The position numbers and the translations under genes were made by a program. A stretch of 64,000 nt of DNA from NCBI RefSeq assembly GCF_000520975.1, contig NZ_JACB01000026.1, positions 1 through 64,000 of the forward strand. Direction: 5' to 3'. The DNA is from Aquimarina megaterium XH134. Lineage in GTDB: Bacteria; Bacteroidota; Bacteroidia; Flavobacteriales; Flavobacteriaceae. Under the pieces are notes generated by a model. That model was not told the origin of the DNA. It saw nothing but the letters and a program-made list of their open reading frames with translations, and searched no databases. Position 1 is the stretch's first letter. Every line of letters begins with the position of its first letter. This document shows positions 1-64,000 of the stretch, in pieces.

Positions 1-1
1 G

Positions 2-565
2 TCTTTGGATAATGGAATGAAGCAATATAGAACAAGAAATCTTGTTTCTGCCCGTACAATCACAGTATTAGGATACACAGGTGGTGGTGGTAATGGATTA
101 AACCAAGCTGCACAACAAGGTTTAAGGCAAGCGGTAAACAGCTATAACAGTTTAGGGTTAACGATTAGAATGAATCTTAGTTTTGGTACTAATTATCAAG
201 CAGCAGATATAGTAGTTTATGTACGTGGAGACCTAGGTGCTGGTGGATTAGCTGGATTTCCTTCAGGAGGAAGACCTTACAAGTGGGCAAGAATCGGACC
301 TAGTGTAGGTAGTAGAGGTGTAACTTATTCTAAACATGTAATTGCTCACGAAATGGGACATTGTATTGGTTTACGTCATACAGACTGGTTTGCTAGATCA
401 TGTGATAATGGTCAAAATGAAGGACAAGGACAAGATGGTGCTATTCATATCCCAGGAACTCCAACAGGCGTAGATAGATCATCAATCATGATTTCATGTG
501 GAGCATTTGGAGCTACTGGTCGTTTTAGTAGTGGGGATGTAGCTGCTCTCCAGTATATATACTAA
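2..565 (+). CDS. secreted zinc metallopeptidase, M57/HEIGH type (5' truncated by window edge)
   Basis: The reading frame is open at the left edge, so the N-terminus, presumably with a signal peptide, lies outside the window. The visible 187 or so residues carry HEMGHCIGLRH, the HExxHxxGxxH zinc-binding signature of metzincin-like peptidases, about two thirds of the way along. The Gly-rich beta segments before it and the short Cys-containing region after it, ending in a segment with PSIMI-like SSIMISC, fit the dual-action HEIGH metallopeptidase family common in Bacteroidetes. Role inferred: an extracellular protease acting on host or environmental protein. A hairpin terminator follows. The first in-frame TTG at position 5 should not be taken as the start. 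Family call is fairly sure; substrate is unknown. Confidence 0.8.
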   Translation, partial: SLDNGMKQYRTRNLVSARTITVLGYTGGGGNGLNQAAQQGLRQAVNSYNSLGLTIRMNLSFGTNYQAADIVVYVRGDLGAGGLAGFPSGGRPYKWARIGPSVGSRGVTYSKHVIAHEMGHCIGLRHTDWFARSCDNGQNEGQGQDGAIHIPGTPTGVDRSSIMISCGAFGATGRFSSGDVAALQYIY

Positions 566-600
566 TATAAAATTATTAAGAACTTTGAAATTTATTAAGA

Positions 601-641
601 AAAGGCTGTATAATTAATTATGCAGCCTTTTTATTTTTTTT
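601..641 (+). terminator. rho-independent terminator after the M57 peptidase gene
   Basis: An 8-bp G+C-containing stem, AAAGGCTG at 601-608 with CAGCCTTT at 623-630, is extended inward by A-T pairs and followed by a T-rich run to 641. It lies 36 bases after the stop codon of the peptidase gene. Confidence 0.75.
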
Positions 642-698
642 GTCCCGTCCTGAAATAATATTCATAGTATAGATATGGTCTGTTATATGCCACCGGAT

Positions 699-1361
699 TT
701 ACCCTACAATCTTACCATCTACCATAACCAGCTTTCTATCAGCCATATCGGCTAACTCTTGATTATGCGTTACAATAACAAAGGTTTGCCCAAATTCATC
801 TCTAAGCTTAAAAAATAATTGATGTAAATTTTCTGCAGCTTCACTATCTAGATTTCCAGATGGCTCATCAGCAAAAATCACTTTTGGATTATTGATTAGT
901 GCTCTGGCTACCGCAACTCGTTGTTGTTCTCCTCCCGACAATTCACTAGGTTTATGATCATATCGATGAGAAAGCCCTAAGAAATCTAAGAGTTCTTTGG
1001 CTCTTTTTTCTACCTTGGCTTTTGGAGTTTTTTTTATAAAAGCAGGAATACATACATTTTCTAGAGCAGTAAATTCTGGTAATAACTGGTGGAATTGAAA
1101 AATAAAACCAAGTTGTTCATTTCTAAATTTTGAAAGCTGTTTCTGAGATAATGTATTAATATTGGATTCATTAATCGATAATTCACAATCTTTTTTTTCG
1201 CTAACACGGTCTAATGTGCCCAAAATTTGTAATAATGTTGTTTTTCCTGCACCAGAAGCACCAACGATAGAAACAATTTCTCCTTGTTTGATATGAAGAT
1301 CTACTCCTTTAAGAACATGAAGGTCTCCATAATTTTTATGAATATTATTAGCTTTGATCAT
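699..1361 (-). CDS. lolD: ABC transporter ATP-binding protein, LolD/MacB family
   Basis: 220 residues, the usual length of LolD. Walker A GASGAGKT at about 34-41, Q-loop Q89, signature LSGGEQQ at 141-147, Walker B VIFADEP at 161-167 and the H-loop His at 199 are all present, so an active ATPase is expected. The sequence pattern around the signature and the DEPSGNLD segment are typical of the LolD/MacB/FtsE group, which powers release of lipoproteins from the inner membrane or related exports. No permease gene (LolC/E or MacB-like) is next to it, so the partner must be encoded elsewhere. It lies 55 bases downstream of the DUF5916 gene on the same strand and may be co-transcribed. The exact transporter it serves is not provable from this window. 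Confidence 0.85.
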
Positions 1362-1416
1362 CTGTTTTCTATACTTGAAGGAGTGAAAGTAATCAATATC
1401 ATTAGAATCCCCAAGA

Positions 1417-3852
1417 TTATCCTTTAGAAGAACGCTTTAAATTATTCACATCAAGAAAATAGACCACTCTTAATGATAAAGTATGTTTGATAGGCTTGTT
1501 AAATAAATTATCCAGACTTTGTGTGTAATTTAAAGTAGATAACTCATCATCATTAAAAATTTGATTGCGATAGAGTAGAGTAGCTTCACTGCCAGGTGCG
1601 AATCTCCAATTAAAACTTAAATCCAGATTCCAAATGTTAAAATTGGTGTTGGGATTATCTTCTGAAATATCATAATCAATTTGAGTTCTGGATCCGTTTT
1701 CGTTCAAAATATAAAATACATTATCAGAATAATCGGCAGTACTCCAGAAGTTTCGAAAACGTAAATTTACAGCTTTATAGGGATTAAAATTATAACTAGC
1801 ACTTAGAGAATTTTCTAACGAAACAATATCTCGTTGTCCTAGAAATACATCTGTACCATCATCATCAACATATCCAAAATTATTTGGGCGATTATAGTAT
1901 TCTGATCTCCATATCACTAATAATTTATCAGAAAATCGATACCTAGGAGAAACTTCTATTCTATATATCTTTTGTCCATCACCAAACCATTGCCTTGTTC
2001 CGGCACTAATATCATAGGCGAACTTTTTTCGATAATCAGAAGAAACAAACATTCTACCACCAATACTTTGACTAAAAGTAACAAACCTTCCGTCTACACG
2101 AGGCTCAAAATAGTCTTGATTTTTAGAGTTATAAGATCCTCTTCCACCAAAACCAAATCGTTTTCGGGTTACAAAAAACCAATCTGCACCTACAGAATTT
2201 TGTGTTTGGATACTAGGATCATATAGTCGTCTATGTCTTGCAAAAACATTAATACGATACGTATTAAATAATCCTTTAGGTTCGAAGATTTGATAGGAAG
2301 CACTTACTCTAAAATTATTAAAATTATTCCTGAAATTTACTCCTAAATCATTAATGTTATATGTTGTATTTGCCAAATCATGACCAAAACCATATCTGAT
2401 TTTACCTTTTATACGATCAAAATCAAGCTCTGACGCAAAGCCACCAATATTATCTCCCGGAGAATTTATGTGACTAACCAAAGATCTTCCGGTTAGGCGA
2501 TAAGAGTTTGCCTTATTGGCAAGATTCCATACCAACCCTGTTACATTTGCATTTCTAAACTTGCTACCACTACGAGTTACATTAGTATTAATTAAGGAAA
2601 CAGAAGAATTTTTATTAAACTGTTGGTCTAATACAAAAATATTGTAATTCGATATAGGTTCAACTACTTCTTTACGCACAGCACCAGTGATAGTATCGGT
2701 AATTCGAATTTCTGTTTTTTCTGTAATCGCATTAAAAAAACCGATACCCAGATTTCCCTTTGTTCTTCCCGAAATTTTTAAGGCATTAAGGAGGTTTACT
2801 TTAGAAGGAGCATCTTCTGCAACTTCATTCGTATTAAGGTCATCGTCTGATATAGATGTAGAGGGTTTACCGCCAACTCTTCTAGAAAAGAAAATATTTC
2901 CTTTATTAAATAATTCTGTGCCTTCAGTAAAGAACTGCCTGTTTTCTCCAAAAGTTTGTTCGAACGGCCCTAAATTAAGACGAACTTCATCAAAAGCTGC
3001 TTGCCCAAAATCCGGAATTAGAGTTGCATCTAATGTAAAGCTATCACTTAACCCGTATTTTACATCCATCCCTGCACTAAAATCGGTTTCGGTATCTCCA
3101 TCAGAGTGTGATACCAGACCTTGCACAAATGGGAAAAAAGTAAGTCTTACAGGAGGGTTAACATTCTCTACGCCTTTAACCAAACCATTATATTGCGTGC
3201 GTTGCCCAATTTTGTTATCAATAAAGTTCCAGGTATGGGTCTGATTTCGACTTAGAGATCTTCTATAAAAATTGATACTCCAATCCTGTATATCCACTTC
3301 TGGGAAGCGTAATGCATTATATGGTATTTTAAACTCTGCATACCATCCTTGATCATCAAAAGAAACTTTCGCATCAAAAACTACATTATAACTAAAATCT
3401 TCATTGAATTGATCTGCTCTAGCATCACCAATAGTACCAGCACTGGTAATATAAAAACGAGTTTCATTAACTCCATCATTATAGGTATTTATCGCGATAC
3501 TAAAATGATCGGTTTGCACAAATATATCATCTCGCTGGCTAAATTGGCGTAATACTGTATCGGGTTGATCATCATATAAGTAGACTCCAAAATAAACAGC
3601 TTTATTGTCATACGCCATTTTTACTTCAGATTGGGTCTCTTTTGGTATTTCACCTTCGTTTCCAGGTTGCCACATCTGAAAATTACCATGAGCCGGAAGG
3701 GTTTTCCATACATCATCGTCAAGAACACCATCAATTTTAGGAGGATTACTTATTCTTTCTGCTATAATTTCCTTTCTTTCTTGAGCAAAAGATTGTAATG
3801 TAATGAAAAGTAAAAATATAGCATAAGCTTTTGAATGTAATTGTATATTCAT
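1417..3852 (-). CDS. DUF5916 outer-membrane protein with CBM9-like N-terminal domain
   Basis: 811 residues. Residues 1-23 form a Sec signal peptide ending near SFAQ. Residues of about 28-230 look like a carbohydrate-binding family 9-like domain ([22 protein letters not shown]), and the rest is a long series of alternating hydrophobic beta strands ending in ...[12 protein letters not shown], typical of a DUF5916 outer-membrane barrel. These proteins are widespread and conserved in Bacteroidetes; their function is not established. The short distance to the downstream ABC ATPase gene is noted but may have no functional meaning. A Bacteroidetes-type -7 box lies 40 bases before the start codon. 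Confidence 0.8.
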
Positions 3853-3891
3853 AAAATTGTAATAAAAACCTTACTTTTTTTTGATTAGTTG

Positions 3892-3899
3892 CAAAACTA
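3892..3899 (-). promoter_or_regulatory. candidate -7 promoter box of the DUF5916 gene
   Basis: Read on the minus strand, the bases are TAGTTTTG, a match to the Bacteroidetes -7 consensus TAnnTTTG, placed 40 bases upstream of the ATG. I do not find a clear TTG -33 box at the expected distance. Confidence 0.4.
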
Positions 3900-3997
3900 G
3901 GCTTGTATTAGGAGATGTGGTACTAACGAAAAGTTAAAAAGCAAAAAATGGTATTGCATATATGTATTTTCGTTGAAAAAAAGACGACTAAATAGTT

Positions 3998-4549
3998 ATG
4001 GAAGAAAATAATTTTGAAACAGCAGTATTTGCTGGTGGCTGTTTTTGGTGTACAGAAGCAGTTTTTCAGCGTTTAAAAGGAGTCGTAAAAGTGGTATCTG
4101 GATATACAGGAGGATCAATAAAGAACCCCGCATACCGCGAAATAACAACAGGAAGAACAGGGCATGCCGAAGCAATTAAAATTGAATATGATCCCAAATG
4201 TATTGGCTATCAAGAATTACTTGAAGTGTTTTTTGCTACACATGATCCTACAACCTTAAATCGTCAGGGAGCAGATCGTGGCACACAATATCGAAGTGCT
4301 ATCTTTTATATCAATGAACAGCAGCAGCAGATCGCAGAACAAGTAATTAGAATGCTTGAGGATGAATCTGTTTTTGATAATCCGATTGTTACAGAGGTAA
4401 CGGCATTAGGAGCATTTTATAATGCCGAAACATATCATCAGGATTATTATAACCAAAACAGTAGTCAGGGATATTGTCAATTTGTGATAAATCCAAAACT
4501 TAATAAATTAAATACTACCTTTAAAAACAAATTGAAAAAAGAAAAATAG
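3998..4549 (+). CDS. msrA: peptide-methionine (S)-S-oxide reductase MsrA
   Basis: 183 residues. The signature [11 protein letters not shown] holds the catalytic Cys15; a C-terminal SQGYC segment provides a likely recycling cysteine. MsrA reduces the S form of methionine sulfoxide in proteins and free methionine, using thioredoxin. It has no signal peptide, so the enzyme is cytoplasmic. Ten bases separate it from folE, so both are probably on one transcript. The ATG at 3998 puts the GGCFW motif at the expected distance from the N-terminus. A TATTTTCG element about 30 bases upstream of the ATG resembles the -7 consensus with one change. Confidence 0.95.
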
Positions 4550-4559
4550 AATTATTGCT

Positions 4560-5156
4560 ATGTTATATAAGAATTTTGAGGAATACAACATAAAAGTAAC
4601 CGAAGAAGTAAAAGAGAAATTTGAATCTATTATTGAGGATCTGGGTGAAGATACAAAAAGAGAGGGGATAGTAAAAACTCCCGAGCGAGCGGCAAAGGCA
4701 ATGCAATTTCTTACACAAGGATATCATCAGGATCCTGCCGAAATTCTTAGGAGCGCTATGTTTAAGGAAGGTTATGACGATATGGTAATAGTTAAGGATA
4801 TTGAATTGTATTCGTTATGTGAACATCATATGTTACCATTTTTTGGTAAGGCACATATTGCATACATTCCCGATGGTTATATAGTAGGGCTAAGTAAATT
4901 GCCTAGAATTGTTGATGTTTTTGCCAGACGATTACAAGTGCAAGAACGACTTACTCATGATATTTTAGAATGTATCAATACTACCTTAAAACCTAAAGGT
5001 GTTGCTGTGGTAATTGAAGCTTCTCATATGTGTATGATGATGCGTGGAGTACAGAAACAAAATTCTGTAACAACTACTTCTGGTTTTAGAGGACAATTTG
5101 AAAAAATAGAGACTCGATCAGAGTTTTTGAGATTAATTACAGCAGATCTGGGATAA
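4560..5156 (+). CDS. folE: GTP cyclohydrolase I FolE
   Basis: 198 residues, slightly shorter than the E. coli enzyme. It catalyses GTP to 7,8-dihydroneopterin triphosphate, the entry step to folate and, in some bacteria, to queuosine or biopterin. The zinc ligands are visible in LCEHHMLPF and in HMCMMMRG, and the [17 protein letters not shown] helix that forms the toroid and substrate pocket is intact. It follows msrA by ten bases and is followed after 63 bases by a small membrane-protein gene. Confidence 0.96.
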
Positions 5157-5219
5157 CAAATTTTTGGAATACTCTTTGCTTTATTTATTGTATATTAAAC
5201 TATAAATTATGTATTAAAT

Positions 5220-5519
5220 ATGGCAAAAGATAAATATAAAAAACTTGGATTAAGTTTACTTTTCGATGGCTTAGGAATGATTAGCTATGTGATTCCTGGA
5301 GTAGGGGAGTTTGCAGATGTGATATGGGCTCCTTTAGCGGGTTGGTTAATGACCAGAATGTATAAAGGTAATGTTGGTAAGGCTGCCGGGGTATTTACCT
5401 TTGTAGAAGAAGCTTTACCAGGTTTGGATATTATACCAACGTTTACTATTATGTGGGTATATACCTATGTGGTTAAAAAGGAAAAAGTAAAAGATATTAT
5501 TGATGTAGATATTTCTTAA
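5220..5519 (+). CDS. small conserved hydrophobic protein of unknown function
   Basis: 99 residues with a basic N-terminus (MAKDKYKKLG) and two or three hydrophobic stretches: about 10-45 with a Gly/Pro-rich VIPGVGEFADVIWAP segment, and about 68-88. The charged C-terminus KKEKVKDIIDVDI is likely cytosolic. I recognise the pattern as a hypothetical protein seen in flavobacteria but cannot assign a function. It is convergent with the next gene, and the stop codons overlap by four bases. Confidence 0.7.
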   Translation: MAKDKYKKLGLSLLFDGLGMISYVIPGVGEFADVIWAPLAGWLMTRMYKGNVGKAAGVFTFVEEALPGLDIIPTFTIMWVYTYVVKKEKVKDIIDVDIS

Positions 5520-6037
5520 TCTTTAAAGAAACGAGCAAATCCCATTCTACTTAACATCTTTTTTTCAAAATCCCAGAAAAATTTAAACTGTCCAAAGAGC
5601 CACCCTACGATAATAAGTAATATTTGATATACAGGAAATATCAATAGTATTCTTGCAGGCCAATACAACCAACCATTTGTTGTATCTCTATGTATCCCTA
5701 TAAAAGTAAGTATAGGATCAGAAACACGGGCAGCAGTAGAACCCGTTACAGCAAACGCAATAAAAATGGCAATGAGTTCCCATCGATAAGAAACGTTCCA
5801 TTTTGTTTCGAGAACATTAAAAAGTTTTAAGGTAATAAAAAGAAATAATGAAGATAGAAAAATTATTATCGCAGATAGTACACCAATATAAATGCTATCG
5901 TTTTGGGTAATTGGTAATAGTTTTAGAATATACTTACCAATCAGATAAGACGAGAATACTAGACTTAGCAGCCCTAATATAGGAAAGATTAATTGCCAAT
6001 TATCCTTTATTTCCCAACGTTCCTTAAATTTTTGCAT
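5516..6037 (-). CDS. DUF6787-like membrane protein
   Basis: 173 residues from the ATG at 6037 (MQKFKERWEI). A longer frame begins at a TTG at 6052 but adds only five residues. Four hydrophobic segments are visible (about 16-40, 48-72, 83-110, 125-150), followed by a polar tail with FWDFEKKMLSRMGF. The KERWEIKDNWQLIFPILGL opening resembles the DUF6787 family of flavobacterial membrane proteins; I make that link from memory of the family pattern. No function is known. Confidence 0.7.
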   Translation of the reverse strand: MQKFKERWEIKDNWQLIFPILGLLSLVFSSYLIGKYILKLLPITQNDSIYIGVLSAIIIFLSSLFLFITLKLFNVLETKWNVSYRWELIAIFIAFAVTGSTAARVSDPILTFIGIHRDTTNGWLYWPARILLIFPVYQILLIIVGWLFGQFKFFWDFEKKMLSRMGFARFFKD

Positions 6038-6068
6038 GTCACAAAAATACAACTAAAAAGAATGGAAA

Positions 6069-6497
6069 TCAAAATCGTCGCCCTCTTGTTACAATAAATC
6101 GTTGTCGATATTGCTGCTCAAAATATAGAAAGTAATTATATAGAAGATAATTTACTTCATACCCATAATGAATCACGGGATCATAATTAATTTGTTGAAG
6201 ATATAAATTAGGATCAAATCGCTGCGGTTGCATCACTCTTTGATTGTATTCTGTAACATAGATACGATTTCTGGTTTCTAAAAATGTTTCAGAATAAAAC
6301 CCTCTGGGTCTTTGAGTAATTAACCATGAATTAAATCCAGGTTCTATAATAATAATTTCATATTCCAGGCTATCATTTGCGATCCTTATGGTATCTGAAG
6401 CAGTATCGGTTGTAGCTACATCCATTTTTCTGTTTTTGGTTGTAGAACAGCTATAAATGAATATTCCTATGATTAATATATAAATACAATTTTTCAT
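6069..6497 (-). CDS. DUF6146 family lipoprotein
   Basis: 142 residues with a lipoprotein signal: a hydrophobic stretch followed by IYSCST, with Cys17 as the likely lipidated residue. The mature part contains YEIIIIEPGFNSWL, NRIYVTEYNQRV and YDPVIHYGYEVNYLLYNYFLYFEQQY, the conserved blocks I associate with DUF6146, a family confined to Bacteroidetes. It is 47 bases downstream of the next gene on the same strand and probably shares its transcript. Function unknown; probably facing the periplasm or outer surface. Confidence 0.75.
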   Translation of the reverse strand: MKNCIYILIIGIFIYSCSTTKNRKMDVATTDTASDTIRIANDSLEYEIIIIEPGFNSWLITQRPRGFYSETFLETRNRIYVTEYNQRVMQPQRFDPNLYLQQINYDPVIHYGYEVNYLLYNYFLYFEQQYRQRFIVTRGRRF

Positions 6498-6544
6498 GAT
6501 CTTATAAATATATCTAAAAAAAGAATACGATAGTGTTGTAGAAA

Positions 6545-7441
6545 TTATAAATTCCAGAAATCAACCTGGTCTTGTTCAATTTCCTGAATATCAACAAGGT
6601 TAATATCCATGCGATACATAATGAGTTCGGTAAATCGATTTGTGGCAAATTCGCGATTGGCTCCATTAGAATATAGAATACCCGCTCCATTTGTTGCAGT
6701 ACAACGACCCAAAGTATAGTTTCCGGTTCTAAGAATAGTACCAGATCGTCGAATTGTCTGTACAACATTAGCGCGAATAAAAGAGAACTGTTGCCATTGA
6801 TTATTCGTATTAGAAGCCCATCGAACAGGATCACTACAACAAATCCCAGAATCAAAATAAACTCTGTTATTTGTCCAGTTTACATGAATAGACCATCGAT
6901 TTCTATTAACACCAGGTTGCCTGGTACCGAATGAAAACTGATTATCAGAAGTAGAGTATAAAACTGTAAAAACAGAACCGTTAACTCCTGCATTAGTAAG
7001 AATTTGAATACTTGTATTGATATCTAACCGATCATTGCTACCATCTCCAAAAAAATAAGGTCTGGCGGGATCGGTTATAAACCGTGGTTGAAATGCATTG
7101 GTATTCTGAATAGCATTTCTACCTAAACCACTTTGATCATACCATATGACTACAAATACATTTGCAGCACCTCTCCAGGTATCTATTGCTGCCACATCCA
7201 CAATATCATTATCGTCCCACCCAAAATCTTGTTGGGCGTTATCGCTATCTCTTCTTAGGCGTATAAGAGGTCCATTATAATCAGATTCTAGCACCCTTAA
7301 GGAAAAAGCAAAGCTAATATTAGTAAGTTTTTCATCGAGGATATGAGACGGCTTCATCGTAGGGAAATTATTGTATTGACCAATTTGACAATAACCAAGG
7401 CTAGAAAAAAACAGACCTATGTAAAGTAATAATCTTGCCAT
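6545..7441 (-). CDS. secreted arabinofuranosidase-B/LamG-like domain protein
   Basis: 298 residues with a signal peptide ending near GYCQ. The body has the VIWYDQSGLGRNA, QPRFITDP and FFGDGSNDRLD blocks typical of the catalytic-domain-like fold of alpha-L-arabinofuranosidase B and related concanavalin-A-like proteins, a group that is common as standalone secreted proteins in Bacteroidetes. Glycan binding or cleavage is therefore possible but unproven. It sits four bases downstream of another small secreted protein gene, so the two form an operon with coupled expression. It probably acts outside the cell or on the surface. Confidence 0.65.
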   Translation of the reverse strand: MARLLLYIGLFFSSLGYCQIGQYNNFPTMKPSHILDEKLTNISFAFSLRVLESDYNGPLIRLRRDSDNAQQDFGWDDNDIVDVAAIDTWRGAANVFVVIWYDQSGLGRNAIQNTNAFQPRFITDPARPYFFGDGSNDRLDINTSIQILTNAGVNGSVFTVLYSTSDNQFSFGTRQPGVNRNRWSIHVNWTNNRVYFDSGICCSDPVRWASNTNNQWQQFSFIRANVVQTIRRSGTILRTGNYTLGRCTATNGAGILYSNGANREFATNRFTELIMYRMDINLVDIQEIEQDQVDFWNL

Positions 7442-7445
7442 GCTA

Positions 7446-7958
7446 TTAATTTCTTTTTAAATCCCCGGTGATATGAAATGTATTGGTTGCTGTGCATACG
7501 ATACCGGCTCCTGCATCTAATCCTGCTGTTTTAAATCGTAATAATCTGTTTTTTATAGTTACCCCTGCGGCTCCTGTGACGGTTACTTTTCCTGCTCCCA
7601 GTTGATAGATACTAACATTATACCCTATAGAAAGTCCCGCAGGAACTGTTAATGTAACATCTGTTGTGCTATTAAAGGTTAGTATATTATGATTGTCAGT
7701 ATCTACAAGAGTATAATTTCCGGTTTTAGCAAATACAGATGGGGATTCGAGTAATTCTTTCCATTCTGTTCCATTAAATTGAAATACCTTTTTTTTAACT
7801 GTATCGAAGATTAAAGATCCTTCTTGTATTGTAGTTGTACTAATACCATTTATATCGGTTGTAGTAGCTCCTGGCAATCCCAGTAATGCATTAGCATCGA
7901 TTTGAGCAATAGTGCTTGTGTAATATAAAAACACTACTAAAATTAGTAATTTTTTCAT
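7446..7958 (-). CDS. small secreted beta-rich protein of unknown function
   Basis: 170 residues with an N-terminal signal peptide (cleavage near TIAQ). The remainder is Thr/Gly/Val rich, with a GSLIFDTVKKKVFQFNGTEWKEL block of a type found in flavobacterial surface and cell-wall-like proteins, then a VTVTGAAGVTIKN repeat-like strand seen in phage tail-fibre and beta-helix proteins. It is upstream of and tightly linked to the arabinofuranosidase-like gene. I infer a secreted binding or structural partner; nothing in it indicates an enzyme. Confidence 0.6.
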   Translation of the reverse strand: MKKLLILVVFLYYTSTIAQIDANALLGLPGATTTDINGISTTTIQEGSLIFDTVKKKVFQFNGTEWKELLESPSVFAKTGNYTLVDTDNHNILTFNSTTDVTLTVPAGLSIGYNVSIYQLGAGKVTVTGAAGVTIKNRLLRFKTAGLDAGAGIVCTATNTFHITGDLKRN

Positions 7959-8076
7959 GTTAGTAGGTAGTTGGTTAAAATAAAAGCTTATTAAAGTTAT
8001 ATAACTCTAATAAGCCCTTTCTTTTGATACATCAAAATAATAAAAATTATATTATTTGACTTATTGGGTAGGAGTA

Positions 8077-8709
8077 TTATTTTCCAAAAAGACCACCAAG
8101 CAGCCCTCCAAGACCTCCTTTTTTCTTTCCTCCACTACTTAATAGCATTCCGGCAACATCGTCAAGAATACTTCCATCACCATCTGCATCTAAGAAAGAT
8201 TCTATCAATGATTGTTGCTTAGTACCACCGCCAGACATACTACCTAGTAGACCTGATAATCCATTAGCATCGTTTACATTATTCTGTTTAGCTTGTTTTC
8301 CTAATACTCCTAAAAGAATTGGAGCGGCAACTTTTAGTATTTGAGCCACAGAACCAGCATCGATTCCTGATTTTTGACTTAAAGCATTTTCTACTGCAGG
8401 TTGTTTATTTCCAAGAATATGACCTAGAATACCAGCTCCATCATTAGTAACACTTTGATCAACACCACCGTCAAATAAACCTCCTAAATTATCTAAAATC
8501 CCACCTGTATGCTTACCAGTTAATGCTCCTAATAGTCCCGAAGCTCCTTCAGGTGTAGATGCATTTCGTTGCATTGCACCCATAAGTACAGGCATAGCCA
8601 TACTTAATAGGTCTCCGGTTTTATCTTGGGATTGGCCCGTTTGTGAGCTCACACCGTTGATAATTTGCTTGCCCATTGGGCTATTTAATAGATCTAAAAT
8701 TCCTGACAT
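8077..8709 (-). CDS. DUF937 domain-containing protein
   Basis: 210 residues, rich in Gly, Leu and Ser, with paired helical repeats (LLSMAMPVLMGAM and ILKVAAPILLGVLGKQ) and a Gly-rich C-terminus (GGKKKGGLGGLLGGLFGK). A DADGDGSILDD segment near residue 175 looks like a single calcium-binding or dockerin-like loop. This matches the DUF937/YidB-like family, whose function is unclear. No signal peptide is seen. It stands alone, flanked by terminators of its neighbours. Confidence 0.75.
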   Translation of the reverse strand: MSGILDLLNSPMGKQIINGVSSQTGQSQDKTGDLLSMAMPVLMGAMQRNASTPEGASGLLGALTGKHTGGILDNLGGLFDGGVDQSVTNDGAGILGHILGNKQPAVENALSQKSGIDAGSVAQILKVAAPILLGVLGKQAKQNNVNDANGLSGLLGSMSGGGTKQQSLIESFLDADGDGSILDDVAGMLLSSGGKKKGGLGGLLGGLFGK

Positions 8710-8822
8710 TGTAAATATTTTTTAATGAATCTAAATTTACATTTTTAATACCAGAATTAGAATTATTAACTCATTTTATTTTGATAAAAATGGGATAAAA
8801 AACCATTTTACAGGATGAAAAG

Positions 8823-8864
8823 TAAAAAAAGAGCTGTCTCAATCATTGAAACAGCTCTTTTTTT
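8823..8864 (-). terminator. terminator downstream of serA
   Basis: A stem of GAGCTGT (8831-8837) and ACAGCTC (8851-8857) has A-run and T-run flanks on both sides, so it could stop transcription in both directions. It lies 27 bases after the serA stop codon; the pairing extends inward with one mismatch. Confidence 0.8.
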
Positions 8865-8884
8865 ATGTAATTTATATTTTATAT

Positions 8885-9835
8885 CTAGTTCAGAATCTTA
8901 ATAATTTGCTCAGCTAATTCTTGGCCAATACGATCTTGTGCCTCTCCTGTAGCCGCACCAATATGCGGTGTTAGCGATATTTTATTATTCATCAATACTT
9001 TGATTGCCGGGCTAGGCTCATTCTCAAATACATCAAGTCCTGCAAAACCTAGTTTCCCTTTTTCTAGGGCTTCTACCAATGCTACTTCATCAATTACGCC
9101 TCCTCTTGCAGCATTAATGATTCCTGCACCATCTTTCATTTGTTCAATTTCAGAACTCCCGATCACATATTCTTTTTGAGCAGGAACGTGTAGTGTGAAA
9201 AAATCAGAATTTTTAAGCACCTCTTCTTTGGATACAGTTTTGATTTTGAACGTTAATGATTGCCCATCAAAGAACTCTAATGGTATTTCTACTTCTTCGA
9301 TAAAAGGATCATAAGCAATAACATTCATTCCAACTCCAATTGCAATTTTTGCAGTTGCCTGTCCGATTCGCCCAATACCTATTACTCCAAGAGTTTTTCC
9401 TCTTAATTCGATACCACTACCGTATGCTTTTTTTAGGTTTTTGAATTTACTATCTCCTTCGAGAGGCATATTACGGTTAGAATCATGTAAAAAACGTACA
9501 CTACCATATAAATGTGCAAAAACTAACTCTGCTACAGATCCAGAAGATGCTGCGGGAGTGTTAATTACATGTAGTCCTTTTTCTCTAGCATATGCTACGT
9601 CTATGTTATCCATTCCTACACCACCACGGCCAATAATCTTAAGAGAAGGACAATTATCAATAATATCTGTTCTTACTTTAGTTGCGCTACGCACAAGTAG
9701 TACAGAAATTTCATTTTCGTTAATATAATTAACCAATTGATCTTGAGCTACTGTAGTTGTTAAAACCTCGAAGCCTTTTTTTTCTAAAGCTTCAATTCCG
9801 CTTTGAGATACTCCGTCGTTTGCTAATACTTTCAT
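8885..9835 (-). CDS. serA: D-3-phosphoglycerate dehydrogenase (short form, no ACT domain)
   Basis: 316 residues from the ATG at 9835; a TTG two codons upstream gives a longer frame but is less likely. It oxidises 3-phosphoglycerate with NAD+, the first step to serine. The Rossmann motif GIGRIG is at about 153-158, and the catalytic triad is visible: Arg244 in NAARGG, Glu273 in VFENEP and His291 in TPHIG. The protein ends there, without the C-terminal ACT regulatory domain of E. coli SerA, so serine feedback is not expected through that domain. It is 72 bases downstream of serC on the same strand, which supports SerA over other 2-hydroxyacid dehydrogenases. Confidence 0.88.
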   Translation of the reverse strand: MKVLANDGVSQSGIEALEKKGFEVLTTTVAQDQLVNYINENEISVLLVRSATKVRTDIIDNCPSLKIIGRGGVGMDNIDVAYAREKGLHVINTPAASSGSVAELVFAHLYGSVRFLHDSNRNMPLEGDSKFKNLKKAYGSGIELRGKTLGVIGIGRIGQATAKIAIGVGMNVIAYDPFIEEVEIPLEFFDGQSLTFKIKTVSKEEVLKNSDFFTLHVPAQKEYVIGSSEIEQMKDGAGIINAARGGVIDEVALVEALEKGKLGFAGLDVFENEPSPAIKVLMNNKISLTPHIGAATGEAQDRIGQELAEQIIKILN

Positions 9836-9907
9836 TTTCAAGTTTTAAATTTTGAATATTAAGTCCTATTAATTTGACTTGTCTTAAATGATTATTGTTA
9901 GAATATT

Positions 9908-10972
9908 TTACGCTTTACGTTCTAGATCACCCATTACATCTACAAGAGTAGCAACACTTTCAAGGCTTAATGCATTGTACATACTAGCTCTATATCCTCC
10001 AATACTTCTGTGACCGTTAATTCCGTTAATTCCTGCTTCTTTCCACATAGCATCAAAAGTTTCTTTAAGATCATCATTTAAAAGTTTAAATGTTGCATTC
10101 ATCATTGATCTATCTTCTTTTGCAGCAAAACCTTCGAATAATGGATTTACATCTATTTCAGAGTAAATAAGCTTAGCTTTCTTTTCATTAAGTTCTTCTA
10201 CTGCCGAAATACCACCTAATTTTTTAATCCATTTTAAGGTTAGCATTGATGTGTATACTGAGAACACAGGCGGCGTATTAAACATACTACTTTTGCTAAT
10301 ATGCGTTTGATAATTAAGCATAGAAGGAATTTGTCTGTTTACTTTCCCTAAAATATCTTCTTTAATTACTACAACAGTAGCTCCTGCAGGGCCCATATTT
10401 TTTTGAGCACCAGCATAAATTAAATCAAATTGAGAAAAATCCATCTGTCTAGAAAAGATATCACTACTCATATCACATACAAGAGTAGTATCGGTAGAAG
10501 GAAAATCTTTAAGTTGTGTACCAAAAATAGTATTATTACTAGTTAGGTGTAAATAATCTAATCCTTTAGGAATATTATACCCTTTGGGGATAAAATTAAA
10601 ATTTGAATCTTTTGAAGAAGCAACTTCTACGATCTCACCAAAAAGCTTAGCTTCTTTTATGGCTTTATCACTCCAGGTTCCTGTATTTAGATACCCAGCT
10701 TTTGTTTGTAATAAATTATAAGCGGTCATAAGAAATTGAGTACTTGCCCCACCTTGAAGAAAAAGTGTTTTATATCCTTTTCCTTCTAAACCTAGTAATT
10801 CTAAAACCAAACTACGGGCTTCTTCCATAACATCTACAAAATCCTTACTACGATGCGATATCTCCAGAATAGAAAGACCAGAGTTGTTAAAATCTAACAC
10901 TGCTTGTGATGCTTCTTTAAATACTTCTTGTGGTAAAATACAGGGTCCAGCGCTAAAATTATGCTTTTTCAT
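9908..10972 (-). CDS. serC: 3-phosphoserine aminotransferase SerC
   Basis: 354 residues. The start MKKHNFSAGPCILP is typical of SerC, and the PLP-binding lysine is in AGAQKNMGPAG. It transaminates 3-phosphohydroxypyruvate with glutamate to give phosphoserine, and a similar reaction in pyridoxine synthesis. The GHRSIGGYRASMYNA block near the C-terminus is the substrate-binding region. It is the first gene of a serC-serA pair that covers steps one and two of serine synthesis in reverse gene order. Confidence 0.95.
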   Translation of the reverse strand: MKKHNFSAGPCILPQEVFKEASQAVLDFNNSGLSILEISHRSKDFVDVMEEARSLVLELLGLEGKGYKTLFLQGGASTQFLMTAYNLLQTKAGYLNTGTWSDKAIKEAKLFGEIVEVASSKDSNFNFIPKGYNIPKGLDYLHLTSNNTIFGTQLKDFPSTDTTLVCDMSSDIFSRQMDFSQFDLIYAGAQKNMGPAGATVVVIKEDILGKVNRQIPSMLNYQTHISKSSMFNTPPVFSVYTSMLTLKWIKKLGGISAVEELNEKKAKLIYSEIDVNPLFEGFAAKEDRSMMNATFKLLNDDLKETFDAMWKEAGINGINGHRSIGGYRASMYNALSLESVATLVDVMGDLERKA

Positions 10973-11136
10973 GTGCTAATGTTTGTTGTTTTTAATGGCC
11001 ACATGGAATCTTCAACAATTAAAAATCTTATAACTATTTATGTTAACGGTTATCTAATTGTATCAGTTTCATTAGTAGTTTTATTGTTGTTAAATAGTAT
11101 GGTTTCGTTGTTTTTTCTTTACTCTAAAAACAGTGT

Positions 11137-11160
11137 TAGAAAAAACACCACAAAGGTGCT
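11137..11160 (-). terminator. terminator after the acyl-CoA reductase gene
   Basis: On the minus strand, AGCACC (11160-11155) pairs with GGTGTT (11149-11144), leaving a five-base loop and followed by a short run of T. It lies about 40 bases downstream of the stop codon of the acyl-CoA reductase gene. Confidence 0.5.
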
Positions 11161-11200
11161 AATAATATGATACAAAATCATTATCAAAATGATAAATTAT

Positions 11201-12262
11201 TTAATTAATTTTTGTCAAAAACTCAATAATATCTATACCATCTGCATAATCTGAAAGTTGAGGGCTTTGCGTTTCTCCAAATTCAATACATTCTGGAGAA
11301 AAATCAAGGCCTACAACACACTGGATCTTTTCGCTGTCACTCTTAATTTTTTTGCTTAACTGATCTTTAGAATCATAGGTTTCATAAAACAAGGTTGCAA
11401 TAGGGGAAGCATAGCTTTCGTCTTCTTTGAGCATTAAAAAGCCGTTTTCAAATAATTTGTAATTACTCATTAAGTAAACTGCTTTATTGTAATCATAATT
11501 ATTAGCATACTTTGCACTATTAATGACATCATGATATGGATAAATAGCTTTAAAAAAAGAATCAAAATCATACCCTTTTGGGACCATTAGTTTTGATACA
11601 CTTCTACATCCCAATCCATAATATCTAAAAATATCTTTACCTAGTACCTCGAGTTGTTCTTTGGTCTCATTTCCTGTTAAAATGGCAACAGAATTTCTGT
11701 TTTTTCGTATGATGTTGGGGACTTTACCAAAGTAATATTCAAAATATCGAGAAGTATTATCACTTCCGGTGGCAATTACTGCATCAAAATTTTTAAATTT
11801 TTCTGAAGTAAATTTAATAGATGCCTCAAATCGAGGTTCTACCGCTATTAGATACGAAGCTAAAAAAGGTAACAACTGATTATCATTAGAAGATTGTTTT
11901 ACCAAAACGTGATGCCCAGAAATTAATACAGAAAGAAAATCATGAAAACCTACTAATGGTATATTCCCTGCCATAACAATACCGACAGTTTTTGGTTCTA
12001 TTTTTTCTAATGTATAAGGAGACAACCAATCTTTTAAACTATTCTCGGTAAGAGCATTACTCCATTGTTCTAGAGAAAAAAGTACATTTTCTTCTGTAAA
12101 CCACCCATTATGATGTACGGCAGTAGTAATTTTATGAAGCATTTTATCAAAAAAATCATCGTTATGATAAATGGTATTAACCTTCTCATAACCAGTGGAT
12201 TTGAATTGACTAAGAAACTTTCCTAATTCAGAAAAAGCTTTGATACGATCATTTAATAACAT
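11201..12262 (-). CDS. LuxC-like acyl-CoA reductase family protein
   Basis: 353 residues. It belongs to the aldehyde-dehydrogenase-like LuxC/acyl-CoA reductase superfamily: the N-terminal half has IVMAGNIPLVGFHDF and the probable catalytic cysteine is in YYGLGCRSVSKLMVP. In bioluminescent bacteria LuxC reduces acyl groups to aldehydes, but there are no other lux genes here, so the physiological substrate is unknown. Orthologues next to this ferredoxin are common in flavobacteria. Its promoter overlaps that of the divergent ferredoxin gene. Confidence 0.8.
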   Translation of the reverse strand: MLLNDRIKAFSELGKFLSQFKSTGYEKVNTIYHNDDFFDKMLHKITTAVHHNGWFTEENVLFSLEQWSNALTENSLKDWLSPYTLEKIEPKTVGIVMAGNIPLVGFHDFLSVLISGHHVLVKQSSNDNQLLPFLASYLIAVEPRFEASIKFTSEKFKNFDAVIATGSDNTSRYFEYYFGKVPNIIRKNRNSVAILTGNETKEQLEVLGKDIFRYYGLGCRSVSKLMVPKGYDFDSFFKAIYPYHDVINSAKYANNYDYNKAVYLMSNYKLFENGFLMLKEDESYASPIATLFYETYDSKDQLSKKIKSDSEKIQCVVGLDFSPECIEFGETQSPQLSDYADGIDIIEFLTKIN

Positions 12263-12269
12263 TTCTTAT

Positions 12270-12300
12270 TTGTTTATCACTAGTTTACGAGCTATTTTTG
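12270..12300 (+). promoter_or_regulatory. promoter of the ferredoxin gene
   Basis: TTG at 12270-12272, a 20-base spacer, and TATTTTTG at 12293-12300 fit the Bacteroidetes -33/-7 consensus. The start codon follows 28 bases later. Confidence 0.65.
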
Positions 12301-12305
12301 TGCTG

Positions 12306-12335
12306 CAAATTTAGAATAAAAAAGAGCTATGGCAA
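12306..12335 (-). promoter_or_regulatory. promoter of the acyl-CoA reductase gene
   Basis: On the minus strand, TTG at 12335-12333, a 19-base spacer, and TAAATTTG at 12313-12306 match the consensus exactly. The -33 box lies inside the second and third codons of the divergent ferredoxin gene. The start codon of the reductase follows 43 bases after the -7 box. Confidence 0.65.
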
Positions 12336-12676
12336 TTATAATAACAGATGAATGTATAAACTGCGGTGCATGTGAGCCAGAATGCCCAAATACTGCAATT
12401 TATGAAGGAGCTGATGATTGGAGATATTCTGATGGTACAGATTTAGAAGGAGATGTAGTTCTTCCTGGTGGTAAAGGTGTAAATGCCGATGAGGCACAAG
12501 AGCCTGTTAGTGATGAAGTATATTATATTGTTCCTGATAAATGTACAGAATGTAAAGGGTTTCATGAAGAACCACAATGTGCTGCAGTATGTCCTGTAGA
12601 TTGTTGTATTCCTGATGAGGATATAGTAGAAACCGAAGAATTTTTATTACAGAAACAAGCTTTTATGCATAAATAA
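12329..12676 (+). CDS. 2[4Fe-4S] ferredoxin, Allochromatium type
   Basis: 115 residues. The first cluster motif is C9-x2-C12-x2-C15-x3-C19 followed by Pro. The second is C-x2-C-x8-C-x3-C ([18 protein letters not shown]), the loop spacing of Allochromatium vinosum-type ferredoxins of low potential. An acidic insert of about 30 residues ([13 protein letters not shown] and following) lies between them. It is a soluble electron carrier. The divergent acyl-CoA reductase shares its promoter region, but the two need not work together. A perfect palindromic terminator follows. Confidence 0.9.
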
Positions 12677-12695
12677 AGGATATTATCTCAATATA

Positions 12696-12737
12696 GACCA
12701 TAAAAAAACCTGTCATATGACAGGTTTTTTTATGGTC
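12696..12737. terminator. bidirectional terminator in a 42-bp perfect palindrome
   Basis: Two 21-base arms, 12696-12716 and 12717-12737, are exact reverse complements with no spacer. The core CCTGTCATATGACAGG is flanked by seven A and seven T, giving a strong terminator in either direction. It lies 20 bases after the ferredoxin stop. Confidence 0.85.
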
Positions 12738-12794
12738 GTTTTTTAAATTTTAGTATTTTCGCTCTATTACAACCTCAAATCTAAATTCGAAATC

Positions 12795-13385
12795 ATGAAA
12801 AAAATAGTCTTTTTTATTCTTTTTGCAACGCTTTCTGTTGTTTCTTATGGGCAATATCGCTGGGAAGTTTCTGCTGGAGCTACTTTTTCTAAACTAAACC
12901 TTGATAATAATGAAACTACGGGCGGAACAGGTTTTTATGTTAATGCCGGATATGGTTATGTAATGGGAGTTAGAGCGAGAACAAGTATTGTTTTTTCTTT
13001 AGATCTTTTACAACGTACCAGTGAAATAGAAGGAACAGGCGATGCAGAGACACTTCAGGTTGGATTTAATCCAAAATTTAGATATTTAACTGGTGATGGT
13101 AAAGATCGGTTTCGTGGTTTTATTAATGTCGGACCTTCTTTTCGAGTAAATACAAAATTTGAAATAAATGGTGTAGAATTAGAAGATGATGGTTATGAGA
13201 AGTTGATTATTGGTGGTGTGTACGGAGCTGGTTTTTCTCAAATGGTAGGAGAGATGTTCGATATTATGGCAGAAGTAGGAGTGATGAACGATTTTGTAGA
13301 TAATATTACCGATACTAATAGTAAATTCTTTGATATTTATGCAAGAGTAGGAGTTCGATTCAGAATTTATGATGCGCGACGATAA
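12795..13385 (+). CDS. small outer-membrane beta-barrel protein
   Basis: 196 residues with a signal peptide (MKKIVFFILFATLSVVSYGQ) and then alternating strands ending in FFDIYARVGVRFRIY, the aromatic-rich final strand expected for an OmpA/OmpW-like eight-stranded barrel. Such proteins are abundant in Bacteroidetes; no ligand can be given. Its own terminator follows and a TATTTTCG -7-like element lies 34 bases upstream of the ATG, so it is probably a single-gene unit. Confidence 0.75.
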   Translation: MKKIVFFILFATLSVVSYGQYRWEVSAGATFSKLNLDNNETTGGTGFYVNAGYGYVMGVRARTSIVFSLDLLQRTSEIEGTGDAETLQVGFNPKFRYLTGDGKDRFRGFINVGPSFRVNTKFEINGVELEDDGYEKLIIGGVYGAGFSQMVGEMFDIMAEVGVMNDFVDNITDTNSKFFDIYARVGVRFRIYDARR

Positions 13386-13410
13386 ATTTTAACAAATAAT
13401 ATGTAATTAA

Positions 13411-13436
13411 AATCCTGCCAAAGCAGGATTTTTTTT
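13411..13436 (+). terminator. terminator after the outer-membrane protein gene
   Basis: Stem AATCCTGC (13411-13418) with GCAGGATT (13423-13430), a four-base loop and a T run to 13436. Confidence 0.85.
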
Positions 13437-13489
13437 ATACCTCAATTTAATTTTTTGTAAATTAGATACTTACAAAAAAGAATAATTGG

Positions 13490-14365
13490 ATGTCGTATTG
13501 GGGATATATAGCAATTAGTATTCTTGCAGTGTATGTTGTTGTAAGTATAATCTTGTATTATTTGCAGGAATATTTCATTTTTAAACCAGAGAAGTTAGAT
13601 AAGGATTTTGAGTTTCATTATAACAATCAGGTTGTAGAAGAATACAACCTGGAAACAAGAGATGGTGCTATACTTAATGGTCTTCATTTTAAAGTAGAGA
13701 ACCCAAAAGGTGTTGTTCTATATCTTAAAGGAAATTCTAAAAGCATTAAAGGCTGGGGAAAATTTGCTGTAGACTTTACAAGACATGGGTATGATGTATT
13801 TATGTTAGATTATAGAGGGTTTGGTAAAAGTACAGGTAGACGTTCATTTAAAGCAATAAAAAGAGATCTTCAGTTTGTCTATAATAAGATTAAAGATAGA
13901 GTAAAGGAAGAATATATTATTTTATACGGTCGTTCAATGGGGTCTGGATTTGCTACAAAACTTGCCTCTATCAATAATCCTAAAATGTTGATATTAGATG
14001 CTCCTTATTATAGTCTAAATAAGGTTGCTGCAAAGTTTATCCCGTTTATGCCAATTTCTTTAATAATGAGGTATCCTATACCAACCTATAAATGGCTTAA
14101 GTATGTAAATTGCCCTATTCATATTATACATGGTACCCATGATAAATTGATTCCTTTTAAATCAAGTATTAAATTATCAAAAATTCGACCAAAACTTACT
14201 CGGTTATACACTGTGATAGGAGGAGGGCATAAAAATTTGAATAATTTTGAATCTTATCATAAGATGCTTGGAGAAATTATCAATTCTAAAATTAAAAAGA
14301 TAAATCTTTCTAATACAAGTATTGGTGTTGTGCATTCTTCAAAAAAAGCAAATGCGCAAGCTTAA
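13490..14365 (+). CDS. membrane-anchored alpha/beta hydrolase (paralogue 1)
   Basis: 291 residues. One N-terminal membrane segment (about 5-25) is followed by an alpha/beta hydrolase domain of the YfhR/ABHD13 serine-aminopeptidase group. The nucleophile is in GRSMGSG, the acid is probably in HGTHDKLIP and the His is in GGGHKN. The oxyanion region holds LYLKGNSKS, where family members usually have a FHGN; the change to Lys is unusual. The next gene encodes a close paralogue and overlaps this one by 14 bases, so the two are translationally coupled. Substrate unknown. Confidence 0.82.
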   Translation: MSYWGYIAISILAVYVVVSIILYYLQEYFIFKPEKLDKDFEFHYNNQVVEEYNLETRDGAILNGLHFKVENPKGVVLYLKGNSKSIKGWGKFAVDFTRHGYDVFMLDYRGFGKSTGRRSFKAIKRDLQFVYNKIKDRVKEEYIILYGRSMGSGFATKLASINNPKMLILDAPYYSLNKVAAKFIPFMPISLIMRYPIPTYKWLKYVNCPIHIIHGTHDKLIPFKSSIKLSKIRPKLTRLYTVIGGGHKNLNNFESYHKMLGEIINSKIKKINLSNTSIGVVHSSKKANAQA

Positions 14366-15155
14366 AAAAATACTATTGTGGAGTATAATATTGTATAGTA
14401 TTACTATCGTATTGCTTTATTTCTTTCAGGAAAAAATCATTTTTCAACCAGAAAAACTTCCTACCGATTTTATTTTTCAATTTGCGCATCCTTTTGAAGA
14501 GTTTTTTCTAGAAACCAACGATCATAGTCGTCTTAATGCTATTCGTTTTGTTAATGAAGATCCCAAAGGGGTTATTTTGTATTTTCATGGTAATAAGGGA
14601 AGTTTGAAACGTTGGGGGGAAATAGCGATATTCTTTGCTCAAAAAAAATATGATGTCATCATAATGGATTATCGGGGGTATGGAAAAAGTAGAGGTGAAA
14701 TCAGCGAACAAAAATTATATGAAGATGCACAATTGTTCTATAATTATGTTTTAGAACGGTATCCTGAGGATCAGATAACTATTTATGGAAGATCTATTGG
14801 AACCGGAATAGCAGTAAAAGTAGCTTCAGATAATCGACCTAACCATTTGATATTAGAAACTCCATACTATGATATGAAAGATATTGCAGAAAATTGGTTA
14901 CCCATTTTTCCAACAAACCTATTGCTACGATATAAAATTCCGTCTCATGAGTTTATACAAAATGTAGTTTGTGGTATTACTATTTACCATGGCACCGATG
15001 ATAGGGTAGTCCCTTATGCATCAGGAGAGCTATTATTTAATAGTATTACAGTTTCAAACAAAAGAATGATTACAATACCAAAAGGATCGCATAATAACCT
15101 AATAAAATTTGAGGAATATCTTACTACGATTGATAGCGTATTAAAAAATGATTGA
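14352..15155 (+). CDS. membrane-anchored alpha/beta hydrolase (paralogue 2)
   Basis: 267 residues from the ATG at 14352 (MRKLKKILLW); a frame beginning at 14322 would add ten residues but the later start puts the membrane helix at the N-terminus as in the paralogue. Nucleophile GRSIGTG, probable acid in HGTDDRVVP, and a terminal GSHNN histidine. It keeps the normal YFHGNKGS oxyanion motif. The two proteins share the YFFQEKIIFQPEKLPTDF-like opening block, so the pair arose by tandem duplication. A weak hairpin (15169-15205) follows. Confidence 0.82.
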   Translation: MRKLKKILLWSIILYSITIVLLYFFQEKIIFQPEKLPTDFIFQFAHPFEEFFLETNDHSRLNAIRFVNEDPKGVILYFHGNKGSLKRWGEIAIFFAQKKYDVIIMDYRGYGKSRGEISEQKLYEDAQLFYNYVLERYPEDQITIYGRSIGTGIAVKVASDNRPNHLILETPYYDMKDIAENWLPIFPTNLLLRYKIPSHEFIQNVVCGITIYHGTDDRVVPYASGELLFNSITVSNKRMITIPKGSHNNLIKFEEYLTTIDSVLKND

Positions 15156-15265
15156 TACTGTTAAAAAGAGAAGCGCTATTCCTACATAAAAGATATGACG
15201 CTTCTATAAGATCTATAATTTTTTAAAAACTAAATCAGAAAAATGACTCACTAAAAAGCTATCAT

Positions 15266-15673
15266 TTAATATTCCATAAGAGCATCTCTGTACTCTTTTA
15301 AATCTGAAATATTTGTTCTGTTTTTAAGACTTTTTGTTAATGATACCAAATATTTAAGACTCTCTACAGGGTCTTTAGTTTCTTCATTATTTGGGATTTC
15401 ATTGTCCTCATCTATAGGTTCATCATCAGGAATAGGTATGAGAAAAGAATTATTCTCTTCTATATGCTCATAAGTAAACCTAAGAACCTTTACTACAAGT
15501 GGTATTTGCTCTTCTAAAGCATAAGTCCTTAATTCTTTAAGGTCTACAATTAGTGCATCTGTGTTGATACCTGTTTTTTCCAGGTCTACCAGAATTTTAT
15601 CGATTAACTTGATTGCTTTTTTATTTTCCAAATGGGTAATATTATAAAGATGATTAACTACTAATGATTGCAA
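15266..15673 (-). CDS. hypothetical helical protein with no ATG start
   Basis: About 135 residues, mostly amphipathic helix, with an acidic middle (IPDDEPIDEDNEIPNNEE) and an internal Leu-rich region. The only usable start is a TTG at 15673-15671; there is no ATG until the last four codons and an in-frame stop six codons upstream. The TTG also lies inside a TAAATTTG that resembles a -7 box, so the real start may be elsewhere or the gene may be decayed. No family is recognised. Low-complexity acidic composition is compatible with a protein-interaction role only. Confidence 0.45.
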   Translation of the reverse strand: MQSLVVNHLYNITHLENKKAIKLIDKILVDLEKTGINTDALIVDLKELRTYALEEQIPLVVKVLRFTYEHIEENNSFLIPIPDDEPIDEDNEIPNNEETKDPVESLKYLVSLTKSLKNRTNISDLKEYRDALMEY

Positions 15674-16193
15674 ATTTAAATTTTTCTTGAATTATTAGAA
15701 ATCAATTACGGGTATTTATTTATACAGATATTTGTTTTTTTTATTTAGTATAATTTAACATACAGAGTTGATTTATGTTAAATACCTGTTTTTCAGTTAA
15801 TTAAGCGGCTTATCTTCAATTCATACTACTATTCCGGCTAAAGTTTGAGGTAAAACCGTAACCGTATATGCACCAAACCTCTTTATCTTTGACATGTATT
15901 CCAATTACAATTTTTCCCTTACTTTTTTTGTTTTCCCCAACACTTACCTCCTTATCCTAAGGAGGTAAGTTCTTCATGGGGTATTATGAACTTAAATAAA
16001 TTAACGATTTTCTACTTGATATCTTATCCAATTTTTACTTTAGATTCATATAAATATATGGTATATATGTATATATACAACCGTTATAGAGTCTAGTTTT
16101 GGGATATATTATTTTTGAATATTAGAAAAAGTAAAACCAAATTAATAGTCATTTAACCACAATAGATACTTAAAAAGAATTCTTATTATTAAT
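15674..16193. other. 520-base intergenic gap with a hairpin
   Basis: AT-rich sequence. The notable content is a 13-bp inverted repeat at 15942-15970 carrying a Shine-Dalgarno-like sequence and followed by a seven-codon reading frame (listed separately). An AT-only palindrome near 16062-16079 is probably of no significance. I see no tRNA or longer gene. Confidence 0.7.
15942..15999 (+). other. hairpin enclosing an AAGGAGG sequence plus seven-codon micro-ORF
   Basis: Arms 15942-15954 and 15958-15970 are a perfect 13-bp inverted repeat with a three-base loop. The 3' arm contains AAGGAGG, ten bases before ATG at 15976, which opens a frame of seven codons (MGYYELK) ending in TAA at 15999. No T run follows, so it is not a simple terminator. 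It could be a leader peptide with a masked ribosome site or a small RNA; this is inference only, as Bacteroidetes genes rarely use strong Shine-Dalgarno sites. Confidence 0.3.
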
Positions 16194-17900
16194 TTACTTT
16201 TTTATTGTTAATAGAGCAATTTCATATTCAGAATCAATCATTACCGAATCATTAGAAACTGTAATTTCCTTACCCGAGTACTCATCGATTAAAATAGCTC
16301 CCTCTGGAAAAACCGAATTAATTTTAATTATTTTTTCACCCATAGGAAGATCTAATCCTATTACCACCTTGTCTGATACTCCATTTTTATGATACTTTCT
16401 TGAGAATACATAAGGTTTTTGAGATATCATTTTGTGCTTACCAGCTCCTACAGCGGGATGATTTTTTCTAAAAACTCCTAGTTTTTGCCAATGCTGTAAT
16501 AGTGTTTTGGTATCCTCATTATCGATTGCATCCCAATTCATATTAGATCTAAGCGTGGCATCTCCTTTGGTTTCGTCGACAATTAATGGTCTTGCTATCT
16601 CATCTCCATAATATATCTGGGATATGCCAGGAGTTAGTAACAGTTTGGTGGCAGATTCATACGTTTTATTTCTTTTTTTGTCAAAAGGTTTACCATCATC
16701 ATGAGAACTTATATAATTGGTTATTCCTTTACCAATTAAATTCGTGTATAAAGCTTTACTGTATTTGCTAAACAATTTTTCATAATCAAGTTGATTAGCA
16801 TCATATTTGAACTGAAAATTGATCATATTGTTAAATCCATGAGCAAAATAGTCTACTCTACGATCTCCAAAATCATAATATCGTTTCCCATCAATTCCAT
16901 AGCCATATAATTCACCCAACATATAGAATTCATTATCATCTAGTGTTTTGTCGGGGTTTTTTGATTTCCATTCTAAAAATGCCAGCTTAGCTTGTTCGGC
17001 CAATATACTCCATGCATCTTCTTTAATATGTTTTACCGTATCTACACGATATCCATCTATTCCTAACTCTCTAACATAATCGGTTAACCATTTGATAATA
17101 TAATTCTTGGGAGATCTTTTTAACCGTGTTTTGGTAAAGAAAACGTCTATCTCTGCAAGTTCTATTTCTAGTCGACCTTCGGCTTTCCATTTATTTATTA
17201 GCGCTTCGGGTAATTCTACATTTTCGTTATTCTCTGTTTTAATATCGGGGAGGTTTTTTACCAGCGTACAATTTATAGTACTTTCATAATTTTTATAAGT
17301 ACATTGTGGCGAGGTTCGTACCCAACTATCAGGCCAGACAGGATCCTGCTCTGTAACAGGACCTGTATGATTCATTACCACATCCATTAGGATTCTAATA
17401 TCATTTTTATGGGCTGTATCTATTAACTCTTTTAATTCTTTATACGTGCCAAAATTAGGATCAATTTTTGTCCAATCCTTTGTCCAATATCCATGAAACG
17501 CATATGTATTTCCTGTGCCTTCATCTACACTTCCGTGTATCTGTTCTACTATCGGACTAAACCATATAACATTTACTCCGAGTGCTTTAAAATACCCATC
17601 TTTTATTTTTTGAATAATTCCTTTAATATCACCTCCTTCAAAACCTCTTAACTTGCCTGTTTCATTAGTTCGTTTTATAGCCTCGTCATTTGTTGGGTCT
17701 CCATTTTTAAATCTATCGGTTAATAAAAAATAGATATTAGACCCTTCCCAAATAAAAGGTGGTTTTTCTGATTTTTTTATCTTTAGAGTATCGGATTGAA
17801 TGGTTTTTGATTGATTAATACCATTTGTTTTTGGCTCATCTTTACATCCGATCATAAGGCATAAGAGCAAAAAAGTAATGGCTTTTGTAAGTTTAATCAT
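16194..17900 (-). CDS. lipoprotein alpha-amylase, glycoside hydrolase family 13
   Basis: 568 residues. A lipoprotein signal ends at LMIGC (Cys19). The GH13 regions are complete: region I DVVMNHTG at about 173-180, region II GYRVDTVKH with nucleophile Asp287, region III MLGELYG with acid/base Glu330, and region IV YISSHDD with Asp401. A C-terminal beta domain follows. It is likely to cleave alpha-1,4 glucans or maltodextrins at the cell surface or in the periplasm. There are no susCD genes next to it, so it is a standalone starch-type enzyme here. Exact subfamily (neopullulanase, cyclomaltodextrinase or amylase) is not decidable by eye. Confidence 0.9.
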   Translation of the reverse strand: MIKLTKAITFLLLCLMIGCKDEPKTNGINQSKTIQSDTLKIKKSEKPPFIWEGSNIYFLLTDRFKNGDPTNDEAIKRTNETGKLRGFEGGDIKGIIQKIKDGYFKALGVNVIWFSPIVEQIHGSVDEGTGNTYAFHGYWTKDWTKIDPNFGTYKELKELIDTAHKNDIRILMDVVMNHTGPVTEQDPVWPDSWVRTSPQCTYKNYESTINCTLVKNLPDIKTENNENVELPEALINKWKAEGRLEIELAEIDVFFTKTRLKRSPKNYIIKWLTDYVRELGIDGYRVDTVKHIKEDAWSILAEQAKLAFLEWKSKNPDKTLDDNEFYMLGELYGYGIDGKRYYDFGDRRVDYFAHGFNNMINFQFKYDANQLDYEKLFSKYSKALYTNLIGKGITNYISSHDDGKPFDKKRNKTYESATKLLLTPGISQIYYGDEIARPLIVDETKGDATLRSNMNWDAIDNEDTKTLLQHWQKLGVFRKNHPAVGAGKHKMISQKPYVFSRKYHKNGVSDKVVIGLDLPMGEKIIKINSVFPEGAILIDEYSGKEITVSNDSVMIDSEYEIALLTIKK

Positions 17901-18096
17901 TGTATTTAGGGATTTAAAAATGCTAAGCTATAAAAAGTCTCATAAAAATTAGAGTAAGATGAATTACTAAATTCGTAAAAATAAGTGATATTATAATTTG
18001 TTACACATTTTTATAAACTCTTAAGGCAAAGAATTGATGTAATTAATTTTTATTTTTCTATAAAAATAATGTTCCTTTGAAGTCAAAATTATAAAA

Positions 18097-18996
18097 ATGA
18101 CCAAATTAAAAGCATGGATCTCTGCAGCTAGATTAAGAACGTTACCACTATCGATTTCGGGAATAGTTGTCGGATCTGCTTTAGGTTATAAGAACTTTTT
18201 GGAAACAAATACCTTCTGGCTGGCTATTATTACTACATTAGGTTTACAAATTTTGTCCAATTTCGCTAATGATTATGGTGATGGGGTAAAGGGAACTGAT
18301 AATGAAGATAGAATAGGGCCACAAAGAGCTTTACAAAGTGGAGCCATTTCTAAAAAGGAAATGTATAAAGGAATAGTACTTACAGCATTAATCACCTTAG
18401 GAGTTGCTATTGCTTTAATTTATGTTTCTTTCGGAAAAGAGTACTTTTTCTATTCTGTATTCTTTTTCATATTAGGACTTGCTGCTATAGCCGCTGCTAT
18501 TAAATACACAATGGGTAGCTCTGCATATGGATATAGGGGGTTAGGAGATTTTTTTGTATTTATCTTTTTTGGTTTGGTTAGCGTCGTTGGATGTTACTTT
18601 TTGTTTGCAAAACAATTAAATGTTCTTGTTTTTCTACCTGCGATCACTATCGGATTATTGAGTGCCACAGTGTTAAACCTTAATAATATGAGAGATTATC
18701 ATAGTGATAAAAAAGCAGGTAAAAATACACTTGTTGTAAAACTAGGAATTAATCGAGCAAGAACTTATCATTTTACCTTACTAATTATCGCTATGCTATC
18801 CATGTTAGTATATTTATATGCTACCTATAAAACACCTATGAACTTTTTGTTCTTGATTGCTTATATACCTTTACTTATTCATATACGAAAAGTTGCTAAA
18901 ACCAGTAATTCAGAACTATTAGACCCCGAGCTTAAAAAAATAGCTTTAACAACATTTTTACTGTCAATTTTATTTAGTCTGGGGCAGATTTTATAA
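18097..18996 (+). CDS. menA: 1,4-dihydroxy-2-naphthoate polyprenyltransferase MenA
   Basis: 299 residues with about eight membrane segments. The two prenyl-transferase Asp motifs are present: NDYGDGVKGTD near residue 65-75 and NNMRDYHSDKKAGK near residue 198-211. It attaches the isoprenoid chain to DHNA, giving demethylmenaquinone, in the inner membrane. It is first of a cluster that also holds menC and menE, which supports the assignment over UbiA relatives. Confidence 0.92.
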   Translation: MTKLKAWISAARLRTLPLSISGIVVGSALGYKNFLETNTFWLAIITTLGLQILSNFANDYGDGVKGTDNEDRIGPQRALQSGAISKKEMYKGIVLTALITLGVAIALIYVSFGKEYFFYSVFFFILGLAAIAAAIKYTMGSSAYGYRGLGDFFVFIFFGLVSVVGCYFLFAKQLNVLVFLPAITIGLLSATVLNLNNMRDYHSDKKAGKNTLVVKLGINRARTYHFTLLIIAMLSMLVYLYATYKTPMNFLFLIAYIPLLIHIRKVAKTSNSELLDPELKKIALTTFLLSILFSLGQIL

Positions 18997-19101
18997 TTTA
19001 GTCGAACTCTGTTATAGCAGATAATTTATAATAGCTTTTGTGAGCATTCTATTGTATCTCAGAACCTATTTGTAGTATAATTAGTTTTAAATTTTTCACA
19101 C

Positions 19102-19782
19102 ATGAAAATCACCTTTTACGGTCATAATACTTTACTAATTGAAATCAATGAAACAAATATCCTTATAGATCCATTTATTTCGGGTAACCCGTTAGCTAAG
19201 GATAAAATTGATATAAATACAATTAAAACAGATTATATATTGCTTACTCATGCACATCAAGATCATGTTCTTGATGCAGAAGCTATAGCCAAAAGTAATA
19301 ATGCTACGATTGTCTCAAATTATGAAATAGCCACATATTACCAGAATCTAGGTGTCGAAATACATCCTATGAATCATGGAGGAACCTGGAGTTTTGAATT
19401 TGGAAAAGTAAAATATGTGAATGCAATTCACACCAGTAGTTTTGCCGATGGAACATATGGAGGGCAACCAGGAGGGTTTATCATTGAAGGAGAACATAAA
19501 ACTATTTACATTGCGGGGGATACAGCATTAACAATGGATATGAAATTAATCCCATTGAGAAATACTTTAGATCTAGCTATTCTACCTATTGGTGATAATT
19601 TTACAATGGGTGTAGATGATGCTATTATCGCAAGTGATTTTGTTGAATGTGAAAAAATATTAGGAGTACATTATGATACTTTTGGATATATTGAAATTGA
19701 TCATGATCAAGCCAAACAAAAGTTTTTTGAAAAAAATAAAGACCTTATGCTATTAGATATAGGGGAAAGCATCACATTATAA
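19102..19782 (+). CDS. UPF0173-type metal-dependent hydrolase (metallo-beta-lactamase fold)
   Basis: 226 residues with the metal motif THAHQDH at about 49-55, a downstream HTSSF, the AGDTALT segment (about 140) and a final VHYDTFGYI. These match the UPF0173/YtkL group of MBL-fold hydrolases. The reaction is unknown; in many flavobacteria the gene lies inside the menaquinone cluster, as here. Its TAA overlaps the ATG of menC by one base, which means translational coupling. Confidence 0.85.
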   Translation: MKITFYGHNTLLIEINETNILIDPFISGNPLAKDKIDINTIKTDYILLTHAHQDHVLDAEAIAKSNNATIVSNYEIATYYQNLGVEIHPMNHGGTWSFEFGKVKYVNAIHTSSFADGTYGGQPGGFIIEGEHKTIYIAGDTALTMDMKLIPLRNTLDLAILPIGDNFTMGVDDAIIASDFVECEKILGVHYDTFGYIEIDHDQAKQKFFEKNKDLMLLDIGESITL

Positions 19783-20822
19783 TGAATGCCAGATATTATA
19801 AACATATCCTTAAGTTTAAAAGACCAAGCGGTACCTCGAGAGGAATTCTAAAAACCAAAGAAACCTGGTTGATTGTGATTTCTGACGGAATAAAAGAAGG
19901 AATAGGAGAATGTGGTATTCTAAGAACATTAAGTATAGATGACCGACCAGATTATGAGGATAAATTAAAATGGACCTGTGAGAATATTCATTTAGGTGTA
20001 GACAAGCTTTGGGAAGAGCTTATAGAGTTTCCAAGTATTCAATTTGGAGTAGAGATGGCGTTTAAATCTTTAGAAAGCGATTCTCCTTTTTTACTGTTTC
20101 CTTCACCATTTACCCGTGGTGAGGAACAAATTTCTATCAACGGACTCATATGGATGGGAGATAAAGAATTTATGAGACAACAAATTACCTCTAAATTAGA
20201 AGATGGATTTGATTGCATAAAAATGAAAATTGGGGCTATTGATTTTGAAACAGAACTAAATTTGTTGTCTTATATACGATCTCAATTTTCCTCAAATAGT
20301 ATTGAATTAAGAGTAGATGCTAATGGCGCGTTTAAACCAGAAGAAGCTTTAGATAAACTAAAACGGCTTTCTGCTTTTGATTTGCATAGTATAGAGCAAC
20401 CGATACGACAAGGACAGCTTAAAGAAATGGCAAACTTATGTAAAGAGACCCCATTGCCTATAGCATTAGATGAAGAGTTAATAGGTGTTTTTGATGTAAC
20501 AGAAAAGAAAAAACTATTACAAACTATACAACCACAATATATTATTCTTAAACCAAGTTTGATAGGAGGTTTTAAAGGAACCAAAGAATGGATTGATATA
20601 GCAAAATCTTATGGAATTGGATGGTGGATTACCAGTGCACTAGAGAGTAATATAGGACTAAGTGCTATTGCGCAATATACATATACTTTAAATAACAAAA
20701 TGCCTCAAGGCTTAGGAACAGGAGGATTGTATACAAATAATATTGATTCACCTTTGGTTGTTAGTCAAGGAACTTTAGGATATTATAATAACATAAACTG
20801 GAACGTAAATTATTTAAATTAA
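19782..20822 (+). CDS. menC: o-succinylbenzoate synthase MenC
   Basis: 346 residues of the enolase superfamily. Motifs are KMKIG (catalytic Lys region), RVDANGAF (metal ligand Asp), SIEQPI (Glu), IALDEELIG (Asp) and IILKPSLIGG (second Lys). It dehydrates SHCHC to o-succinylbenzoate in menaquinone synthesis. It is flanked by menA upstream and menE downstream with the metallo-hydrolase and CPBP protease genes in between, so it fits MenC rather than a dipeptide epimerase. Confidence 0.88.
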   Translation: MNARYYKHILKFKRPSGTSRGILKTKETWLIVISDGIKEGIGECGILRTLSIDDRPDYEDKLKWTCENIHLGVDKLWEELIEFPSIQFGVEMAFKSLESDSPFLLFPSPFTRGEEQISINGLIWMGDKEFMRQQITSKLEDGFDCIKMKIGAIDFETELNLLSYIRSQFSSNSIELRVDANGAFKPEEALDKLKRLSAFDLHSIEQPIRQGQLKEMANLCKETPLPIALDEELIGVFDVTEKKKLLQTIQPQYIILKPSLIGGFKGTKEWIDIAKSYGIGWWITSALESNIGLSAIAQYTYTLNNKMPQGLGTGGLYTNNIDSPLVVSQGTLGYYNNINWNVNYLN

Positions 20823-20828
20823 GATTAT

Positions 20829-21767
20829 ATGTATATAGCACAAGCACTTAAAATAAAGCATGATTGGTGGAGATATTTAATCGGGTTAGCAATCATTTTT
20901 ATTTTTTGGCAATTTATAGGTATTATACCTTTATTCATAGGGGCATTTATAAATACTGGTGATTTACAAACGTTGATGATTGCTGCAGAATCTAACTTCA
21001 CCTCGTTAGATATGAATTCTAATTTATTTCTAACCTTAGTGATTATAAGTTTTATATCTGGATTATTGGGGTTATTTATAGCTGCTAAGTTTATTCATAA
21101 ACAAACGATTAGAGAATTGACTACAACAAGAAAAAAGATTGATTGGAAACGTATTGGGTTTACATTCTTTCTTGTTTCATTTATAAATATTGTGTTTTTT
21201 GTGATTAGCTTTTATGCAGAACCAGAAATTTATAAGCTTAATTTTGAAATGATTCCGTTTTTAATCTTGGCTTTAATTTCTTTACTCTTGCTACCATTAC
21301 AAACTAGTTTTGAAGAGTATTTGTTTAGAGGATATTTAATGCAAGGTATAGGTGTTTTAGCTAAGAATAAATGGTTACCACTTATCATCACTTCTGTAAC
21401 GTTTGGATTACTTCATGGTTTAAATCCAGAAGTTGAGAAACTAGGCTATATTATGATGGTGTTTTATATAGGAACTGGTCTTCTATTAGGTATTATGACC
21501 TTAATGGACGATGGTATGGAATTGGCTCTAGGTTTTCACGCAGCAAATAATATAATGGCTGCAATGTTGGTTACAACAGATTGGAGCGCTTTTCAAACCA
21601 ATGCAATATTTTTAGATATTTCAGAACCTTCAGCAGGTATTGATATTGTACTTCCTGTTATTATATTATATCCTGTTTATCTATTCATATTAGCTAAAAA
21701 ATATAAATGGACAGGATGGAAAGATAAACTTTTTGGAAATATACCATCTGATACAATTTCAGAATAA
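20829..21767 (+). CDS. CPBP family intramembrane metalloprotease
   Basis: 312 residues with about eight membrane segments. The CAAX-protease/bacteriocin-processing (Abi) signatures are visible: EEYLFRGYLMQ (EExxxR) near residue 162, FGLLHG near 197 and HAANN near 238. It is probably an integral membrane endopeptidase. It starts six bases after menC and lies between menC and menE, and so belongs to the same transcript, though no direct role in quinone synthesis is known. Substrate unknown. Confidence 0.85.
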   Translation: MYIAQALKIKHDWWRYLIGLAIIFIFWQFIGIIPLFIGAFINTGDLQTLMIAAESNFTSLDMNSNLFLTLVIISFISGLLGLFIAAKFIHKQTIRELTTTRKKIDWKRIGFTFFLVSFINIVFFVISFYAEPEIYKLNFEMIPFLILALISLLLLPLQTSFEEYLFRGYLMQGIGVLAKNKWLPLIITSVTFGLLHGLNPEVEKLGYIMMVFYIGTGLLLGIMTLMDDGMELALGFHAANNIMAAMLVTTDWSAFQTNAIFLDISEPSAGIDIVLPVIILYPVYLFILAKKYKWTGWKDKLFGNIPSDTISE

Positions 21768-21837
21768 CTAACAAAGAAATAACACACTCTTTACATATTG
21801 ATAACTTATGAGTTTGTTAGAAAATTGAAATTTGAAT

Positions 21838-22953
21838 ATGCAAACGAAAAGTACATTTTCTATTCCCGAAATACATCAAAGCTTCTCAATAAATAAAAAT
21901 TGTTTTGATAAAGAAAGACTAAAATCTTTAGCCTATGGTTTTATTAAAGAAGGTGAGGTATATGAACAGGAAGCAGGAAGTTTTTTGTTAGATTGGCTAA
22001 ATGAAAAAGATCATATTGTTGTACAAACCTCGGGTTCTACAGGAAAGCCAAAAAAAATTAAGGTATATAAACAACACATGATCAATAGTGCAATAGCAAC
22101 AGGAAAGTTTTTTAAATCTGAAGAAGGAACTACCGCACTATTATGCCTTCCTGCAAATTATATTGCAGGAAAAATGATGCTTGTAAGAGCTATGGTATTG
22201 GGATGGAAAATAGATTTGGTACCTCCAAGAACAAATCCTTTGGATACCGTGTATAAGCAATATGATTTTTGCGCAATGGTACCTCTACAATTAGATAACT
22301 CTCTTAATAGACTTCATTTAATTAAAAAGTTAATAGTAGGAGGTGGACCAGTTTCAGAAAACTTAAAAGAATTGGTCCAAGGTTTTAAGACTAAAATATT
22401 TGAAACCTATGGTATGACAGAAACAGTTTCTCATATAGCCGCAAGAAGAATAAACCCGAAGAAAAAAGATAAAAAAGATGCTCACTATTTTAAGGCTCTA
22501 CCTAATATTACGTTAAGCATTGATAATAGAAATTGCTTGATTATTAAAGCTCCGCAGCTAAATGAAGAGACGATCATTACTAATGATGTGGTAGAGCTAA
22601 AAACATATAAAAAGTTTTTGTGGAAAGGACGTCATGATAATGTAATTAATAGTGGAGGAGTAAAGTTATATCCAGAAGAGATAGAAACAAAATTACAACT
22701 ATTGATCGGACATCGTTTTTTTATTACCAGTATCCCCGATGATACGCTTGGTGACAAAGTAATCCTACTAATAGAACGTGAGTATGATAAAATTGCATAC
22801 CTAACATTGCAAGAAGCGATACAGAATTTAAATACCTTAAATAAATACGAAATCCCGAAAGAGATTTATTTTATCCCTCAATTTATAGGAACAGAGAACG
22901 GAAAAGTGCAAAGAAAACAAACCGTAGAATTGGCTATGAATTCTAAATTGTAA
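21838..22953 (+). CDS. menE: o-succinylbenzoate-CoA ligase MenE (short)
   Basis: 371 residues from the ATG at 21838; a TTG two codons upstream is less likely. The AMP-binding motif QTSGSTGKPKKIKV sits near residue 62, ETYGMTETVSH near 194 is the adenylation core motif, WKGRHDNVINSGGVKLYP near 262 is the hinge and NGKVQRKQ near 358 is the catalytic Lys region. It is about 80-100 residues shorter than many MenE proteins because the N-terminal domain is reduced, as is common in Bacteroidetes. It forms OSB-CoA from OSB, ATP and CoA. It closes the men cluster. Confidence 0.9.
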   Translation: MQTKSTFSIPEIHQSFSINKNCFDKERLKSLAYGFIKEGEVYEQEAGSFLLDWLNEKDHIVVQTSGSTGKPKKIKVYKQHMINSAIATGKFFKSEEGTTALLCLPANYIAGKMMLVRAMVLGWKIDLVPPRTNPLDTVYKQYDFCAMVPLQLDNSLNRLHLIKKLIVGGGPVSENLKELVQGFKTKIFETYGMTETVSHIAARRINPKKKDKKDAHYFKALPNITLSIDNRNCLIIKAPQLNEETIITNDVVELKTYKKFLWKGRHDNVINSGGVKLYPEEIETKLQLLIGHRFFITSIPDDTLGDKVILLIEREYDKIAYLTLQEAIQNLNTLNKYEIPKEIYFIPQFIGTENGKVQRKQTVELAMNSKL

Positions 22954-23090
22954 TGCTTTTCTGGTTAAAGTATAGATTGTATTAACCAATCAATTCAGAT
23001 AATAAACTTCCCTCTTTTACATTTTCTTGAAACATAAAAACCAATATTTTCCTTTTTACTCAATAAAAAGACGACTTCACTCATTCTTGA

Positions 23091-23121
23091 TTGTTATCGC
23101 TTATAAGAACGCATAGTTTTG
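23091..23121 (+). promoter_or_regulatory. promoter of the VWA fusion gene
   Basis: TTG at 23091-23093, a 20-base spacer, and TAGTTTTG at 23114-23121 match the Bacteroidetes consensus. The ATG is 24 bases further on. Confidence 0.55.
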
Positions 23122-23145
23122 GTTTATAATTAAAAACTATTAACT

Positions 23146-25236
23146 ATGAGACTATTACAATACATCTTGTTTGTCTTCTTTATAACAGGGATTTCAAATG
23201 CACAAGACATAAAAGTTACAGGAAAAGTAACAGATGATCAAAACCAGCCTTTACCAGGTGTAAATATTGTTATAAAAGGAAGCACCAACGGAACGCAAAC
23301 AGATTTTGATGGTAATTACACCATTCTTGCTACTATAGGAGATACACTAATGTTTTCTTACATAGGATTCGAAACCGCTGAAGAAAAAATAACCGCTGCC
23401 TCGGCTTTTATGCATATTAAATTGATTCCTTCTTCAGCAGAATTAGAAGAAGTGGTTGTTACAGCATATGGATCAAATAGAGTGAGAAAATCAATGAGTT
23501 ATGCTGTATCTAGTAATAGACCAAGAAGGAAAGGGAGAAAACACAGGCAAAGGCACGTAAATAAGTCGCCTGGGGTACGGGTTTTTAATACAGGTAATAC
23601 ATTAAAAGTTAGAGGAGTTAATTCGGTTTCGGGAGCAAAACAACCGATGTATGTGGTAGATGGAGTACCTGTTGATAATAAAGACATAGCCGTAGTTAAC
23701 GCAATAGATCCAACAAAAATAGCAAAGGTAGAAGTACTTAAAAATAAAAAAGCAACTTCGGTTTATGGACCTAAGGCTAAGCATGGATGCATTGTAATTA
23801 CTACACATTCTGGTAATTATAAAGTACAAAATGATGAGTCATACCGAGAAATTGTTGAGAATGATTTTAAAAAAGTTCAAATGGCTCCTCTCTCGACTTT
23901 TTCTATTGATGTAGACAAAGCATCCTATAGTAATATTCGTAGAATGATTAATAATGGAGTTAAAGTTCCTGCTGATGCCGTTAAAATTGAAGAAATGATC
24001 AATTATTTTAATTATCAATACGAACAACCCAAAGACGAACATCCTTTTGCAATTCATACTGAGTATGCTTCAACTCCTTGGAATACAAAAACGCAATTGG
24101 TTAAGATAGGATTAAAAGGAAAAGAAATTCCTCAACATGAAATTCCTGCATCTAACCTTGTATTTTTAATTGATGTATCAGGATCGATGAGTAACAGCAA
24201 TAAGTTACCTCTACTAAAAAAGGCTTTTAAACTTTTGGTTAATCAATTACGAGAAAAAGACAAGGTTTCTATAGTTGTATATGCAGGGGCAGCAGGAATG
24301 GTATTAAAACCCACATCTGGAGCTAATAAGCACGAAATTAATCAAGCATTGCAAAACCTTGAAGCAGGAGGATCAACGGCAGGAGGAGAAGGAATAAGGT
24401 TGGCGTATAAAATAGCAAAAGAAAATTTTATAAAGAATGGCAATAATAGAGTTATCCTGGCTACCGATGGCGATTTTAATGTAGGGATTAGTAGCGATAA
24501 AGACATGAAAAAATTGATTGAAGAAAAACGTAAATCTAATGTGTTTCTAACATGTCTGGGATTCGGGATGGGAAACTACAAGGATAGTAAGCTAGAAACA
24601 TTGGCAGATACCGGTAATGGTAACCATTCATATATTGATACCATGCAAGAAGCACAAAGAGTATTGGGGCAAGAATTCGGAGGTACTTTATATACAATAG
24701 CTAAAGATGTAAAAATTCAGGTTGAATTTAACCCAGGGAAAGTGCAAGCATATCGATTGATAGGATATGAAAACAGACTTTTGGCAGATGAGGATTTTAT
24801 AGATGATACTAAAGATGCTGGAGAGCTGGGAAGCGGGCATACAGTAACCGCACTATATGAGGTAATTCCTGTAGGAGTAAAAAACAAATATCTGAAAGAG
24901 ATTGCAGATCTAAAATATACCAATTCAACGATTAAAAAAGAGTATGGAGATGAACTATTAACTGTTAAGTTCAGATATAAAAAACCACAAGAGAAAAAGA
25001 GTATTGAAATGGTTCATGTTTTACATACAGATACCAAAACTTCTGCATCACAAGATTTTAATTTTGCAGCTTCAATCGCTTGGTTTGGGATGAAACTAAG
25101 AGGTTCGAAATATATTGAAAACCAAGATATTAAAGATATTATTGATTTAGCCCAAACAAATAAAGAAAAAGATAACCAGGGATATAAAGCAGAATTTATA
25201 AGACTTATGAATAGCTATCTAGGATTAGAGGAGTAA
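23146..25236 (+). CDS. TonB-plug and von Willebrand A domain fusion protein (YfbK-type)
   Basis: 696 residues. A signal peptide (about 1-19) leads into a carboxypeptidase-regulatory-like domain (about 22-105; VTGKVTDDQNQPLPGVNI and then LEEVVVTAYG). This is followed by a TonB plug-like segment (about 135-225; VRGVNSVSGAKQPMYVVDGVP), a vWA domain (about 330-510) with MIDAS motif DVSGSMS, and a C-terminal YfbK/DUF3520 region. It has no outer-membrane barrel, so the plug is not that of a receptor. It is presumably an exported protein that binds metal and partner proteins. The fusion is known in Bacteroidetes, but function is not. Confidence 0.85.
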   Translation: MRLLQYILFVFFITGISNAQDIKVTGKVTDDQNQPLPGVNIVIKGSTNGTQTDFDGNYTILATIGDTLMFSYIGFETAEEKITAASAFMHIKLIPSSAELEEVVVTAYGSNRVRKSMSYAVSSNRPRRKGRKHRQRHVNKSPGVRVFNTGNTLKVRGVNSVSGAKQPMYVVDGVPVDNKDIAVVNAIDPTKIAKVEVLKNKKATSVYGPKAKHGCIVITTHSGNYKVQNDESYREIVENDFKKVQMAPLSTFSIDVDKASYSNIRRMINNGVKVPADAVKIEEMINYFNYQYEQPKDEHPFAIHTEYASTPWNTKTQLVKIGLKGKEIPQHEIPASNLVFLIDVSGSMSNSNKLPLLKKAFKLLVNQLREKDKVSIVVYAGAAGMVLKPTSGANKHEINQALQNLEAGGSTAGGEGIRLAYKIAKENFIKNGNNRVILATDGDFNVGISSDKDMKKLIEEKRKSNVFLTCLGFGMGNYKDSKLETLADTGNGNHSYIDTMQEAQRVLGQEFGGTLYTIAKDVKIQVEFNPGKVQAYRLIGYENRLLADEDFIDDTKDAGELGSGHTVTALYEVIPVGVKNKYLKEIADLKYTNSTIKKEYGDELLTVKFRYKKPQEKKSIEMVHVLHTDTKTSASQDFNFAASIAWFGMKLRGSKYIENQDIKDIIDLAQTNKEKDNQGYKAEFIRLMNSYLGLEE

Positions 25237-25263
25237 TCAAAAGGTATTGTTAAAGTTCGAAAG

Positions 25264-25297
25264 AGGCACCTGTATTGTTTTGCAGGTGTCTTTTTTT
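25264..25297 (+). terminator. terminator after the VWA gene
   Basis: Stem of nine pairs (25264-25272 with 25283-25291, one G-T) around a ten-base loop, with a run of seven T from 25291. Confidence 0.8.
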
Positions 25298-25348
25298 GTG
25301 ATATTTTTATTTCAATTATATATTTAATTGCCTCACACTAATCACACA

Positions 25349-26671
25349 ATGAAAAACTTCGTTATTATAATTTTATTTTTTCTAAGTACTACAATTCAAT
25401 CCCAAATCCTTAACCAAAGAGAAAGAGCTGCAGCAATTGATATGGTTTTAAAAGATCGATTCGATAATCTTTTACCTCAACTAATGGATCGTACAGGGTT
25501 TGATATGTGGATTTTGATTTCTAGAGAATACAATGAAGACCCCGTGCTTAAAACAATGTTACCTTCGACATGGTTAAATGCCAGACGGAGAACTATATTG
25601 GTTTTTTATAGGGATAAAGCTAAAAATACAATAGAAAAACTGGCAGTAGCTCGATATAATGTGGGCAAAAATATTGATTCTGCCTGGGACAAAGATGAAC
25701 AACCAGATCAATGGAAAGCACTTATTGATATAATTTCAAAAAGAGATCCTAAAAAAATTGGAATTAATTATTCTAAAGACTTCGGAATTCTGGATGGTAT
25801 AGTAAAAACAGACTATGATGAGTTGATGAATGCGCTGCCAGAAGAATATAAGTCAAGAATTTCCTCTGCCGAAAAATTATCAATTGCATGGGTAGAAACA
25901 CGTACCCAACAGGAAATGGAAATATATAAAGAGTTGGTAAAAATCACTCATGATATTATTGATGAAGCATTTAGTACTTCGGTTATACAACCAGGAACCA
26001 CTACTACAGATGATGTGGTTTGGTGGTTAAGGCAAAAGGTAACTGATATGGGGCTAAAAACCTGGTTTCATCCTACGGTAGATATTCAGCGTTCGGGTGA
26101 AGCATTACAAAGCCATATTGTTTCCTTTTCTGATCGACCAAAAGATAAAGTAATTCGGCCGGGAGATTTGATTCATTGTGATTTTGGGATTACATATTTA
26201 CGATTAAATACAGATTGCCAGCAACACGCCTATATTCTTAAAAATGGAGAAATATCTCCTCCTGAGTTTTTAACAAAAGCTTTTGCAGATGGAAATAAAG
26301 TACAGGACATTTTTACTTCTAATTTTAAGACCGGTAAGACCGGAAATGAGATTTTATTAAAATCTCTTGAACAAGCAAAAGCCGAAGGGCTTAAACCGTC
26401 AATATATACACATCCATTAGGAGTATTTGGCCACTCTGCAGGACCAACAATAGGAATGTGGGATGCACAAGGCGGAGTCCCGGGAACAGGAGATTATCCT
26501 TTGTATGAAAATACTGTGTATGCTATCGAATTAAATACTACAATAACACTCCCAGAATGGAAAAAAGATATTCGTATTATGCTCGAAGAAGCGGGCTTTT
26601 GGGGAACTTCAGGTTTTAAATATGTGAATGACAGGCAAACAGAATTGATAACCATTCCTAAAAGAAAATAA
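25349..26671 (+). CDS. exported M24 family metallopeptidase (creatinase/aminopeptidase P fold)
   Basis: 440 residues from the ATG at 25349; a frame from a TTG at 25328 adds seven codons that break the signal peptide. A signal peptide (MKNFVIIILFFLSTTIQS) is followed by an N-terminal creatinase domain and a catalytic M24 fold. Likely metal ligands are in HCDFGITYLRLNTD (two Asp), THPLGVFGHSAG (His), AIELNTT (Glu) and MLEEAGFW (Glu). It is probably an exported X-Pro peptidase, but a change of function cannot be excluded. It is convergent with the M14 carboxypeptidase gene. Confidence 0.85.
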   Translation: MKNFVIIILFFLSTTIQSQILNQRERAAAIDMVLKDRFDNLLPQLMDRTGFDMWILISREYNEDPVLKTMLPSTWLNARRRTILVFYRDKAKNTIEKLAVARYNVGKNIDSAWDKDEQPDQWKALIDIISKRDPKKIGINYSKDFGILDGIVKTDYDELMNALPEEYKSRISSAEKLSIAWVETRTQQEMEIYKELVKITHDIIDEAFSTSVIQPGTTTTDDVVWWLRQKVTDMGLKTWFHPTVDIQRSGEALQSHIVSFSDRPKDKVIRPGDLIHCDFGITYLRLNTDCQQHAYILKNGEISPPEFLTKAFADGNKVQDIFTSNFKTGKTGNEILLKSLEQAKAEGLKPSIYTHPLGVFGHSAGPTIGMWDAQGGVPGTGDYPLYENTVYAIELNTTITLPEWKKDIRIMLEEAGFWGTSGFKYVNDRQTELITIPKRK

Positions 26672-26682
26672 ATTGAACTACA

Positions 26683-27924
26683 TCACTTATCGGTTAAAAT
26701 CCTCATCATTTGTTGTGCAGTAACCGTACCGATCACTTTTATTTTATCTCTTGGAGTATCATCACCTATTTCATAAGTTACACCTGTAGCATTATGCCCA
26801 TATAGAAACCATCCTTTAGAAACTGGTTTCTTGCTATTTCCTGGTTTTTCGTTTACAACATAGTCAGGGATATTGTTTTCTAATGCGGTAAACCAATCTT
26901 CAATAAAATAGGGGAGTGTAGTGCCTTTTCGTATTTCATTGGTATAAAATATATCATACCAGGTAGAATGAAAATCAAGACCTAATATTAGTTTCGAATT
27001 ATTTCTTTTTAATGTTTTAGAAATAAATTGTACTGTTTGCTTAATTTCGGGTTGTCGGTATGCAGACCAATCTCGATTAGTATCTACACCACCAGCATTA
27101 TGTCTCCAATGACCAAGATCTACACCATCCGGATTCATAATAGGAAAAGCTAATACACGATACTTATTCAAAAATTCTTTCGAAAGCTCAGAGTCATCAT
27201 TTAATAAAGTTTGTACAAAGTGTTGAAAAGCAAAATAACCTGTAACTTCTGGAGGATGTTGTCGCGTTAACAAAACGATTACATCCTTATTTTCGGGATT
27301 TCCGTTAAAAATATCTAACACAGGCAATTCTCTACCCAATTTAGAGGTTCCGAATACATTCAGATTTACATAACTCTCTTTTCCCTTAATCAAATTTGTA
27401 TACCAATCCTTAACATGTTTAGAAGAATGTATTTCATGAGCAGCGATCAATAAAGGCGTTTTATCTAGTTGAATTTTTATCGTAGTGTTTTCATTTGTTT
27501 GATATAAATTAATAGAGTCAATACTTTTCCATTGTTCGTTATTTGCTTTTAATTGTGGGAGATACCTGTGTTTATGTCCATCGGGATACAGGAACTGAAA
27601 ATAAAAAGGTTTTGGTGTATTGGCCCATGCTTTAAAAGCGTAGTATGCGCTTTTATTTATAGGAGTATTTTCAGGATGTATAATAACCACCGCAGTACTA
27701 TCGTTCATTTTTTTAAATCCATTTAGACGAGCACCGTCAAACTCATTACTGGCATATACACCAATATCTTTTAACGTATATGTTTGCTTAATTTGATGGT
27801 TGATTTTTTTTGAAGTAGTATCTACAGGGGTTTCAAAAGCAACTTTTTTGGCAGTCTGGCAACTCACTATAAAAATAAAACTCAGTATCGATAGTATGCA
27901 TGAGATGTTGATATGTAGTTTCAT
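26683..27924 (-). CDS. lipoprotein M14 family zinc carboxypeptidase
   Basis: 413 residues from the ATG at 27924 (MKLHINISCIL). The frame can be extended 28 codons upstream, but that start would put the lipoprotein signal (IFIVSCQ) in the middle. Zinc ligands appear in TRQHPPEVTG (His and Glu) and GLDFHSTW (second His); the catalytic Glu is in TYEIGDDT. The GVDTNRDW segment is the substrate-binding Arg region. An exposed carboxypeptidase probably anchored to the outer membrane. Confidence 0.85.
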   Translation of the reverse strand: MKLHINISCILSILSFIFIVSCQTAKKVAFETPVDTTSKKINHQIKQTYTLKDIGVYASNEFDGARLNGFKKMNDSTAVVIIHPENTPINKSAYYAFKAWANTPKPFYFQFLYPDGHKHRYLPQLKANNEQWKSIDSINLYQTNENTTIKIQLDKTPLLIAAHEIHSSKHVKDWYTNLIKGKESYVNLNVFGTSKLGRELPVLDIFNGNPENKDVIVLLTRQHPPEVTGYFAFQHFVQTLLNDDSELSKEFLNKYRVLAFPIMNPDGVDLGHWRHNAGGVDTNRDWSAYRQPEIKQTVQFISKTLKRNNSKLILGLDFHSTWYDIFYTNEIRKGTTLPYFIEDWFTALENNIPDYVVNEKPGNSKKPVSKGWFLYGHNATGVTYEIGDDTPRDKIKVIGTVTAQQMMRILTDK

Positions 27925-28118
27925 AACTAATGCGTATTTATTCCTCATAAATGAAGATCTACAAATAGATAAATAAAGATACTGAATACTAATTATATTA
28001 ATAAACAACTCTAATTACTTAGGTATAGGTTACGTTAGTAATTAGAGTATGTATATTTTACTAATCTATAAAGTAGATATTTGTATAATTAGGAAATCGA
28101 CTGGATTTCTTTTATCCC

Positions 28119-28310
28119 TTAAAAAGCGCACAAATCATCAATATAGTGGCCTGCTATTGTTACTCCACATCCTCCACAAGGACAATCACTATCTTTCCAA
28201 CATGCTCGAAATTGAGGGCACCCTCTATCAAATGAACCTGCATTAATAGACTTTTGTTGTTCTTTTTTAAGGATTATGACCTTGTCTAGATTTAAAATGT
28301 TCTTAATCAT
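28119..28310 (-). CDS. orphan cysteine-rich peptide, RiPP precursor candidate
   Basis: 63 residues. The start MIKNILNLDKVIILKKEQQKS is the Bacteroidetes natural-product-precursor leader type (KxILNLxK...LxKxEQKxI), and it ends with INAGS, where most relatives have a Gly-Gly cleavage site. The 37-residue core contains six cysteines (GCP, ACW, DCPC, GGC, LCA), suggesting disulfides or thioether/heterocycle chemistry. No LanM/LanB, radical SAM or peptidase-transporter gene is near it, so it is an orphan locus. The leader family is recognised from the pattern; modification is inference. Confidence 0.65.
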   Translation of the reverse strand: MIKNILNLDKVIILKKEQQKSINAGSFDRGCPQFRACWKDSDCPCGGCGVTIAGHYIDDLCAF

Positions 28311-28429
28311 TGCGAAAATATTTAAAATGGTTAATTAAGTTTTAAAGTTAAGTTTTCTAAAAAACCTAAAACATACATTTTGCATATTTTTAATACACAA
28401 ATCATTACTACATACGATATATTTTCATG

Positions 28430-30058
28430 TTATACTTGAATGATTCCTAAATTAAATTTCTTTTCAATTGGAGAATGATCTGCAGCCTCTATACCCATAG
28501 AAATCCATTTTCTTGTATCTAATGGATCTATGATAGCATCTGTCCAGATTCGTGCAGCGGCATAATATGGAGAAGTTTGTTTGTCATATCGAGCTTTAAT
28601 TTTATTAAACAGTGCTTTTTCATCTTCTTCAGATAATTGCTCTCCTTTCTTTTTTAGAGAAGCTGTTTCAATCTGTAACAATACTTTTGCTGCTTGAGCG
28701 CCGCCCATTACCGCTAATTCTGCACTTGGCCAGGCAGCAATTAATCTAGGATCGTATGCTTTGCCACACATCGCATAATTACCTGCACCATAAGAATTAC
28801 CGACTACTATGGTAAATTTTGGTACTACGCTATTACTCACGGCATTTACCATTTTTGCGCCATCTTTAATAATACCTCCGTGCTCACTTTTACTACCAAC
28901 CATAAATCCGGTTACGTCCTGCAGAAACACCAACGGTATTTTCTTTTGATTACAATTGGCAATAAATCGGGTTGCTTTATCTGCCGAGTCAGAATAGATG
29001 ACACCTCCAAACTGCATTTCTCCTTTCTTAGTCTTTACTATTTTACGTTGATTAGCTACAATACCTACAGCCCAGCCGTCGATACGCGCATACCCAGTTA
29101 AAATCGTTTGTCCGTATCCGGCTTTGTATTCTTCAAAATCAGAATCATCCACCAGTCGATTGATGATTTCCATCATATCATACTGTTCATTCCTGGCTTT
29201 TGGTAAAATGCCATAGATTTCATCTTGATTTTCTTTTGGAGAAACAGGTTTACTACGATTAAAACCGGCTTTTTCGAAATCTCCAATTTTTGACATTAAA
29301 TTTTTAATGGTATCCAGAGCATCAGCATCATCTTTAGCTTTATAATCGGTTACTCCAGAAATTTCACAATGAGTGGTAGCACCACCCAGAGTTTCATTAT
29401 CAATGCTTTCTCCAATAGCAGCTTTTACCAAATAACTTCCCGCAAGAAATATACTACCTGTTTTATCCACAATTAGAGCTTCATCGCTCATGATTGGCAG
29501 ATAAGCGCCTCCGGCAACACAACTCCCCATAACTGCAGAAATTTGAACGATCCCCATACTGCTCATTACTGCATTATTACGAAATATCCTCCCAAAATGC
29601 TCTTTGTCGGGAAAGATTTCATCTTGCATGGGTAGATATACTCCCGCACTATCCACAAGATAAATAATAGGTAATTTGTTTTCAATAGATAATTCCTGAG
29701 CCCTTAAGTTTTTCTTTCCTGTAATAGGAAACCAGGCACCAGCCTTTACTGTCGCATCATTAGCTACAACAATACATTGTTTTCCACTTACATATCCAAT
29801 CTTAACAACAACACCGCCGCTAGGACATCCTCCGTGATCATGATACATATCCTCTCCTGCAAAAGCACCAATTTCTATAGATTTAGAATCTGTATCTAAT
29901 AAATAATCGATTCTTTCTCTTGCTGTCATTTTACCTTTGGCATGAAGTTTTTCAATACGTTTTTCGCCTCCTCCTAATTTTACTTTGGCAAGGCGTTGTC
30001 GTAATTCTGATACTAAGAGTTTATTGTGATCTTCGTTTTTGTTGAAGTTTATATCCAT
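28430..30058 (-). CDS. acyl-CoA carboxylase carboxyltransferase beta subunit (methylcrotonyl type)
   Basis: 542 residues from the ATG at 30058; a longer frame from 30094 adds a TG-repeat-encoded stretch. The carboxyltransferase motifs are clear: GGCPSGGVVV, YLVDSAGVYLPMQDEIFP, GSCVAGGAYLPIMSDE, IFLAGSYLVKAAIGE and, near the C-terminus, GNSYGAGNYAMCGKAYDPR. The first half resembles methylcrotonyl-CoA carboxylase beta (leucine catabolism); propionyl-CoA carboxylase beta is an alternative. The biotin-carrying alpha subunit is not encoded in this window. A TATTTTCG element at 30101-30094 resembles the -7 box, 36 bases before the ATG. Confidence 0.85.
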   Translation of the reverse strand: MDINFNKNEDHNKLLVSELRQRLAKVKLGGGEKRIEKLHAKGKMTARERIDYLLDTDSKSIEIGAFAGEDMYHDHGGCPSGGVVVKIGYVSGKQCIVVANDATVKAGAWFPITGKKNLRAQELSIENKLPIIYLVDSAGVYLPMQDEIFPDKEHFGRIFRNNAVMSSMGIVQISAVMGSCVAGGAYLPIMSDEALIVDKTGSIFLAGSYLVKAAIGESIDNETLGGATTHCEISGVTDYKAKDDADALDTIKNLMSKIGDFEKAGFNRSKPVSPKENQDEIYGILPKARNEQYDMMEIINRLVDDSDFEEYKAGYGQTILTGYARIDGWAVGIVANQRKIVKTKKGEMQFGGVIYSDSADKATRFIANCNQKKIPLVFLQDVTGFMVGSKSEHGGIIKDGAKMVNAVSNSVVPKFTIVVGNSYGAGNYAMCGKAYDPRLIAAWPSAELAVMGGAQAAKVLLQIETASLKKKGEQLSEEDEKALFNKIKARYDKQTSPYYAAARIWTDAIIDPLDTRKWISMGIEAADHSPIEKKFNLGIIQV

Positions 30059-30590
30059 TTTGTGTATTGTGTATATTGTGTGTATTGTTTGCACGAAAAT
30101 ACAAAAAACGTAGATTTTATGAATGATAGGAGACCAAATTAAACCACGCTATTATTTTGTTCTTAAAATATTGTTTTTAAGGCGGTTTAACCTGTTGTTT
30201 TTTAGTAGTTTAATAACGAAAGGTGTTGAGGCTATAACTTAGAAATCCCCACTATTTGGTACTTAAATTCAATATCAGCAAAATAATTTGATCATAACTT
30301 TTCTTTCCAGCTACGAAGTATTAACATGAGTATGCTAATATTTCGAATCAGAAAAAGAAGTGCATATGCCATTAATAATATTCGGCACTATGTTTTAGCG
30401 TTGATCTAGACCCCTGAAGAACTGTTTTTAAATAAAAGTGAATTCTTAATTTACTGTAGGACAATAGGTAAACTATTTTTTTGTCTTAACAACTCTATAA
30501 AAACCTGTGTTTTGACGATAAAATACCGATATTTGCACTTGCTTATGTATAAAAACATGAGTAACCGTACTAAACTAAAAAAAATAATTT
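30059..30590. other. 532-base intergenic gap with TG-rich repeat
   Basis: Divergent region between the carboxylase gene and the CAL67264-type gene. It begins with an imperfect TGTGTATTG-like run (30060-30090), then AT-rich sequence. No terminator or RNA gene is recognised. Confidence 0.6.
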
Positions 30591-30773
30591 ATGGGAATGA
30601 ATAAAAATACAGTGTTGGCTTGGGCAACTTTTATAATGATAATAGTTGGTTTAGCACTTATTGCATTAGGAGCTTTTAGATATAGAGATGTATCTGGATA
30701 TGGTTTTGCGGCTGTTGGAGTTGGCTTTTTTGCAATTGCCTGGGTTTTTAATGCATTAAAAGGGAGAGTTTAA
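30591..30773 (+). CDS. CAL67264 family small membrane protein
   Basis: 60 residues with two membrane helices (about 9-29 and 38-54) in a short hairpin. The sequence MGMNKNTVLAWATF...YGFAAVGVGFFAIAWVFNALKGRV is nearly invariant across flavobacteria and known by the name CAL67264 family. It precedes ettA by 42 bases. Function unknown. Confidence 0.85.
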   Translation: MGMNKNTVLAWATFIMIIVGLALIALGAFRYRDVSGYGFAAVGVGFFAIAWVFNALKGRV

Positions 30774-30815
30774 CTCTTATAAACTATACAATCTAAAAAT
30801 AACAATTAAGGGCTT

Positions 30816-32507
30816 ATGTCAGACGATAAAAAAGTAATCTTTTCGATGTCCGGAGTGAGTAAAACGTACAAAAGTGCAAATACTCCGGTTCTCAAAAACA
30901 TATATCTCAGTTTCTTTTATGGTGCGAAAATAGGTATCCTTGGGCTTAATGGTTCGGGAAAATCTACTTTGCTTAAGATTATAGCAGGAATAGATAAAAA
31001 TTACCAGGGAGATGTTGTATTTGCCCCGGGATATACAGTTGGTTTGTTAGAACAAGAACCAAAGCTAGATCCTGAAAAAACAGTATTAGAAGTTGTAAAG
31101 GAAGGTGTAGCAGAAACGGTTGCCGTTTTAGACGAGTATAATAAGATCAATGATATGTTTGGTTTACCAGAGGTCTATGAGAATCCTGATAAAATGCAGG
31201 AACTTATGGATAAACAAGCGAACCTACAGGATCAGATCGATGCCAGTAATGCATGGGAGTTGGATACCAAGTTAGAAATAGCTATGGATGCACTTCGTAC
31301 TCCAGAATCTGATAAGAAAATCGGAGTACTATCTGGTGGTGAACGTAGAAGAGTGGCACTCTGTCGTCTTTTACTACAAGAACCAGATGTCTTATTATTA
31401 GATGAGCCTACTAACCATTTAGATGCAGAATCTGTTCATTGGTTAGAGCATCACCTACAACAATATAAAGGTACTGTGATTGCTGTAACTCACGATAGAT
31501 ACTTTTTGGATAATGCAGCTGGGTGGATATTAGAACTTGATAGAGGAGAAGGTATCCCGTGGAAAGGAAATTACTCTTCATGGTTGGATCAGAAATCAAA
31601 ACGACTTGCACAAGAACAAAAACAGGCTTCTAAACGTCAAAAAACATTAGAACGAGAGTTAGAATGGGTTCGTATGGCTCCAAAAGGTCGTCAGGCAAAG
31701 CAAAAAGCACGTTTGAGTAACTATGATAAATTGTTAAGTCAGGATCAAAAACAAGTAGATGAAAAGCTTGAAATTTACATCCCGAATGGCCCTAGATTAG
31801 GAACTAATGTTATCGAGGCTACAGGAGTAAGTAAAGCTTTTGATGATAAGTTGTTATATGAAGATTTAAATTTTAATCTTCCTCAGGCAGGTATTGTTGG
31901 GATTATTGGTCCAAACGGAGCTGGTAAAACTACTATATTTAAAATGATAATGGGAGAAGAGCAACCCGATAAGGGTAGCTTTACAGTCGGAGATACTGCT
32001 AAGATTGCTTATGTAGATCAAAGTCATAGTAATATCGATCCGGATAAAACTATCTGGCAGAACTTTAGTGAAGAACAGGAGTTGGTTATGATGGGAGGAA
32101 GGCAAGTAAATTCAAGAGCGTATCTGAGTCGTTTTAATTTTAGCGGAAGCGAGCAAAATAAAAAGGTATCTACGCTTTCTGGAGGTGAGCGTAACCGATT
32201 ACACTTGGCAATGACCTTAAAAGAAGAAGGTAATGTATTACTTTTAGATGAGCCTACTAATGATCTAGATGTTAACACATTAAGAGCATTAGAGGAAGGG
32301 CTAGAAAACTTTGCCGGATGCGCCGTGGTAATTTCTCACGACCGTTGGTTCCTCGATAGGATTTGTACTCATATTTTAGCTTTTGAAGGAGATTCGCAAG
32401 TATATTTCTTTGAAGGAAGTTTCTCTGATTATGAAGAGAATAAAAAGAAACGTTTAGGTGGTGATTTAATGCCAAAACGTATTAAGTATAAAAAATTGGT
32501 GAGATAA
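30816..32507 (+). CDS. ettA: energy-dependent translational throttle protein EttA (ABC-F)
   Basis: 563 residues with two ABC domains in one chain and no membrane segment. Domain one: GLNGSGKST, LSGGERRRVALCRLL, LLLDEPTNHLD. Domain two: GPNGAGKTT, LSGGERNRLHLAMTL, LLLDEPTNDLD. The linker contains the arginine/lysine-rich MAPKGRQAKQKARL segment. EttA binds the ribosomal E site and gates the first peptide bond according to the ATP/ADP ratio. One base separates it from the HAD gene, so they are co-transcribed. Confidence 0.93.
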   Translation: MSDDKKVIFSMSGVSKTYKSANTPVLKNIYLSFFYGAKIGILGLNGSGKSTLLKIIAGIDKNYQGDVVFAPGYTVGLLEQEPKLDPEKTVLEVVKEGVAETVAVLDEYNKINDMFGLPEVYENPDKMQELMDKQANLQDQIDASNAWELDTKLEIAMDALRTPESDKKIGVLSGGERRRVALCRLLLQEPDVLLLDEPTNHLDAESVHWLEHHLQQYKGTVIAVTHDRYFLDNAAGWILELDRGEGIPWKGNYSSWLDQKSKRLAQEQKQASKRQKTLERELEWVRMAPKGRQAKQKARLSNYDKLLSQDQKQVDEKLEIYIPNGPRLGTNVIEATGVSKAFDDKLLYEDLNFNLPQAGIVGIIGPNGAGKTTIFKMIMGEEQPDKGSFTVGDTAKIAYVDQSHSNIDPDKTIWQNFSEEQELVMMGGRQVNSRAYLSRFNFSGSEQNKKVSTLSGGERNRLHLAMTLKEEGNVLLLDEPTNDLDVNTLRALEEGLENFAGCAVVISHDRWFLDRICTHILAFEGDSQVYFFEGSFSDYEENKKKRLGGDLMPKRIKYKKLVR

Positions 32508-32508
32508 A

Positions 32509-33201
32509 ATGCCTTTAAAAAAAATTAAAGTAATTGCTTTTGATGCAGACGATACGCTCTGGGTAAATGAGACTTTTTTCAGAAAAGCAGAAGAAGAGTT
32601 TTGTACGTTATTAGAAGAGTATTTACCTAAAGAAGAAGCAAACAAATTACTTTTTGATGTCGAAATGCAAAACCTGCCATTATATGGCTATGGGATTAAG
32701 CCATTTACGCTTTCGTTAATAGAAGCAGCTATCAAAATTTCTAATGGAGATATGACGATAGACCTGGTACAGAGGCTAATTGAAAAAGGAAAGGAAATGC
32801 TTCGAGAACCTATAGAGTTGATCGATGGGATTGATGAAACATTACGTCGGTTATCAGAGAAATACCGACTTGTAATGGCTACCAAAGGAGATTTGTTGGA
32901 TCAGGAGCGTAAACTTATTAAATCTGGATTAGAGAATTATTTTCATCATATTGAAATTGTTTCTGATAAAACAGAAAAACAATATAAAAAACTGGTAAAA
33001 CACCTGGATATTACTGAAAATGAGTTTTTAATGGTGGGGAATTCTCTAAAATCTGATATCCTACCCGTTTTAAATATTGGGGCACATGCATTTCATATTC
33101 CATTTCATACTACCTGGACTCATGAAATGGTTGATGATAAAATAGATCATCCTAATTTTAGGAGCTTTGCAAAGGCTAGCGAGTTATTGCAAATATTATA
33201 A
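32509..33201 (+). CDS. HAD superfamily hydrolase
   Basis: 230 residues. The nucleophile motif FDADDTLW is at 11-18 and the helical cap follows. Motif II is in MATKGD, the motif III Lys is around DKTEKQYKKL, and motif IV is MVGNSLKSDILP. A small phosphatase or phosphonatase-like enzyme. It starts one base after ettA and ends two bases before the next gene, so the three form an operon. Substrate unknown. Confidence 0.85.
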   Translation: MPLKKIKVIAFDADDTLWVNETFFRKAEEEFCTLLEEYLPKEEANKLLFDVEMQNLPLYGYGIKPFTLSLIEAAIKISNGDMTIDLVQRLIEKGKEMLREPIELIDGIDETLRRLSEKYRLVMATKGDLLDQERKLIKSGLENYFHHIEIVSDKTEKQYKKLVKHLDITENEFLMVGNSLKSDILPVLNIGAHAFHIPFHTTWTHEMVDDKIDHPNFRSFAKASELLQIL

Positions 33202-33203
33202 AA

Positions 33204-33833
33204 ATGAAAACAAAACTAGATCTTACTACCTGGAACAGAAAAGAGCATTTTGATTTTTTTGGTAGTTTTGACGAACCGTTTTTTGGGATAACCACAACTG
33301 TAGATTTTACAATGGGGTACCAAAAAATAGAAGACCTTGGGTATCCTTATTTTTTATTTTACCTCTACAAATCTCTTCATGCAGCTAATGCTATTGAGGC
33401 CTTTAGATATCGTATAGAGGATAATCAAGTGTTTGTGTATGATAAAATTCATGCATCCCCAACTATAGGAAGAGAGGATCATACATTCGGATTTTCATTT
33501 ATGGAGTATGACAATGATTTTGAGATGTTTTGCAGTAAAGCACAACAAGAAATTGAAGCTGTTAAAAAAAGTACAGGATTACGACATACGGATAATGCCA
33601 AGCGTATAGATACCATTCATTATTCATCTATTCCCTGGTATAATTATACAGGGCTTACACATGCCAGACATTTTCAGTTTAAGGATAGTGTACCAAAAAT
33701 CTCTTTTGGCAGATATACCAAAGAAAATGGTAAATTAAGTTTGCCTATTGCTATTAATGTACATCACGGACTAATGGATGGGTATCATATTGGCCTTTAT
33801 CTCGAAGAGTTTCAACGACTATTGAATGAATAA
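33204..33833 (+). CDS. chloramphenicol acetyltransferase-like protein
   Basis: 209 residues, full length for a CAT monomer. The C-terminal HHGLMDG is the catalytic His block (CAT usually has HHAVCDG); FFGSFDEPFFGI near residue 20 and FGRYTKENGKLSLPIAINV near residue 170 are family blocks. Trimeric acetyl-CoA acyltransferases of this group may inactivate chloramphenicol or act on another alcohol. The ordinary housekeeping context (ettA, HAD) does not suggest a mobile resistance gene. Confidence 0.8.
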   Translation: MKTKLDLTTWNRKEHFDFFGSFDEPFFGITTTVDFTMGYQKIEDLGYPYFLFYLYKSLHAANAIEAFRYRIEDNQVFVYDKIHASPTIGREDHTFGFSFMEYDNDFEMFCSKAQQEIEAVKKSTGLRHTDNAKRIDTIHYSSIPWYNYTGLTHARHFQFKDSVPKISFGRYTKENGKLSLPIAINVHHGLMDGYHIGLYLEEFQRLLNE

Positions 33834-33888
33834 TATACTTTCGATTTCATAAAAATTACTCTTTATGATGTGTTTGCTTTTAGGTGTT

Positions 33889-34674
33889 TTAGATACTATA
33901 CGTTAACTTTTTCTTTTCTATTGTATCAGAAATACAATCCCATAACTTAATTCTATGTGCTAAAGCTTTCCTGGCAATCTGCAAAGTTTCTTCCCACTTT
34001 TTTGAATCGTTTCCGCATAATTCAGAAATCATTTCTAATGAAAGCGGCCCATGTTCATCTCCATCAAGTTCAATATGTCTTTCGAGGTAATACGTTAGTT
34101 TATTGTATCGTTTATTTTCTGAGTCAGATTTTTTCAATATTTCAATAAACATATCGGGAATAACATCTTCTCTTCCGAAAGTGAATGCAGATGCAATACG
34201 GTGAGATTCGCCAGTTTCTATAATTTCGAAAGAAAATTTAACGAAATCCAGTACATGCTGATCTATATTTAATTGATTTAATGCATGATCGACATCATTT
34301 CCTGATGCAATTAAATCGACTAACAAATCAATTTTAGATGTATCGGCCTTTATCTGTTTCATAGCATCTAAATACATTTCAAAATGACTTTTAGGTTCTC
34401 CTAACTCATTAATATCACTTTCTTCTGCATGTACAATTTCATTGATAAATCTGGATAATATAGGGTTTTTTCTAGGAATCCATGGGGTAGTTACATTGGT
34501 TAGTTTAACTTGTATTGCTTTTAATAAAGACATAAAATCCCAAACTGCAAAAACATGGTTTTCCATAAATATTTTTATGTCATCAATATGGCTTAAATTT
34601 TTATAAAGCTTATGATTTTGTAATTGTACCCTTAAATCAAAAAGTTCATTTTCTATGTGTTGTAATCTATTCAT
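33889..34674 (-). CDS. DUF3050 domain-containing protein
   Basis: 261 residues, mainly helical. The segments [16 protein letters not shown] and [19 protein letters not shown] have His/Glu placements resembling the heme-oxygenase-like fold of DUF3050 proteins, which may bind a di-iron or heme cofactor. The family has been associated with small-molecule oxidation, but no substrate can be given here. No operon neighbour on the same strand within 300 bases. Confidence 0.75.
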
Positions 34675-35009
34675 AATGTATTACGTTCTATTTTTCTATT
34701 ACATGTTAGCTATTCTAACCAAAAAAAGACAACCATGTTTTTTAACTGGCGCAAAAATAATATAAAAACAGAATACCACCGCATATGGCGGTGGTACTTT
34801 GCAATGATAAGTTAATTACATTATAAGAAAGTATTGTTGAATTATATTAAATAGTGAATGGGGTATTTTATATAAGAAACAACAATATACTTTTTACACA
34901 AATTCACTGACGAAAATACCATAAAATTGAATGTTTTCTTATGAAAGAATCATTACAATTTGTTATGCCACATTATGTTATGTTATAATCATATGATTTT
35001 AATTTTATA
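34675..35009. other. 335-base gap with a hairpin
   Basis: Mostly AT-rich. It contains a perfect 9-bp inverted repeat, 34774-34782 with 34788-34796, around a five-base loop. On the minus strand a T-rich stretch follows, so it may terminate transcription of the histidine decarboxylase gene 210 bases upstream. Confidence 0.5.
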
Positions 35010-36131
35010 TTAGACAGTACACATTTCTACTTCAATATCTGCTATAAAACTATCAATTTGTTCGTAAGATACATTTGGCATACAAATGATATGGGATTGT
35101 CCGTTTTCTGTTGCTAATTGCCATTTATCTATAATTTCTGTGCTGGGAGCAGGGAAAACGATAGTTATAGCATTAGGGTTTCTCCAGGCTTCAATTCCAA
35201 GATCTTTGAGTTTGTTTTCTGTATAAGAAGCTACACCTAAACTATGCTCTGTTCGTTTTTTGAACCCTTCGACTCCTAATTTTTTTATTGCATACCACAA
35301 AAATAATGGGGTGTGTCCATTTCTTGATCCGGTTATAGTAGCATCAGAACTACCGATGTACGCTATTCTTCTTGCAATTCTGTCTCTGTTATCCTTTTTT
35401 ACAATAACTACCCCCGACGGCATGGGAGACCCTATAAACTTATGCCCACTGATTGAGATGCTATCGATACCATCTTCAAAATCAAATTGTGGTCTTGGGG
35501 TGACAAACGGTGCAAATCCCCCGGCTAAGGCAGCATCTGCATGTATGTAATGCTTCTCTATAGCCATGTCTTCCAGAATTCCTTTAATTTTTTTGGTATT
35601 GTCTTTGGCCTCTGTCATTGTTGTTCCAATATTAGCAACTACTATTGCTGGTCTATGTCTATTGTAACCAATTGCTTCTTTTAAATCATCATAATCCATC
35701 TCACCATTAGGAAGCGACTTTACAATCACATAATTAATATTAAGCAAGGTTACATTTTTCTGAATACTGTAATGTGTAGCTTCAGAAAAATAGACCATCC
35801 CTTTTGGGTGTAATTCTCGCGCTACATAAAGGCTATATAAGTTTCCCTCAGAACCACCATTGGTTACATATCCCCAAATATCATTTTCATGGGCTCTAAA
35901 TAATCTGGCGAAGAAATTTACAACTTCACGCTCCATGGCTCTAGAATCTACACGATACGTAGATTCACTAAACGGATCTCCTAAATTGTTTAAAGGGAAT
36001 TGGAGGAATGGCATTAATTCTGAATAATCAAAATCTTTTGAAACCGGGTATCCTAAAAAATTTTGTGTTGTACTTTTGATGCTATGATATAATTCTTCAA
36101 GCTGCTGTTGTTCTGTAGTATGTAATTTCAT
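35010..36131 (-). CDS. hdc: PLP-dependent decarboxylase, probable histidine decarboxylase
   Basis: 373 residues of the group II PLP decarboxylase fold. The PLP lysine lies in SISGHKFIGSPMPSG, very like Gram-negative histidine decarboxylase; TNGGSEGN and HADAALAGG give the cofactor contacts. The enzyme should yield histamine, although serine decarboxylase-like activity cannot be ruled out. No histidine/histamine antiporter gene is adjacent, so an acid-resistance cassette is not indicated. A TAATTTTG match to the -7 box is at 36159-36152. Confidence 0.8.
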   Translation of the reverse strand: MKLHTTEQQQLEELYHSIKSTTQNFLGYPVSKDFDYSELMPFLQFPLNNLGDPFSESTYRVDSRAMEREVVNFFARLFRAHENDIWGYVTNGGSEGNLYSLYVARELHPKGMVYFSEATHYSIQKNVTLLNINYVIVKSLPNGEMDYDDLKEAIGYNRHRPAIVVANIGTTMTEAKDNTKKIKGILEDMAIEKHYIHADAALAGGFAPFVTPRPQFDFEDGIDSISISGHKFIGSPMPSGVVIVKKDNRDRIARRIAYIGSSDATITGSRNGHTPLFLWYAIKKLGVEGFKKRTEHSLGVASYTENKLKDLGIEAWRNPNAITIVFPAPSTEIIDKWQLATENGQSHIICMPNVSYEQIDSFIADIEVEMCTV

Positions 36132-36151
36132 AATAGGCTAAATAATTTGTT

Positions 36152-36159
36152 CAAAATTA
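36152..36159 (-). promoter_or_regulatory. candidate -7 box of hdc
   Basis: TAATTTTG on the minus strand matches TAnnTTTG, 20 bases upstream of the start. No clear -33 box. Confidence 0.35.
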
Positions 36160-36409
36160 CATAGCATGGATGAATATTCTAAATATGCATATTAATTTAG
36201 AATATTAGTCTTTGTTATATGGTTTTTGTAGATTTTAATTCTAGTCAGCTGTAATTAAAACATGTTTTTTAGAATATCATTCTTATACATATTTCATTTT
36301 TACTAATGACACAGGAGAAGTAAAGTTGTGTTATAGGAAGAAAACAGAATATTTAATCCAAATAATTAAAAACAGTAGCGATTGTGTGGGTTTATAGAGT
36401 ATGATTTGA

Positions 36410-37000
36410 TTATAAAGTGTATAGTTCTTTCACTTCTCCGGCTTTCATTTCATTTAAATAAATATTACCAACTCTTACTCGTACTAATCGTAATGTAGGA
36501 AAACCGACGGCTGATGTCATTTTTCGTACTTGGCGAAATTTGCCTTCTTGTAATGTGATAGATACCCAGCTGGTAGGGCCATGCCTGTCATCACGTATTT
36601 TTTTTGGCCTTTCGGGAAATGTGGGGATAGTATCTATTTTGGAAACTTTACAAGGTGTAGTGATATATTTTTTTCCTTCAAAACCAATTTCGACCCCTTT
36701 TCTTAATAATTCAATTGCATCTATGGTAATATCACCGTTTACTTGAGCATAGTATTCTTTTTCTACATGACCGCTACAGATATGGTTACTGGTTTTTCCA
36801 TCTGTAGTGAGTAATAATAGCCCTTCTGATTTTTCATCCAGCCGCCCAATAGCCATAGTTCCTTCAGGAAAATTATACAACTCTCCTAATAGTTTTTTTG
36901 AATTTTGTTTTTGACCGTTATTAATAAACTGGCTTAGATAGCCATATGGTTTGTAAATAGCGAAATGTTGATGATTTTGTTTATCGGTATTGTTTTTCAT
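36410..37000 (-). CDS. rluE: rRNA large subunit pseudouridine synthase, RluE-like
   Basis: 196 residues. FAIYKPYGYLSQF is the N-terminal block of the RluE/RsuA group, and GRLDEKSEGLLLLTTDG holds the catalytic aspartate. EGKFRQVRKMTSAVGFPTLRLVRVRVG is the family C-terminal block. There is no S4 domain, as expected for RluE (23S rRNA position 2457 in E. coli). A tRNA or other rRNA target cannot be excluded by sequence alone. Confidence 0.88.
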   Translation of the reverse strand: MKNNTDKQNHQHFAIYKPYGYLSQFINNGQKQNSKKLLGELYNFPEGTMAIGRLDEKSEGLLLLTTDGKTSNHICSGHVEKEYYAQVNGDITIDAIELLRKGVEIGFEGKKYITTPCKVSKIDTIPTFPERPKKIRDDRHGPTSWVSITLQEGKFRQVRKMTSAVGFPTLRLVRVRVGNIYLNEMKAGEVKELYTL

Positions 37001-37329
37001 TCAAAAAATATAGGGATTGGTGTTTTAGAGGTGAAAAAATGAGTTTTCGAATTTACGAATTTAGTTTTATCAGAGCTAAAATTTCATACAGAACCATGAA
37101 TCAGGTAAATACTTTTCTAAAATTAAAAATGAAAACTTATCTTTGTAAAAAATTCAGTATATCAATATTTATATATTAGATGTATGCGTTATTGCAACAA
37201 CTGGGTAAATTATTAGGTAAATCAATCTTAGAAATTGCTATTTTCCAATCATTCGTTTAGTATTTCAATGACAACCTCCATTTTTAAGGTTAAAAATCGG
37301 TTTAACAAAAAACAAAGTATAAATAACGA
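37001..37329. other. 329-base gap containing a long leader for the cold-shock-domain gene
   Basis: AT-rich. A TATCTTTG box at 37138-37145 matches the -7 consensus and points to the cold-shock-domain gene, leaving a leader of about 180 bases. No obvious folded structure was found by eye. Confidence 0.4.
37138..37145 (+). promoter_or_regulatory. candidate -7 box of the cold-shock-domain gene
   Basis: TATCTTTG, a full match to TAnnTTTG, lies 184 bases upstream of the ATG. The -33 element is not convincing. Confidence 0.35.
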
Positions 37330-37779
37330 ATGGCAAAATCACAGCAGACTTTTAGTAAAATTGAAAAAGAGAAAAAGAAATTAAAAAAGAGAGAAGAAAA
37401 GCAGAAAAAGAAGCAGGAGCGTAGAGCTAATTCTAATAAGGGTAATGGCTTGGATAGTATGATTGCTTATGTTGATGAGAATGGGTATACTACTGATACC
37501 CCACCAGATCCGACCAAAAAGAAAAAAATCAAAGCTGAGAATATTGAGATTGGGGTTCCTAAAAGAGAAAAAGAGGAATTTGATCCGGTAAGAAAAGGAA
37601 AAGTTGCGTTTTTTAATGATTCTAAGGGATATGGTTTTATTAATGATACTGAAACGCAGGAGCGATATTTTGTGCATGTGAATGGTTTGATGCAAGAGGT
37701 AAAAGAAAATGATAAAGTGACTTTTGAACTTGAGCGAGGTCAGAAAGGGATGAATGCTGTTAGAGTAAAAAAGATATAA
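37330..37779 (+). CDS. cold-shock-domain protein with lysine-rich N-terminal extension
   Basis: 149 residues. Residues 10-45 are a charged, Lys/Glu-rich helix (EKEKKKLKKREEKQKKKQER). Residues of about 87-149 form a CSD fold with RNP1 in DSKGYGFIND and RNP2 in RYFVHVNGL. It binds single-stranded nucleic acid. The basic extension is a common flavobacterial form of the protein. A terminator follows within 50 bases. Confidence 0.85.
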   Translation: MAKSQQTFSKIEKEKKKLKKREEKQKKKQERRANSNKGNGLDSMIAYVDENGYTTDTPPDPTKKKKIKAENIEIGVPKREKEEFDPVRKGKVAFFNDSKGYGFINDTETQERYFVHVNGLMQEVKENDKVTFELERGQKGMNAVRVKKI

Positions 37780-37804
37780 TTATTATATAATCTACATAGA
37801 ACAT

Positions 37805-37839
37805 ATAAAAAAGGTCTGCATTTGTCGCAGACCTTTTTT
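37805..37839. terminator. bidirectional terminator between cold-shock and MBL genes
   Basis: Stem AAGGTCTGC (37811-37819) with GCAGACCTT (37827-37835), a seven-base loop, A run before and T run after. It can serve both convergent genes. Confidence 0.8.
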
Positions 37840-37881
37840 ATGTTAGATTATTTATTAGAATAGAACGGTACTGTTAACTTA

Positions 37882-38685
37882 CTATTTGGTGTTGTTGGGA
37901 TACCAATCTAATTGAATTACTTCTATATCCGGATTTTTTGATACCAGTTCTTTAAACTTCGCAACATCACTTAGTCCCTCGGTTCCACGATAATGATATG
38001 GGTATACTTGCTTAGGTTTAAACTCAAGAACAGCACTCGCTGCACTTTCTACGGTCATAGTATAGGGTAGATTCATGGTTACAAATGCCATATCTATGTA
38101 TTGTAATGCTCTCATTTCCGGAATATCTTCTGTATCTCCCGAAAAATAAAGCCGTTTCTTTCCTAAAGTGATTACATAACCATTGCCTCTTCCTTTATCA
38201 TGAAATTTTAAAGCTTCTTCTCTTAGGTTGTACATCGGGATGGCTTCAATGGATATACCTTGTACTTCTTTTGTTTCTCCATTATTAAGAATAATCAAGT
38301 GATCTGTGTATTGTGCAGGAAGTTTTTCGGCCACTGCCTGAGGTGCTATAATTTCGGCTTTTGATAAATCCAGGCTATCCAAGGTTTCAATATCCATATG
38401 GTCACCATGTATATCTGTGATAAGTACAAGATCTGCAAGTTTTTTATCTTTAAAAGCTTTGGCTCCTCCTGCAGGATCTATATAAATAGTTTTTTCTTTC
38501 CATTCTATAATAGCTGTAGCATGAATTATTGGGTCGATAGTGATATCACTAATCGGTTTTTTGGGTAGTTCTTGTGGGGCTTCGGTAATAGTTTCGTTGT
38601 TTTCTTCGGTGTCTTCATTTTTTTGTGACTTACAGTTAAAAAAAATAAGACATACCAGGGTAATGAATACGGGGGAAAGTTTCAT
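37882..38685 (-). CDS. lipoprotein metallo-beta-lactamase-fold hydrolase
   Basis: 267 residues. A lipoprotein signal (LIFFNCKS) gives Cys18 as the probable lipid site, followed by an acidic linker and then an MBL fold: TDIHGDHMD is the metal motif (the first position is not His-x-His but DIH-GDH), with FSGDTEDIPE further on and YPYHYRG near the C-terminus. It is similar to the UPF0173 group at 19.1-19.8 kb but exported. Substrate unknown. Confidence 0.8.
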   Translation of the reverse strand: MKLSPVFITLVCLIFFNCKSQKNEDTEENNETITEAPQELPKKPISDITIDPIIHATAIIEWKEKTIYIDPAGGAKAFKDKKLADLVLITDIHGDHMDIETLDSLDLSKAEIIAPQAVAEKLPAQYTDHLIILNNGETKEVQGISIEAIPMYNLREEALKFHDKGRGNGYVITLGKKRLYFSGDTEDIPEMRALQYIDMAFVTMNLPYTMTVESAASAVLEFKPKQVYPYHYRGTEGLSDVAKFKELVSKNPDIEVIQLDWYPNNTK

Positions 38686-38871
38686 GAGATGGTGATTTTT
38701 GTGTTTATTAGTTCTAAAAGATAAGAATATTGAGCGAGATATGTGGGGTAAGCTGTATTATCGCGAGCAGATAGAGCAATTGTTATATCTTGTTTTTGGT
38801 GTAATATATTGTAAAAGAGTATAAAACAAGAGAAGAGGTGGTGTAACAAAAATTGCTTATTTTTTATGCGA

Positions 38872-39627
38872 TTAACTGTCTATCCATAATTTAATAGCCA
38901 TAGCAATAACCATAATGATTAAAAACACTTTAACCAAACCATCTCCCTTTTTTACAGACCATCTGCTTGCAATCCACCCTCCTGTAGCATTTCCTGTTGC
39001 AAGAACAAAACCATAGAGGTAGTCGATCTGATTATTATATACAAAAATGGCTAATGCCCCAATGGTATAAATAAAAACGACCAATACTTTAACGGCATTA
39101 GATGTAACCAGGTTTAGGTAATTTATAGAGGTTAATGCTAACAAGATAAATATTCCTACACCTGCCTGGATAAATCCACCATAGACCCCGATAAAGAAAA
39201 AGGCAAGAATCGAAATCCAAAAATGTTTACCTTGTGTTCTTTCTATCACATCCTGAAGATTTACTTTGGGCTTAAAAACCATAAAAAGGACTACGATAAC
39301 CATTACAATTGCAAGGATTTTATTAAATGTTTCTCCTTTAATGTCGATTGCAATCTGTGCTCCGATTAATGATCCAACAAGAGCCGATATTCCTAGATAG
39401 ACCCCAAAAGAACCTGGTTTAACTCCTTTACTTCTAAAACCGGCAATAGAGGAGATAGATTGAATGAAAATTCCTATACGATTTGTGCCGTTAGCAACGG
39501 CAGGAGGGAGTCCCATAAAAATTAACATAGGTAAGGTGAGTAAAGAACCGCCGCCAGCTATAGTATTAATTACTCCTGCTATAAATCCAATAATTGCTAA
39601 AATGAAAAGAAGTAGTGTTTCGTTCAT
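38872..39627 (-). CDS. TauE/SafE family transporter
   Basis: 251 residues with about eight membrane helices. The first helix pair has GFIAGVINTIAGGGSLLTLP, the classic TSUP signature, and the second half repeats it in GVYGGFIQAGVGIF. Members export sulfite, sulfoacetate or other organosulfonates. The SulP sulfate-type transporter gene is divergently placed about 350 bases away, so a sulfur theme is possible but not shown. Confidence 0.85.
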   Translation of the reverse strand: MNETLLLFILAIIGFIAGVINTIAGGGSLLTLPMLIFMGLPPAVANGTNRIGIFIQSISSIAGFRSKGVKPGSFGVYLGISALVGSLIGAQIAIDIKGETFNKILAIVMVIVVLFMVFKPKVNLQDVIERTQGKHFWISILAFFFIGVYGGFIQAGVGIFILLALTSINYLNLVTSNAVKVLVVFIYTIGALAIFVYNNQIDYLYGFVLATGNATGGWIASRWSVKKGDGLVKVFLIIMVIAMAIKLWIDS

Positions 39628-39761
39628 AGAGTTTTTTGAAAAGTGCTAAGAGAAAAAAAGTATATGATGTTGTTTTCAAAAATAGGTAAATCTCTATAAT
39701 GAGCCTGATTAAAATTAGTTATTTCTATCAAAATAAAACGAATTCAACTTTAAACAGATGA

Positions 39762-39977
39762 ATTATAAATTCTTTTGGTATAACTTCTGAAACTGTTGTA
39801 GATTTACCTAATAAATCAAAAACCTTCGGTAGCGTTAAAAAGTTATATAAAATAGTCCCGTTTCTTCAGATTTTTAAAGATAAAAAGTATAGTAGCTCTT
39901 TCTTTAAAGCAGATTGTATTGCTGGTATTACAGTAGGAGTTATTCTTATACCGCAAGCGATCGCTTATGCATTACTT
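39762..39977 (+). other. in-frame N-terminal coding extension of the SulP gene without a normal start codon
   Basis: The reading frame of the SulP gene is open from 39762 to its first ATG at 39978. The last part encodes sequence clearly belonging to SulP proteins (IAGITVGVILIPQAIAYAL) and, before it, VPFLQIFKDKKY, the usual opening block. No ATG, GTG or TTG occurs in this frame; an in-frame stop is at 39759. The true start is unknown, or the gene start has been altered. Confidence 0.6.
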
Positions 39978-41588
39978 ATGGGGGTACCCCCAATTTATGG
40001 GTTGTATGCTTGTCTGATTCCTTTGTTGCTTTATGCCTTTTTTGGAACATCCAGACAACTAAGTATAGGGCCGGTAGCGGTTACTGCAATATTAGTAATG
40101 AGTGGAGTGAGTCAACTTGCAGACCCATTTACAGAGAGATTTGTAGAATTGGTTCTGTTTGTGGGGTTTTTGATAGGAATATTGCAGATTATTATGAGTG
40201 TGTTGCGTATGGGGTTTTTGGTAAATCTTATCTCTCAGCCTGTAATTTCTGGATTTATCTCTGCAGCGGCGATAATTATTATTGTTTCTCAATTAGATCA
40301 GGGGCTGGGGATTGCTATTCCGGATTTTAAATACACGCACCAGACAATTTGGTATGCAATTAGTCACTTTGCTGAAGTAAATTGGATTACACTTGGGATT
40401 TGTTTATGCTCTATTGTAACTATTAATGTGCTTAAAAAATGGAAACGCTCTTTCCCAGGAGCACTTACTGTATTGGTGATTACAACTTCTATAGCCTATA
40501 TTTTTGATTTAAATGCGAAAGGATTGGCGATTATTAAGGATGTACCTAGCGGGCTCCCTTCTTTTAGTATTCCGAATATGGATTATGATACGATGGTTGC
40601 ACTTATCCCATCGGTATTAACGGTCACTTTTATTGGGTATGTAGGGAGTATTGGGATTGCCAAATCTATAGAAATGAAAAAGAGAGACCATATCATACGC
40701 CCTAATCAAGAATTATTTGCATTAGGAATAGCTAAGGTTATTGGTGCTTTTTTTCAGGCAGTACCTTCTTCGGGAAGTTATAGTAGAACAGCAATTAATG
40801 ATGAGGCAGGAGGGAAGACCACTGTGTCCTCTATTATAGCTGCATTAATGGTGATGTTTTCTTTGCTTTTTCTCACTTCATTTTTTTATTATATCCCTAA
40901 AGCAGTTCTGGCGGCAATTATATTGGTTTCTGTATTTGGCCTGATTAATTTTAGTGAAGCAAAATACTTGTTTCGACTTAGAAGACGAGATTTTATTGTA
41001 ATGATCATTACTTTTTTAGGAACATTGATTTTTGGAGTAGAAAATGGAATCTTTATCGGGGTAATATTGTCGTTCGTGTTTCTACAGTATTACAGTGCTC
41101 GTCCTCATATTGCCGAATTAGTAAATATACCAGGTACCAAATATTATAGAAATATTAATAGGTTTCCAGATGCAATACAATCAGAGGTGTATTTAATTAT
41201 CAGGTTTGATAATCAATTGTATTTTGGTAATTCAAGTTATTTTAAGGATGCTATTCTGGCTTATGTTTCTGATCGAGAACGGTTACCCGAATTTCTAATC
41301 CTCGACAATACAAATATGCATGATATTGATAGTACTGGCTTGCATGTATTAGACGATATACAGCAATATCTTGATGGTATCGGAGTTCAGTTGTTAATGG
41401 TGGGGACAATAGGTCCTGTTCGAGACTTTTTAAAACGATCAGGTTTTACAGATAGATTAGGTGCGACCTATTATTATTTGACAATTTCTGATGCGGTAGA
41501 TCATGCAGAAAACCAAACTGCCAAACATAAAGAAATACACGAAGCAGCAGTACAGTTTAATACGAAAAGAAAATCTTTTTTAGATTAA
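39978..41588 (+). CDS. SulP family anion transporter with STAS domain (start uncertain)
   Basis: The 536 residues from the first ATG begin at MGVPPIYGLYACLIP, which is the third block of the family's first membrane helix, so about 70 residues of the real protein lie upstream in frame (39762-39977) without a recognised start codon. The transmembrane core (10-12 helices) has the EKSIG-like SIGIAKSIEMKK, and SSGSYSRTAINDEAGGKT; the STAS domain is about residues 425-520 (FLILDNTNMHDIDSTGLHVLDDI). It transports sulfate, bicarbonate or another anion. It is convergent with the next gene. Confidence 0.85.
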   Translation: MGVPPIYGLYACLIPLLLYAFFGTSRQLSIGPVAVTAILVMSGVSQLADPFTERFVELVLFVGFLIGILQIIMSVLRMGFLVNLISQPVISGFISAAAIIIIVSQLDQGLGIAIPDFKYTHQTIWYAISHFAEVNWITLGICLCSIVTINVLKKWKRSFPGALTVLVITTSIAYIFDLNAKGLAIIKDVPSGLPSFSIPNMDYDTMVALIPSVLTVTFIGYVGSIGIAKSIEMKKRDHIIRPNQELFALGIAKVIGAFFQAVPSSGSYSRTAINDEAGGKTTVSSIIAALMVMFSLLFLTSFFYYIPKAVLAAIILVSVFGLINFSEAKYLFRLRRRDFIVMIITFLGTLIFGVENGIFIGVILSFVFLQYYSARPHIAELVNIPGTKYYRNINRFPDAIQSEVYLIIRFDNQLYFGNSSYFKDAILAYVSDRERLPEFLILDNTNMHDIDSTGLHVLDDIQQYLDGIGVQLLMVGTIGPVRDFLKRSGFTDRLGATYYYLTISDAVDHAENQTAKHKEIHEAAVQFNTKRKSFLD

Positions 41589-41595
41589 TGTTACT

Positions 41596-42561
41596 CTAAT
41601 CCTCTTCGTATAAATGTAGTTTTAACCCCATACCATAATTGGTGTTGTTATTTTTAATCAGATTATTGTTTTTGCTATACCCTCTGTCAAAACGCTGCCA
41701 GGTTCTATTTTTAAAAAATACTCTTCTGGTAAAAGTTTTGTAACTACTTATTTTGTCTGTAAACGGAAGTAAAGGTCTAAAAGTGGTAGATACTTTAACG
41801 ATACCTTTTCGAGTTTCAATCTCACTATACTTTTTTGTTTGTTGTAGTTTTCCGTCCTTATCTGTATAGCCTAATACCTGTATGGAAACAAAAATACCAT
41901 CTTTTGGTATGAAAACTTTATATTCTGAAACGTTCAGTTCAAAATTAGATTTATCCTTGTTGGTTACTTTAAATATAATATCTTCATAAGGCAATCTTTT
42001 TCCTGGATATCCATTGTTATTGCCATAAAACTGCATTTTGAATAAAGTAGAAAATGATTCCTTTTTGTTAGCATTTCGATTTGAAGATTCTGTTTTAATG
42101 GGTATATATACTGAAGCTATTTTGGTAGATTTCTCGGGGTCTTTGGGGAAGAAAACTGCAATTTCAGATTCTACTGTAGGGAGCCAGCTTTTAAAATAAT
42201 CATTATGCACTTCTGAGGCCAATCTCTTGGTTTTGTACTTTCTTTTCTTTTCTGCAACAATATACACCTCTTTAAGTTCTGCAATATCTTGTGTTAAACG
42301 TATTTTCTGAGGTAAGGCAGAAGTAGACAGTGCTAATTCTTTATATCCTATAGATGATATGTATAAGGAGTCTACATCAGAATACCATTTTTTTGAGAAT
42401 CGAAAATTACCATCTGCATCAGCAAATGTTCCGCTTCCGTTTCTAAAAGAAATTGTGGCATATGGTATAGGTGTATTTTGTACTGAATCAAGTACAGTAT
42501 AAGTCTGCGAATAGACAATTTGTGCTAAAAAAAGCAGTAGTAGGAAGGACAGCTTTTTCAT
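41596..42561 (-). CDS. secreted carboxypeptidase-regulatory-like domain protein
   Basis: 321 residues with signal peptide (cleavage near VYSQ). The first 90 mature residues are a carboxypeptidase-D-regulatory-like beta domain (TPIPYATISFRNGSGTFADADGNF), followed by a linker KEVYIVAEKKRKYK and a beta-rich C-terminus with RPLLPFTDKI and a short FFKNRTWQRFDRG. Outer-membrane-facing or periplasmic; no barrel region is seen. Function unknown. Confidence 0.75.
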   Translation of the reverse strand: MKKLSFLLLLFLAQIVYSQTYTVLDSVQNTPIPYATISFRNGSGTFADADGNFRFSKKWYSDVDSLYISSIGYKELALSTSALPQKIRLTQDIAELKEVYIVAEKKRKYKTKRLASEVHNDYFKSWLPTVESEIAVFFPKDPEKSTKIASVYIPIKTESSNRNANKKESFSTLFKMQFYGNNNGYPGKRLPYEDIIFKVTNKDKSNFELNVSEYKVFIPKDGIFVSIQVLGYTDKDGKLQQTKKYSEIETRKGIVKVSTTFRPLLPFTDKISSYKTFTRRVFFKNRTWQRFDRGYSKNNNLIKNNNTNYGMGLKLHLYEED

Positions 42562-42715
42562 TGAGTAATGGGGATTAAAAAAAATAAAGTTATGAAATAT
42601 ATTTATACTAGAACGATTATCATGCCAAAGAGCTTCAATAATAATTAGAATTATTTTAAATCACAACTACTTTTATTGCATATGTGTTTGTAAATTAAGT
42701 ACTTATATATTTTAT

Positions 42716-44329
42716 TTAAACAATTACTCCAATTACTTTGTTTAACCCACATCTTTCAATAAAGCCATTGGTAAACACATTCATTGCTTCTGGTTCTAGT
42801 AGATCGTTACGAGTGTCAAGCCAATGCTGTACTGTTGCGGTACTATACATATTCTGGATTCGCTGAAAATTAAGGTTGAAGTTTATTTTTCCCCAATGTA
42901 GGGTATATGGTATATTGATAGCTTCTAATCGATTCCATACTTTTTCGTAGAACTTACGAGTTATATCTGCATCTACACCATCTAATTCTAATACACAGGT
43001 TTCTGGAAATTTCGTAAACCCTAATAATGCCTCAGTTCCTTTTACATATCGTAATGATATTCCACCAGGAAAAGGGTCGCCATCTTCAATAATCATCATA
43101 ATTTCTTCAACAACTCGTACACTGTCTTTGATATCTATTCCTAAAGCTGCACTGGCAACTTTACCTCTAAATTTGGTATTGCTAAATGTTTCTCCTATAG
43201 TTCCTTCCATAGGAGGGATTTCTTTATAGGCCAGGGGGAATAGTATGTTAACTAATTTCGGGACTAATAAAATAGATAACCCTCCCAGACTATCCATAAC
43301 TGTTTGTATTAACCCCAGTAGATCATCACCATAGGTTAACCCTTTATCATCTGGAGTTCTACGGGTGTAGTTATCCCTGTATTTGCGTTTATAGGAAACT
43401 TTTAAAAACACACCTTTATTATTGTTATCGGGTTCAAAATCATAAGGGTTTATTAGTATTTCAAAATGATATAATTCTCGATCAGGAGAGTGTTGAGGAA
43501 AGGGGAGTATAGTATTAATTGCTGAAAAATCTAATGTTTTCATGGTGTTTTTAAGCTCACTGTTGTATGCAATTTTGTCTATACGATGCTCTTCAAGTAG
43601 AAATTTGGGCTCTGTTTCGATCATAATACCGTGTATAATCCCAAAACTTCCGAAACTAACCAAAGCGGCATTAAACATAGTGTCGTCTCTTATTAAATCT
43701 GCGCCTAACCAATCAATAAACCGATCTGATACTACAGGGTTGGAGCTTCGCTCTAGCCATACATGACGATTGCGACCAACGATGAGATGTATTCCTGTTA
43801 CAAAATCCTGTATTGCTCCTACGTTAAAAGCAGCGCCATGTGTACCTGTGGATAATGCGCCTGCTACTGTTTGACCATTACTAGCTCCCGAGGCTTTGAT
43901 AGAGCGATTAGGACGTTTCTCTTTTTCTAATTTTGAGTTGAGTTGCAATATAGAAACGCCGCATTGCACAAAAAATAAATCGTCGGCTAGCCCTCCTTTA
44001 TCGAGGTATTCGTTGCTTATATTAGACTTACTAACCGAAAAACTTAGACGTAATGATTTAGTATCTAAGATACCGCCTTCAGAAACCGCTACCTTAGAAA
44101 ATGACCAGCCGCTACCCATAGCACGTAATCGAATATTGTTATCAATTGCATGCCCTATTAACCATCGTAAGTTTTTGGTTGTAGCAATATATTTATCCGC
44201 TCCTTTGCTTAGCGAATCATCATTACGTACTTTAAAAGAAGCGTTTTGTGTTAGCTTTTGTGTAAAATTTTGATGCCTGTTTTCCCATTTTCTTATGGGT
44301 AATGTTTCAATGCCTTTTGGTAACGCCAT
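42716..44329 (-). CDS. FAD-binding oxidoreductase, VAO/ALO-like family
   Basis: 537 residues. The FAD-binding type 4 domain spans about 40-240 (LRAMGSGWSFSKVA, ASGASNGQTVAGALSTGTHG) and a C-terminal substrate domain ends with an LHWGKINFN block as in D-arabinono-lactone-type oxidases. In the usual covalent members the position after GSG is His (GHSFS); here it is Trp, so the FAD is expected to be non-covalent. Possible substrates include sugar lactones, alditols or sterols; none is supported. It is downstream of a small lipoprotein gene on the same strand, 131 bases away. Confidence 0.82.
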   Translation of the reverse strand: MALPKGIETLPIRKWENRHQNFTQKLTQNASFKVRNDDSLSKGADKYIATTKNLRWLIGHAIDNNIRLRAMGSGWSFSKVAVSEGGILDTKSLRLSFSVSKSNISNEYLDKGGLADDLFFVQCGVSILQLNSKLEKEKRPNRSIKASGASNGQTVAGALSTGTHGAAFNVGAIQDFVTGIHLIVGRNRHVWLERSSNPVVSDRFIDWLGADLIRDDTMFNAALVSFGSFGIIHGIMIETEPKFLLEEHRIDKIAYNSELKNTMKTLDFSAINTILPFPQHSPDRELYHFEILINPYDFEPDNNNKGVFLKVSYKRKYRDNYTRRTPDDKGLTYGDDLLGLIQTVMDSLGGLSILLVPKLVNILFPLAYKEIPPMEGTIGETFSNTKFRGKVASAALGIDIKDSVRVVEEIMMIIEDGDPFPGGISLRYVKGTEALLGFTKFPETCVLELDGVDADITRKFYEKVWNRLEAINIPYTLHWGKINFNLNFQRIQNMYSTATVQHWLDTRNDLLEPEAMNVFTNGFIERCGLNKVIGVIV

Positions 44330-44460
44330 GATTATGTTTTTTAATATTTTATTGCAACTGCTCTTTGTTTTTTAGGTAGTACTGTTAGTAAGCCAATATC
44401 AAAACCAGATATGATTTCTGTCTTTATTGGTATAGATCAAGTAGAGATGATGCATTTTCT

Positions 44461-44784
44461 CTATAACTCTTCTATTGGAGGGTCTGGTGGGGCGCATTCC
44501 CATGTTATGGTTTGCGGTACAACAATGCCTAATGTGATTGTGGATAATAAAATGTATCCAAAATTGGTGGTGTTGGTTGCTGAGCTTAAATGTTTGGATT
44601 CACATCTGGCATCGATATCTTTAGGAGAAACCAGCCCCCAAGCAAAGCTCCAGGTGGTTTTAGTGTTTTTAACTACAGCATCACTGTCATGAAGACTTAC
44701 AACTCGTGTAGACATACAGCTTGTACAACAAATAGTTATTGCCAGTACTATGCTTATGTATTGTAATCGGATAGAATGTTTCAT
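44461..44784 (-). CDS. Bor-like small lipoprotein
   Basis: 107 residues with a lipoprotein signal (ITICCTSC, probably Cys23). The remainder (TWSFAWGLVSPKDIDAR and TLGIVVPQTITWECAPP) has the length and turn pattern I associate with the Bor/YjfS-type small lipoproteins, in which two cysteines may pair. It is upstream of the FAD oxidoreductase gene, in the same direction. The start codon lies inside a perfect 9-bp hairpin. The family call is by general resemblance. Confidence 0.6.
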   Translation of the reverse strand: MKHSIRLQYISIVLAITICCTSCMSTRVVSLHDSDAVVKNTKTTWSFAWGLVSPKDIDARCESKHLSSATNTTNFGYILLSTITLGIVVPQTITWECAPPDPPIEEL

Positions 44785-44805
44785 TGTCTTAGACTTTAAG
44801 ACAAT
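44783..44805 (-). promoter_or_regulatory. hairpin covering the start codon of the Bor-like gene
   Basis: ATTGTCTTA (44783-44791) and TAAGACAAT (44797-44805) form a nine-base perfect stem with a five-base loop. In the minus-strand mRNA the stem ends at the initiator codon (44784-44782), so it could block ribosome access. Confidence 0.45.
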
Positions 44806-45005
44806 CAGACGATATGATTAGAGGGGGATCGCTAAGTAGGTTAAAAATAATACTATTTTAAACGATATAAAAGGGGGATTTACCTGTTTTTTATGAAGAC
44901 AAATATCTAAAATTCAGTTTCGATAAATGATGAAGATATTTAAAATCTAATCATAATATTTAAGGTATATTATGGTGTACTTTATTTTATTTTTAATAAT
45001 TTTGT

Positions 45006-45070
45006 GTATATTTTATTATACTTTATTGTATTTAGTAAAGAATTATGTTATAAAGTATAATAAAATATAC
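45006..45070 (+). promoter_or_regulatory. perfect 20-bp inverted repeat, candidate HipB operator
   Basis: Arm one is 45006-45025 and arm two is 45051-45070; they are exact reverse complements 25 bases apart. It starts one base after the TAATTTTG box (44997-45004), so a bound repressor would cover the transcription start. HipB autorepresses through palindromes in other bacteria; the arm sequence here differs. Confidence 0.55.
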
Positions 45071-45090
45071 GTAATTTACGTTTTATGATT

Positions 45091-45116
45091 TTAATGTATA
45101 TTTTTCTATACATTAA
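45091..45116 (+). promoter_or_regulatory. second inverted repeat upstream of hipB
   Basis: TTAATGTATA at 45091-45100 and TATACATTAA at 45107-45116 flank a six-base centre and end 15 bases before the ATG. The GTATA-containing half-sites echo those of the 20-bp repeat. It could be a second operator. Confidence 0.4.
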
Positions 45117-45131
45117 TTAAATTTATGTGTG

Positions 45132-45461
45132 ATGAATGTAAATAACCTTTCAGACGAACAAATACTAGCAGAACTTACTCAAAGAGTAAAACAACGGCGT
45201 CTTAATCTTAATATTACTCAGGATGAACTTTCTAAGAGGGCAGGAGTGCATGTGCAAACGATTAAGAATTTTGAATCCGGAAAGACAACTACACTATTAA
45301 CTTTTATACAGATACTCCGAGCATTTGGAGATTTAAACGCATTAAGCTCTTTATTTCCCGATCCGGGCATAAGCCCTATAGAATTATTAAAACTAAAAGG
45401 AAAGGAACGTGAGCGTGCATCACGTAGCTCTAAAAATCAAAAAGAAGATCCATTATGGTAG
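45132..45461 (+). CDS. hipB: HipB-like antitoxin, XRE-family repressor
   Basis: 109 residues from the ATG at 45132 (a GTG immediately upstream is in frame). The helix-turn-helix is LNITQDELSKRAGVHVQTIK at about residues 27-46, followed by the dimer region, and a basic C-terminal tail. It should bind its own promoter and neutralise HipA. It overlaps hipA by seven bases. Confidence 0.87.
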   Translation: MNVNNLSDEQILAELTQRVKQRRLNLNITQDELSKRAGVHVQTIKNFESGKTTTLLTFIQILRAFGDLNALSSLFPDPGISPIELLKLKGKERERASRSSKNQKEDPLW

Positions 45462-46741
45462 ATGTTATTAAAATTACCCTTTGGGGAGAAGAATTGGGAG
45501 CATTAAGTTGGGATAGTCAAAAAAACTTTGCTTCTTTTGAGTTTTTTCCTTCATTCCTAAATAAAAACCAGGATGTCTCACCAATACATATGCCAATACA
45601 GTCTTCTGCAAAAAAAATATATAGCTTTCCTAATCTAAATCAGGACACCTACCGTGGATTACCAGGAATGTTATCTGATGTATTGCCCGATGATTTTGGG
45701 AATCGTTTAATTGACCAATGGCTTGCTCTTAATAACATTCCAAAATCCAAATTTACCCCACTAGATCGCTTATGTTATATTGGCACTCGCGGTATGGGAG
45801 CACTAGAGTTTCAACCTGCGAAACATATAGGGCAAGCTCAAACTACTACATTAGAGGTAGATAAACTAGCACAACTGGCAGAAAAGATACTTAATACACG
45901 AGAAAAACTAGAACTTAATCTTTCTGAAACAGAACACCTTAATGAATTGATTAAAGTAGGAACTTCGGCAGGAGGGCAACGAGCTAAGGCTATAATTGCT
46001 TATAACTCTACAACAAATGAGATACGGTCGGGCCAGGCCATAGCTCCTCACGGATTTGAACATTATATTTTTAAGTTTGATGGAGTAGATGATACTACTC
46101 TTGGTGATCCACAAGGGTATGGTAGGATCGAATATGCATATTACTTAATGGCATTGGATTGTGGTATCAATATGGAAAAATCTTTGCTTTTTGAAGAACA
46201 TGACAGAGCTCATTTTATGACCAAACGCTTTGATCGCCATGGTAATAATGAAAAAATACATATGCAAACCTTGTGTTCGATAGCACATTTTGATTATAAA
46301 TCTCCAGGTGCACACTCTTATGAAAATGCATTTGAAGTAATGCGACAACTACGATTACCACATAGTGATGCTGTACAATTATATAAAAGAATGGTATTTA
46401 ATGTTATTGCCCGTAACCAGGATGATCATACCAAGAATATTTCTTTTTTGATGGATAAACGTGGAGTTTGGAGACTTTCGCCTGCATATGATGTAACCTA
46501 TTCATACAATCCATCAGGGATTTGGACCAGTATGCATCAAATGTCAATTAATGGTAAACGAGATGATTTTACATTACAGGATTTAATTGCAATAGGAGAG
46601 AAGATTAGCTATAAAAGTCATAAGGAGACCATACAGCAAATTATTGATGTTGTTTCTAACTGGGATTACTATGTACAGAAAACAGGAATTCCAAAATCAC
46701 AAGGTAATACATTAGCAAAACCATTTAGATTATACCTTTGA
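45455..46741 (+). CDS. hipA: HipA family toxin, Ser/Thr kinase
   Basis: 428 residues. Segment VGTSAGGQRAKA (168-179) corresponds to the nucleotide loop with a serine that HipA autophosphorylates; NQDDHTKN (321-328) supplies the catalytic Asp323 and metal-binding Asn, and LSPAYDV (341-347) the metal Asp346. The N-terminal HipA domain and C-terminal kinase fold are complete, so an active kinase is expected. E. coli HipA phosphorylates GltX; the target here is not known. A DMT transporter gene follows after 18 bases. Confidence 0.9.
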   Translation: MVDVIKITLWGEELGALSWDSQKNFASFEFFPSFLNKNQDVSPIHMPIQSSAKKIYSFPNLNQDTYRGLPGMLSDVLPDDFGNRLIDQWLALNNIPKSKFTPLDRLCYIGTRGMGALEFQPAKHIGQAQTTTLEVDKLAQLAEKILNTREKLELNLSETEHLNELIKVGTSAGGQRAKAIIAYNSTTNEIRSGQAIAPHGFEHYIFKFDGVDDTTLGDPQGYGRIEYAYYLMALDCGINMEKSLLFEEHDRAHFMTKRFDRHGNNEKIHMQTLCSIAHFDYKSPGAHSYENAFEVMRQLRLPHSDAVQLYKRMVFNVIARNQDDHTKNISFLMDKRGVWRLSPAYDVTYSYNPSGIWTSMHQMSINGKRDDFTLQDLIAIGEKISYKSHKETIQQIIDVVSNWDYYVQKTGIPKSQGNTLAKPFRLYL

Positions 46742-46759
46742 TCCTTCTAACTAGATAAA

Positions 46760-47590
46760 ATGAAGAAAGCTATATACTTTATGCTTCTAAGTGCTGTGTC
46801 TTTTACAGCAATGAACCTATTTGTTAAGTATTTAGCGCACTTTGGAGGAGCACAGCTTGTATTCTTTAGAGCATTTGGCTCGTTATTTTTTACAATGAGT
46901 TACTTGTTATGGCATAAGATTCCAATATTGGGTAACCAAAAAGGATTGTTGATCTATAGAGGATTGGCAGGAGTAACCTCGATGGGGTTATTCTTTATGT
47001 CGGTTAATTACCTTCCTATTGGTTCTGCAGTATCATTACGGTATTTATCACCAATCTTTGCTACTATTTTTGCTATACTTTTTCTTAGAGAACAAGTAAA
47101 ACCAATACAGTGGTTGTTCTTTTTAATGGCGTTTAGCGGTGTTTTAATGATCAAAGGTTTTGATCCTAATATTGATTCTTTTGGTCTGTTATTAGTACTG
47201 GGATCAGCAGTATTTAGCGGAATAGTATATGTACTAATAAATAAAATTGGTCATAGAGACCACCCTGTTGTGATCGTTAACTATTTTATGTGGATTTCTG
47301 TTACCGTAGGAGGTATTCTTTCTATTTTCAACTGGACTACACCAAAAGGTATAGAGTGGCCACTATTACTTAGTTTAGGGGTTTTTGGATATTTCGGGCA
47401 ATTATTTATGACCAAAGCATTTCAATCTCAAGCAACAAATAAAGTGGTATCCCTAAAATATGTCGAAGTAATTTTTACAATGATTGCAGGTACTTTTTGG
47501 TTTGCCGATATATATCCAGCTCTAAGTATTATAGGCACCCTATTAGTGATTACCGGATTAATCCTTAATATTTGGTATCGACAACGTTAA
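46760..47590 (+). CDS. EamA/DMT family transporter
   Basis: 276 residues with ten hydrophobic helices in two related halves; the second EamA repeat begins near residue 150. Signature segments are FFRAFGSLFFTMSYL and GVFGYFGQLFMTKAFQ. Family members export amino acids, nucleotides or drugs; the substrate is not known. A nested inverted repeat follows immediately and could act as terminator. Confidence 0.83.
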   Translation: MKKAIYFMLLSAVSFTAMNLFVKYLAHFGGAQLVFFRAFGSLFFTMSYLLWHKIPILGNQKGLLIYRGLAGVTSMGLFFMSVNYLPIGSAVSLRYLSPIFATIFAILFLREQVKPIQWLFFLMAFSGVLMIKGFDPNIDSFGLLLVLGSAVFSGIVYVLINKIGHRDHPVVIVNYFMWISVTVGGILSIFNWTTPKGIEWPLLLSLGVFGYFGQLFMTKAFQSQATNKVVSLKYVEVIFTMIAGTFWFADIYPALSIIGTLLVITGLILNIWYRQR

Positions 47591-47674
47591 TCTGGTTTAT
47601 ACATTAGGATCTTATCGTTATAAGACTAGAAAGCCTGAAAACTTAGTAGATTTTCTAATGTATAAAACGGATTA
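47588..47674. repeat. palindromic repeat element (related to the 58.0 and 63.4 kb copies)
   Basis: Arms 47588-47609 and 47653-47674 are reverse complements at 19 of 22 positions. A smaller hairpin (47610-47625) is nested inside. The part 47645-47659, AGTAGATTTTCTAAT, is identical to 58002-58016. The element starts in the stop codon of the EamA gene. Confidence 0.6.
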
Positions 47675-47704
47675 CTGTATTTGCAAGTATCTAAAAAACT
47701 TTAA

Positions 47705-47956
47705 TTACGAAAAGTCTTCTCTAAGATAAAACATGAGTTTTCTTTTATCTGTAAAACTTTTGATAGTAATGATATCACCAGTAATTTTATTATAAATCAC
47801 TTCAACAAACAATAAATCTACGTAGTAAATAGAATAGTAAAAATCGCGATTCTGGTCATTTATAGTAAAGAGGTGAATACCTCGATCCCAGAGGTCTTTG
47901 TATTTGATATCTAACTGTCGAGCATTAAACTCTTCTTCAAGGGTAATTTTGCGCAT
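47705..47956 (-). CDS. small hypothetical protein
   Basis: 83 residues, no signal peptide. Opening MRKITLEEEFNARQLDIKYKD followed by alternating strand-like segments (YSIYYVDLLFVEVIYN, DIITIKSF). The charged, conserved-looking sequence suggests a real gene, but I do not recognise the family. It is isolated between the EamA gene and a long AT-rich gap. Confidence 0.6.
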   Translation of the reverse strand: MRKITLEEEFNARQLDIKYKDLWDRGIHLFTINDQNRDFYYSIYYVDLLFVEVIYNKITGDIITIKSFTDKRKLMFYLREDFS

Positions 47957-48851
47957 AAGCTATTAATTTTATAATGAGGCAGGATAAAATTACGGAAAAA
48001 CCGTAACATATGCAAGTGAAAATTGTATAATATCCTGAAGAACAATAAAATGCACATATAGAATAACCCTTGTTTAAGAATATATTTGACTATAAAATAT
48101 AGAGACTTTAAATAGCTTTAAGGTTAATATTGAGTACAAGAATATTATGATTTTTTTAACAAATATAGGTGTATGGATAAAGTACCTATCACAGGCTTTT
48201 ATTTAACCCTGTTTTTTTACCTTTGGTAAGAAAAAACTTGTGTCGGAATACAACAAATCCTACAAAAAAATATGTCTTTGTAGATTTTTGTTTATTTTAG
48301 TTGTAAATAACTAATAAATAGGTGTTTAATAGAAAGCGGCCCTCTAGGTTAACTACTCCTATAGAGGGCCTAAATTGAAACATAATCGGTATTTAACACA
48401 AACTCAACTTATACTAATTATGAAGTTTCAACTTTACTTTTTACTGGTTCAAAGATATCTTAGTTTTATAAATTTTCTCATGTTTATTCATAAAAAATTT
48501 AACATTTAATCAATTAATAACAAAGCAATGTTAATTAATTCTTAACCAGTTGTTTGAATGTCTGCATATGTGATTGTATTTGTTGGATTATACTTATTTC
48601 GGGAGTTCCTTTCTAGGTTTGTTCTACACTTTTTATGGGGTAGCCATAATGAAGAAAATGAAAAAAGTCAAATAGATGCAAAATCTGTTCTCAATTCAGA
48701 GAAAAACAAAACTAATTATAGCGTATTATTACTATACATAATGTATTTAATTTTATGTGAGAAAACTAATACCTGTATATAAATTTCATAAGAAGTGTAA
48801 TTACAGAACACTCATAAATAAATAGGATTTAGGATTATATTTTTTGAGGAG
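47957..48851. other. 895-base gap, AT-rich, with a hairpin and one doubtful small ORF
   Basis: No family-recognisable gene. A nine-base inverted repeat, 48338-48346 with 48362-48370 (GGCCCTCTA and TAGAGGGCC), is G+C-rich for this sequence and has no T run after it. The only reading frame is the doubtful 74-codon ORF at 48558. Confidence 0.6.
48558..48782 (+). CDS. doubtful small membrane peptide
   Basis: 74 codons: a hydrophobic N-terminal helix (about 3-28), a charged loop (EENEKSQIDAKSVLNSEK), then a second hydrophobic stretch (YSVLLLYIMYLIL). Such a pattern can arise by chance in AT-rich DNA; there is no recognised family, no clear ribosome site and no operon partner. Confidence 0.3.
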   Translation: MSAYVIVFVGLYLFREFLSRFVLHFLWGSHNEENEKSQIDAKSVLNSEKNKTNYSVLLLYIMYLILCEKTNTCI

Positions 48852-49982
48852 TTACTTTTCAATTTTATTAATCTCGATAATACGATGTGTATTACTGGTA
48901 TCCCCATACGAATTTCCGTTGGTAGCGATAAAAACACGTCCCTGAGGAGAAATAGCGATATCTCTCAGACGACCAAACTGTCCATTAAAGAATATTTCCT
49001 CATTGGTAATTGCAGTTCCGTCACTGTTTAGAGTAAGCGCAATTATTCTTTGATCTTTTAACACTGTCATCAGTAGTTTATTAGTCCATTCAGGAATTCG
49101 ATTACCCGTATAATAGACCAGATCAGAAGGAGCAATGGTGGGTGTCCATTCAAAAATGGATTCGATAACCTCTGTACTCGCTGCAAAAGTCTGTTCGTTG
49201 GGAGTATCTATTTTACCTTTTACAGCAGGCCATCCATAATTTTTACCAGATTGTATGATATTTATTTCATCATCAGAACTGGGTCCATGCTCAGAACTAT
49301 ATAATTTACCATTAGGATGCAATACCAGTCCTTGTGCATTTCTATGCCCTAAACTATAGATATAACTACTCGCAAAAGGATTATCGGCAGGGATACTACC
49401 ATCTAAGTTTAATCTTAGTGTTTTACCTCCCAGAGAATTCATATCCTGAGAAAGGTTGGTATTACCAGCATCGCCTGTAGTCATAAATAGATGCATATCT
49501 GGTGTGATCAATAACCGAGAACCATCGTGATTAGAGTTGGCGGGAATTTGATCGATAAGTACAGTTTCGTTAGACAAGGTGTTATTTGCATATGTAAACT
49601 GAACCAATCGTTCCAATAAGCCACTTCCCCCGTTATAGGTATATACAACGTATACATATGGATTGGTATCAAAATTGGGGTGAAGTACCATACCTAATAA
49701 CCCACTTTCTCCAACTTGAGATACATTAGGAATCGTATATACCAATTGTTGCTCTCCGCTGTCAGGATTTATCCTGCTAATTTTTCCATTACGTTCGGTT
49801 ACCCACAAGAAATTATCAGGACCCCAAATTAGCTCCCAAGGAACGCTTAAGGTTTCTACCAATATTTTTGTCGCTTCTACAGGTTCATCTGTACCAGGAT
49901 TTGTAGTATCATCATCTCCCGAACAAAACCATAGCAAGGATGAAATTAGTACAATACTTGCTAATTTTGATATTCTTTTCAT
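48852..49982 (-). CDS. lipoprotein PQQ-dependent sugar dehydrogenase-like protein
   Basis: 376 residues with a lipoprotein signal (SSLLWFCSG, Cys20) and then a six-bladed propeller of the GSDH family: ESGLLGMVLHPNF, SNHDGSRLLI, GHRNAQGLVLHPNGKLYSSEHGP and the closing RDIAISPQGRVFIATNGN. It is likely to oxidise sugars or polyols in the periplasm or at the outer membrane with PQQ; PQQ synthesis genes are not in this window, so the cofactor may be taken from outside. Confidence 0.87.
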   Translation of the reverse strand: MKRISKLASIVLISSLLWFCSGDDDTTNPGTDEPVEATKILVETLSVPWELIWGPDNFLWVTERNGKISRINPDSGEQQLVYTIPNVSQVGESGLLGMVLHPNFDTNPYVYVVYTYNGGSGLLERLVQFTYANNTLSNETVLIDQIPANSNHDGSRLLITPDMHLFMTTGDAGNTNLSQDMNSLGGKTLRLNLDGSIPADNPFASSYIYSLGHRNAQGLVLHPNGKLYSSEHGPSSDDEINIIQSGKNYGWPAVKGKIDTPNEQTFAASTEVIESIFEWTPTIAPSDLVYYTGNRIPEWTNKLLMTVLKDQRIIALTLNSDGTAITNEEIFFNGQFGRLRDIAISPQGRVFIATNGNSYGDTSNTHRIIEINKIEK

Positions 49983-50265
49983 AATATTTCTTTTTAAATC
50001 AACAATTGAATCCTGTATAAGGTAGTGATTGTTAATGATTTGCGTGGTAATTGATAATTATGATTTCACCTATCAATTATTCTATATGTTTTTATGAGAA
50101 AACAACATATCCAACTTTATTCTCAAAAGCCAATTACTTTCTCTTAATTATAACGATTAACTTATACGAAACCCTACTTTTTTTTGTTTTTTTTAATTGT
50201 TTTTAATTGTTTATTAAGAATTGTTTACATTCTGTTACGTAAGGTTTTAACACTTATTTGAAGTA

Positions 50266-50901
50266 TTATTTTTTACTTAAGGCTAATTTGATTCCTAGTA
50301 AAATAAAGAGAACCCCAGTAGTTTTATCCATCCAAAACTTCACTTTACTATTCTCTCTGATCTTGTTAGCGAACTTAGCAGAAAAGAAAGCCAGTATCAT
50401 GCACCATATTGTGCCTGTAGTCACAAAAGTTAACCCCAGAATTAAGAAAGGGATGGCACTTTTAGCGTAATCCGGATTAATAAATTGTGGTAAGAAAGCC
50501 AAAAAAAAGAGTGCAACTTTTGGATTAAGTAGGTTGGTTAAAACCCCCGAGATATATACTTTTTTGTAGTTTTTTGCTGTTTCTTTTTCTTTAATTACTT
50601 CAGCAATAACTGTTGATTTTGTTAATAATGATTTAATTCCTAAATACATTAGGTAAGCAGCACCAGCATATTTAACGATACTAAATGCAGTAGCAGATTT
50701 TGCTAATAGAATAGATAACCCAAGTGCTGCAAAAATACAATGTAAAAGAGCTCCCGAAGAAATCCCCAGAGCAGAAATCACCCCAGATTTTTTTCCTTGC
50801 GAAATGCTACGTCCTAAAATATATATAGTATCTGCTCCAGGCGTGAGGTTAAGCAGTATTCCTGCTAAAATAAAGGTTCCAAAATTAAGAATGCCAAACA
50901 T
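50266..50901 (-). CDS. LysE/RhtB family amino acid exporter
   Basis: 211 residues with five or six membrane helices. NLTPGADTIYILGRSISQGKKSGV is the family N-terminal block, and GVLTNLLNPKVALFFLAFLPQF the middle. Exporters of this family move Lys, Thr, Leu or homoserine out of the cytoplasm. The gene is divergent from an Lrp-type regulator, a common arrangement in which the regulator senses the exported amino acid. Confidence 0.87.
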   Translation of the reverse strand: MFGILNFGTFILAGILLNLTPGADTIYILGRSISQGKKSGVISALGISSGALLHCIFAALGLSILLAKSATAFSIVKYAGAAYLMYLGIKSLLTKSTVIAEVIKEKETAKNYKKVYISGVLTNLLNPKVALFFLAFLPQFINPDYAKSAIPFLILGLTFVTTGTIWCMILAFFSAKFANKIRENSKVKFWMDKTTGVLFILLGIKLALSKK

Positions 50902-50923
50902 AGGATTGTATTAGATTTTGATT

Positions 50924-50931
50924 CAAAATTA
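50924..50931 (-). promoter_or_regulatory. candidate -7 box of the LysE gene
   Basis: TAATTTTG on the minus strand, 22 bases before the start codon, matches TAnnTTTG. Confidence 0.4.
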
Positions 50932-50948
50932 TACCAAACAAAGGAGAC

Positions 50949-50977
50949 TTAGAAAACAAATCATTGGTTTATCTTTG
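50949..50977 (+). promoter_or_regulatory. candidate promoter of the Lrp-type gene
   Basis: TATCTTTG at 50970-50977 matches the -7 consensus; TTA at 50949-50951 is a weak -33 match at an 18-base spacing. The ATG at 51024 is 46 bases downstream. Confidence 0.45.
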
Positions 50978-51023
50978 TTTTTTCTGGAGAATATATCTTA
51001 ATTATAAACAAAAACCGACGATT

Positions 51024-51476
51024 ATGGTGAAAGACGATTTAGACTGGAAGATTTTAGAGCTCTTACAGGAAAATGCACGTTTGCCATTTGCACACATAGG
51101 TAGAGTAGTGGGGCTTTCTCCATCTGCCGTGGCAGAGCGTGTACAACGTTTAGAAGATACAGAAGTGATCACAGGATATACGACACAGGTAAACCCTGCT
51201 AAACTAGGATGGTCTCTTTCTGCATTCATTATGATGAGTGTAAATAGAATCAATTTTCAGTCGTTTACCGATGCACTGGATGCGGATGCGTATCCTGAAA
51301 TGGTAGAATGCACCAGAGTCACCGGTAAAGACTGTTTAATTATGAAGTTTCATGTAAAGAACAGTAAGCATCTTGAAGAAGTCATCAATCGTTTAGCGCA
51401 ACATGGAGATCCAACAACATTATTGATTTTGAATGAGTTGATGAAAAATGGTGCGATAGGAAGATGTGCTCATTAG
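51024..51476 (+). CDS. Lrp/AsnC family transcriptional regulator
   Basis: 150 residues from the ATG at 51024; an earlier frame start at 50964 adds 20 residues that are not part of the family. DDLDWKILELLQENARLPFAHIGRVVGLSPSAVAERVQRLED is split as an N-terminal HTH, then the RAM ligand-binding domain. The gene is divergent from the LysE exporter, and convergent with the TonB-type gene (four-base overlap of stops). It probably regulates the exporter in response to an amino acid. Confidence 0.92.
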   Translation: MVKDDLDWKILELLQENARLPFAHIGRVVGLSPSAVAERVQRLEDTEVITGYTTQVNPAKLGWSLSAFIMMSVNRINFQSFTDALDADAYPEMVECTRVTGKDCLIMKFHVKNSKHLEEVINRLAQHGDPTTLLILNELMKNGAIGRCAH

Positions 51477-53857
51477 TTACTTCTATTTCTTTCCTCATCA
51501 TTTCCAAAACCTCTTTGCTTACCTTTTATCTTATTATTTCCAAATGTGTAGGATAGTGATATTCTGGCAAATCGAGGGCTATAATTTTGGGCATATACTG
51601 TTTCTATACCATTTACTACAGAAGCTAATCTACTATAACTCGATGTATCTAATATATCATTTACCAATACTGAAAGCTGTAGTTTATCTTTAAACATGCT
51701 TTGTTTTAGTGCTAAATTAAGATTGTAGGTTTCACTAATGTCAAACAAGTTTGCTTTATGCGGAGAATTATATACAAAGTTAAGCTGCAATTTGGTGGTT
51801 TTACTTAATGTAAAGGTATTGTTCGTAGATAGATGAAGCTGAAACCCATCCTCGGCATTAGCGTTTATCGCGTCATCAATGACAGTTTTGTATCCAAGAA
51901 CATATACCTGGTTCTGGCTTTTCCACCACGGTAGTGTGCTAAATGAGAAGGTTTCACCAATTCCCCAATTATAACTTTTATAATAGTTTTCTCGTATTAC
52001 TGCCTGTACTTCGGTCTCCTGATCTGCTGTAAAAATAGTACCAAAACCATCAGTGGTAATATTAAGGAAAGCATTGGTAGTTAATGTATTGTTGTAGGTA
52101 TGATTAAATTCGAAAGTGTCTGTAAATGATGGTTGTAAAAATGGATTTCCTTCAGAGAAACTATTGCTATTAACATATATCCTGAATGGATTTAAATTTC
52201 TAAAACCTGGTCGGTTAATACGTCTTCCGTAATTGAGCGAAAATACGTTATTATCATTTTTTTGATACGATATATAGGCTGTCGGAAAAAACTTTAAGTA
52301 TTCGTTTGTATTGGTTTGGTTTAGGGTTTCTGAGAAGCCTTCTGTAAGTGTGTTTTCTACTCGTAACCCCAGTTGAAACTCCCATTTGTCATTGATCTTT
52401 TTAGAAGCATTTACATATAATGCCTGAATATTTTCTGTGTATTCAAATTGGTTGGAAGATATAGGGTCAAAAACCGGAGTACCAGTTTCTGTTATAAAGT
52501 TTTGTAATCCATTTATGGTTTTGATAAAACTAAGTTTACCACCATATGATAAATTAACAGAAGGAAAAGGGTGCTCGACATCTATTTTTGCACTAAAATT
52601 ATCAATACGTTGATCTGATAGATTCATAGCAGCATAGTTAATCCCAACAAATTCACCGTTTGGTAATAACGTATTTACTACATTGTCTTGTTTCAGAGTA
52701 TTATCATAATCAAAATAATCAATATCAAAAGAAATCTTTCTGTCCAGGGTATCTAATGTAGTAATCATGTGTAGGTTATACAGGTGGCTTTTTACCTTTC
52801 TATCAAAAAAACCTGTATTATCCAATATTGAATCCAGTTGGTTGGTTGCATTAAAAATTTGAGTAGTTGATTGTACAGTATTATCGGGAGTATTTTGATT
52901 ACCCAGGTATTGTGCACCTACTATAATATTATCGGTAATGTCATAATCTATTGATAAACGACCTGATATATTGTCTTTATTTGCTTTATTATCCATATCC
53001 AACACCCATGGACCATTAGGGTAATACACATCTACTTCTTCGATTTCTCTTATATTCCCTTTAGTACCATTGGCAGTTACAGAAAATCGTAGTTTGTTTT
53101 TGTTGTAGAAAAAGTTGTTACGAAGCGTAGTAAAATTGTATGTATTCTGATTGTAAGCCAGGGTAGTGGTATTTTTCCAAGAGTTACGTGCTCCTTTTTT
53201 GTAAACAATATTAATAAGTCCACCATTTCCGGCAGCTTCATATTTGGCTGGTGGGTTCGTAATGATTTCTATTTTCTTAATATCACTTGCTGCTATACCA
53301 TTTAAAAAGTCTATCAGTTCTTCTCCAGATAACTGTAATATCCTTCCGTCTACCATTACACGCGATGCACCTCTACCAATCATACTCAAAGTATTATTCT
53401 GAACCGTAACCCCTGGTGCTATCTTAAGGGCATCTAAAGCATCTCCGCCACTCGCTGCAATACTATTTTCTACATTAAACACCAGACGGTCGGGTTTACG
53501 TTCAATTACTTTTTTGGTTTTGGTAATCACCACTTCGTCAAGACTGGTAGTACTGCTTTCGAGGGTAATAGTACCTAAATCCACAGTGTTATTTAATACA
53601 ATATCTTGTTGCCATTCGGTATATCCCATAAAGCGTATTGCCAGAATATAGGTTCCTTCTTTTGCAGATATTGTAAAGTTTCCGTTTTCATCAGTAATTG
53701 CTCCCGTAATTACTGCTCCATCAGATCCTGGAGTTGATAAAATAACATTAGCAAAAGCTATGGTTTCTGTTTTACTAATTACCGTTCCTTTGATTTCTAG
53801 TTGAGAAAAGCATAAGAAGGGACATAAAAACAATAAAGAAATAAAGATAGATCGCAT
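51473..53857 (-). CDS. outer-membrane receptor, carboxypeptidase-regulatory/TonB plug type
   Basis: 794 residues from the ATG at 53857. A signal peptide (about 1-20), a carboxypeptidase-regulatory-like domain (about 22-100; AFANVILSTPGSDGAVITGAITDENGNF split by strands), a plug-like domain (about 130-230; TVQNNTLSMIGRGASRVMVDGR, two adjacent pieces) and a large barrel. The final strand SLSYTFGN and the shape match the OMP_b-brl_3 family. It lacks a SusD neighbour. Substrate unknown; it may be regulated by the adjacent AraC-type gene. Confidence 0.85.
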   Translation of the reverse strand: MRSIFISLLFLCPFLCFSQLEIKGTVISKTETIAFANVILSTPGSDGAVITGAITDENGNFTISAKEGTYILAIRFMGYTEWQQDIVLNNTVDLGTITLESSTTSLDEVVITKTKKVIERKPDRLVFNVENSIAASGGDALDALKIAPGVTVQNNTLSMIGRGASRVMVDGRILQLSGEELIDFLNGIAASDIKKIEIITNPPAKYEAAGNGGLINIVYKKGARNSWKNTTTLAYNQNTYNFTTLRNNFFYNKNKLRFSVTANGTKGNIREIEEVDVYYPNGPWVLDMDNKANKDNISGRLSIDYDITDNIIVGAQYLGNQNTPDNTVQSTTQIFNATNQLDSILDNTGFFDRKVKSHLYNLHMITTLDTLDRKISFDIDYFDYDNTLKQDNVVNTLLPNGEFVGINYAAMNLSDQRIDNFSAKIDVEHPFPSVNLSYGGKLSFIKTINGLQNFITETGTPVFDPISSNQFEYTENIQALYVNASKKINDKWEFQLGLRVENTLTEGFSETLNQTNTNEYLKFFPTAYISYQKNDNNVFSLNYGRRINRPGFRNLNPFRIYVNSNSFSEGNPFLQPSFTDTFEFNHTYNNTLTTNAFLNITTDGFGTIFTADQETEVQAVIRENYYKSYNWGIGETFSFSTLPWWKSQNQVYVLGYKTVIDDAINANAEDGFQLHLSTNNTFTLSKTTKLQLNFVYNSPHKANLFDISETYNLNLALKQSMFKDKLQLSVLVNDILDTSSYSRLASVVNGIETVYAQNYSPRFARISLSYTFGNNKIKGKQRGFGNDEERNRSN

Positions 53858-54005
53858 CACAATTTTATATTTAAGATTAATTATGAGGCAAATATCATTT
53901 TTGAATACAACCTGTGCGACCGATTAAAATAATCGAACGCTTTTGATCACCAAAAATGAGTTCGACTTTTTACAGCCAAACGTTCGACTTTTTACAAATA
54001 CCTGA

Positions 54006-55148
54006 TTATGAGTTGTTTTTTCTGTATTGAGTAGGGGTGGTGCCAGCGTATTTTTTAAAAGAAGTATTGAAAGAAGATTTAGAATTAAAACCTACTTCGT
54101 ACAAGATTTCGAGAACAGTTACCTGTTTTTTGGCAGGATCTTTTAAAATATCCATCGCATGTTGTATACGATATTCATTTACAAAATCAAAAAAATGCTG
54201 ATCCAGATGATGGTTGATCAGAATTGATACTTCTCTAACAGGCAATTGTAGATCATCTGCCAAGTTTTGTATTGTAAGTGTGGGATTCAGATAAGGCTTT
54301 TGCTCGATCATATGTGTTCTTAATTGCTGTATTTGATCTTGAACCTCTTTATCATCAGGAAGATTGATCACGGTCTCGTTTTTTGTGATCATATTTTCTA
54401 CCGGGAGTAATTTAGAATCAATTCCTCTAAAAATTCCCGGATCATACAATGCTTTTAAAATTAACCAACATATAAAGCATAGAACCAGAAACACAACAAT
54501 AATTCTGGCAATATTTATGGTTTGGAAATCATCATTGAAAAACTTAAATATCGTTTTAGAAGTACTAACAACAAAGATAAAGCTAGAAATAACGTTTAAC
54601 TGAAACAACCATTTATGTTTTGCTGTGGTTGCATTAGAGTAGTTTTCCAGCATTACCTTCTTAGATTTTTTTAGAATGACAAAAATGGCAATAATATATG
54701 CTATAACCTGAATATGACCAATAATCAAAGTGGAAATGGATTCTGGAGTCAGCAAATAATTATTCATAAAAGAAAGCTTGGCTTCTTGGTTTGCCAAATA
54801 AAATCTGGGAATTAATATCAAGGTATTTATCACAAAAGGAAGACCATGTAGCAAATGTTTTGGTTTCAGCTTAAAATCTATATAGATAACCGATAAGACA
54901 AAAAGATAAAGTACCGGACTAGAAAAAAATGGAAGATCCATACGTATCATTTCTAGCGTTAGAGGCATATCTATAAACCGATGATAGAAAAAAGAGCTGA
55001 TATCGATGGCTACGAGTATAAGAAAAGCAGCAATAAGCCGATTACTGGTTTTGTTTTTTGTTTTTACAGTTAGTAAGAAGATGGCAAAAAGCGACGATAT
55101 AAAAACAATCATCAGGCTTATAATGCTAAGAATAGCGTAGTTATCCAT
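54006..55148 (-). CDS. membrane-anchored AraC family transcriptional regulator
   Basis: 380 residues. Seven or so membrane helices (about 6-27, 37-54, 75-95, 101-120, 137-158, 184-204, 215-235) lead into a C-terminal AraC-type DNA-binding domain (about 285-378) with VLEILYEVGFNSKSSFNTSF as the second HTH and TPTQYRKN at the end. This two-part form is common in flavobacteria. It lies 149 bases upstream of and in the same direction as the TonB-type receptor gene, which is a likely target. Confidence 0.87.
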   Translation of the reverse strand: MDNYAILSIISLMIVFISSLFAIFLLTVKTKNKTSNRLIAAFLILVAIDISSFFYHRFIDMPLTLEMIRMDLPFFSSPVLYLFVLSVIYIDFKLKPKHLLHGLPFVINTLILIPRFYLANQEAKLSFMNNYLLTPESISTLIIGHIQVIAYIIAIFVILKKSKKVMLENYSNATTAKHKWLFQLNVISSFIFVVSTSKTIFKFFNDDFQTINIARIIVVFLVLCFICWLILKALYDPGIFRGIDSKLLPVENMITKNETVINLPDDKEVQDQIQQLRTHMIEQKPYLNPTLTIQNLADDLQLPVREVSILINHHLDQHFFDFVNEYRIQHAMDILKDPAKKQVTVLEILYEVGFNSKSSFNTSFKKYAGTTPTQYRKNNS

Positions 55149-55235
55149 TTAATAATTTAATACTTGTGTTTACCTTTGATGATACATTGGTTTCTATACA
55201 GGATTCTCATAATTTCATCAAATATACTAACTATA

Positions 55236-55796
55236 TTAAGATATCTCATGTAGAGCTCTATTAAGACTGCGTAGTGTTATTCCTAAATAATCAGCTAGAT
55301 CTTGTTTAGAAAAAGCCATGGCTTCATTAGAAGAAAATTTCATTAATTTTTTAAGATTATAAGCAATAGGATATGATTGTTGTTGAGAGGCTCTAATTGC
55401 AGTATCTCTTACTTTATTGGCTAATGCTTTTAAAAGTAGTAAATTAAGTTTTGGGTGATTTTCTAATAGGGTATAGAAATCTTTAGCATCAATCTCATAT
55501 CCAGTAACTTCTGTTATTGCTTCTGCATTACAAAAACTAATAATATCATTAAAGACTTCTAATTCTCCAAGGATTTCACCAGTGCTAAAAAACTCCTGAA
55601 TAAAATCTCTGCCATTATCCTCGTTTACATAACATTTTACTACTCCATTTTTTATAATGAATATAGAGGGTACATATTTTCCCTGAATAATAATCTTTTC
55701 TTTTGAAATAAATCTCTTCTCTTTTACCATAGTACTTACAGAAGACTCTGATAGTTGTGAAAAGAAATCTAATAATTCTTGATTAATCCTAATCAT
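55236..55796 (-). CDS. Crp/Fnr family transcriptional regulator
   Basis: 186 residues with a cyclic-nucleotide-binding beta-barrel (about 20-125; IIIQGKYVPSIFIIKNGVVKCY and FFSTGEILGELEVF) followed by a winged HTH (about 150-186; SKQDLADYLGITLRSLNRAL). The Arg-Ser segment that binds cAMP in CRP is not conserved, as is usual in this Bacteroidetes group. It is divergent from the glycosyltransferase operon but separated by over 300 bases. Confidence 0.88.
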   Translation of the reverse strand: MIRINQELLDFFSQLSESSVSTMVKEKRFISKEKIIIQGKYVPSIFIIKNGVVKCYVNEDNGRDFIQEFFSTGEILGELEVFNDIISFCNAEAITEVTGYEIDAKDFYTLLENHPKLNLLLLKALANKVRDTAIRASQQQSYPIAYNLKKLMKFSSNEAMAFSKQDLADYLGITLRSLNRALHEIS

Positions 55797-56129
55797 TTGA
55801 AAAATGCTTAAACGAACCGTCTTTTTGAGTTAAAAAATGATGCACTTGCAATATACTAAAGAAGTAGTATGATTAAGTAGATATTTTGATTCAATTATAG
55901 ATTCTGGATCAGGTCTGAAAAAGTAGGTTAACTCATCGTAAGAAGAGTATATCACTACCTTAACCTCTCAAAGCTTACATCACATTAGATCATACTTAAA
56001 AAGGGTAAATCACTGACTATTAATAGGTAAATCCCCCTTTTTTGAGAGGCGAACCCATTGTATCTTGATAAAAATTTAGTTGTACAGACAAGTATAGCAA
56101 TACAACTTGCAACTAAAAAGAGAATAATA
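55797..56129. other. 333-base gap, leader region of the hydroxyproline-glycosylation operon
   Basis: Contains a long-loop hairpin, AAAAAGGG (55998-56005) with CCCTTTTT (56035-56042), ending in T residues, with two copies of GGTAAATC between. A weak promoter candidate (TTG 56042-56044, 16-base spacer, TATCTTGA 56061) follows. These may be a transcript-end signal or attenuator; nothing stronger can be said. Confidence 0.4.
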
Positions 56130-57032
56130 ATGCTCGAAAAGATATACATACAAATACCAGCATACCGGGATAAAGAACTGTCTAACACAGTGATTGACCT
56201 TAATAAAATGGCTAAACATCCCGAGAGACTAAGAATCGTAATTGCATGGCAACATGGAAATAAAGAACAACTTAAAAAAGAAGTTTTTGACTACGGTAAT
56301 GTCGAAATTATTGATATTCACTACAAAGACAGTAAAGGTTGTAACTGGGCACGTAATTTACTTCAGAAACAATGGAAAAATGAAGCCTATACCTTATACC
56401 TTGATTCTCATCATAGGTTTGTGAAAAACTGGGACGAGGAAACTATAAAAATGTTTAAAGCCTTAAAAGATGAAGGTATAAAAAAACCAATTATCACAGC
56501 ATATCTTCCTTCTTATGATCCCGAAAATGAACCCGATGGAAGAATGAAATACCCGCTTAAAATCTATCCTTTAGAGCGAGACAAAGGACTCCTTACGAAG
56601 TTAACAAGTTATCCTATTCCTCATTGGAAAAAAATTAAGAAACCACTTCTTGCACAATTTATCTCATTACACTTTTTGTTTGCCGATGGTTTCTTTAATA
56701 ATGAAATTCATTTCGATCCAGAGATCTACTTTTTTGGAGATGAGGTATTAACCAGTCTTAGGGCATATACGTATGGATATGATTTGTTTCACCCTCATAT
56801 TATTTTGGGATGGCATTTATATGATAGAGAAACAAGAACACCACATTGGGATGATCATACCTCATGGTATAAACAGGAGGAGATATCTTATCATAAAATG
56901 AAAATAATCTATACAACAAACATGACTTCTAATACTATACTTGGCCCTGATAGGAAAGTGATTGAGTATGAAAAATATATTGATCTTAAGTTGTATGATA
57001 ATGGTATAGAAAATGAAGCAATCTGTAGCTGA
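56130..57032 (+). CDS. GlcNAc-transferase family glycosyltransferase (GT60-like)
   Basis: 300 residues from the ATG at 56130 (MLEKIYIQIPAYRDKEL); a 24-codon extension starting at 56058 is less likely. No signal peptide or membrane helix. The fold is GT-A type: IPAYRDKEL at 9-17, GCNWARNLLQ at 70-79 and YLDSHHRF at 90-97, with DSH (92-94) in the metal-DxD position, as in the Pfam GlcNAc family that includes Dictyostelium Skp1 GlcNAc-transferase and trypanosomal mucin enzymes (CAZy GT60). GDEVLTSLRAYTYGYDLFHP is a further conserved block. Its 3' end overlaps the next gene by 20 bases. Donor is inferred to be UDP-GlcNAc. Confidence 0.8.
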   Translation: MLEKIYIQIPAYRDKELSNTVIDLNKMAKHPERLRIVIAWQHGNKEQLKKEVFDYGNVEIIDIHYKDSKGCNWARNLLQKQWKNEAYTLYLDSHHRFVKNWDEETIKMFKALKDEGIKKPIITAYLPSYDPENEPDGRMKYPLKIYPLERDKGLLTKLTSYPIPHWKKIKKPLLAQFISLHFLFADGFFNNEIHFDPEIYFFGDEVLTSLRAYTYGYDLFHPHIILGWHLYDRETRTPHWDDHTSWYKQEEISYHKMKIIYTTNMTSNTILGPDRKVIEYEKYIDLKLYDNGIENEAICS

Positions 57033-57609
57033 GATATTAGAAAAAGATAAAATCATATGTATTGATGGTTTTGTACCTGCATCGATGTGTGCCAAAATAT
57101 TAGAAGAACTCGAATATTCTTTCTGGAAACGCAGTACGGTAATAGATCCAAGGATACATAAGAGTCATCTTAGCAACACCCGGATTAGTAAAAGTGCAGA
57201 TCAGGAATTGTTTACAGATACACTTATAGGAGTGATAAAGAAAATAGAAGAAGATATTACATCATTATTTGATGTAGAACCGAATAGGCTAGAGCAATGG
57301 CAAGCCACAAAATATGCCAAACATGGTAAGTTTGATTATCACTATGATAGTGGAGCCTGGGGAGAGCATTATGCAGGAGAACGAAAGAAAACCTATTTGT
57401 TATACCTCAATACACCTAAAAAAGGAGGTGCGACACATTTCAAAAATTTAGATATCAAAGTCAAACCAAAACAAGGAAGATTATTGGTCTGGGATAATTT
57501 ACTGCCAGACGGAAATTGTAATTATAATATGTTGCATGCAGGCTTACCCATTATTAATGGTAAAAAAACAACATTGGTTACCTGGGAAAGACAAAAAGCA
57601 ATACGATAA
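57013..57609 (+). CDS. prolyl 4-hydroxylase, Fe(II)/2-oxoglutarate dioxygenase
   Basis: 198 residues. The iron ligands are His110-x-Asp112 (FDYHYDSG) and His175 (NMLHAGLP); Lys185 (GKKTTL) is placed to bind 2-oxoglutarate. TYLLYLNTPKKGGATHF and VKPKQGRLLVWDN are the strand blocks of the P4H core, so an active P4H is likely. It hydroxylates Pro in peptide chains, typically in X-Pro-Gly or similar. Cytoplasmic; no signal. It overlaps the GT gene and is followed 22 bases on by a proline-rich protein gene, its probable substrate. Confidence 0.88.
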   Translation: MKQSVAEILEKDKIICIDGFVPASMCAKILEELEYSFWKRSTVIDPRIHKSHLSNTRISKSADQELFTDTLIGVIKKIEEDITSLFDVEPNRLEQWQATKYAKHGKFDYHYDSGAWGEHYAGERKKTYLLYLNTPKKGGATHFKNLDIKVKPKQGRLLVWDNLLPDGNCNYNMLHAGLPIINGKKTTLVTWERQKAIR

Positions 57610-57631
57610 AAACTCTAAAATTGAAACGCAT

Positions 57632-57982
57632 ATGACAAAAAAAATCAAAAACTTAAAAGCCGAAGGTTCTAAAATATCTCATATACGAGACAAGAACCTT
57701 ATTGTTTCTGTAAAGAACCAGGAGAAAATTATAAAGGATGTAATAAAAAAGCACGGACCCATTATTGATCTTGAAAAAGACCCACAATTACTAATTGATA
57801 TCCTGGTTAAATTTAAACCTCAGTTTTATGGACCTGATGGAGGGTTACCACCGGGAGGAGTACCAGATCCACCGCCACCTCCAGGTCCAGATTCTTACAG
57901 AGCAATTGAAAATGTTCATCTTATGAAAGAAATTTTAAAACTAAATAAGAAAATGAGTAGTATAAAAAAACGACTCAAGTAA
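57632..57982 (+). CDS. proline-rich small protein, candidate substrate of the P4H and GT
   Basis: 116 residues from the ATG at 57632; a frame from 57536 overlaps the P4H gene and gives a non-natural start. Residues 1-60 are basic and amphipathic with alternating strands and helices (NLIVSVKNQEKIIKDVIKK). Residues 63-87 form a proline-rich segment with P73-P74-G75, five Pro at 80-84, G85 and P86: PPG motifs as in collagen-like P4H substrates. The last 25 residues are a basic helix (ILKLNKKMSSIKKRLK). No signal peptide or family match. I infer that it receives hydroxyproline and sugar. Confidence 0.72.
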   Translation: MTKKIKNLKAEGSKISHIRDKNLIVSVKNQEKIIKDVIKKHGPIIDLEKDPQLLIDILVKFKPQFYGPDGGLPPGGVPDPPPPPGPDSYRAIENVHLMKEILKLNKKMSSIKKRLK

Positions 57983-57985
57983 CCT

Positions 57986-58220
57986 TTAACCCAGATTGTG
58001 CAGTAGATTTTCTAATACATAATTCGGGTTTGCTATGTATTAACCTGAGTTTGATTAATCTGAAATGCGTCAGTTTGAGTGAAATTCTGTTAAGAATTTT
58101 GTATCGAAAACAAGCATTTCAATGCTAAAAACCTATTCTCGATACAAATTTCACTCATTTTAATCGTAAAATTCACTCGAATTGACAGTTTTTATGCCCT
58201 TTGAAATATTAATCAGGTTA
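57986..58220. repeat. palindromic repeat element: end fragment plus a 180-bp inverted repeat
   Basis: Positions 57986-58007 match the terminal arm of the 63.4 kb element at 20 of 22 bases. A larger inverted repeat runs from TAACCTGA (58041-58048) to TCAGGTTA (58213-58220), with nested stems TTGTATCGA/TCGATACAA (58099-58107 and 58139-58147) and GAGTGAAATT/AATTTCACTC (58077-58086 and 58147-58156). It starts in the gap after the proline-rich gene. Confidence 0.6.
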
Positions 58221-58226
58221 TTAGTA

Positions 58227-58298
58227 TCAGACCGAGCTTTTCTAAACCTATATAACCATCAAAATAAGTAAACAAACCTTCAGAAAGGCTCGGTTTGA
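58227..58298. repeat. inverted repeat, possible terminator of the DoxX gene
   Basis: Arms 58227-58243 and 58282-58298 pair at 15 of 17 positions and lie 22 bases beyond the stop of the DoxX-like gene. It could act as a terminator for transcription from that side or be part of the repeat cluster. Confidence 0.5.
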
Positions 58299-58320
58299 TC
58301 AATTCATTTTAGAAAATGTA

Positions 58321-58956
58321 TTATTGCAAGGTATTCTCTTTGGGATAATACATTCGTCTTCTTTTTAGGCCTATAATTAATCCTGTTATACCCACCAGAA
58401 AACAAACTCCTGCCCAAAAGAAAGGGTCATAACCATCAACTAGTAATCTATAGATAAAAGTGAACAGGAATAAGGCGATCCCAGTTATTTCCCAGATTTT
58501 ATCTTTTTCAAACCTTTTCTTTTTATCAAATATAGGGGGGAGGTTGATTATAACCTTTAGCGCATTCCAATCCCATATAATCAGTAGCATATTTGCGAAT
58601 AGCATTAACCCTGTAATCACAGGTGTGTAGGCAAAGCAATAGGATAAGGTAATTATAAATACATTGGCGATTATAGGGAGATTAAGTAGCGCTCCCAGTT
58701 TAGCATATCTTTGGGTCATGAGCAAACCTCCTGCGATGAGTTGGCCAATGCCAATAAATTTCCAATATAACCCAGATTGATACATGGTTTCAAAAAAATG
58801 CCAGGCAGTATCAATAGGCTCCGATGCTCCGCTTATCGATGTAAATCGTTTTCCTTTGATTTTGATAAGGCTTGCAAAAACAAATGCCCCACCGATCATA
58901 TACCGGGTATAAATGATAAAAACCTGTAACCATAGCTTTTCTTTAATGCTACTCAT
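58321..58956 (-). CDS. DoxX-like membrane protein
   Basis: 211 residues with six or so hydrophobic helices. IIYTRYMIGGAFVFASLIKIKGKRF and WKFIGIGQLIAGGLLMTQRYAKLGALL (as pieces) are the DoxX-type blocks. It could be a quinone- or redox-linked membrane protein; function in this group is unclear. It overlaps in direction and is 15 bases downstream of the DinB gene, so they form an operon. Confidence 0.8.
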   Translation of the reverse strand: MSSIKEKLWLQVFIIYTRYMIGGAFVFASLIKIKGKRFTSISGASEPIDTAWHFFETMYQSGLYWKFIGIGQLIAGGLLMTQRYAKLGALLNLPIIANVFIITLSYCFAYTPVITGLMLFANMLLIIWDWNALKVIINLPPIFDKKKRFEKDKIWEITGIALFLFTFIYRLLVDGYDPFFWAGVCFLVGITGLIIGLKRRRMYYPKENTLQ

Positions 58957-58971
58957 ATCTTATTTTTAATC

Positions 58972-59484
58972 TTAGAATTCTTTTTTTAATTCCTCTATAG
59001 CAGCAATGTGATGATCATCGTGCTCTGCAACAAAAAGAAACAGGTCCATAGTTCGCATTGGTGTTTTTAACCTGGGGTGCAATGCATGTTTATAGATTTC
59101 CTTTTCGGTAAGTTGATGAAGTTGGTTTACAGTTACTGTACGAATAGCCAAGAATTCTTTAAGTAAATCATTACTGTCTCTTAGATTGTGCTGGGCAAAA
59201 TCTGTTTTTTGGTTTTGCAGATCGGCAGGCCTCAATTCTATTTTGTCGGTTATAATATCATTAAGTCTTCCTTGCCAGATGGGTTCTAAATCGATCAGGT
59301 GGCCAATGTTTTCCTGTATCGACCATTTTCTGTTTCTTTTATGGATTAATTGTTCTTTTGTAAGAGAATCGATCGTATTTGCAAGAACAGAAGGAGCGCC
59401 TTCTAATCTTTTGAGTAGTAAGGGGAAAATATTTTCTTCAAAAGAAAAATCAAACTTTCTATCAAACCATTTTTCTCGTTTCAT
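58972..59484 (-). CDS. DinB family protein
   Basis: 170 residues, four-helix bundle. The metal-binding His pattern is HLIDLEPIW (His near 65), and AEHDDHHIA near 156-162. DinB/YfiT-like enzymes include thiol-dependent transferases. Position between DoxX and an MDR oxidoreductase, all on the minus strand and with 15-base gaps, suggests a shared stress-related operon. Confidence 0.85.
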   Translation of the reverse strand: MKREKWFDRKFDFSFEENIFPLLLKRLEGAPSVLANTIDSLTKEQLIHKRNRKWSIQENIGHLIDLEPIWQGRLNDIITDKIELRPADLQNQKTDFAQHNLRDSNDLLKEFLAIRTVTVNQLHQLTEKEIYKHALHPRLKTPMRTMDLFLFVAEHDDHHIAAIEELKKEF

Positions 59485-59499
59485 ATATATTCTTTTAAT

Positions 59500-60468
59500 T
59501 TAAGCTTCAGACGTGATAATTGTTTTTCCCAGAACAAGTCCTTCTCCAAAATACTGAAATGCTGCTATGCCCTGGGATAGTGGATAACATCTATCAATAA
59601 TCGGTACTACTTTTCCGGCATCACGTAGTTTCAGCATATGACCGATATCTTCTTTATTTTGTTTATGCATCAGGAGTCCCATTTTCTTACTCGTAGTTTT
59701 TGAGATCAGAGGACCGCAAAAGAGAACCTGTAAAAGTCTACACATAGAACCGCCTGCCATAACGTAGGCTCCTTTAGGTTTTAAAATACGCTTAAAGTCA
59801 AAAATCGAACGACGTCCCACAATATCAAAAATCAAGTCGTATTGTTGTTTATTTTTAGTAAAATCTTCTTTGGTATAATCAATAACGTGATCTGCACCGA
59901 TTGATCTCATCAAGTCTAGTTTTCTGGCGCTGTCTACACCAGTTACTTCGGCGCCCAATGATTTGGCGATTTGTATCGCAAACGTTCCTGCTCCGCCGCC
60001 AGCACCATTGATCAAAACTTGTTGTCCGGGTTTAATCTCTCCATTGTAACGAAGTCCTTGTAGGGCGACAACACCTGCTTGCGGTATGGCTGATGCTTCT
60101 TCAAATGTAATATGCTCTGGTTTTAACAATAATAGATCTTCGTGAACACATACATACTCTGCAAAACCTCCCCACTGTTCGAATATATCTGCAAACACGG
60201 CATCACCAGGCCTAAATTTACTAACGCCTTTACCAATACTAACAACTTGTCCGGCAATATCAGAACCAAGAATGTGATACTTCGGTTTTAGAAGTCCCCA
60301 GATACGGGCAAAGAAAGGTTTTCCCCTCAGGAGTTCCCAATCTGATGAGTTGATGGCAGTTGCACGAATTTTGACCAGTACTTCATTTTCTTTGGGAATA
60401 GGTACAGGGATTTCTTTAAAGGTAAGTACATCAGACGTACCATATTTGTGATACATCAGAGCTTTCAT
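59500..60468 (-). CDS. NAD(P)H:quinone oxidoreductase, MDR family, no zinc
   Basis: 322 residues from the ATG at 60468 (MKALMYHKYG); the ten-codon extension to 60498 is less likely. GHGNxG-type NINGAGGGAGTFAIQIAKSLGA holds the coenzyme loop, and no catalytic-zinc cysteine pattern is visible, so it is a quinone-reductase-like MDR enzyme. It is the first of the operon with DinB and DoxX. The substrate is not known. Confidence 0.85.
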   Translation of the reverse strand: MKALMYHKYGTSDVLTFKEIPVPIPKENEVLVKIRATAINSSDWELLRGKPFFARIWGLLKPKYHILGSDIAGQVVSIGKGVSKFRPGDAVFADIFEQWGGFAEYVCVHEDLLLLKPEHITFEEASAIPQAGVVALQGLRYNGEIKPGQQVLINGAGGGAGTFAIQIAKSLGAEVTGVDSARKLDLMRSIGADHVIDYTKEDFTKNKQQYDLIFDIVGRRSIFDFKRILKPKGAYVMAGGSMCRLLQVLFCGPLISKTTSKKMGLLMHKQNKEDIGHMLKLRDAGKVVPIIDRCYPLSQGIAAFQYFGEGLVLGKTIITSEA

Positions 60469-60742
60469 TTGAGTATCCCTTTCTATACTATACCTCATAC
60501 GTATTTATGATTTAGGATTGGTGTGTATGTATAGGACGATTACCTCTGGGTATTGTTACAATGCTCAGAGGTAATCGGTTAGTTTTCGACACTGCTTCGA
60601 CACTGCTTCGACAGGCCTGCCCTGAGTTTATCGAAGGGCTCAGTGTAAACAAGCTCAGTGTGACAACTTAGTGTGGCATGTTTTTGATTGCACCTATCAC
60701 TAGTTCAAGAATAGTGTTGTAATAGGTAGATAATCAAAATCT
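60469..60742. other. gap with hairpin and REP-like repeat
   Basis: Contains a perfect 11-bp inverted repeat (60538-60548 and 60566-60576) and then a G+C-richer REP-like stretch (60587-60680) with two direct copies of CGACACTGCTT and a third start, plus GCTCAGTGT repeats. Confidence 0.6.
60587..60680. repeat. REP-like repeat of the Bacteroidetes type
   Basis: CGACACTGCTT at 60587-60597 and 60598-60608 is followed by CGACAGGC, then CTTCGA...TCGAAG pairs and three CTCAGTGT-like units. Such short repeats with CTTCGACA and CTCAGTGTGACA words are scattered between genes in many Bacteroidetes genomes. Confidence 0.6.
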
Positions 60743-62569
60743 TTATTCGACTTGCTTTTGTTTTTTCTGCTCTATTTCCTTGATCATGTTTAAGGCATTC
60801 GTATTTTTCTCATTGAGGCTATACGATTTTTTGTAGTTCTCAATGGCCAGATCCAGTTCTCCGATCTTCATACAGGCTTCAGCATAACTGTCATATACAT
60901 TAAAACTTTCTGGATAGAGTAGCATATTAACTTTAAATATATCTTGTGCTAATTTTAAGTTTTCGGCACCCATAAAACGATATCCTAATCGGTTTAGATT
61001 ATTTTCTGAAACCGCAGGATCATCTGCATTGGTTTTCATTATTTCCTGATACGCTTTCAGACCTTCTTCAAAATTACCTTCTTCAAGAAACTCAAAAGGA
61101 ATTCTTTCATCTTCTTTCATCAATACCAAAGTAGATTCAACTGTTTTTTTCATAGGATGTATGAGTAACATATTCAGTTGCCCACTTTCTGCATTGGTTG
61201 TAAACTGAATAGGTTGGTTGTTTTCTCTACCGATATACGTGCTATCAGATACCTTAAATAAAGCTACCGGTTCTGCACCCATATCTTTTTTGAATAGCTG
61301 ATTGTTAGCATGGTATATATTGATAAGGTTGTTATTCCCTAAACGATATCGACCACTAATTTCCTCAAGCTGAGTAGTGGTCATTTCCATTTTTTCATAT
61401 GTTGGTACAAAACCATCCCACGAATAGGAAAGTGCTACCGATCGAATCAATTCTGAGATAAAATCAGGATGATTAGAGTTGGTTAATACAACCACTCCGT
61501 ATCCTTTATCTTTATGCGCTATCATTTCACTAGAAAACCCTTCGTCCCAACCCCCGTGGCCAAAGTAAATTTCGTCTTCCATTTTGTTTATAAAGATGCC
61601 TAATCCACTAAAATCTTCTACAAATGGAGTTAGCATTTTGGTAGTCATATCCTGAGATAATGCAGCTTTGCTTTCTCCTTTTAATGTCTGTTGTATATTA
61701 ACTGCAAATTTAGCCAGGTCTTCTGCGGTAGTCCATAATCCTGCTGCAGCCATTTCTGGATAGGTATGTCGTTTCCCTTTGGTCATAGAACCATCAGGCA
61801 GGTAACCGGTTGCAGCCATTTTTAATTGTTCACTTTGTAAAGGTTGATCATATGTACTATTACTCATTTGTAAGGGTTGCAATACCAATTCATTCATAAG
61901 CTGTGGAAATGGCTTTTGAGCAACATCGATCATCATTTGTTGCATCACTGTATATCCTCCTCCTGAGTAGCGAAAACTCTTTTCTGGAGTTTTATCTACA
62001 AAGATAGCCCCAGAATTGGCCGGGGATTCTCCGTTTAACACCTGTACTAGTGTAGGTACAGGCAAATCAGGACTGTATCCTAAAAAACCATGTACGGTTA
62101 ATCCTCCAGAATGATTAAGAAGGTGCTTAAGAGCAACTTTCTTTTCTTTGGTAAATTCACTGTCTGGTAATTTCCAGGACTGTAAATAGGTATTTACATC
62201 TTTGTCGAGATCAATTTTACCTTGTTCTACAAGTGTTAATGCCCCATATGCTGCTACGGGTTTACTAATAGATCCGGCCTGAAAAAGCGTTTGATCGGTG
62301 ACAGGGGATTTTGTTTCCTTGTCTGTGATACCATAGCTTTTTATCCAATCGATCTTATAATCTTTAATAACAGCAATGCTTACTCCCGGAACCCCGTAAT
62401 GTTTCATACGTTCTTCTATGGTCCATGTCGAATCCCCCTTGATATATACGGGATGACTAAGATTGGTTTCTACCAGCTTTACATGATCTGGTGCAACGAC
62501 CGCTTCCGGAGTAGTAGAACAAGAAATAAAAAAAGAAAGAACAGGAAAAAGAAATATGAGTTTTTTCAT
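60743..62569 (-). CDS. lipoprotein serine hydrolase (beta-lactamase/class C family) with TPR-like tail
   Basis: 608 residues. The lipoprotein signal ends at SFFISCST (Cys17). The active-site S-x-x-K is in QAGSISKPVA, the Tyr is in RYSGGGYTVM and the third motif is HGGWDEG. The last 110 residues are helical with TPR-like repeats (GLKAYQEIMKTN and LAIENYKKSY). It could be a peptidase or esterase rather than a beta-lactamase. Exposed on a membrane. Confidence 0.85.
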   Translation of the reverse strand: MKKLIFLFPVLSFFISCSTTPEAVVAPDHVKLVETNLSHPVYIKGDSTWTIEERMKHYGVPGVSIAVIKDYKIDWIKSYGITDKETKSPVTDQTLFQAGSISKPVAAYGALTLVEQGKIDLDKDVNTYLQSWKLPDSEFTKEKKVALKHLLNHSGGLTVHGFLGYSPDLPVPTLVQVLNGESPANSGAIFVDKTPEKSFRYSGGGYTVMQQMMIDVAQKPFPQLMNELVLQPLQMSNSTYDQPLQSEQLKMAATGYLPDGSMTKGKRHTYPEMAAAGLWTTAEDLAKFAVNIQQTLKGESKAALSQDMTTKMLTPFVEDFSGLGIFINKMEDEIYFGHGGWDEGFSSEMIAHKDKGYGVVVLTNSNHPDFISELIRSVALSYSWDGFVPTYEKMEMTTTQLEEISGRYRLGNNNLINIYHANNQLFKKDMGAEPVALFKVSDSTYIGRENNQPIQFTTNAESGQLNMLLIHPMKKTVESTLVLMKEDERIPFEFLEEGNFEEGLKAYQEIMKTNADDPAVSENNLNRLGYRFMGAENLKLAQDIFKVNMLLYPESFNVYDSYAEACMKIGELDLAIENYKKSYSLNEKNTNALNMIKEIEQKKQKQVE

Positions 62570-62700
62570 GATGATTTTGATTGTTGTGTGGTTTGATTGA
62601 TGATTCTATTTGATTCGGATAAAGTTAGTAAAAATAGTATAGGTAGTTGGTATGATAATCATACATTTCCTTAAAACAAGACTTAGAGTAAAAAGGAGTG

Positions 62701-63144
62701 TTATTTATCTTTTTTTAGCTCAAAATTAATAAGTACAATAGGGTCTTTGTCTTCTATTCCTCCTGCAGCGGCATATGCTTTTCTTGCAGCTATATTAGAA
62801 TGTTCTGTTGCCAACCAGGCTTCTTCACAGTCAAATTGTTTTGCATATTCACATAAATACCTGGTCACTTTGCGTCCGATGCCTCTATTATGATATTCAT
62901 CCAGTACAGAGACTTCATCGATAAAGAATACAGGGTCTTTATCGGGGTGAACATAATGAAATCCCGAGGCCATTCCTACAATTTGTGCACCATCATAGGC
63001 TAGTACCATGTGGTGTCTTGGATCCTTTAAAAATTCTTTGGCCCGATTTGTTTTTATGGGGTAATCAAACAAGGCATCTCCCACCTGCACCATTGCAGAG
63101 AGATCAGCTTCGGTAGCCAGTTTTAATGCTATGTGTTCTACCAT
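62701..63144 (-). CDS. GNAT family N-acetyltransferase
   Basis: 147 residues from the ATG at 63144 (MVEHIALKLATEADL). A 24-codon extension to 63216 is unlikely. The acetyl-CoA loop is in VLDEYHNRGIGRKVTRYL, and EHSNIAARKAYAAAG is motif B. Similar to aminoglycoside or polyamine acetyltransferases; substrate unknown. Confidence 0.85.
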   Translation of the reverse strand: MVEHIALKLATEADLSAMVQVGDALFDYPIKTNRAKEFLKDPRHHMVLAYDGAQIVGMASGFHYVHPDKDPVFFIDEVSVLDEYHNRGIGRKVTRYLCEYAKQFDCEEAWLATEHSNIAARKAYAAAGGIEDKDPIVLINFELKKDK

Positions 63145-63717
63145 GTTGACAATATATATTACTACCAATGTACCATTTTTTTGAGTACCGGTACTTCTTT
63201 TTTTCTTACAAATCAAAAACTTAACATTGCAGGTGTTTCTTGTTATTTATGATATAATACGTATAGACCAAAAATGAGTTCCCTCATCAAAAAGGGGAGT
63301 TCCCTCATTTATGATTTTATTACCATAAGTTACGTGATATTTTTAAGTATAACTTAAACCCGGATTATGCAGTAGAAAATCTATTACGCTTTGAAACTGC
63401 TTCAAAATATACCGTTGCACTACATTTTTCAGTTTAACCATAGCGATGCTATGCAAAAACTAAGAAAATTGTCATATTTTATGGTACTTTCAAGTCTCAT
63501 AACGAAGTTCTACTGCATAATCCGGGTTAAAACAACTCACCATGAAAAATTCAACACACTACAGTAGTACAATTCATCAATATTTTTTCTCAATACTGTG
63601 CATATATAGGACATGAGTCAGTAATCATATCACGACAACATAGTTTAGCATAACAATCTCACTGTTACAGAAAGGGAAAGGATTGTTATTTGGTATAACA
63701 CATAAAGAGAAACGTAT
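63145..63717. other. 573-base gap with a long palindromic repeat element
   Basis: Contains the 172-bp inverted repeat (63357-63528) and AT-rich sequence. No gene or tRNA was recognised. Confidence 0.7.
63357..63528. repeat. 172-bp element with perfect 21-bp terminal inverted repeats
   Basis: Arms 63357-63377 and 63508-63528 are exact reverse complements (AACCCGGATTATGCAG and on). The interior also has weaker pairing and a small hairpin around CATAGCGATGCTATG. The arm matches 57986-58007 closely. No transposase gene is inside, so it is MITE-like or a REP sequence. Confidence 0.7.
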
Positions 63718-63957
63718 ATGGATTGTATGATCAAACATATCAAAATCATAGAACGAATGGATCAGCTTATTCGTTTACAAGCCACCGGATCACCAGAAAA
63801 ATTTGCACAACGATTAGGGATTTCAAGAACCAAACTCTATCGAATGATAAAACTTATGAGAGCATTAAACGCTCCGATCGAGTATGATACAGTTATTCAA
63901 AGTTATGTTTATACAGAGGCGGTAGGATTTACTTTTGGATTTTATATCAGAAGATAA
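63718..63957 (+). CDS. small HTH protein, DeoR-like
   Basis: 79 residues. IERMDQLIRLQATGSPEKFAQRLGISRTKLYRMIKLM contains a single helix-turn-helix, and the C-terminus IEYDTVIQSYVYTEAVGFTFGFYIR is the beta wing. The start may be the ATG at 63718 or the ATG at 63727. The family is seen in Bacteroidetes beside small leader-peptide genes; here the window ends 43 bases after the stop, so the downstream gene is not visible. Confidence 0.75.
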   Translation: MDCMIKHIKIIERMDQLIRLQATGSPEKFAQRLGISRTKLYRMIKLMRALNAPIEYDTVIQSYVYTEAVGFTFGFYIRR

Positions 63958-64000
63958 AAATAATCATAACGAGTATACATAAGGAAAAGATGATGTTTTT

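Follow-up and report, generated by a model that had tools for sequence, protein, structure and literature searches.

Does a short stretch of bacterial DNA encode the whole of a pathway that adds a sugar to hydroxyproline, including the protein that is modified? The window analysed here is a stretch of 64,000 nucleotides from Aquimarina megaterium XH134 (contig NZ_JACB01000026.1, positions 1 to 64,000), in which a three-gene cassette is located at positions 56130-57982. A first-pass annotation had read these genes as a glycosyltransferase (GT), a prolyl 4-hydroxylase (P4H) and their proline-rich target. The three open reading frames are exactly as described there, with an overlap of 20 bases between GT and oxygenase and a gap of 22 bases from the oxygenase stop to the start of the small protein:

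56130..57032, + strand: GT60-type (PF11397) polypeptide glycosyltransferase, 300 aa, gene 1
57013..57609, + strand: prolyl-4-hydroxylase-like Fe(II)/2-oxoglutarate (2OG) oxygenase, 198 aa, gene 2
57632..57982, + strand: small partner protein, candidate substrate, 116 aa, gene 3

Conservation and distribution of the three genes

Comparison of five Aquimarina genomes (10 pairs) gave mean dN/dS values of 0.05 for the GT, 0.15 for the oxygenase and 0.10 for the small protein; all three genes are under purifying selection. The order GT-oxygenase-small protein was found in 10 genomes from three lineages and two phyla (five Aquimarina, three Spirosoma-family and two cyanobacterial genomes). Since dN/dS is low in Aquimarina and the gene order recurs in 10 genomes, the cassette is more than a chance arrangement.

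A scan of genome contigs with the GT alignment yielded 251 relatives, the best 80 of which were examined; in seven of these 80, oxygenase and small protein are encoded directly downstream of the GT (four Aquimarina, two Spirosoma, one cyanobacterium), and the window's own genome is the fifth Aquimarina. Whole-genome searches with a profile of the small protein (E up to 0.01) gave a single match per positive genome, in 5/52 Aquimarina, 3/222 Spirosoma-family and 2/36 cyanobacterial-family genomes, adding two full cassettes, L120 (Spirosoma family) and L124 (cyanobacterial family). The earlier annotation had suggested listing genomes with the same three genes: the small protein lies beside both enzymes in all 10 profile-positive genomes. 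The observation is thus stronger than that annotation could know, because gene 3 is kept with both enzymes across two phyla, while its interpretation is supported in part. When 14 genomes were searched for the small protein, the seven with the cassette matched and the seven whose related GT lacks a cassette did not (0/7 at E up to 0.1). A further match in genome G733 (E=0.09, with stops) was treated as noise, and one in another host-family genome (L005, E=6e-4), to a 259-aa Pro-rich protein, was judged compositional; the gene for the latter adjoins an apparent transposase gene.

When neighbouring ORFs of at least 60 aa were clustered by blastp (E up to 1e-5) over stretches of 8 to 16 kb, the cassette genes alone were shared between the three lineages, and no fourth gene, be it for a transporter, a peptidase or a further sugar-adding enzyme, is common to the lineages in the stretches compared. 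The small protein and its two enzymes could also represent a secreted RiPP-like peptide with tailoring enzymes, and one genome of the 10, L120, has a metallopeptidase gene (PF05572, 5482-6504, same strand) 173 bases after the cassette. This gene is not shared with the other lineages, no exporter or peptidase is common to the lineages in those stretches, the small protein matches no leader family over cut-off in Pfam or NCBIfam, and its C-terminal helix after the linker is conserved; we regard a RiPP as extremely unlikely.

In a maximum likelihood tree of 50 GTs (near-copies L027 and L029 left out, L084 absent, drawn root the midpoint only), the eight cassette GTs form one side of a branch with support 98/93. 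The GT of Rhizobium lusitanum (L033) adjoins this group. At that locus a 91-aa ORF (7870-8145) overlaps the GT end, and part of an IS240-type transposase comes after it; the ORF has no Pfam match, and its faint similarity of 6.8 bits to the beginning of the oxygenase of the cassette is a weak hint that it may be a remnant.

A single-sequence GT search of 299 host-family genomes returned the window's own GT only, and PF11397 was detected in 11 of 395 genomes of the host phylum (strongly in the window's own, in 10 others as short matches of 19.6-22.6 bits). Of 365 genomes sampled from the phylum, only that of the window matched the oxygenase profile (E up to 1e-20). Viral contigs contained no relatives by GT sequence, small protein, small-protein alignment A2 or oxygenase profile A3; a phage collection gave three GT records. 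Plasmids gave no match to the small protein and 18 records for the oxygenase, all below 60% identity. In G697, an Aquimarina without the cassette, the CRP-type, AraC-type and downstream serine-hydrolase-like genes are still present and the cassette together with the three genes after it is unmatched in the stretch read; this is thus a variable site. The regulator genes of the window, CRP/FNR-type (55236-55796) and AraC-type (54006-55148), are divergent from the cassette. Both types lie beside it in the five Aquimarina and not beside the other cassettes; since the CRP/FNR-type neighbour is not one of the genes shared outside Aquimarina, we rejected it as a sensor partner.

The two enzymes

The window GT matches PF11397 with E=8.2e-60 (203.6 bits, Pfam cut-off 21), which places it in the GT60-type family proposed earlier; PF11397 also detects the GTs at L030 and L124. 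Its predicted fold (pLDDT 93.5) is of the GT-A type close to GT27, the nearest structures being polypeptide GalNAc-transferases with 12-15% identity in the top 29 of the structure matches listed. A search of PDB sequences with the GT profile gave no match and no GT60-labelled structure is among the 50 fold matches listed, so kinship of fold is stated for GT27 only. A single-sequence PDB search gave a few immune receptors and designed repeat proteins whose scores were summed over many weak stretches; all were discarded. The metal/donor motif is:

56403..56411, + strand: DSH motif, residues 92-94, D and H invariant

DxH replaces DxD in GT27 and GT60 (PMC7185993), and D92 and H94 are unchanged in 50/50 aligned GTs, window GT included, so DSH is the family norm. 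The motif noted earlier in place of DxD is therefore present, but it is no oddity, and we rejected it as a sign of unusual chemistry. From the family, the sugar donor is probably UDP-GlcNAc. GT60 membership had also been taken to point to hydroxyproline as acceptor; this does not follow, since a GT60 enzyme of Trypanosoma cruzi is described as glycosylating Thr (PMC9472816).

The wider family was surveyed at 90 GT loci, consisting of the best 80 of the 251 relatives and 10 others (phage hit H10 left out), with flanks of varying length, some short contigs and some loci sharing a genome or species. An oxygenase is encoded near the GT in 8/90; no such oxygenase was detected in 82/90 at profile E up to 0.05, a threshold at which distant oxygenases could be missed and with an edge fragment in L044 (0.016) set aside. 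Because of these 82 loci, hydroxyproline is an unlikely acceptor for the GT family as a whole. Burkholderia dolosa (L084) has a GT gene of this family (7001-8350) that begins 39 bases after an oxygenase gene of PF13640 (6104-6961) on the same strand, the reverse of the cassette order. The oxygenase scores 58 bits to the cassette profile; because it is so distant, this is presumably an independent pairing. No small partner protein was recognised at this locus.

Other neighbourhoods recur. At 21 of the 90 loci (among them L016, L018, L019, L036, L039, L041 and L043; PF00419 and PF22003 tested in L036 only), GT60-type genes lie within 4.5 kb of a gene belonging to one fimbrial-protein cluster, and a TssF-type gene, part of a type VI secretion cluster, is present at 14 of these 21 and at 16/90 overall; the fimbrial adhesin may be the acceptor of the neighbouring enzyme. 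At L023, L024, L035 and L040, the GT60-type gene is near a gene that is annotated as carbamoyl transferase in jumbo phage XacN1 and has relatives at the other three places, phage RAS14 and two bacterial loci. On an Azospirillum plasmid (L020) it adjoins DUF4255 and phage-tail-sheath genes in a contractile-injection-like cluster.

The oxygenase matches PF13640 (E=2.7e-11), as do those of L120 and L124. The prolyl 4-hydroxylase motif consists of an H-x-D...H iron site and a 2OG-binding Lys, the latter presumably K185 here:

57340..57348, + strand: iron ligands H110-x-D112, invariant in 8/8 rows
57535..57537, + strand: distal iron ligand H175, invariant in 8/8 rows
57565-57567, + strand: K185, invariant in 8/8 rows

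The core reported earlier is thus intact, H110, D112, H175 and K185 being unchanged in every row of the alignment, window included. Profile A3, an alignment of eight homologues, was compared to PDB sequences at E up to 1 and gave 10 matches, each named or known as a prolyl hydroxylase. The top matches are 2jig (5.9e-17), 5c5t (1.3e-16) and 3itq (1.7e-16); with 3gze, 2jij, 5hv0 and 5iax they span 5.9e-17 to 1.8e-16, and human P4HA2 (7zsc) at 1e-12 completes the first eight of the 10. Transmembrane P4H (6tp5) scores 6.3e-6, and Dictyostelium PhyA (6t8m) is last with 0.0022. We take 3itq and 5hv0 to be the Bacillus enzyme. Three of the others are assigned in the literature: 3GZE is CrP4H, 5C5T is vCPH and 6T8M is Dictyostelium PhyA (PMC7864055). 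By these sequence scores the oxygenase appears to resemble algal, viral, Bacillus and collagen P4Hs more than the amoeba Skp1 hydroxylase, to which it is only distantly similar. The earlier annotation had compared the two enzymes to the Skp1 pathway of Dictyostelium; by score the hydroxylase is nearer to the collagen/plant/viral class than to the Skp1/PHD type (2jig 5.9e-17 vs 6t8m 0.0022).

The small protein as candidate substrate

No family of Pfam (over cut-off), NCBIfam or PHROGs matches the small protein of the window, whose best PADLOC score is E=0.02; the small proteins of L120 and L124 likewise have no Pfam family over cut-off. Matches below cut-off (LTI65, E1-E2 and, for L120, Zw10_N) were set aside. 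Its model, of low confidence (pLDDT 60, pTM 0.26), has helices at 13-41, 51-61 and 90-115; because the model is poor, the Foldseek search (nine matches, none with E below 1) is uninformative. Between the helical parts lies a linker rich in Gly and Pro:

57827..57898, + strand: Gly/Pro linker YGPDGGLPPGGVPDPPPPPGPDSY, residues 66-89, mostly at pLDDT below 50
57878..57889, + strand: codons 83-86, with the invariant linker prolines P83 (57878-57880) and P86 (57887-57889)

In alignment A2, D69-G70-G71, G76, P83, G85, P86 and S88 of the linker are invariant in 8/8 rows, the flanking helical parts also carry conserved residues, and two members outside A2 agree by eye with its invariant positions. 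PPG, PPPPP and GP, on which the first-pass annotation had relied, are all present, but PPPPP is not the conserved feature. We rejected it as the conserved target, the linkers having 3 to 10 prolines (Aquimarina 10, 10, 10, 10 and 9, Spirosoma family 4, 3 and 7, cyanobacterial 4 and 4) with only P83 and P86 invariant; by sequence, these two would be the best candidate modification sites. X-Pro-Gly, the collagen-type P4H motif, occurs in 10/10 small proteins, yet at no single aligned position. No run of Gly-X-Y triplets as in collagen was seen by eye in any of the 10.

Averaged over the 10 Aquimarina pairs, residues 1-28 have a dN of 0.047, residues 29-64 of 0.015, residues 65-90 of 0.079 and residues 91-116 of 0.010, with dS of 0.200, 0.439, 0.451 and 0.277; of these four parts the linker is highest in dN and the N-terminal tail in dN/dS. 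This pattern is compatible with a modification region that is flexible and tolerates change, set between constrained parts, but also with a plain linker. The lower dN of the two helical parts would also suit a small protein that regulates or adapts both enzymes, their true substrate being another protein of the cell, and Skp1-type pathways do modify a protein encoded elsewhere. The cassette spans two phyla without another shared gene in the stretches compared, and a Gly/Pro linker would be an unusual choice for an adaptor, which makes this reading quite improbable.

The invariant residues bear on two further possibilities. The oxygenase could hydroxylate a linker proline while the GT acts in parallel on Ser or Thr, for example S88, in the manner of mucin GalNAc-transferases and the T. 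cruzi GT60: this residue is invariant, the conserved G-P is followed by Ser, Thr or Asp, the nearest folds of the GT are Ser/Thr enzymes, and the T. cruzi enzyme makes GlcNAc-alpha-Thr (PMC9472816). Ser and Thr are scarce in the linkers, however, and parallel action leaves the tie of the cassette GT group to an oxygenase unexplained, so that we consider it unlikely. Alternatively, the oxygenase could hydroxylate a residue other than proline, such as D69, with the GT acting there or elsewhere; D69-G70-G71 is conserved as well as any linker proline, and 2OG oxygenases are versatile. The PDB matches of the oxygenase profile are prolyl hydroxylases, and a non-proline target seems to us very unlikely.

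There is in our judgement an even chance that the cassette is a self-contained, horizontally spread, cytoplasmic system which glycosylates hydroxyproline on one dedicated small protein. The oxygenase would hydroxylate one or more prolines of the flexible linker, the best candidates being P83 and P86 or a Pro of the X-Pro-Gly present in every member; the GT60-type enzyme would then add a sugar, probably GlcNAc from UDP-GlcNAc, onto the hydroxyproline, and the helical ends could serve enzyme docking and/or oligomerisation. Sequential action is favoured by the conserved linkage, the grouping of the cassette GTs in the tree, the proximity of the GT fold to enzymes acting on polypeptides, the prolyl hydroxylase matches, the X-Pro-Gly in all small proteins and the second oxygenase-GT pairing in B. 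dolosa; in Toxoplasma, Gnt1 activity is described as depending on the hydroxylase PhyA (PMC6939170). Against it stand the fall in linker prolines from 10 to 3, the high dN of the linker, an X-Pro-Gly that is unaligned and to be expected in any Gly/Pro-rich stretch, the many GT loci without an oxygenase, the use of Thr by GT60 and a donor deduced from family only. Rather doubtful is the further-reaching idea of a complete prokaryotic hydroxyproline O-glycosylation switch, in which O2- and 2-oxoglutarate-dependent hydroxylation is followed by GlcNAc addition on a single dedicated protein and the three-gene unit has passed between phyla; if true, the Skp1 oxygen-sensing modification would have a bacterial analogue in this switch, or even its origin.

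Relation to known systems

Sugars on hydroxyproline are known from plants and algae. They also occur in protists (PMC6939170). In the open-access literature searched, we found no account of bacterial genes that pair a GT60 enzyme with a hydroxylase, most subscription papers lying outside this scope, so that absence is no proof; the main text of a 2015 review of bacterial protein hydroxylation does not contain 'glycosyl' (PMC4295552). As the cassette fits a hydroxylase, a transferase and a putative acceptor into 1.85 kb, it would offer a minimal system for reconstituting hydroxyproline glycosylation, a way to carry out this modification enzymatically in E. coli and a means of testing the origin of Skp1-type modification.

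Three known groups share parts of it. The GT27 polypeptide GalNAc-transferases resemble the GT in fold at the low identity given above, whereas the cassette GT is assigned to PF11397. The oxygenase core is shared with the solved P4Hs 2jig/3gze (Chlamydomonas), 5c5t (viral), 3itq/5hv0 and human P4HA2; unlike these, the cassette oxygenase is encoded with a glycosyltransferase, and its partner has no Gly-X-Y triplet run. GT60-type genes by fimbrial adhesins in type VI secretion clusters belong to the same GT family, but there the partner is fimbrial/MrkD-like and no hydroxylase is detected by profile.

A further comparison is with the PhyA-Gnt1 pathway of Skp1 in Dictyostelium and Toxoplasma, in which a proline is hydroxylated and the resulting Hyp then receives GlcNAc from a GT60 enzyme. 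Both combine a prolyl-hydroxylase-like oxygenase with a GT60-type enzyme, and the cassette, too, is apparently cytoplasmic, as no signal peptide was seen by eye in the GT or its partners. It differs in being one operon-like set that includes a small unrelated protein in place of a Skp1-like partner (without Pfam match over cut-off in the window, L120 and L124), in a hydroxylase nearer by sequence score to algal, viral and collagen P4Hs than to PhyA, and in having no further sugar-adding gene shared between lineages. By analogy, we infer that the action of the cassette corresponds to the two opening steps of the Skp1 pathway, to which it does not itself belong.
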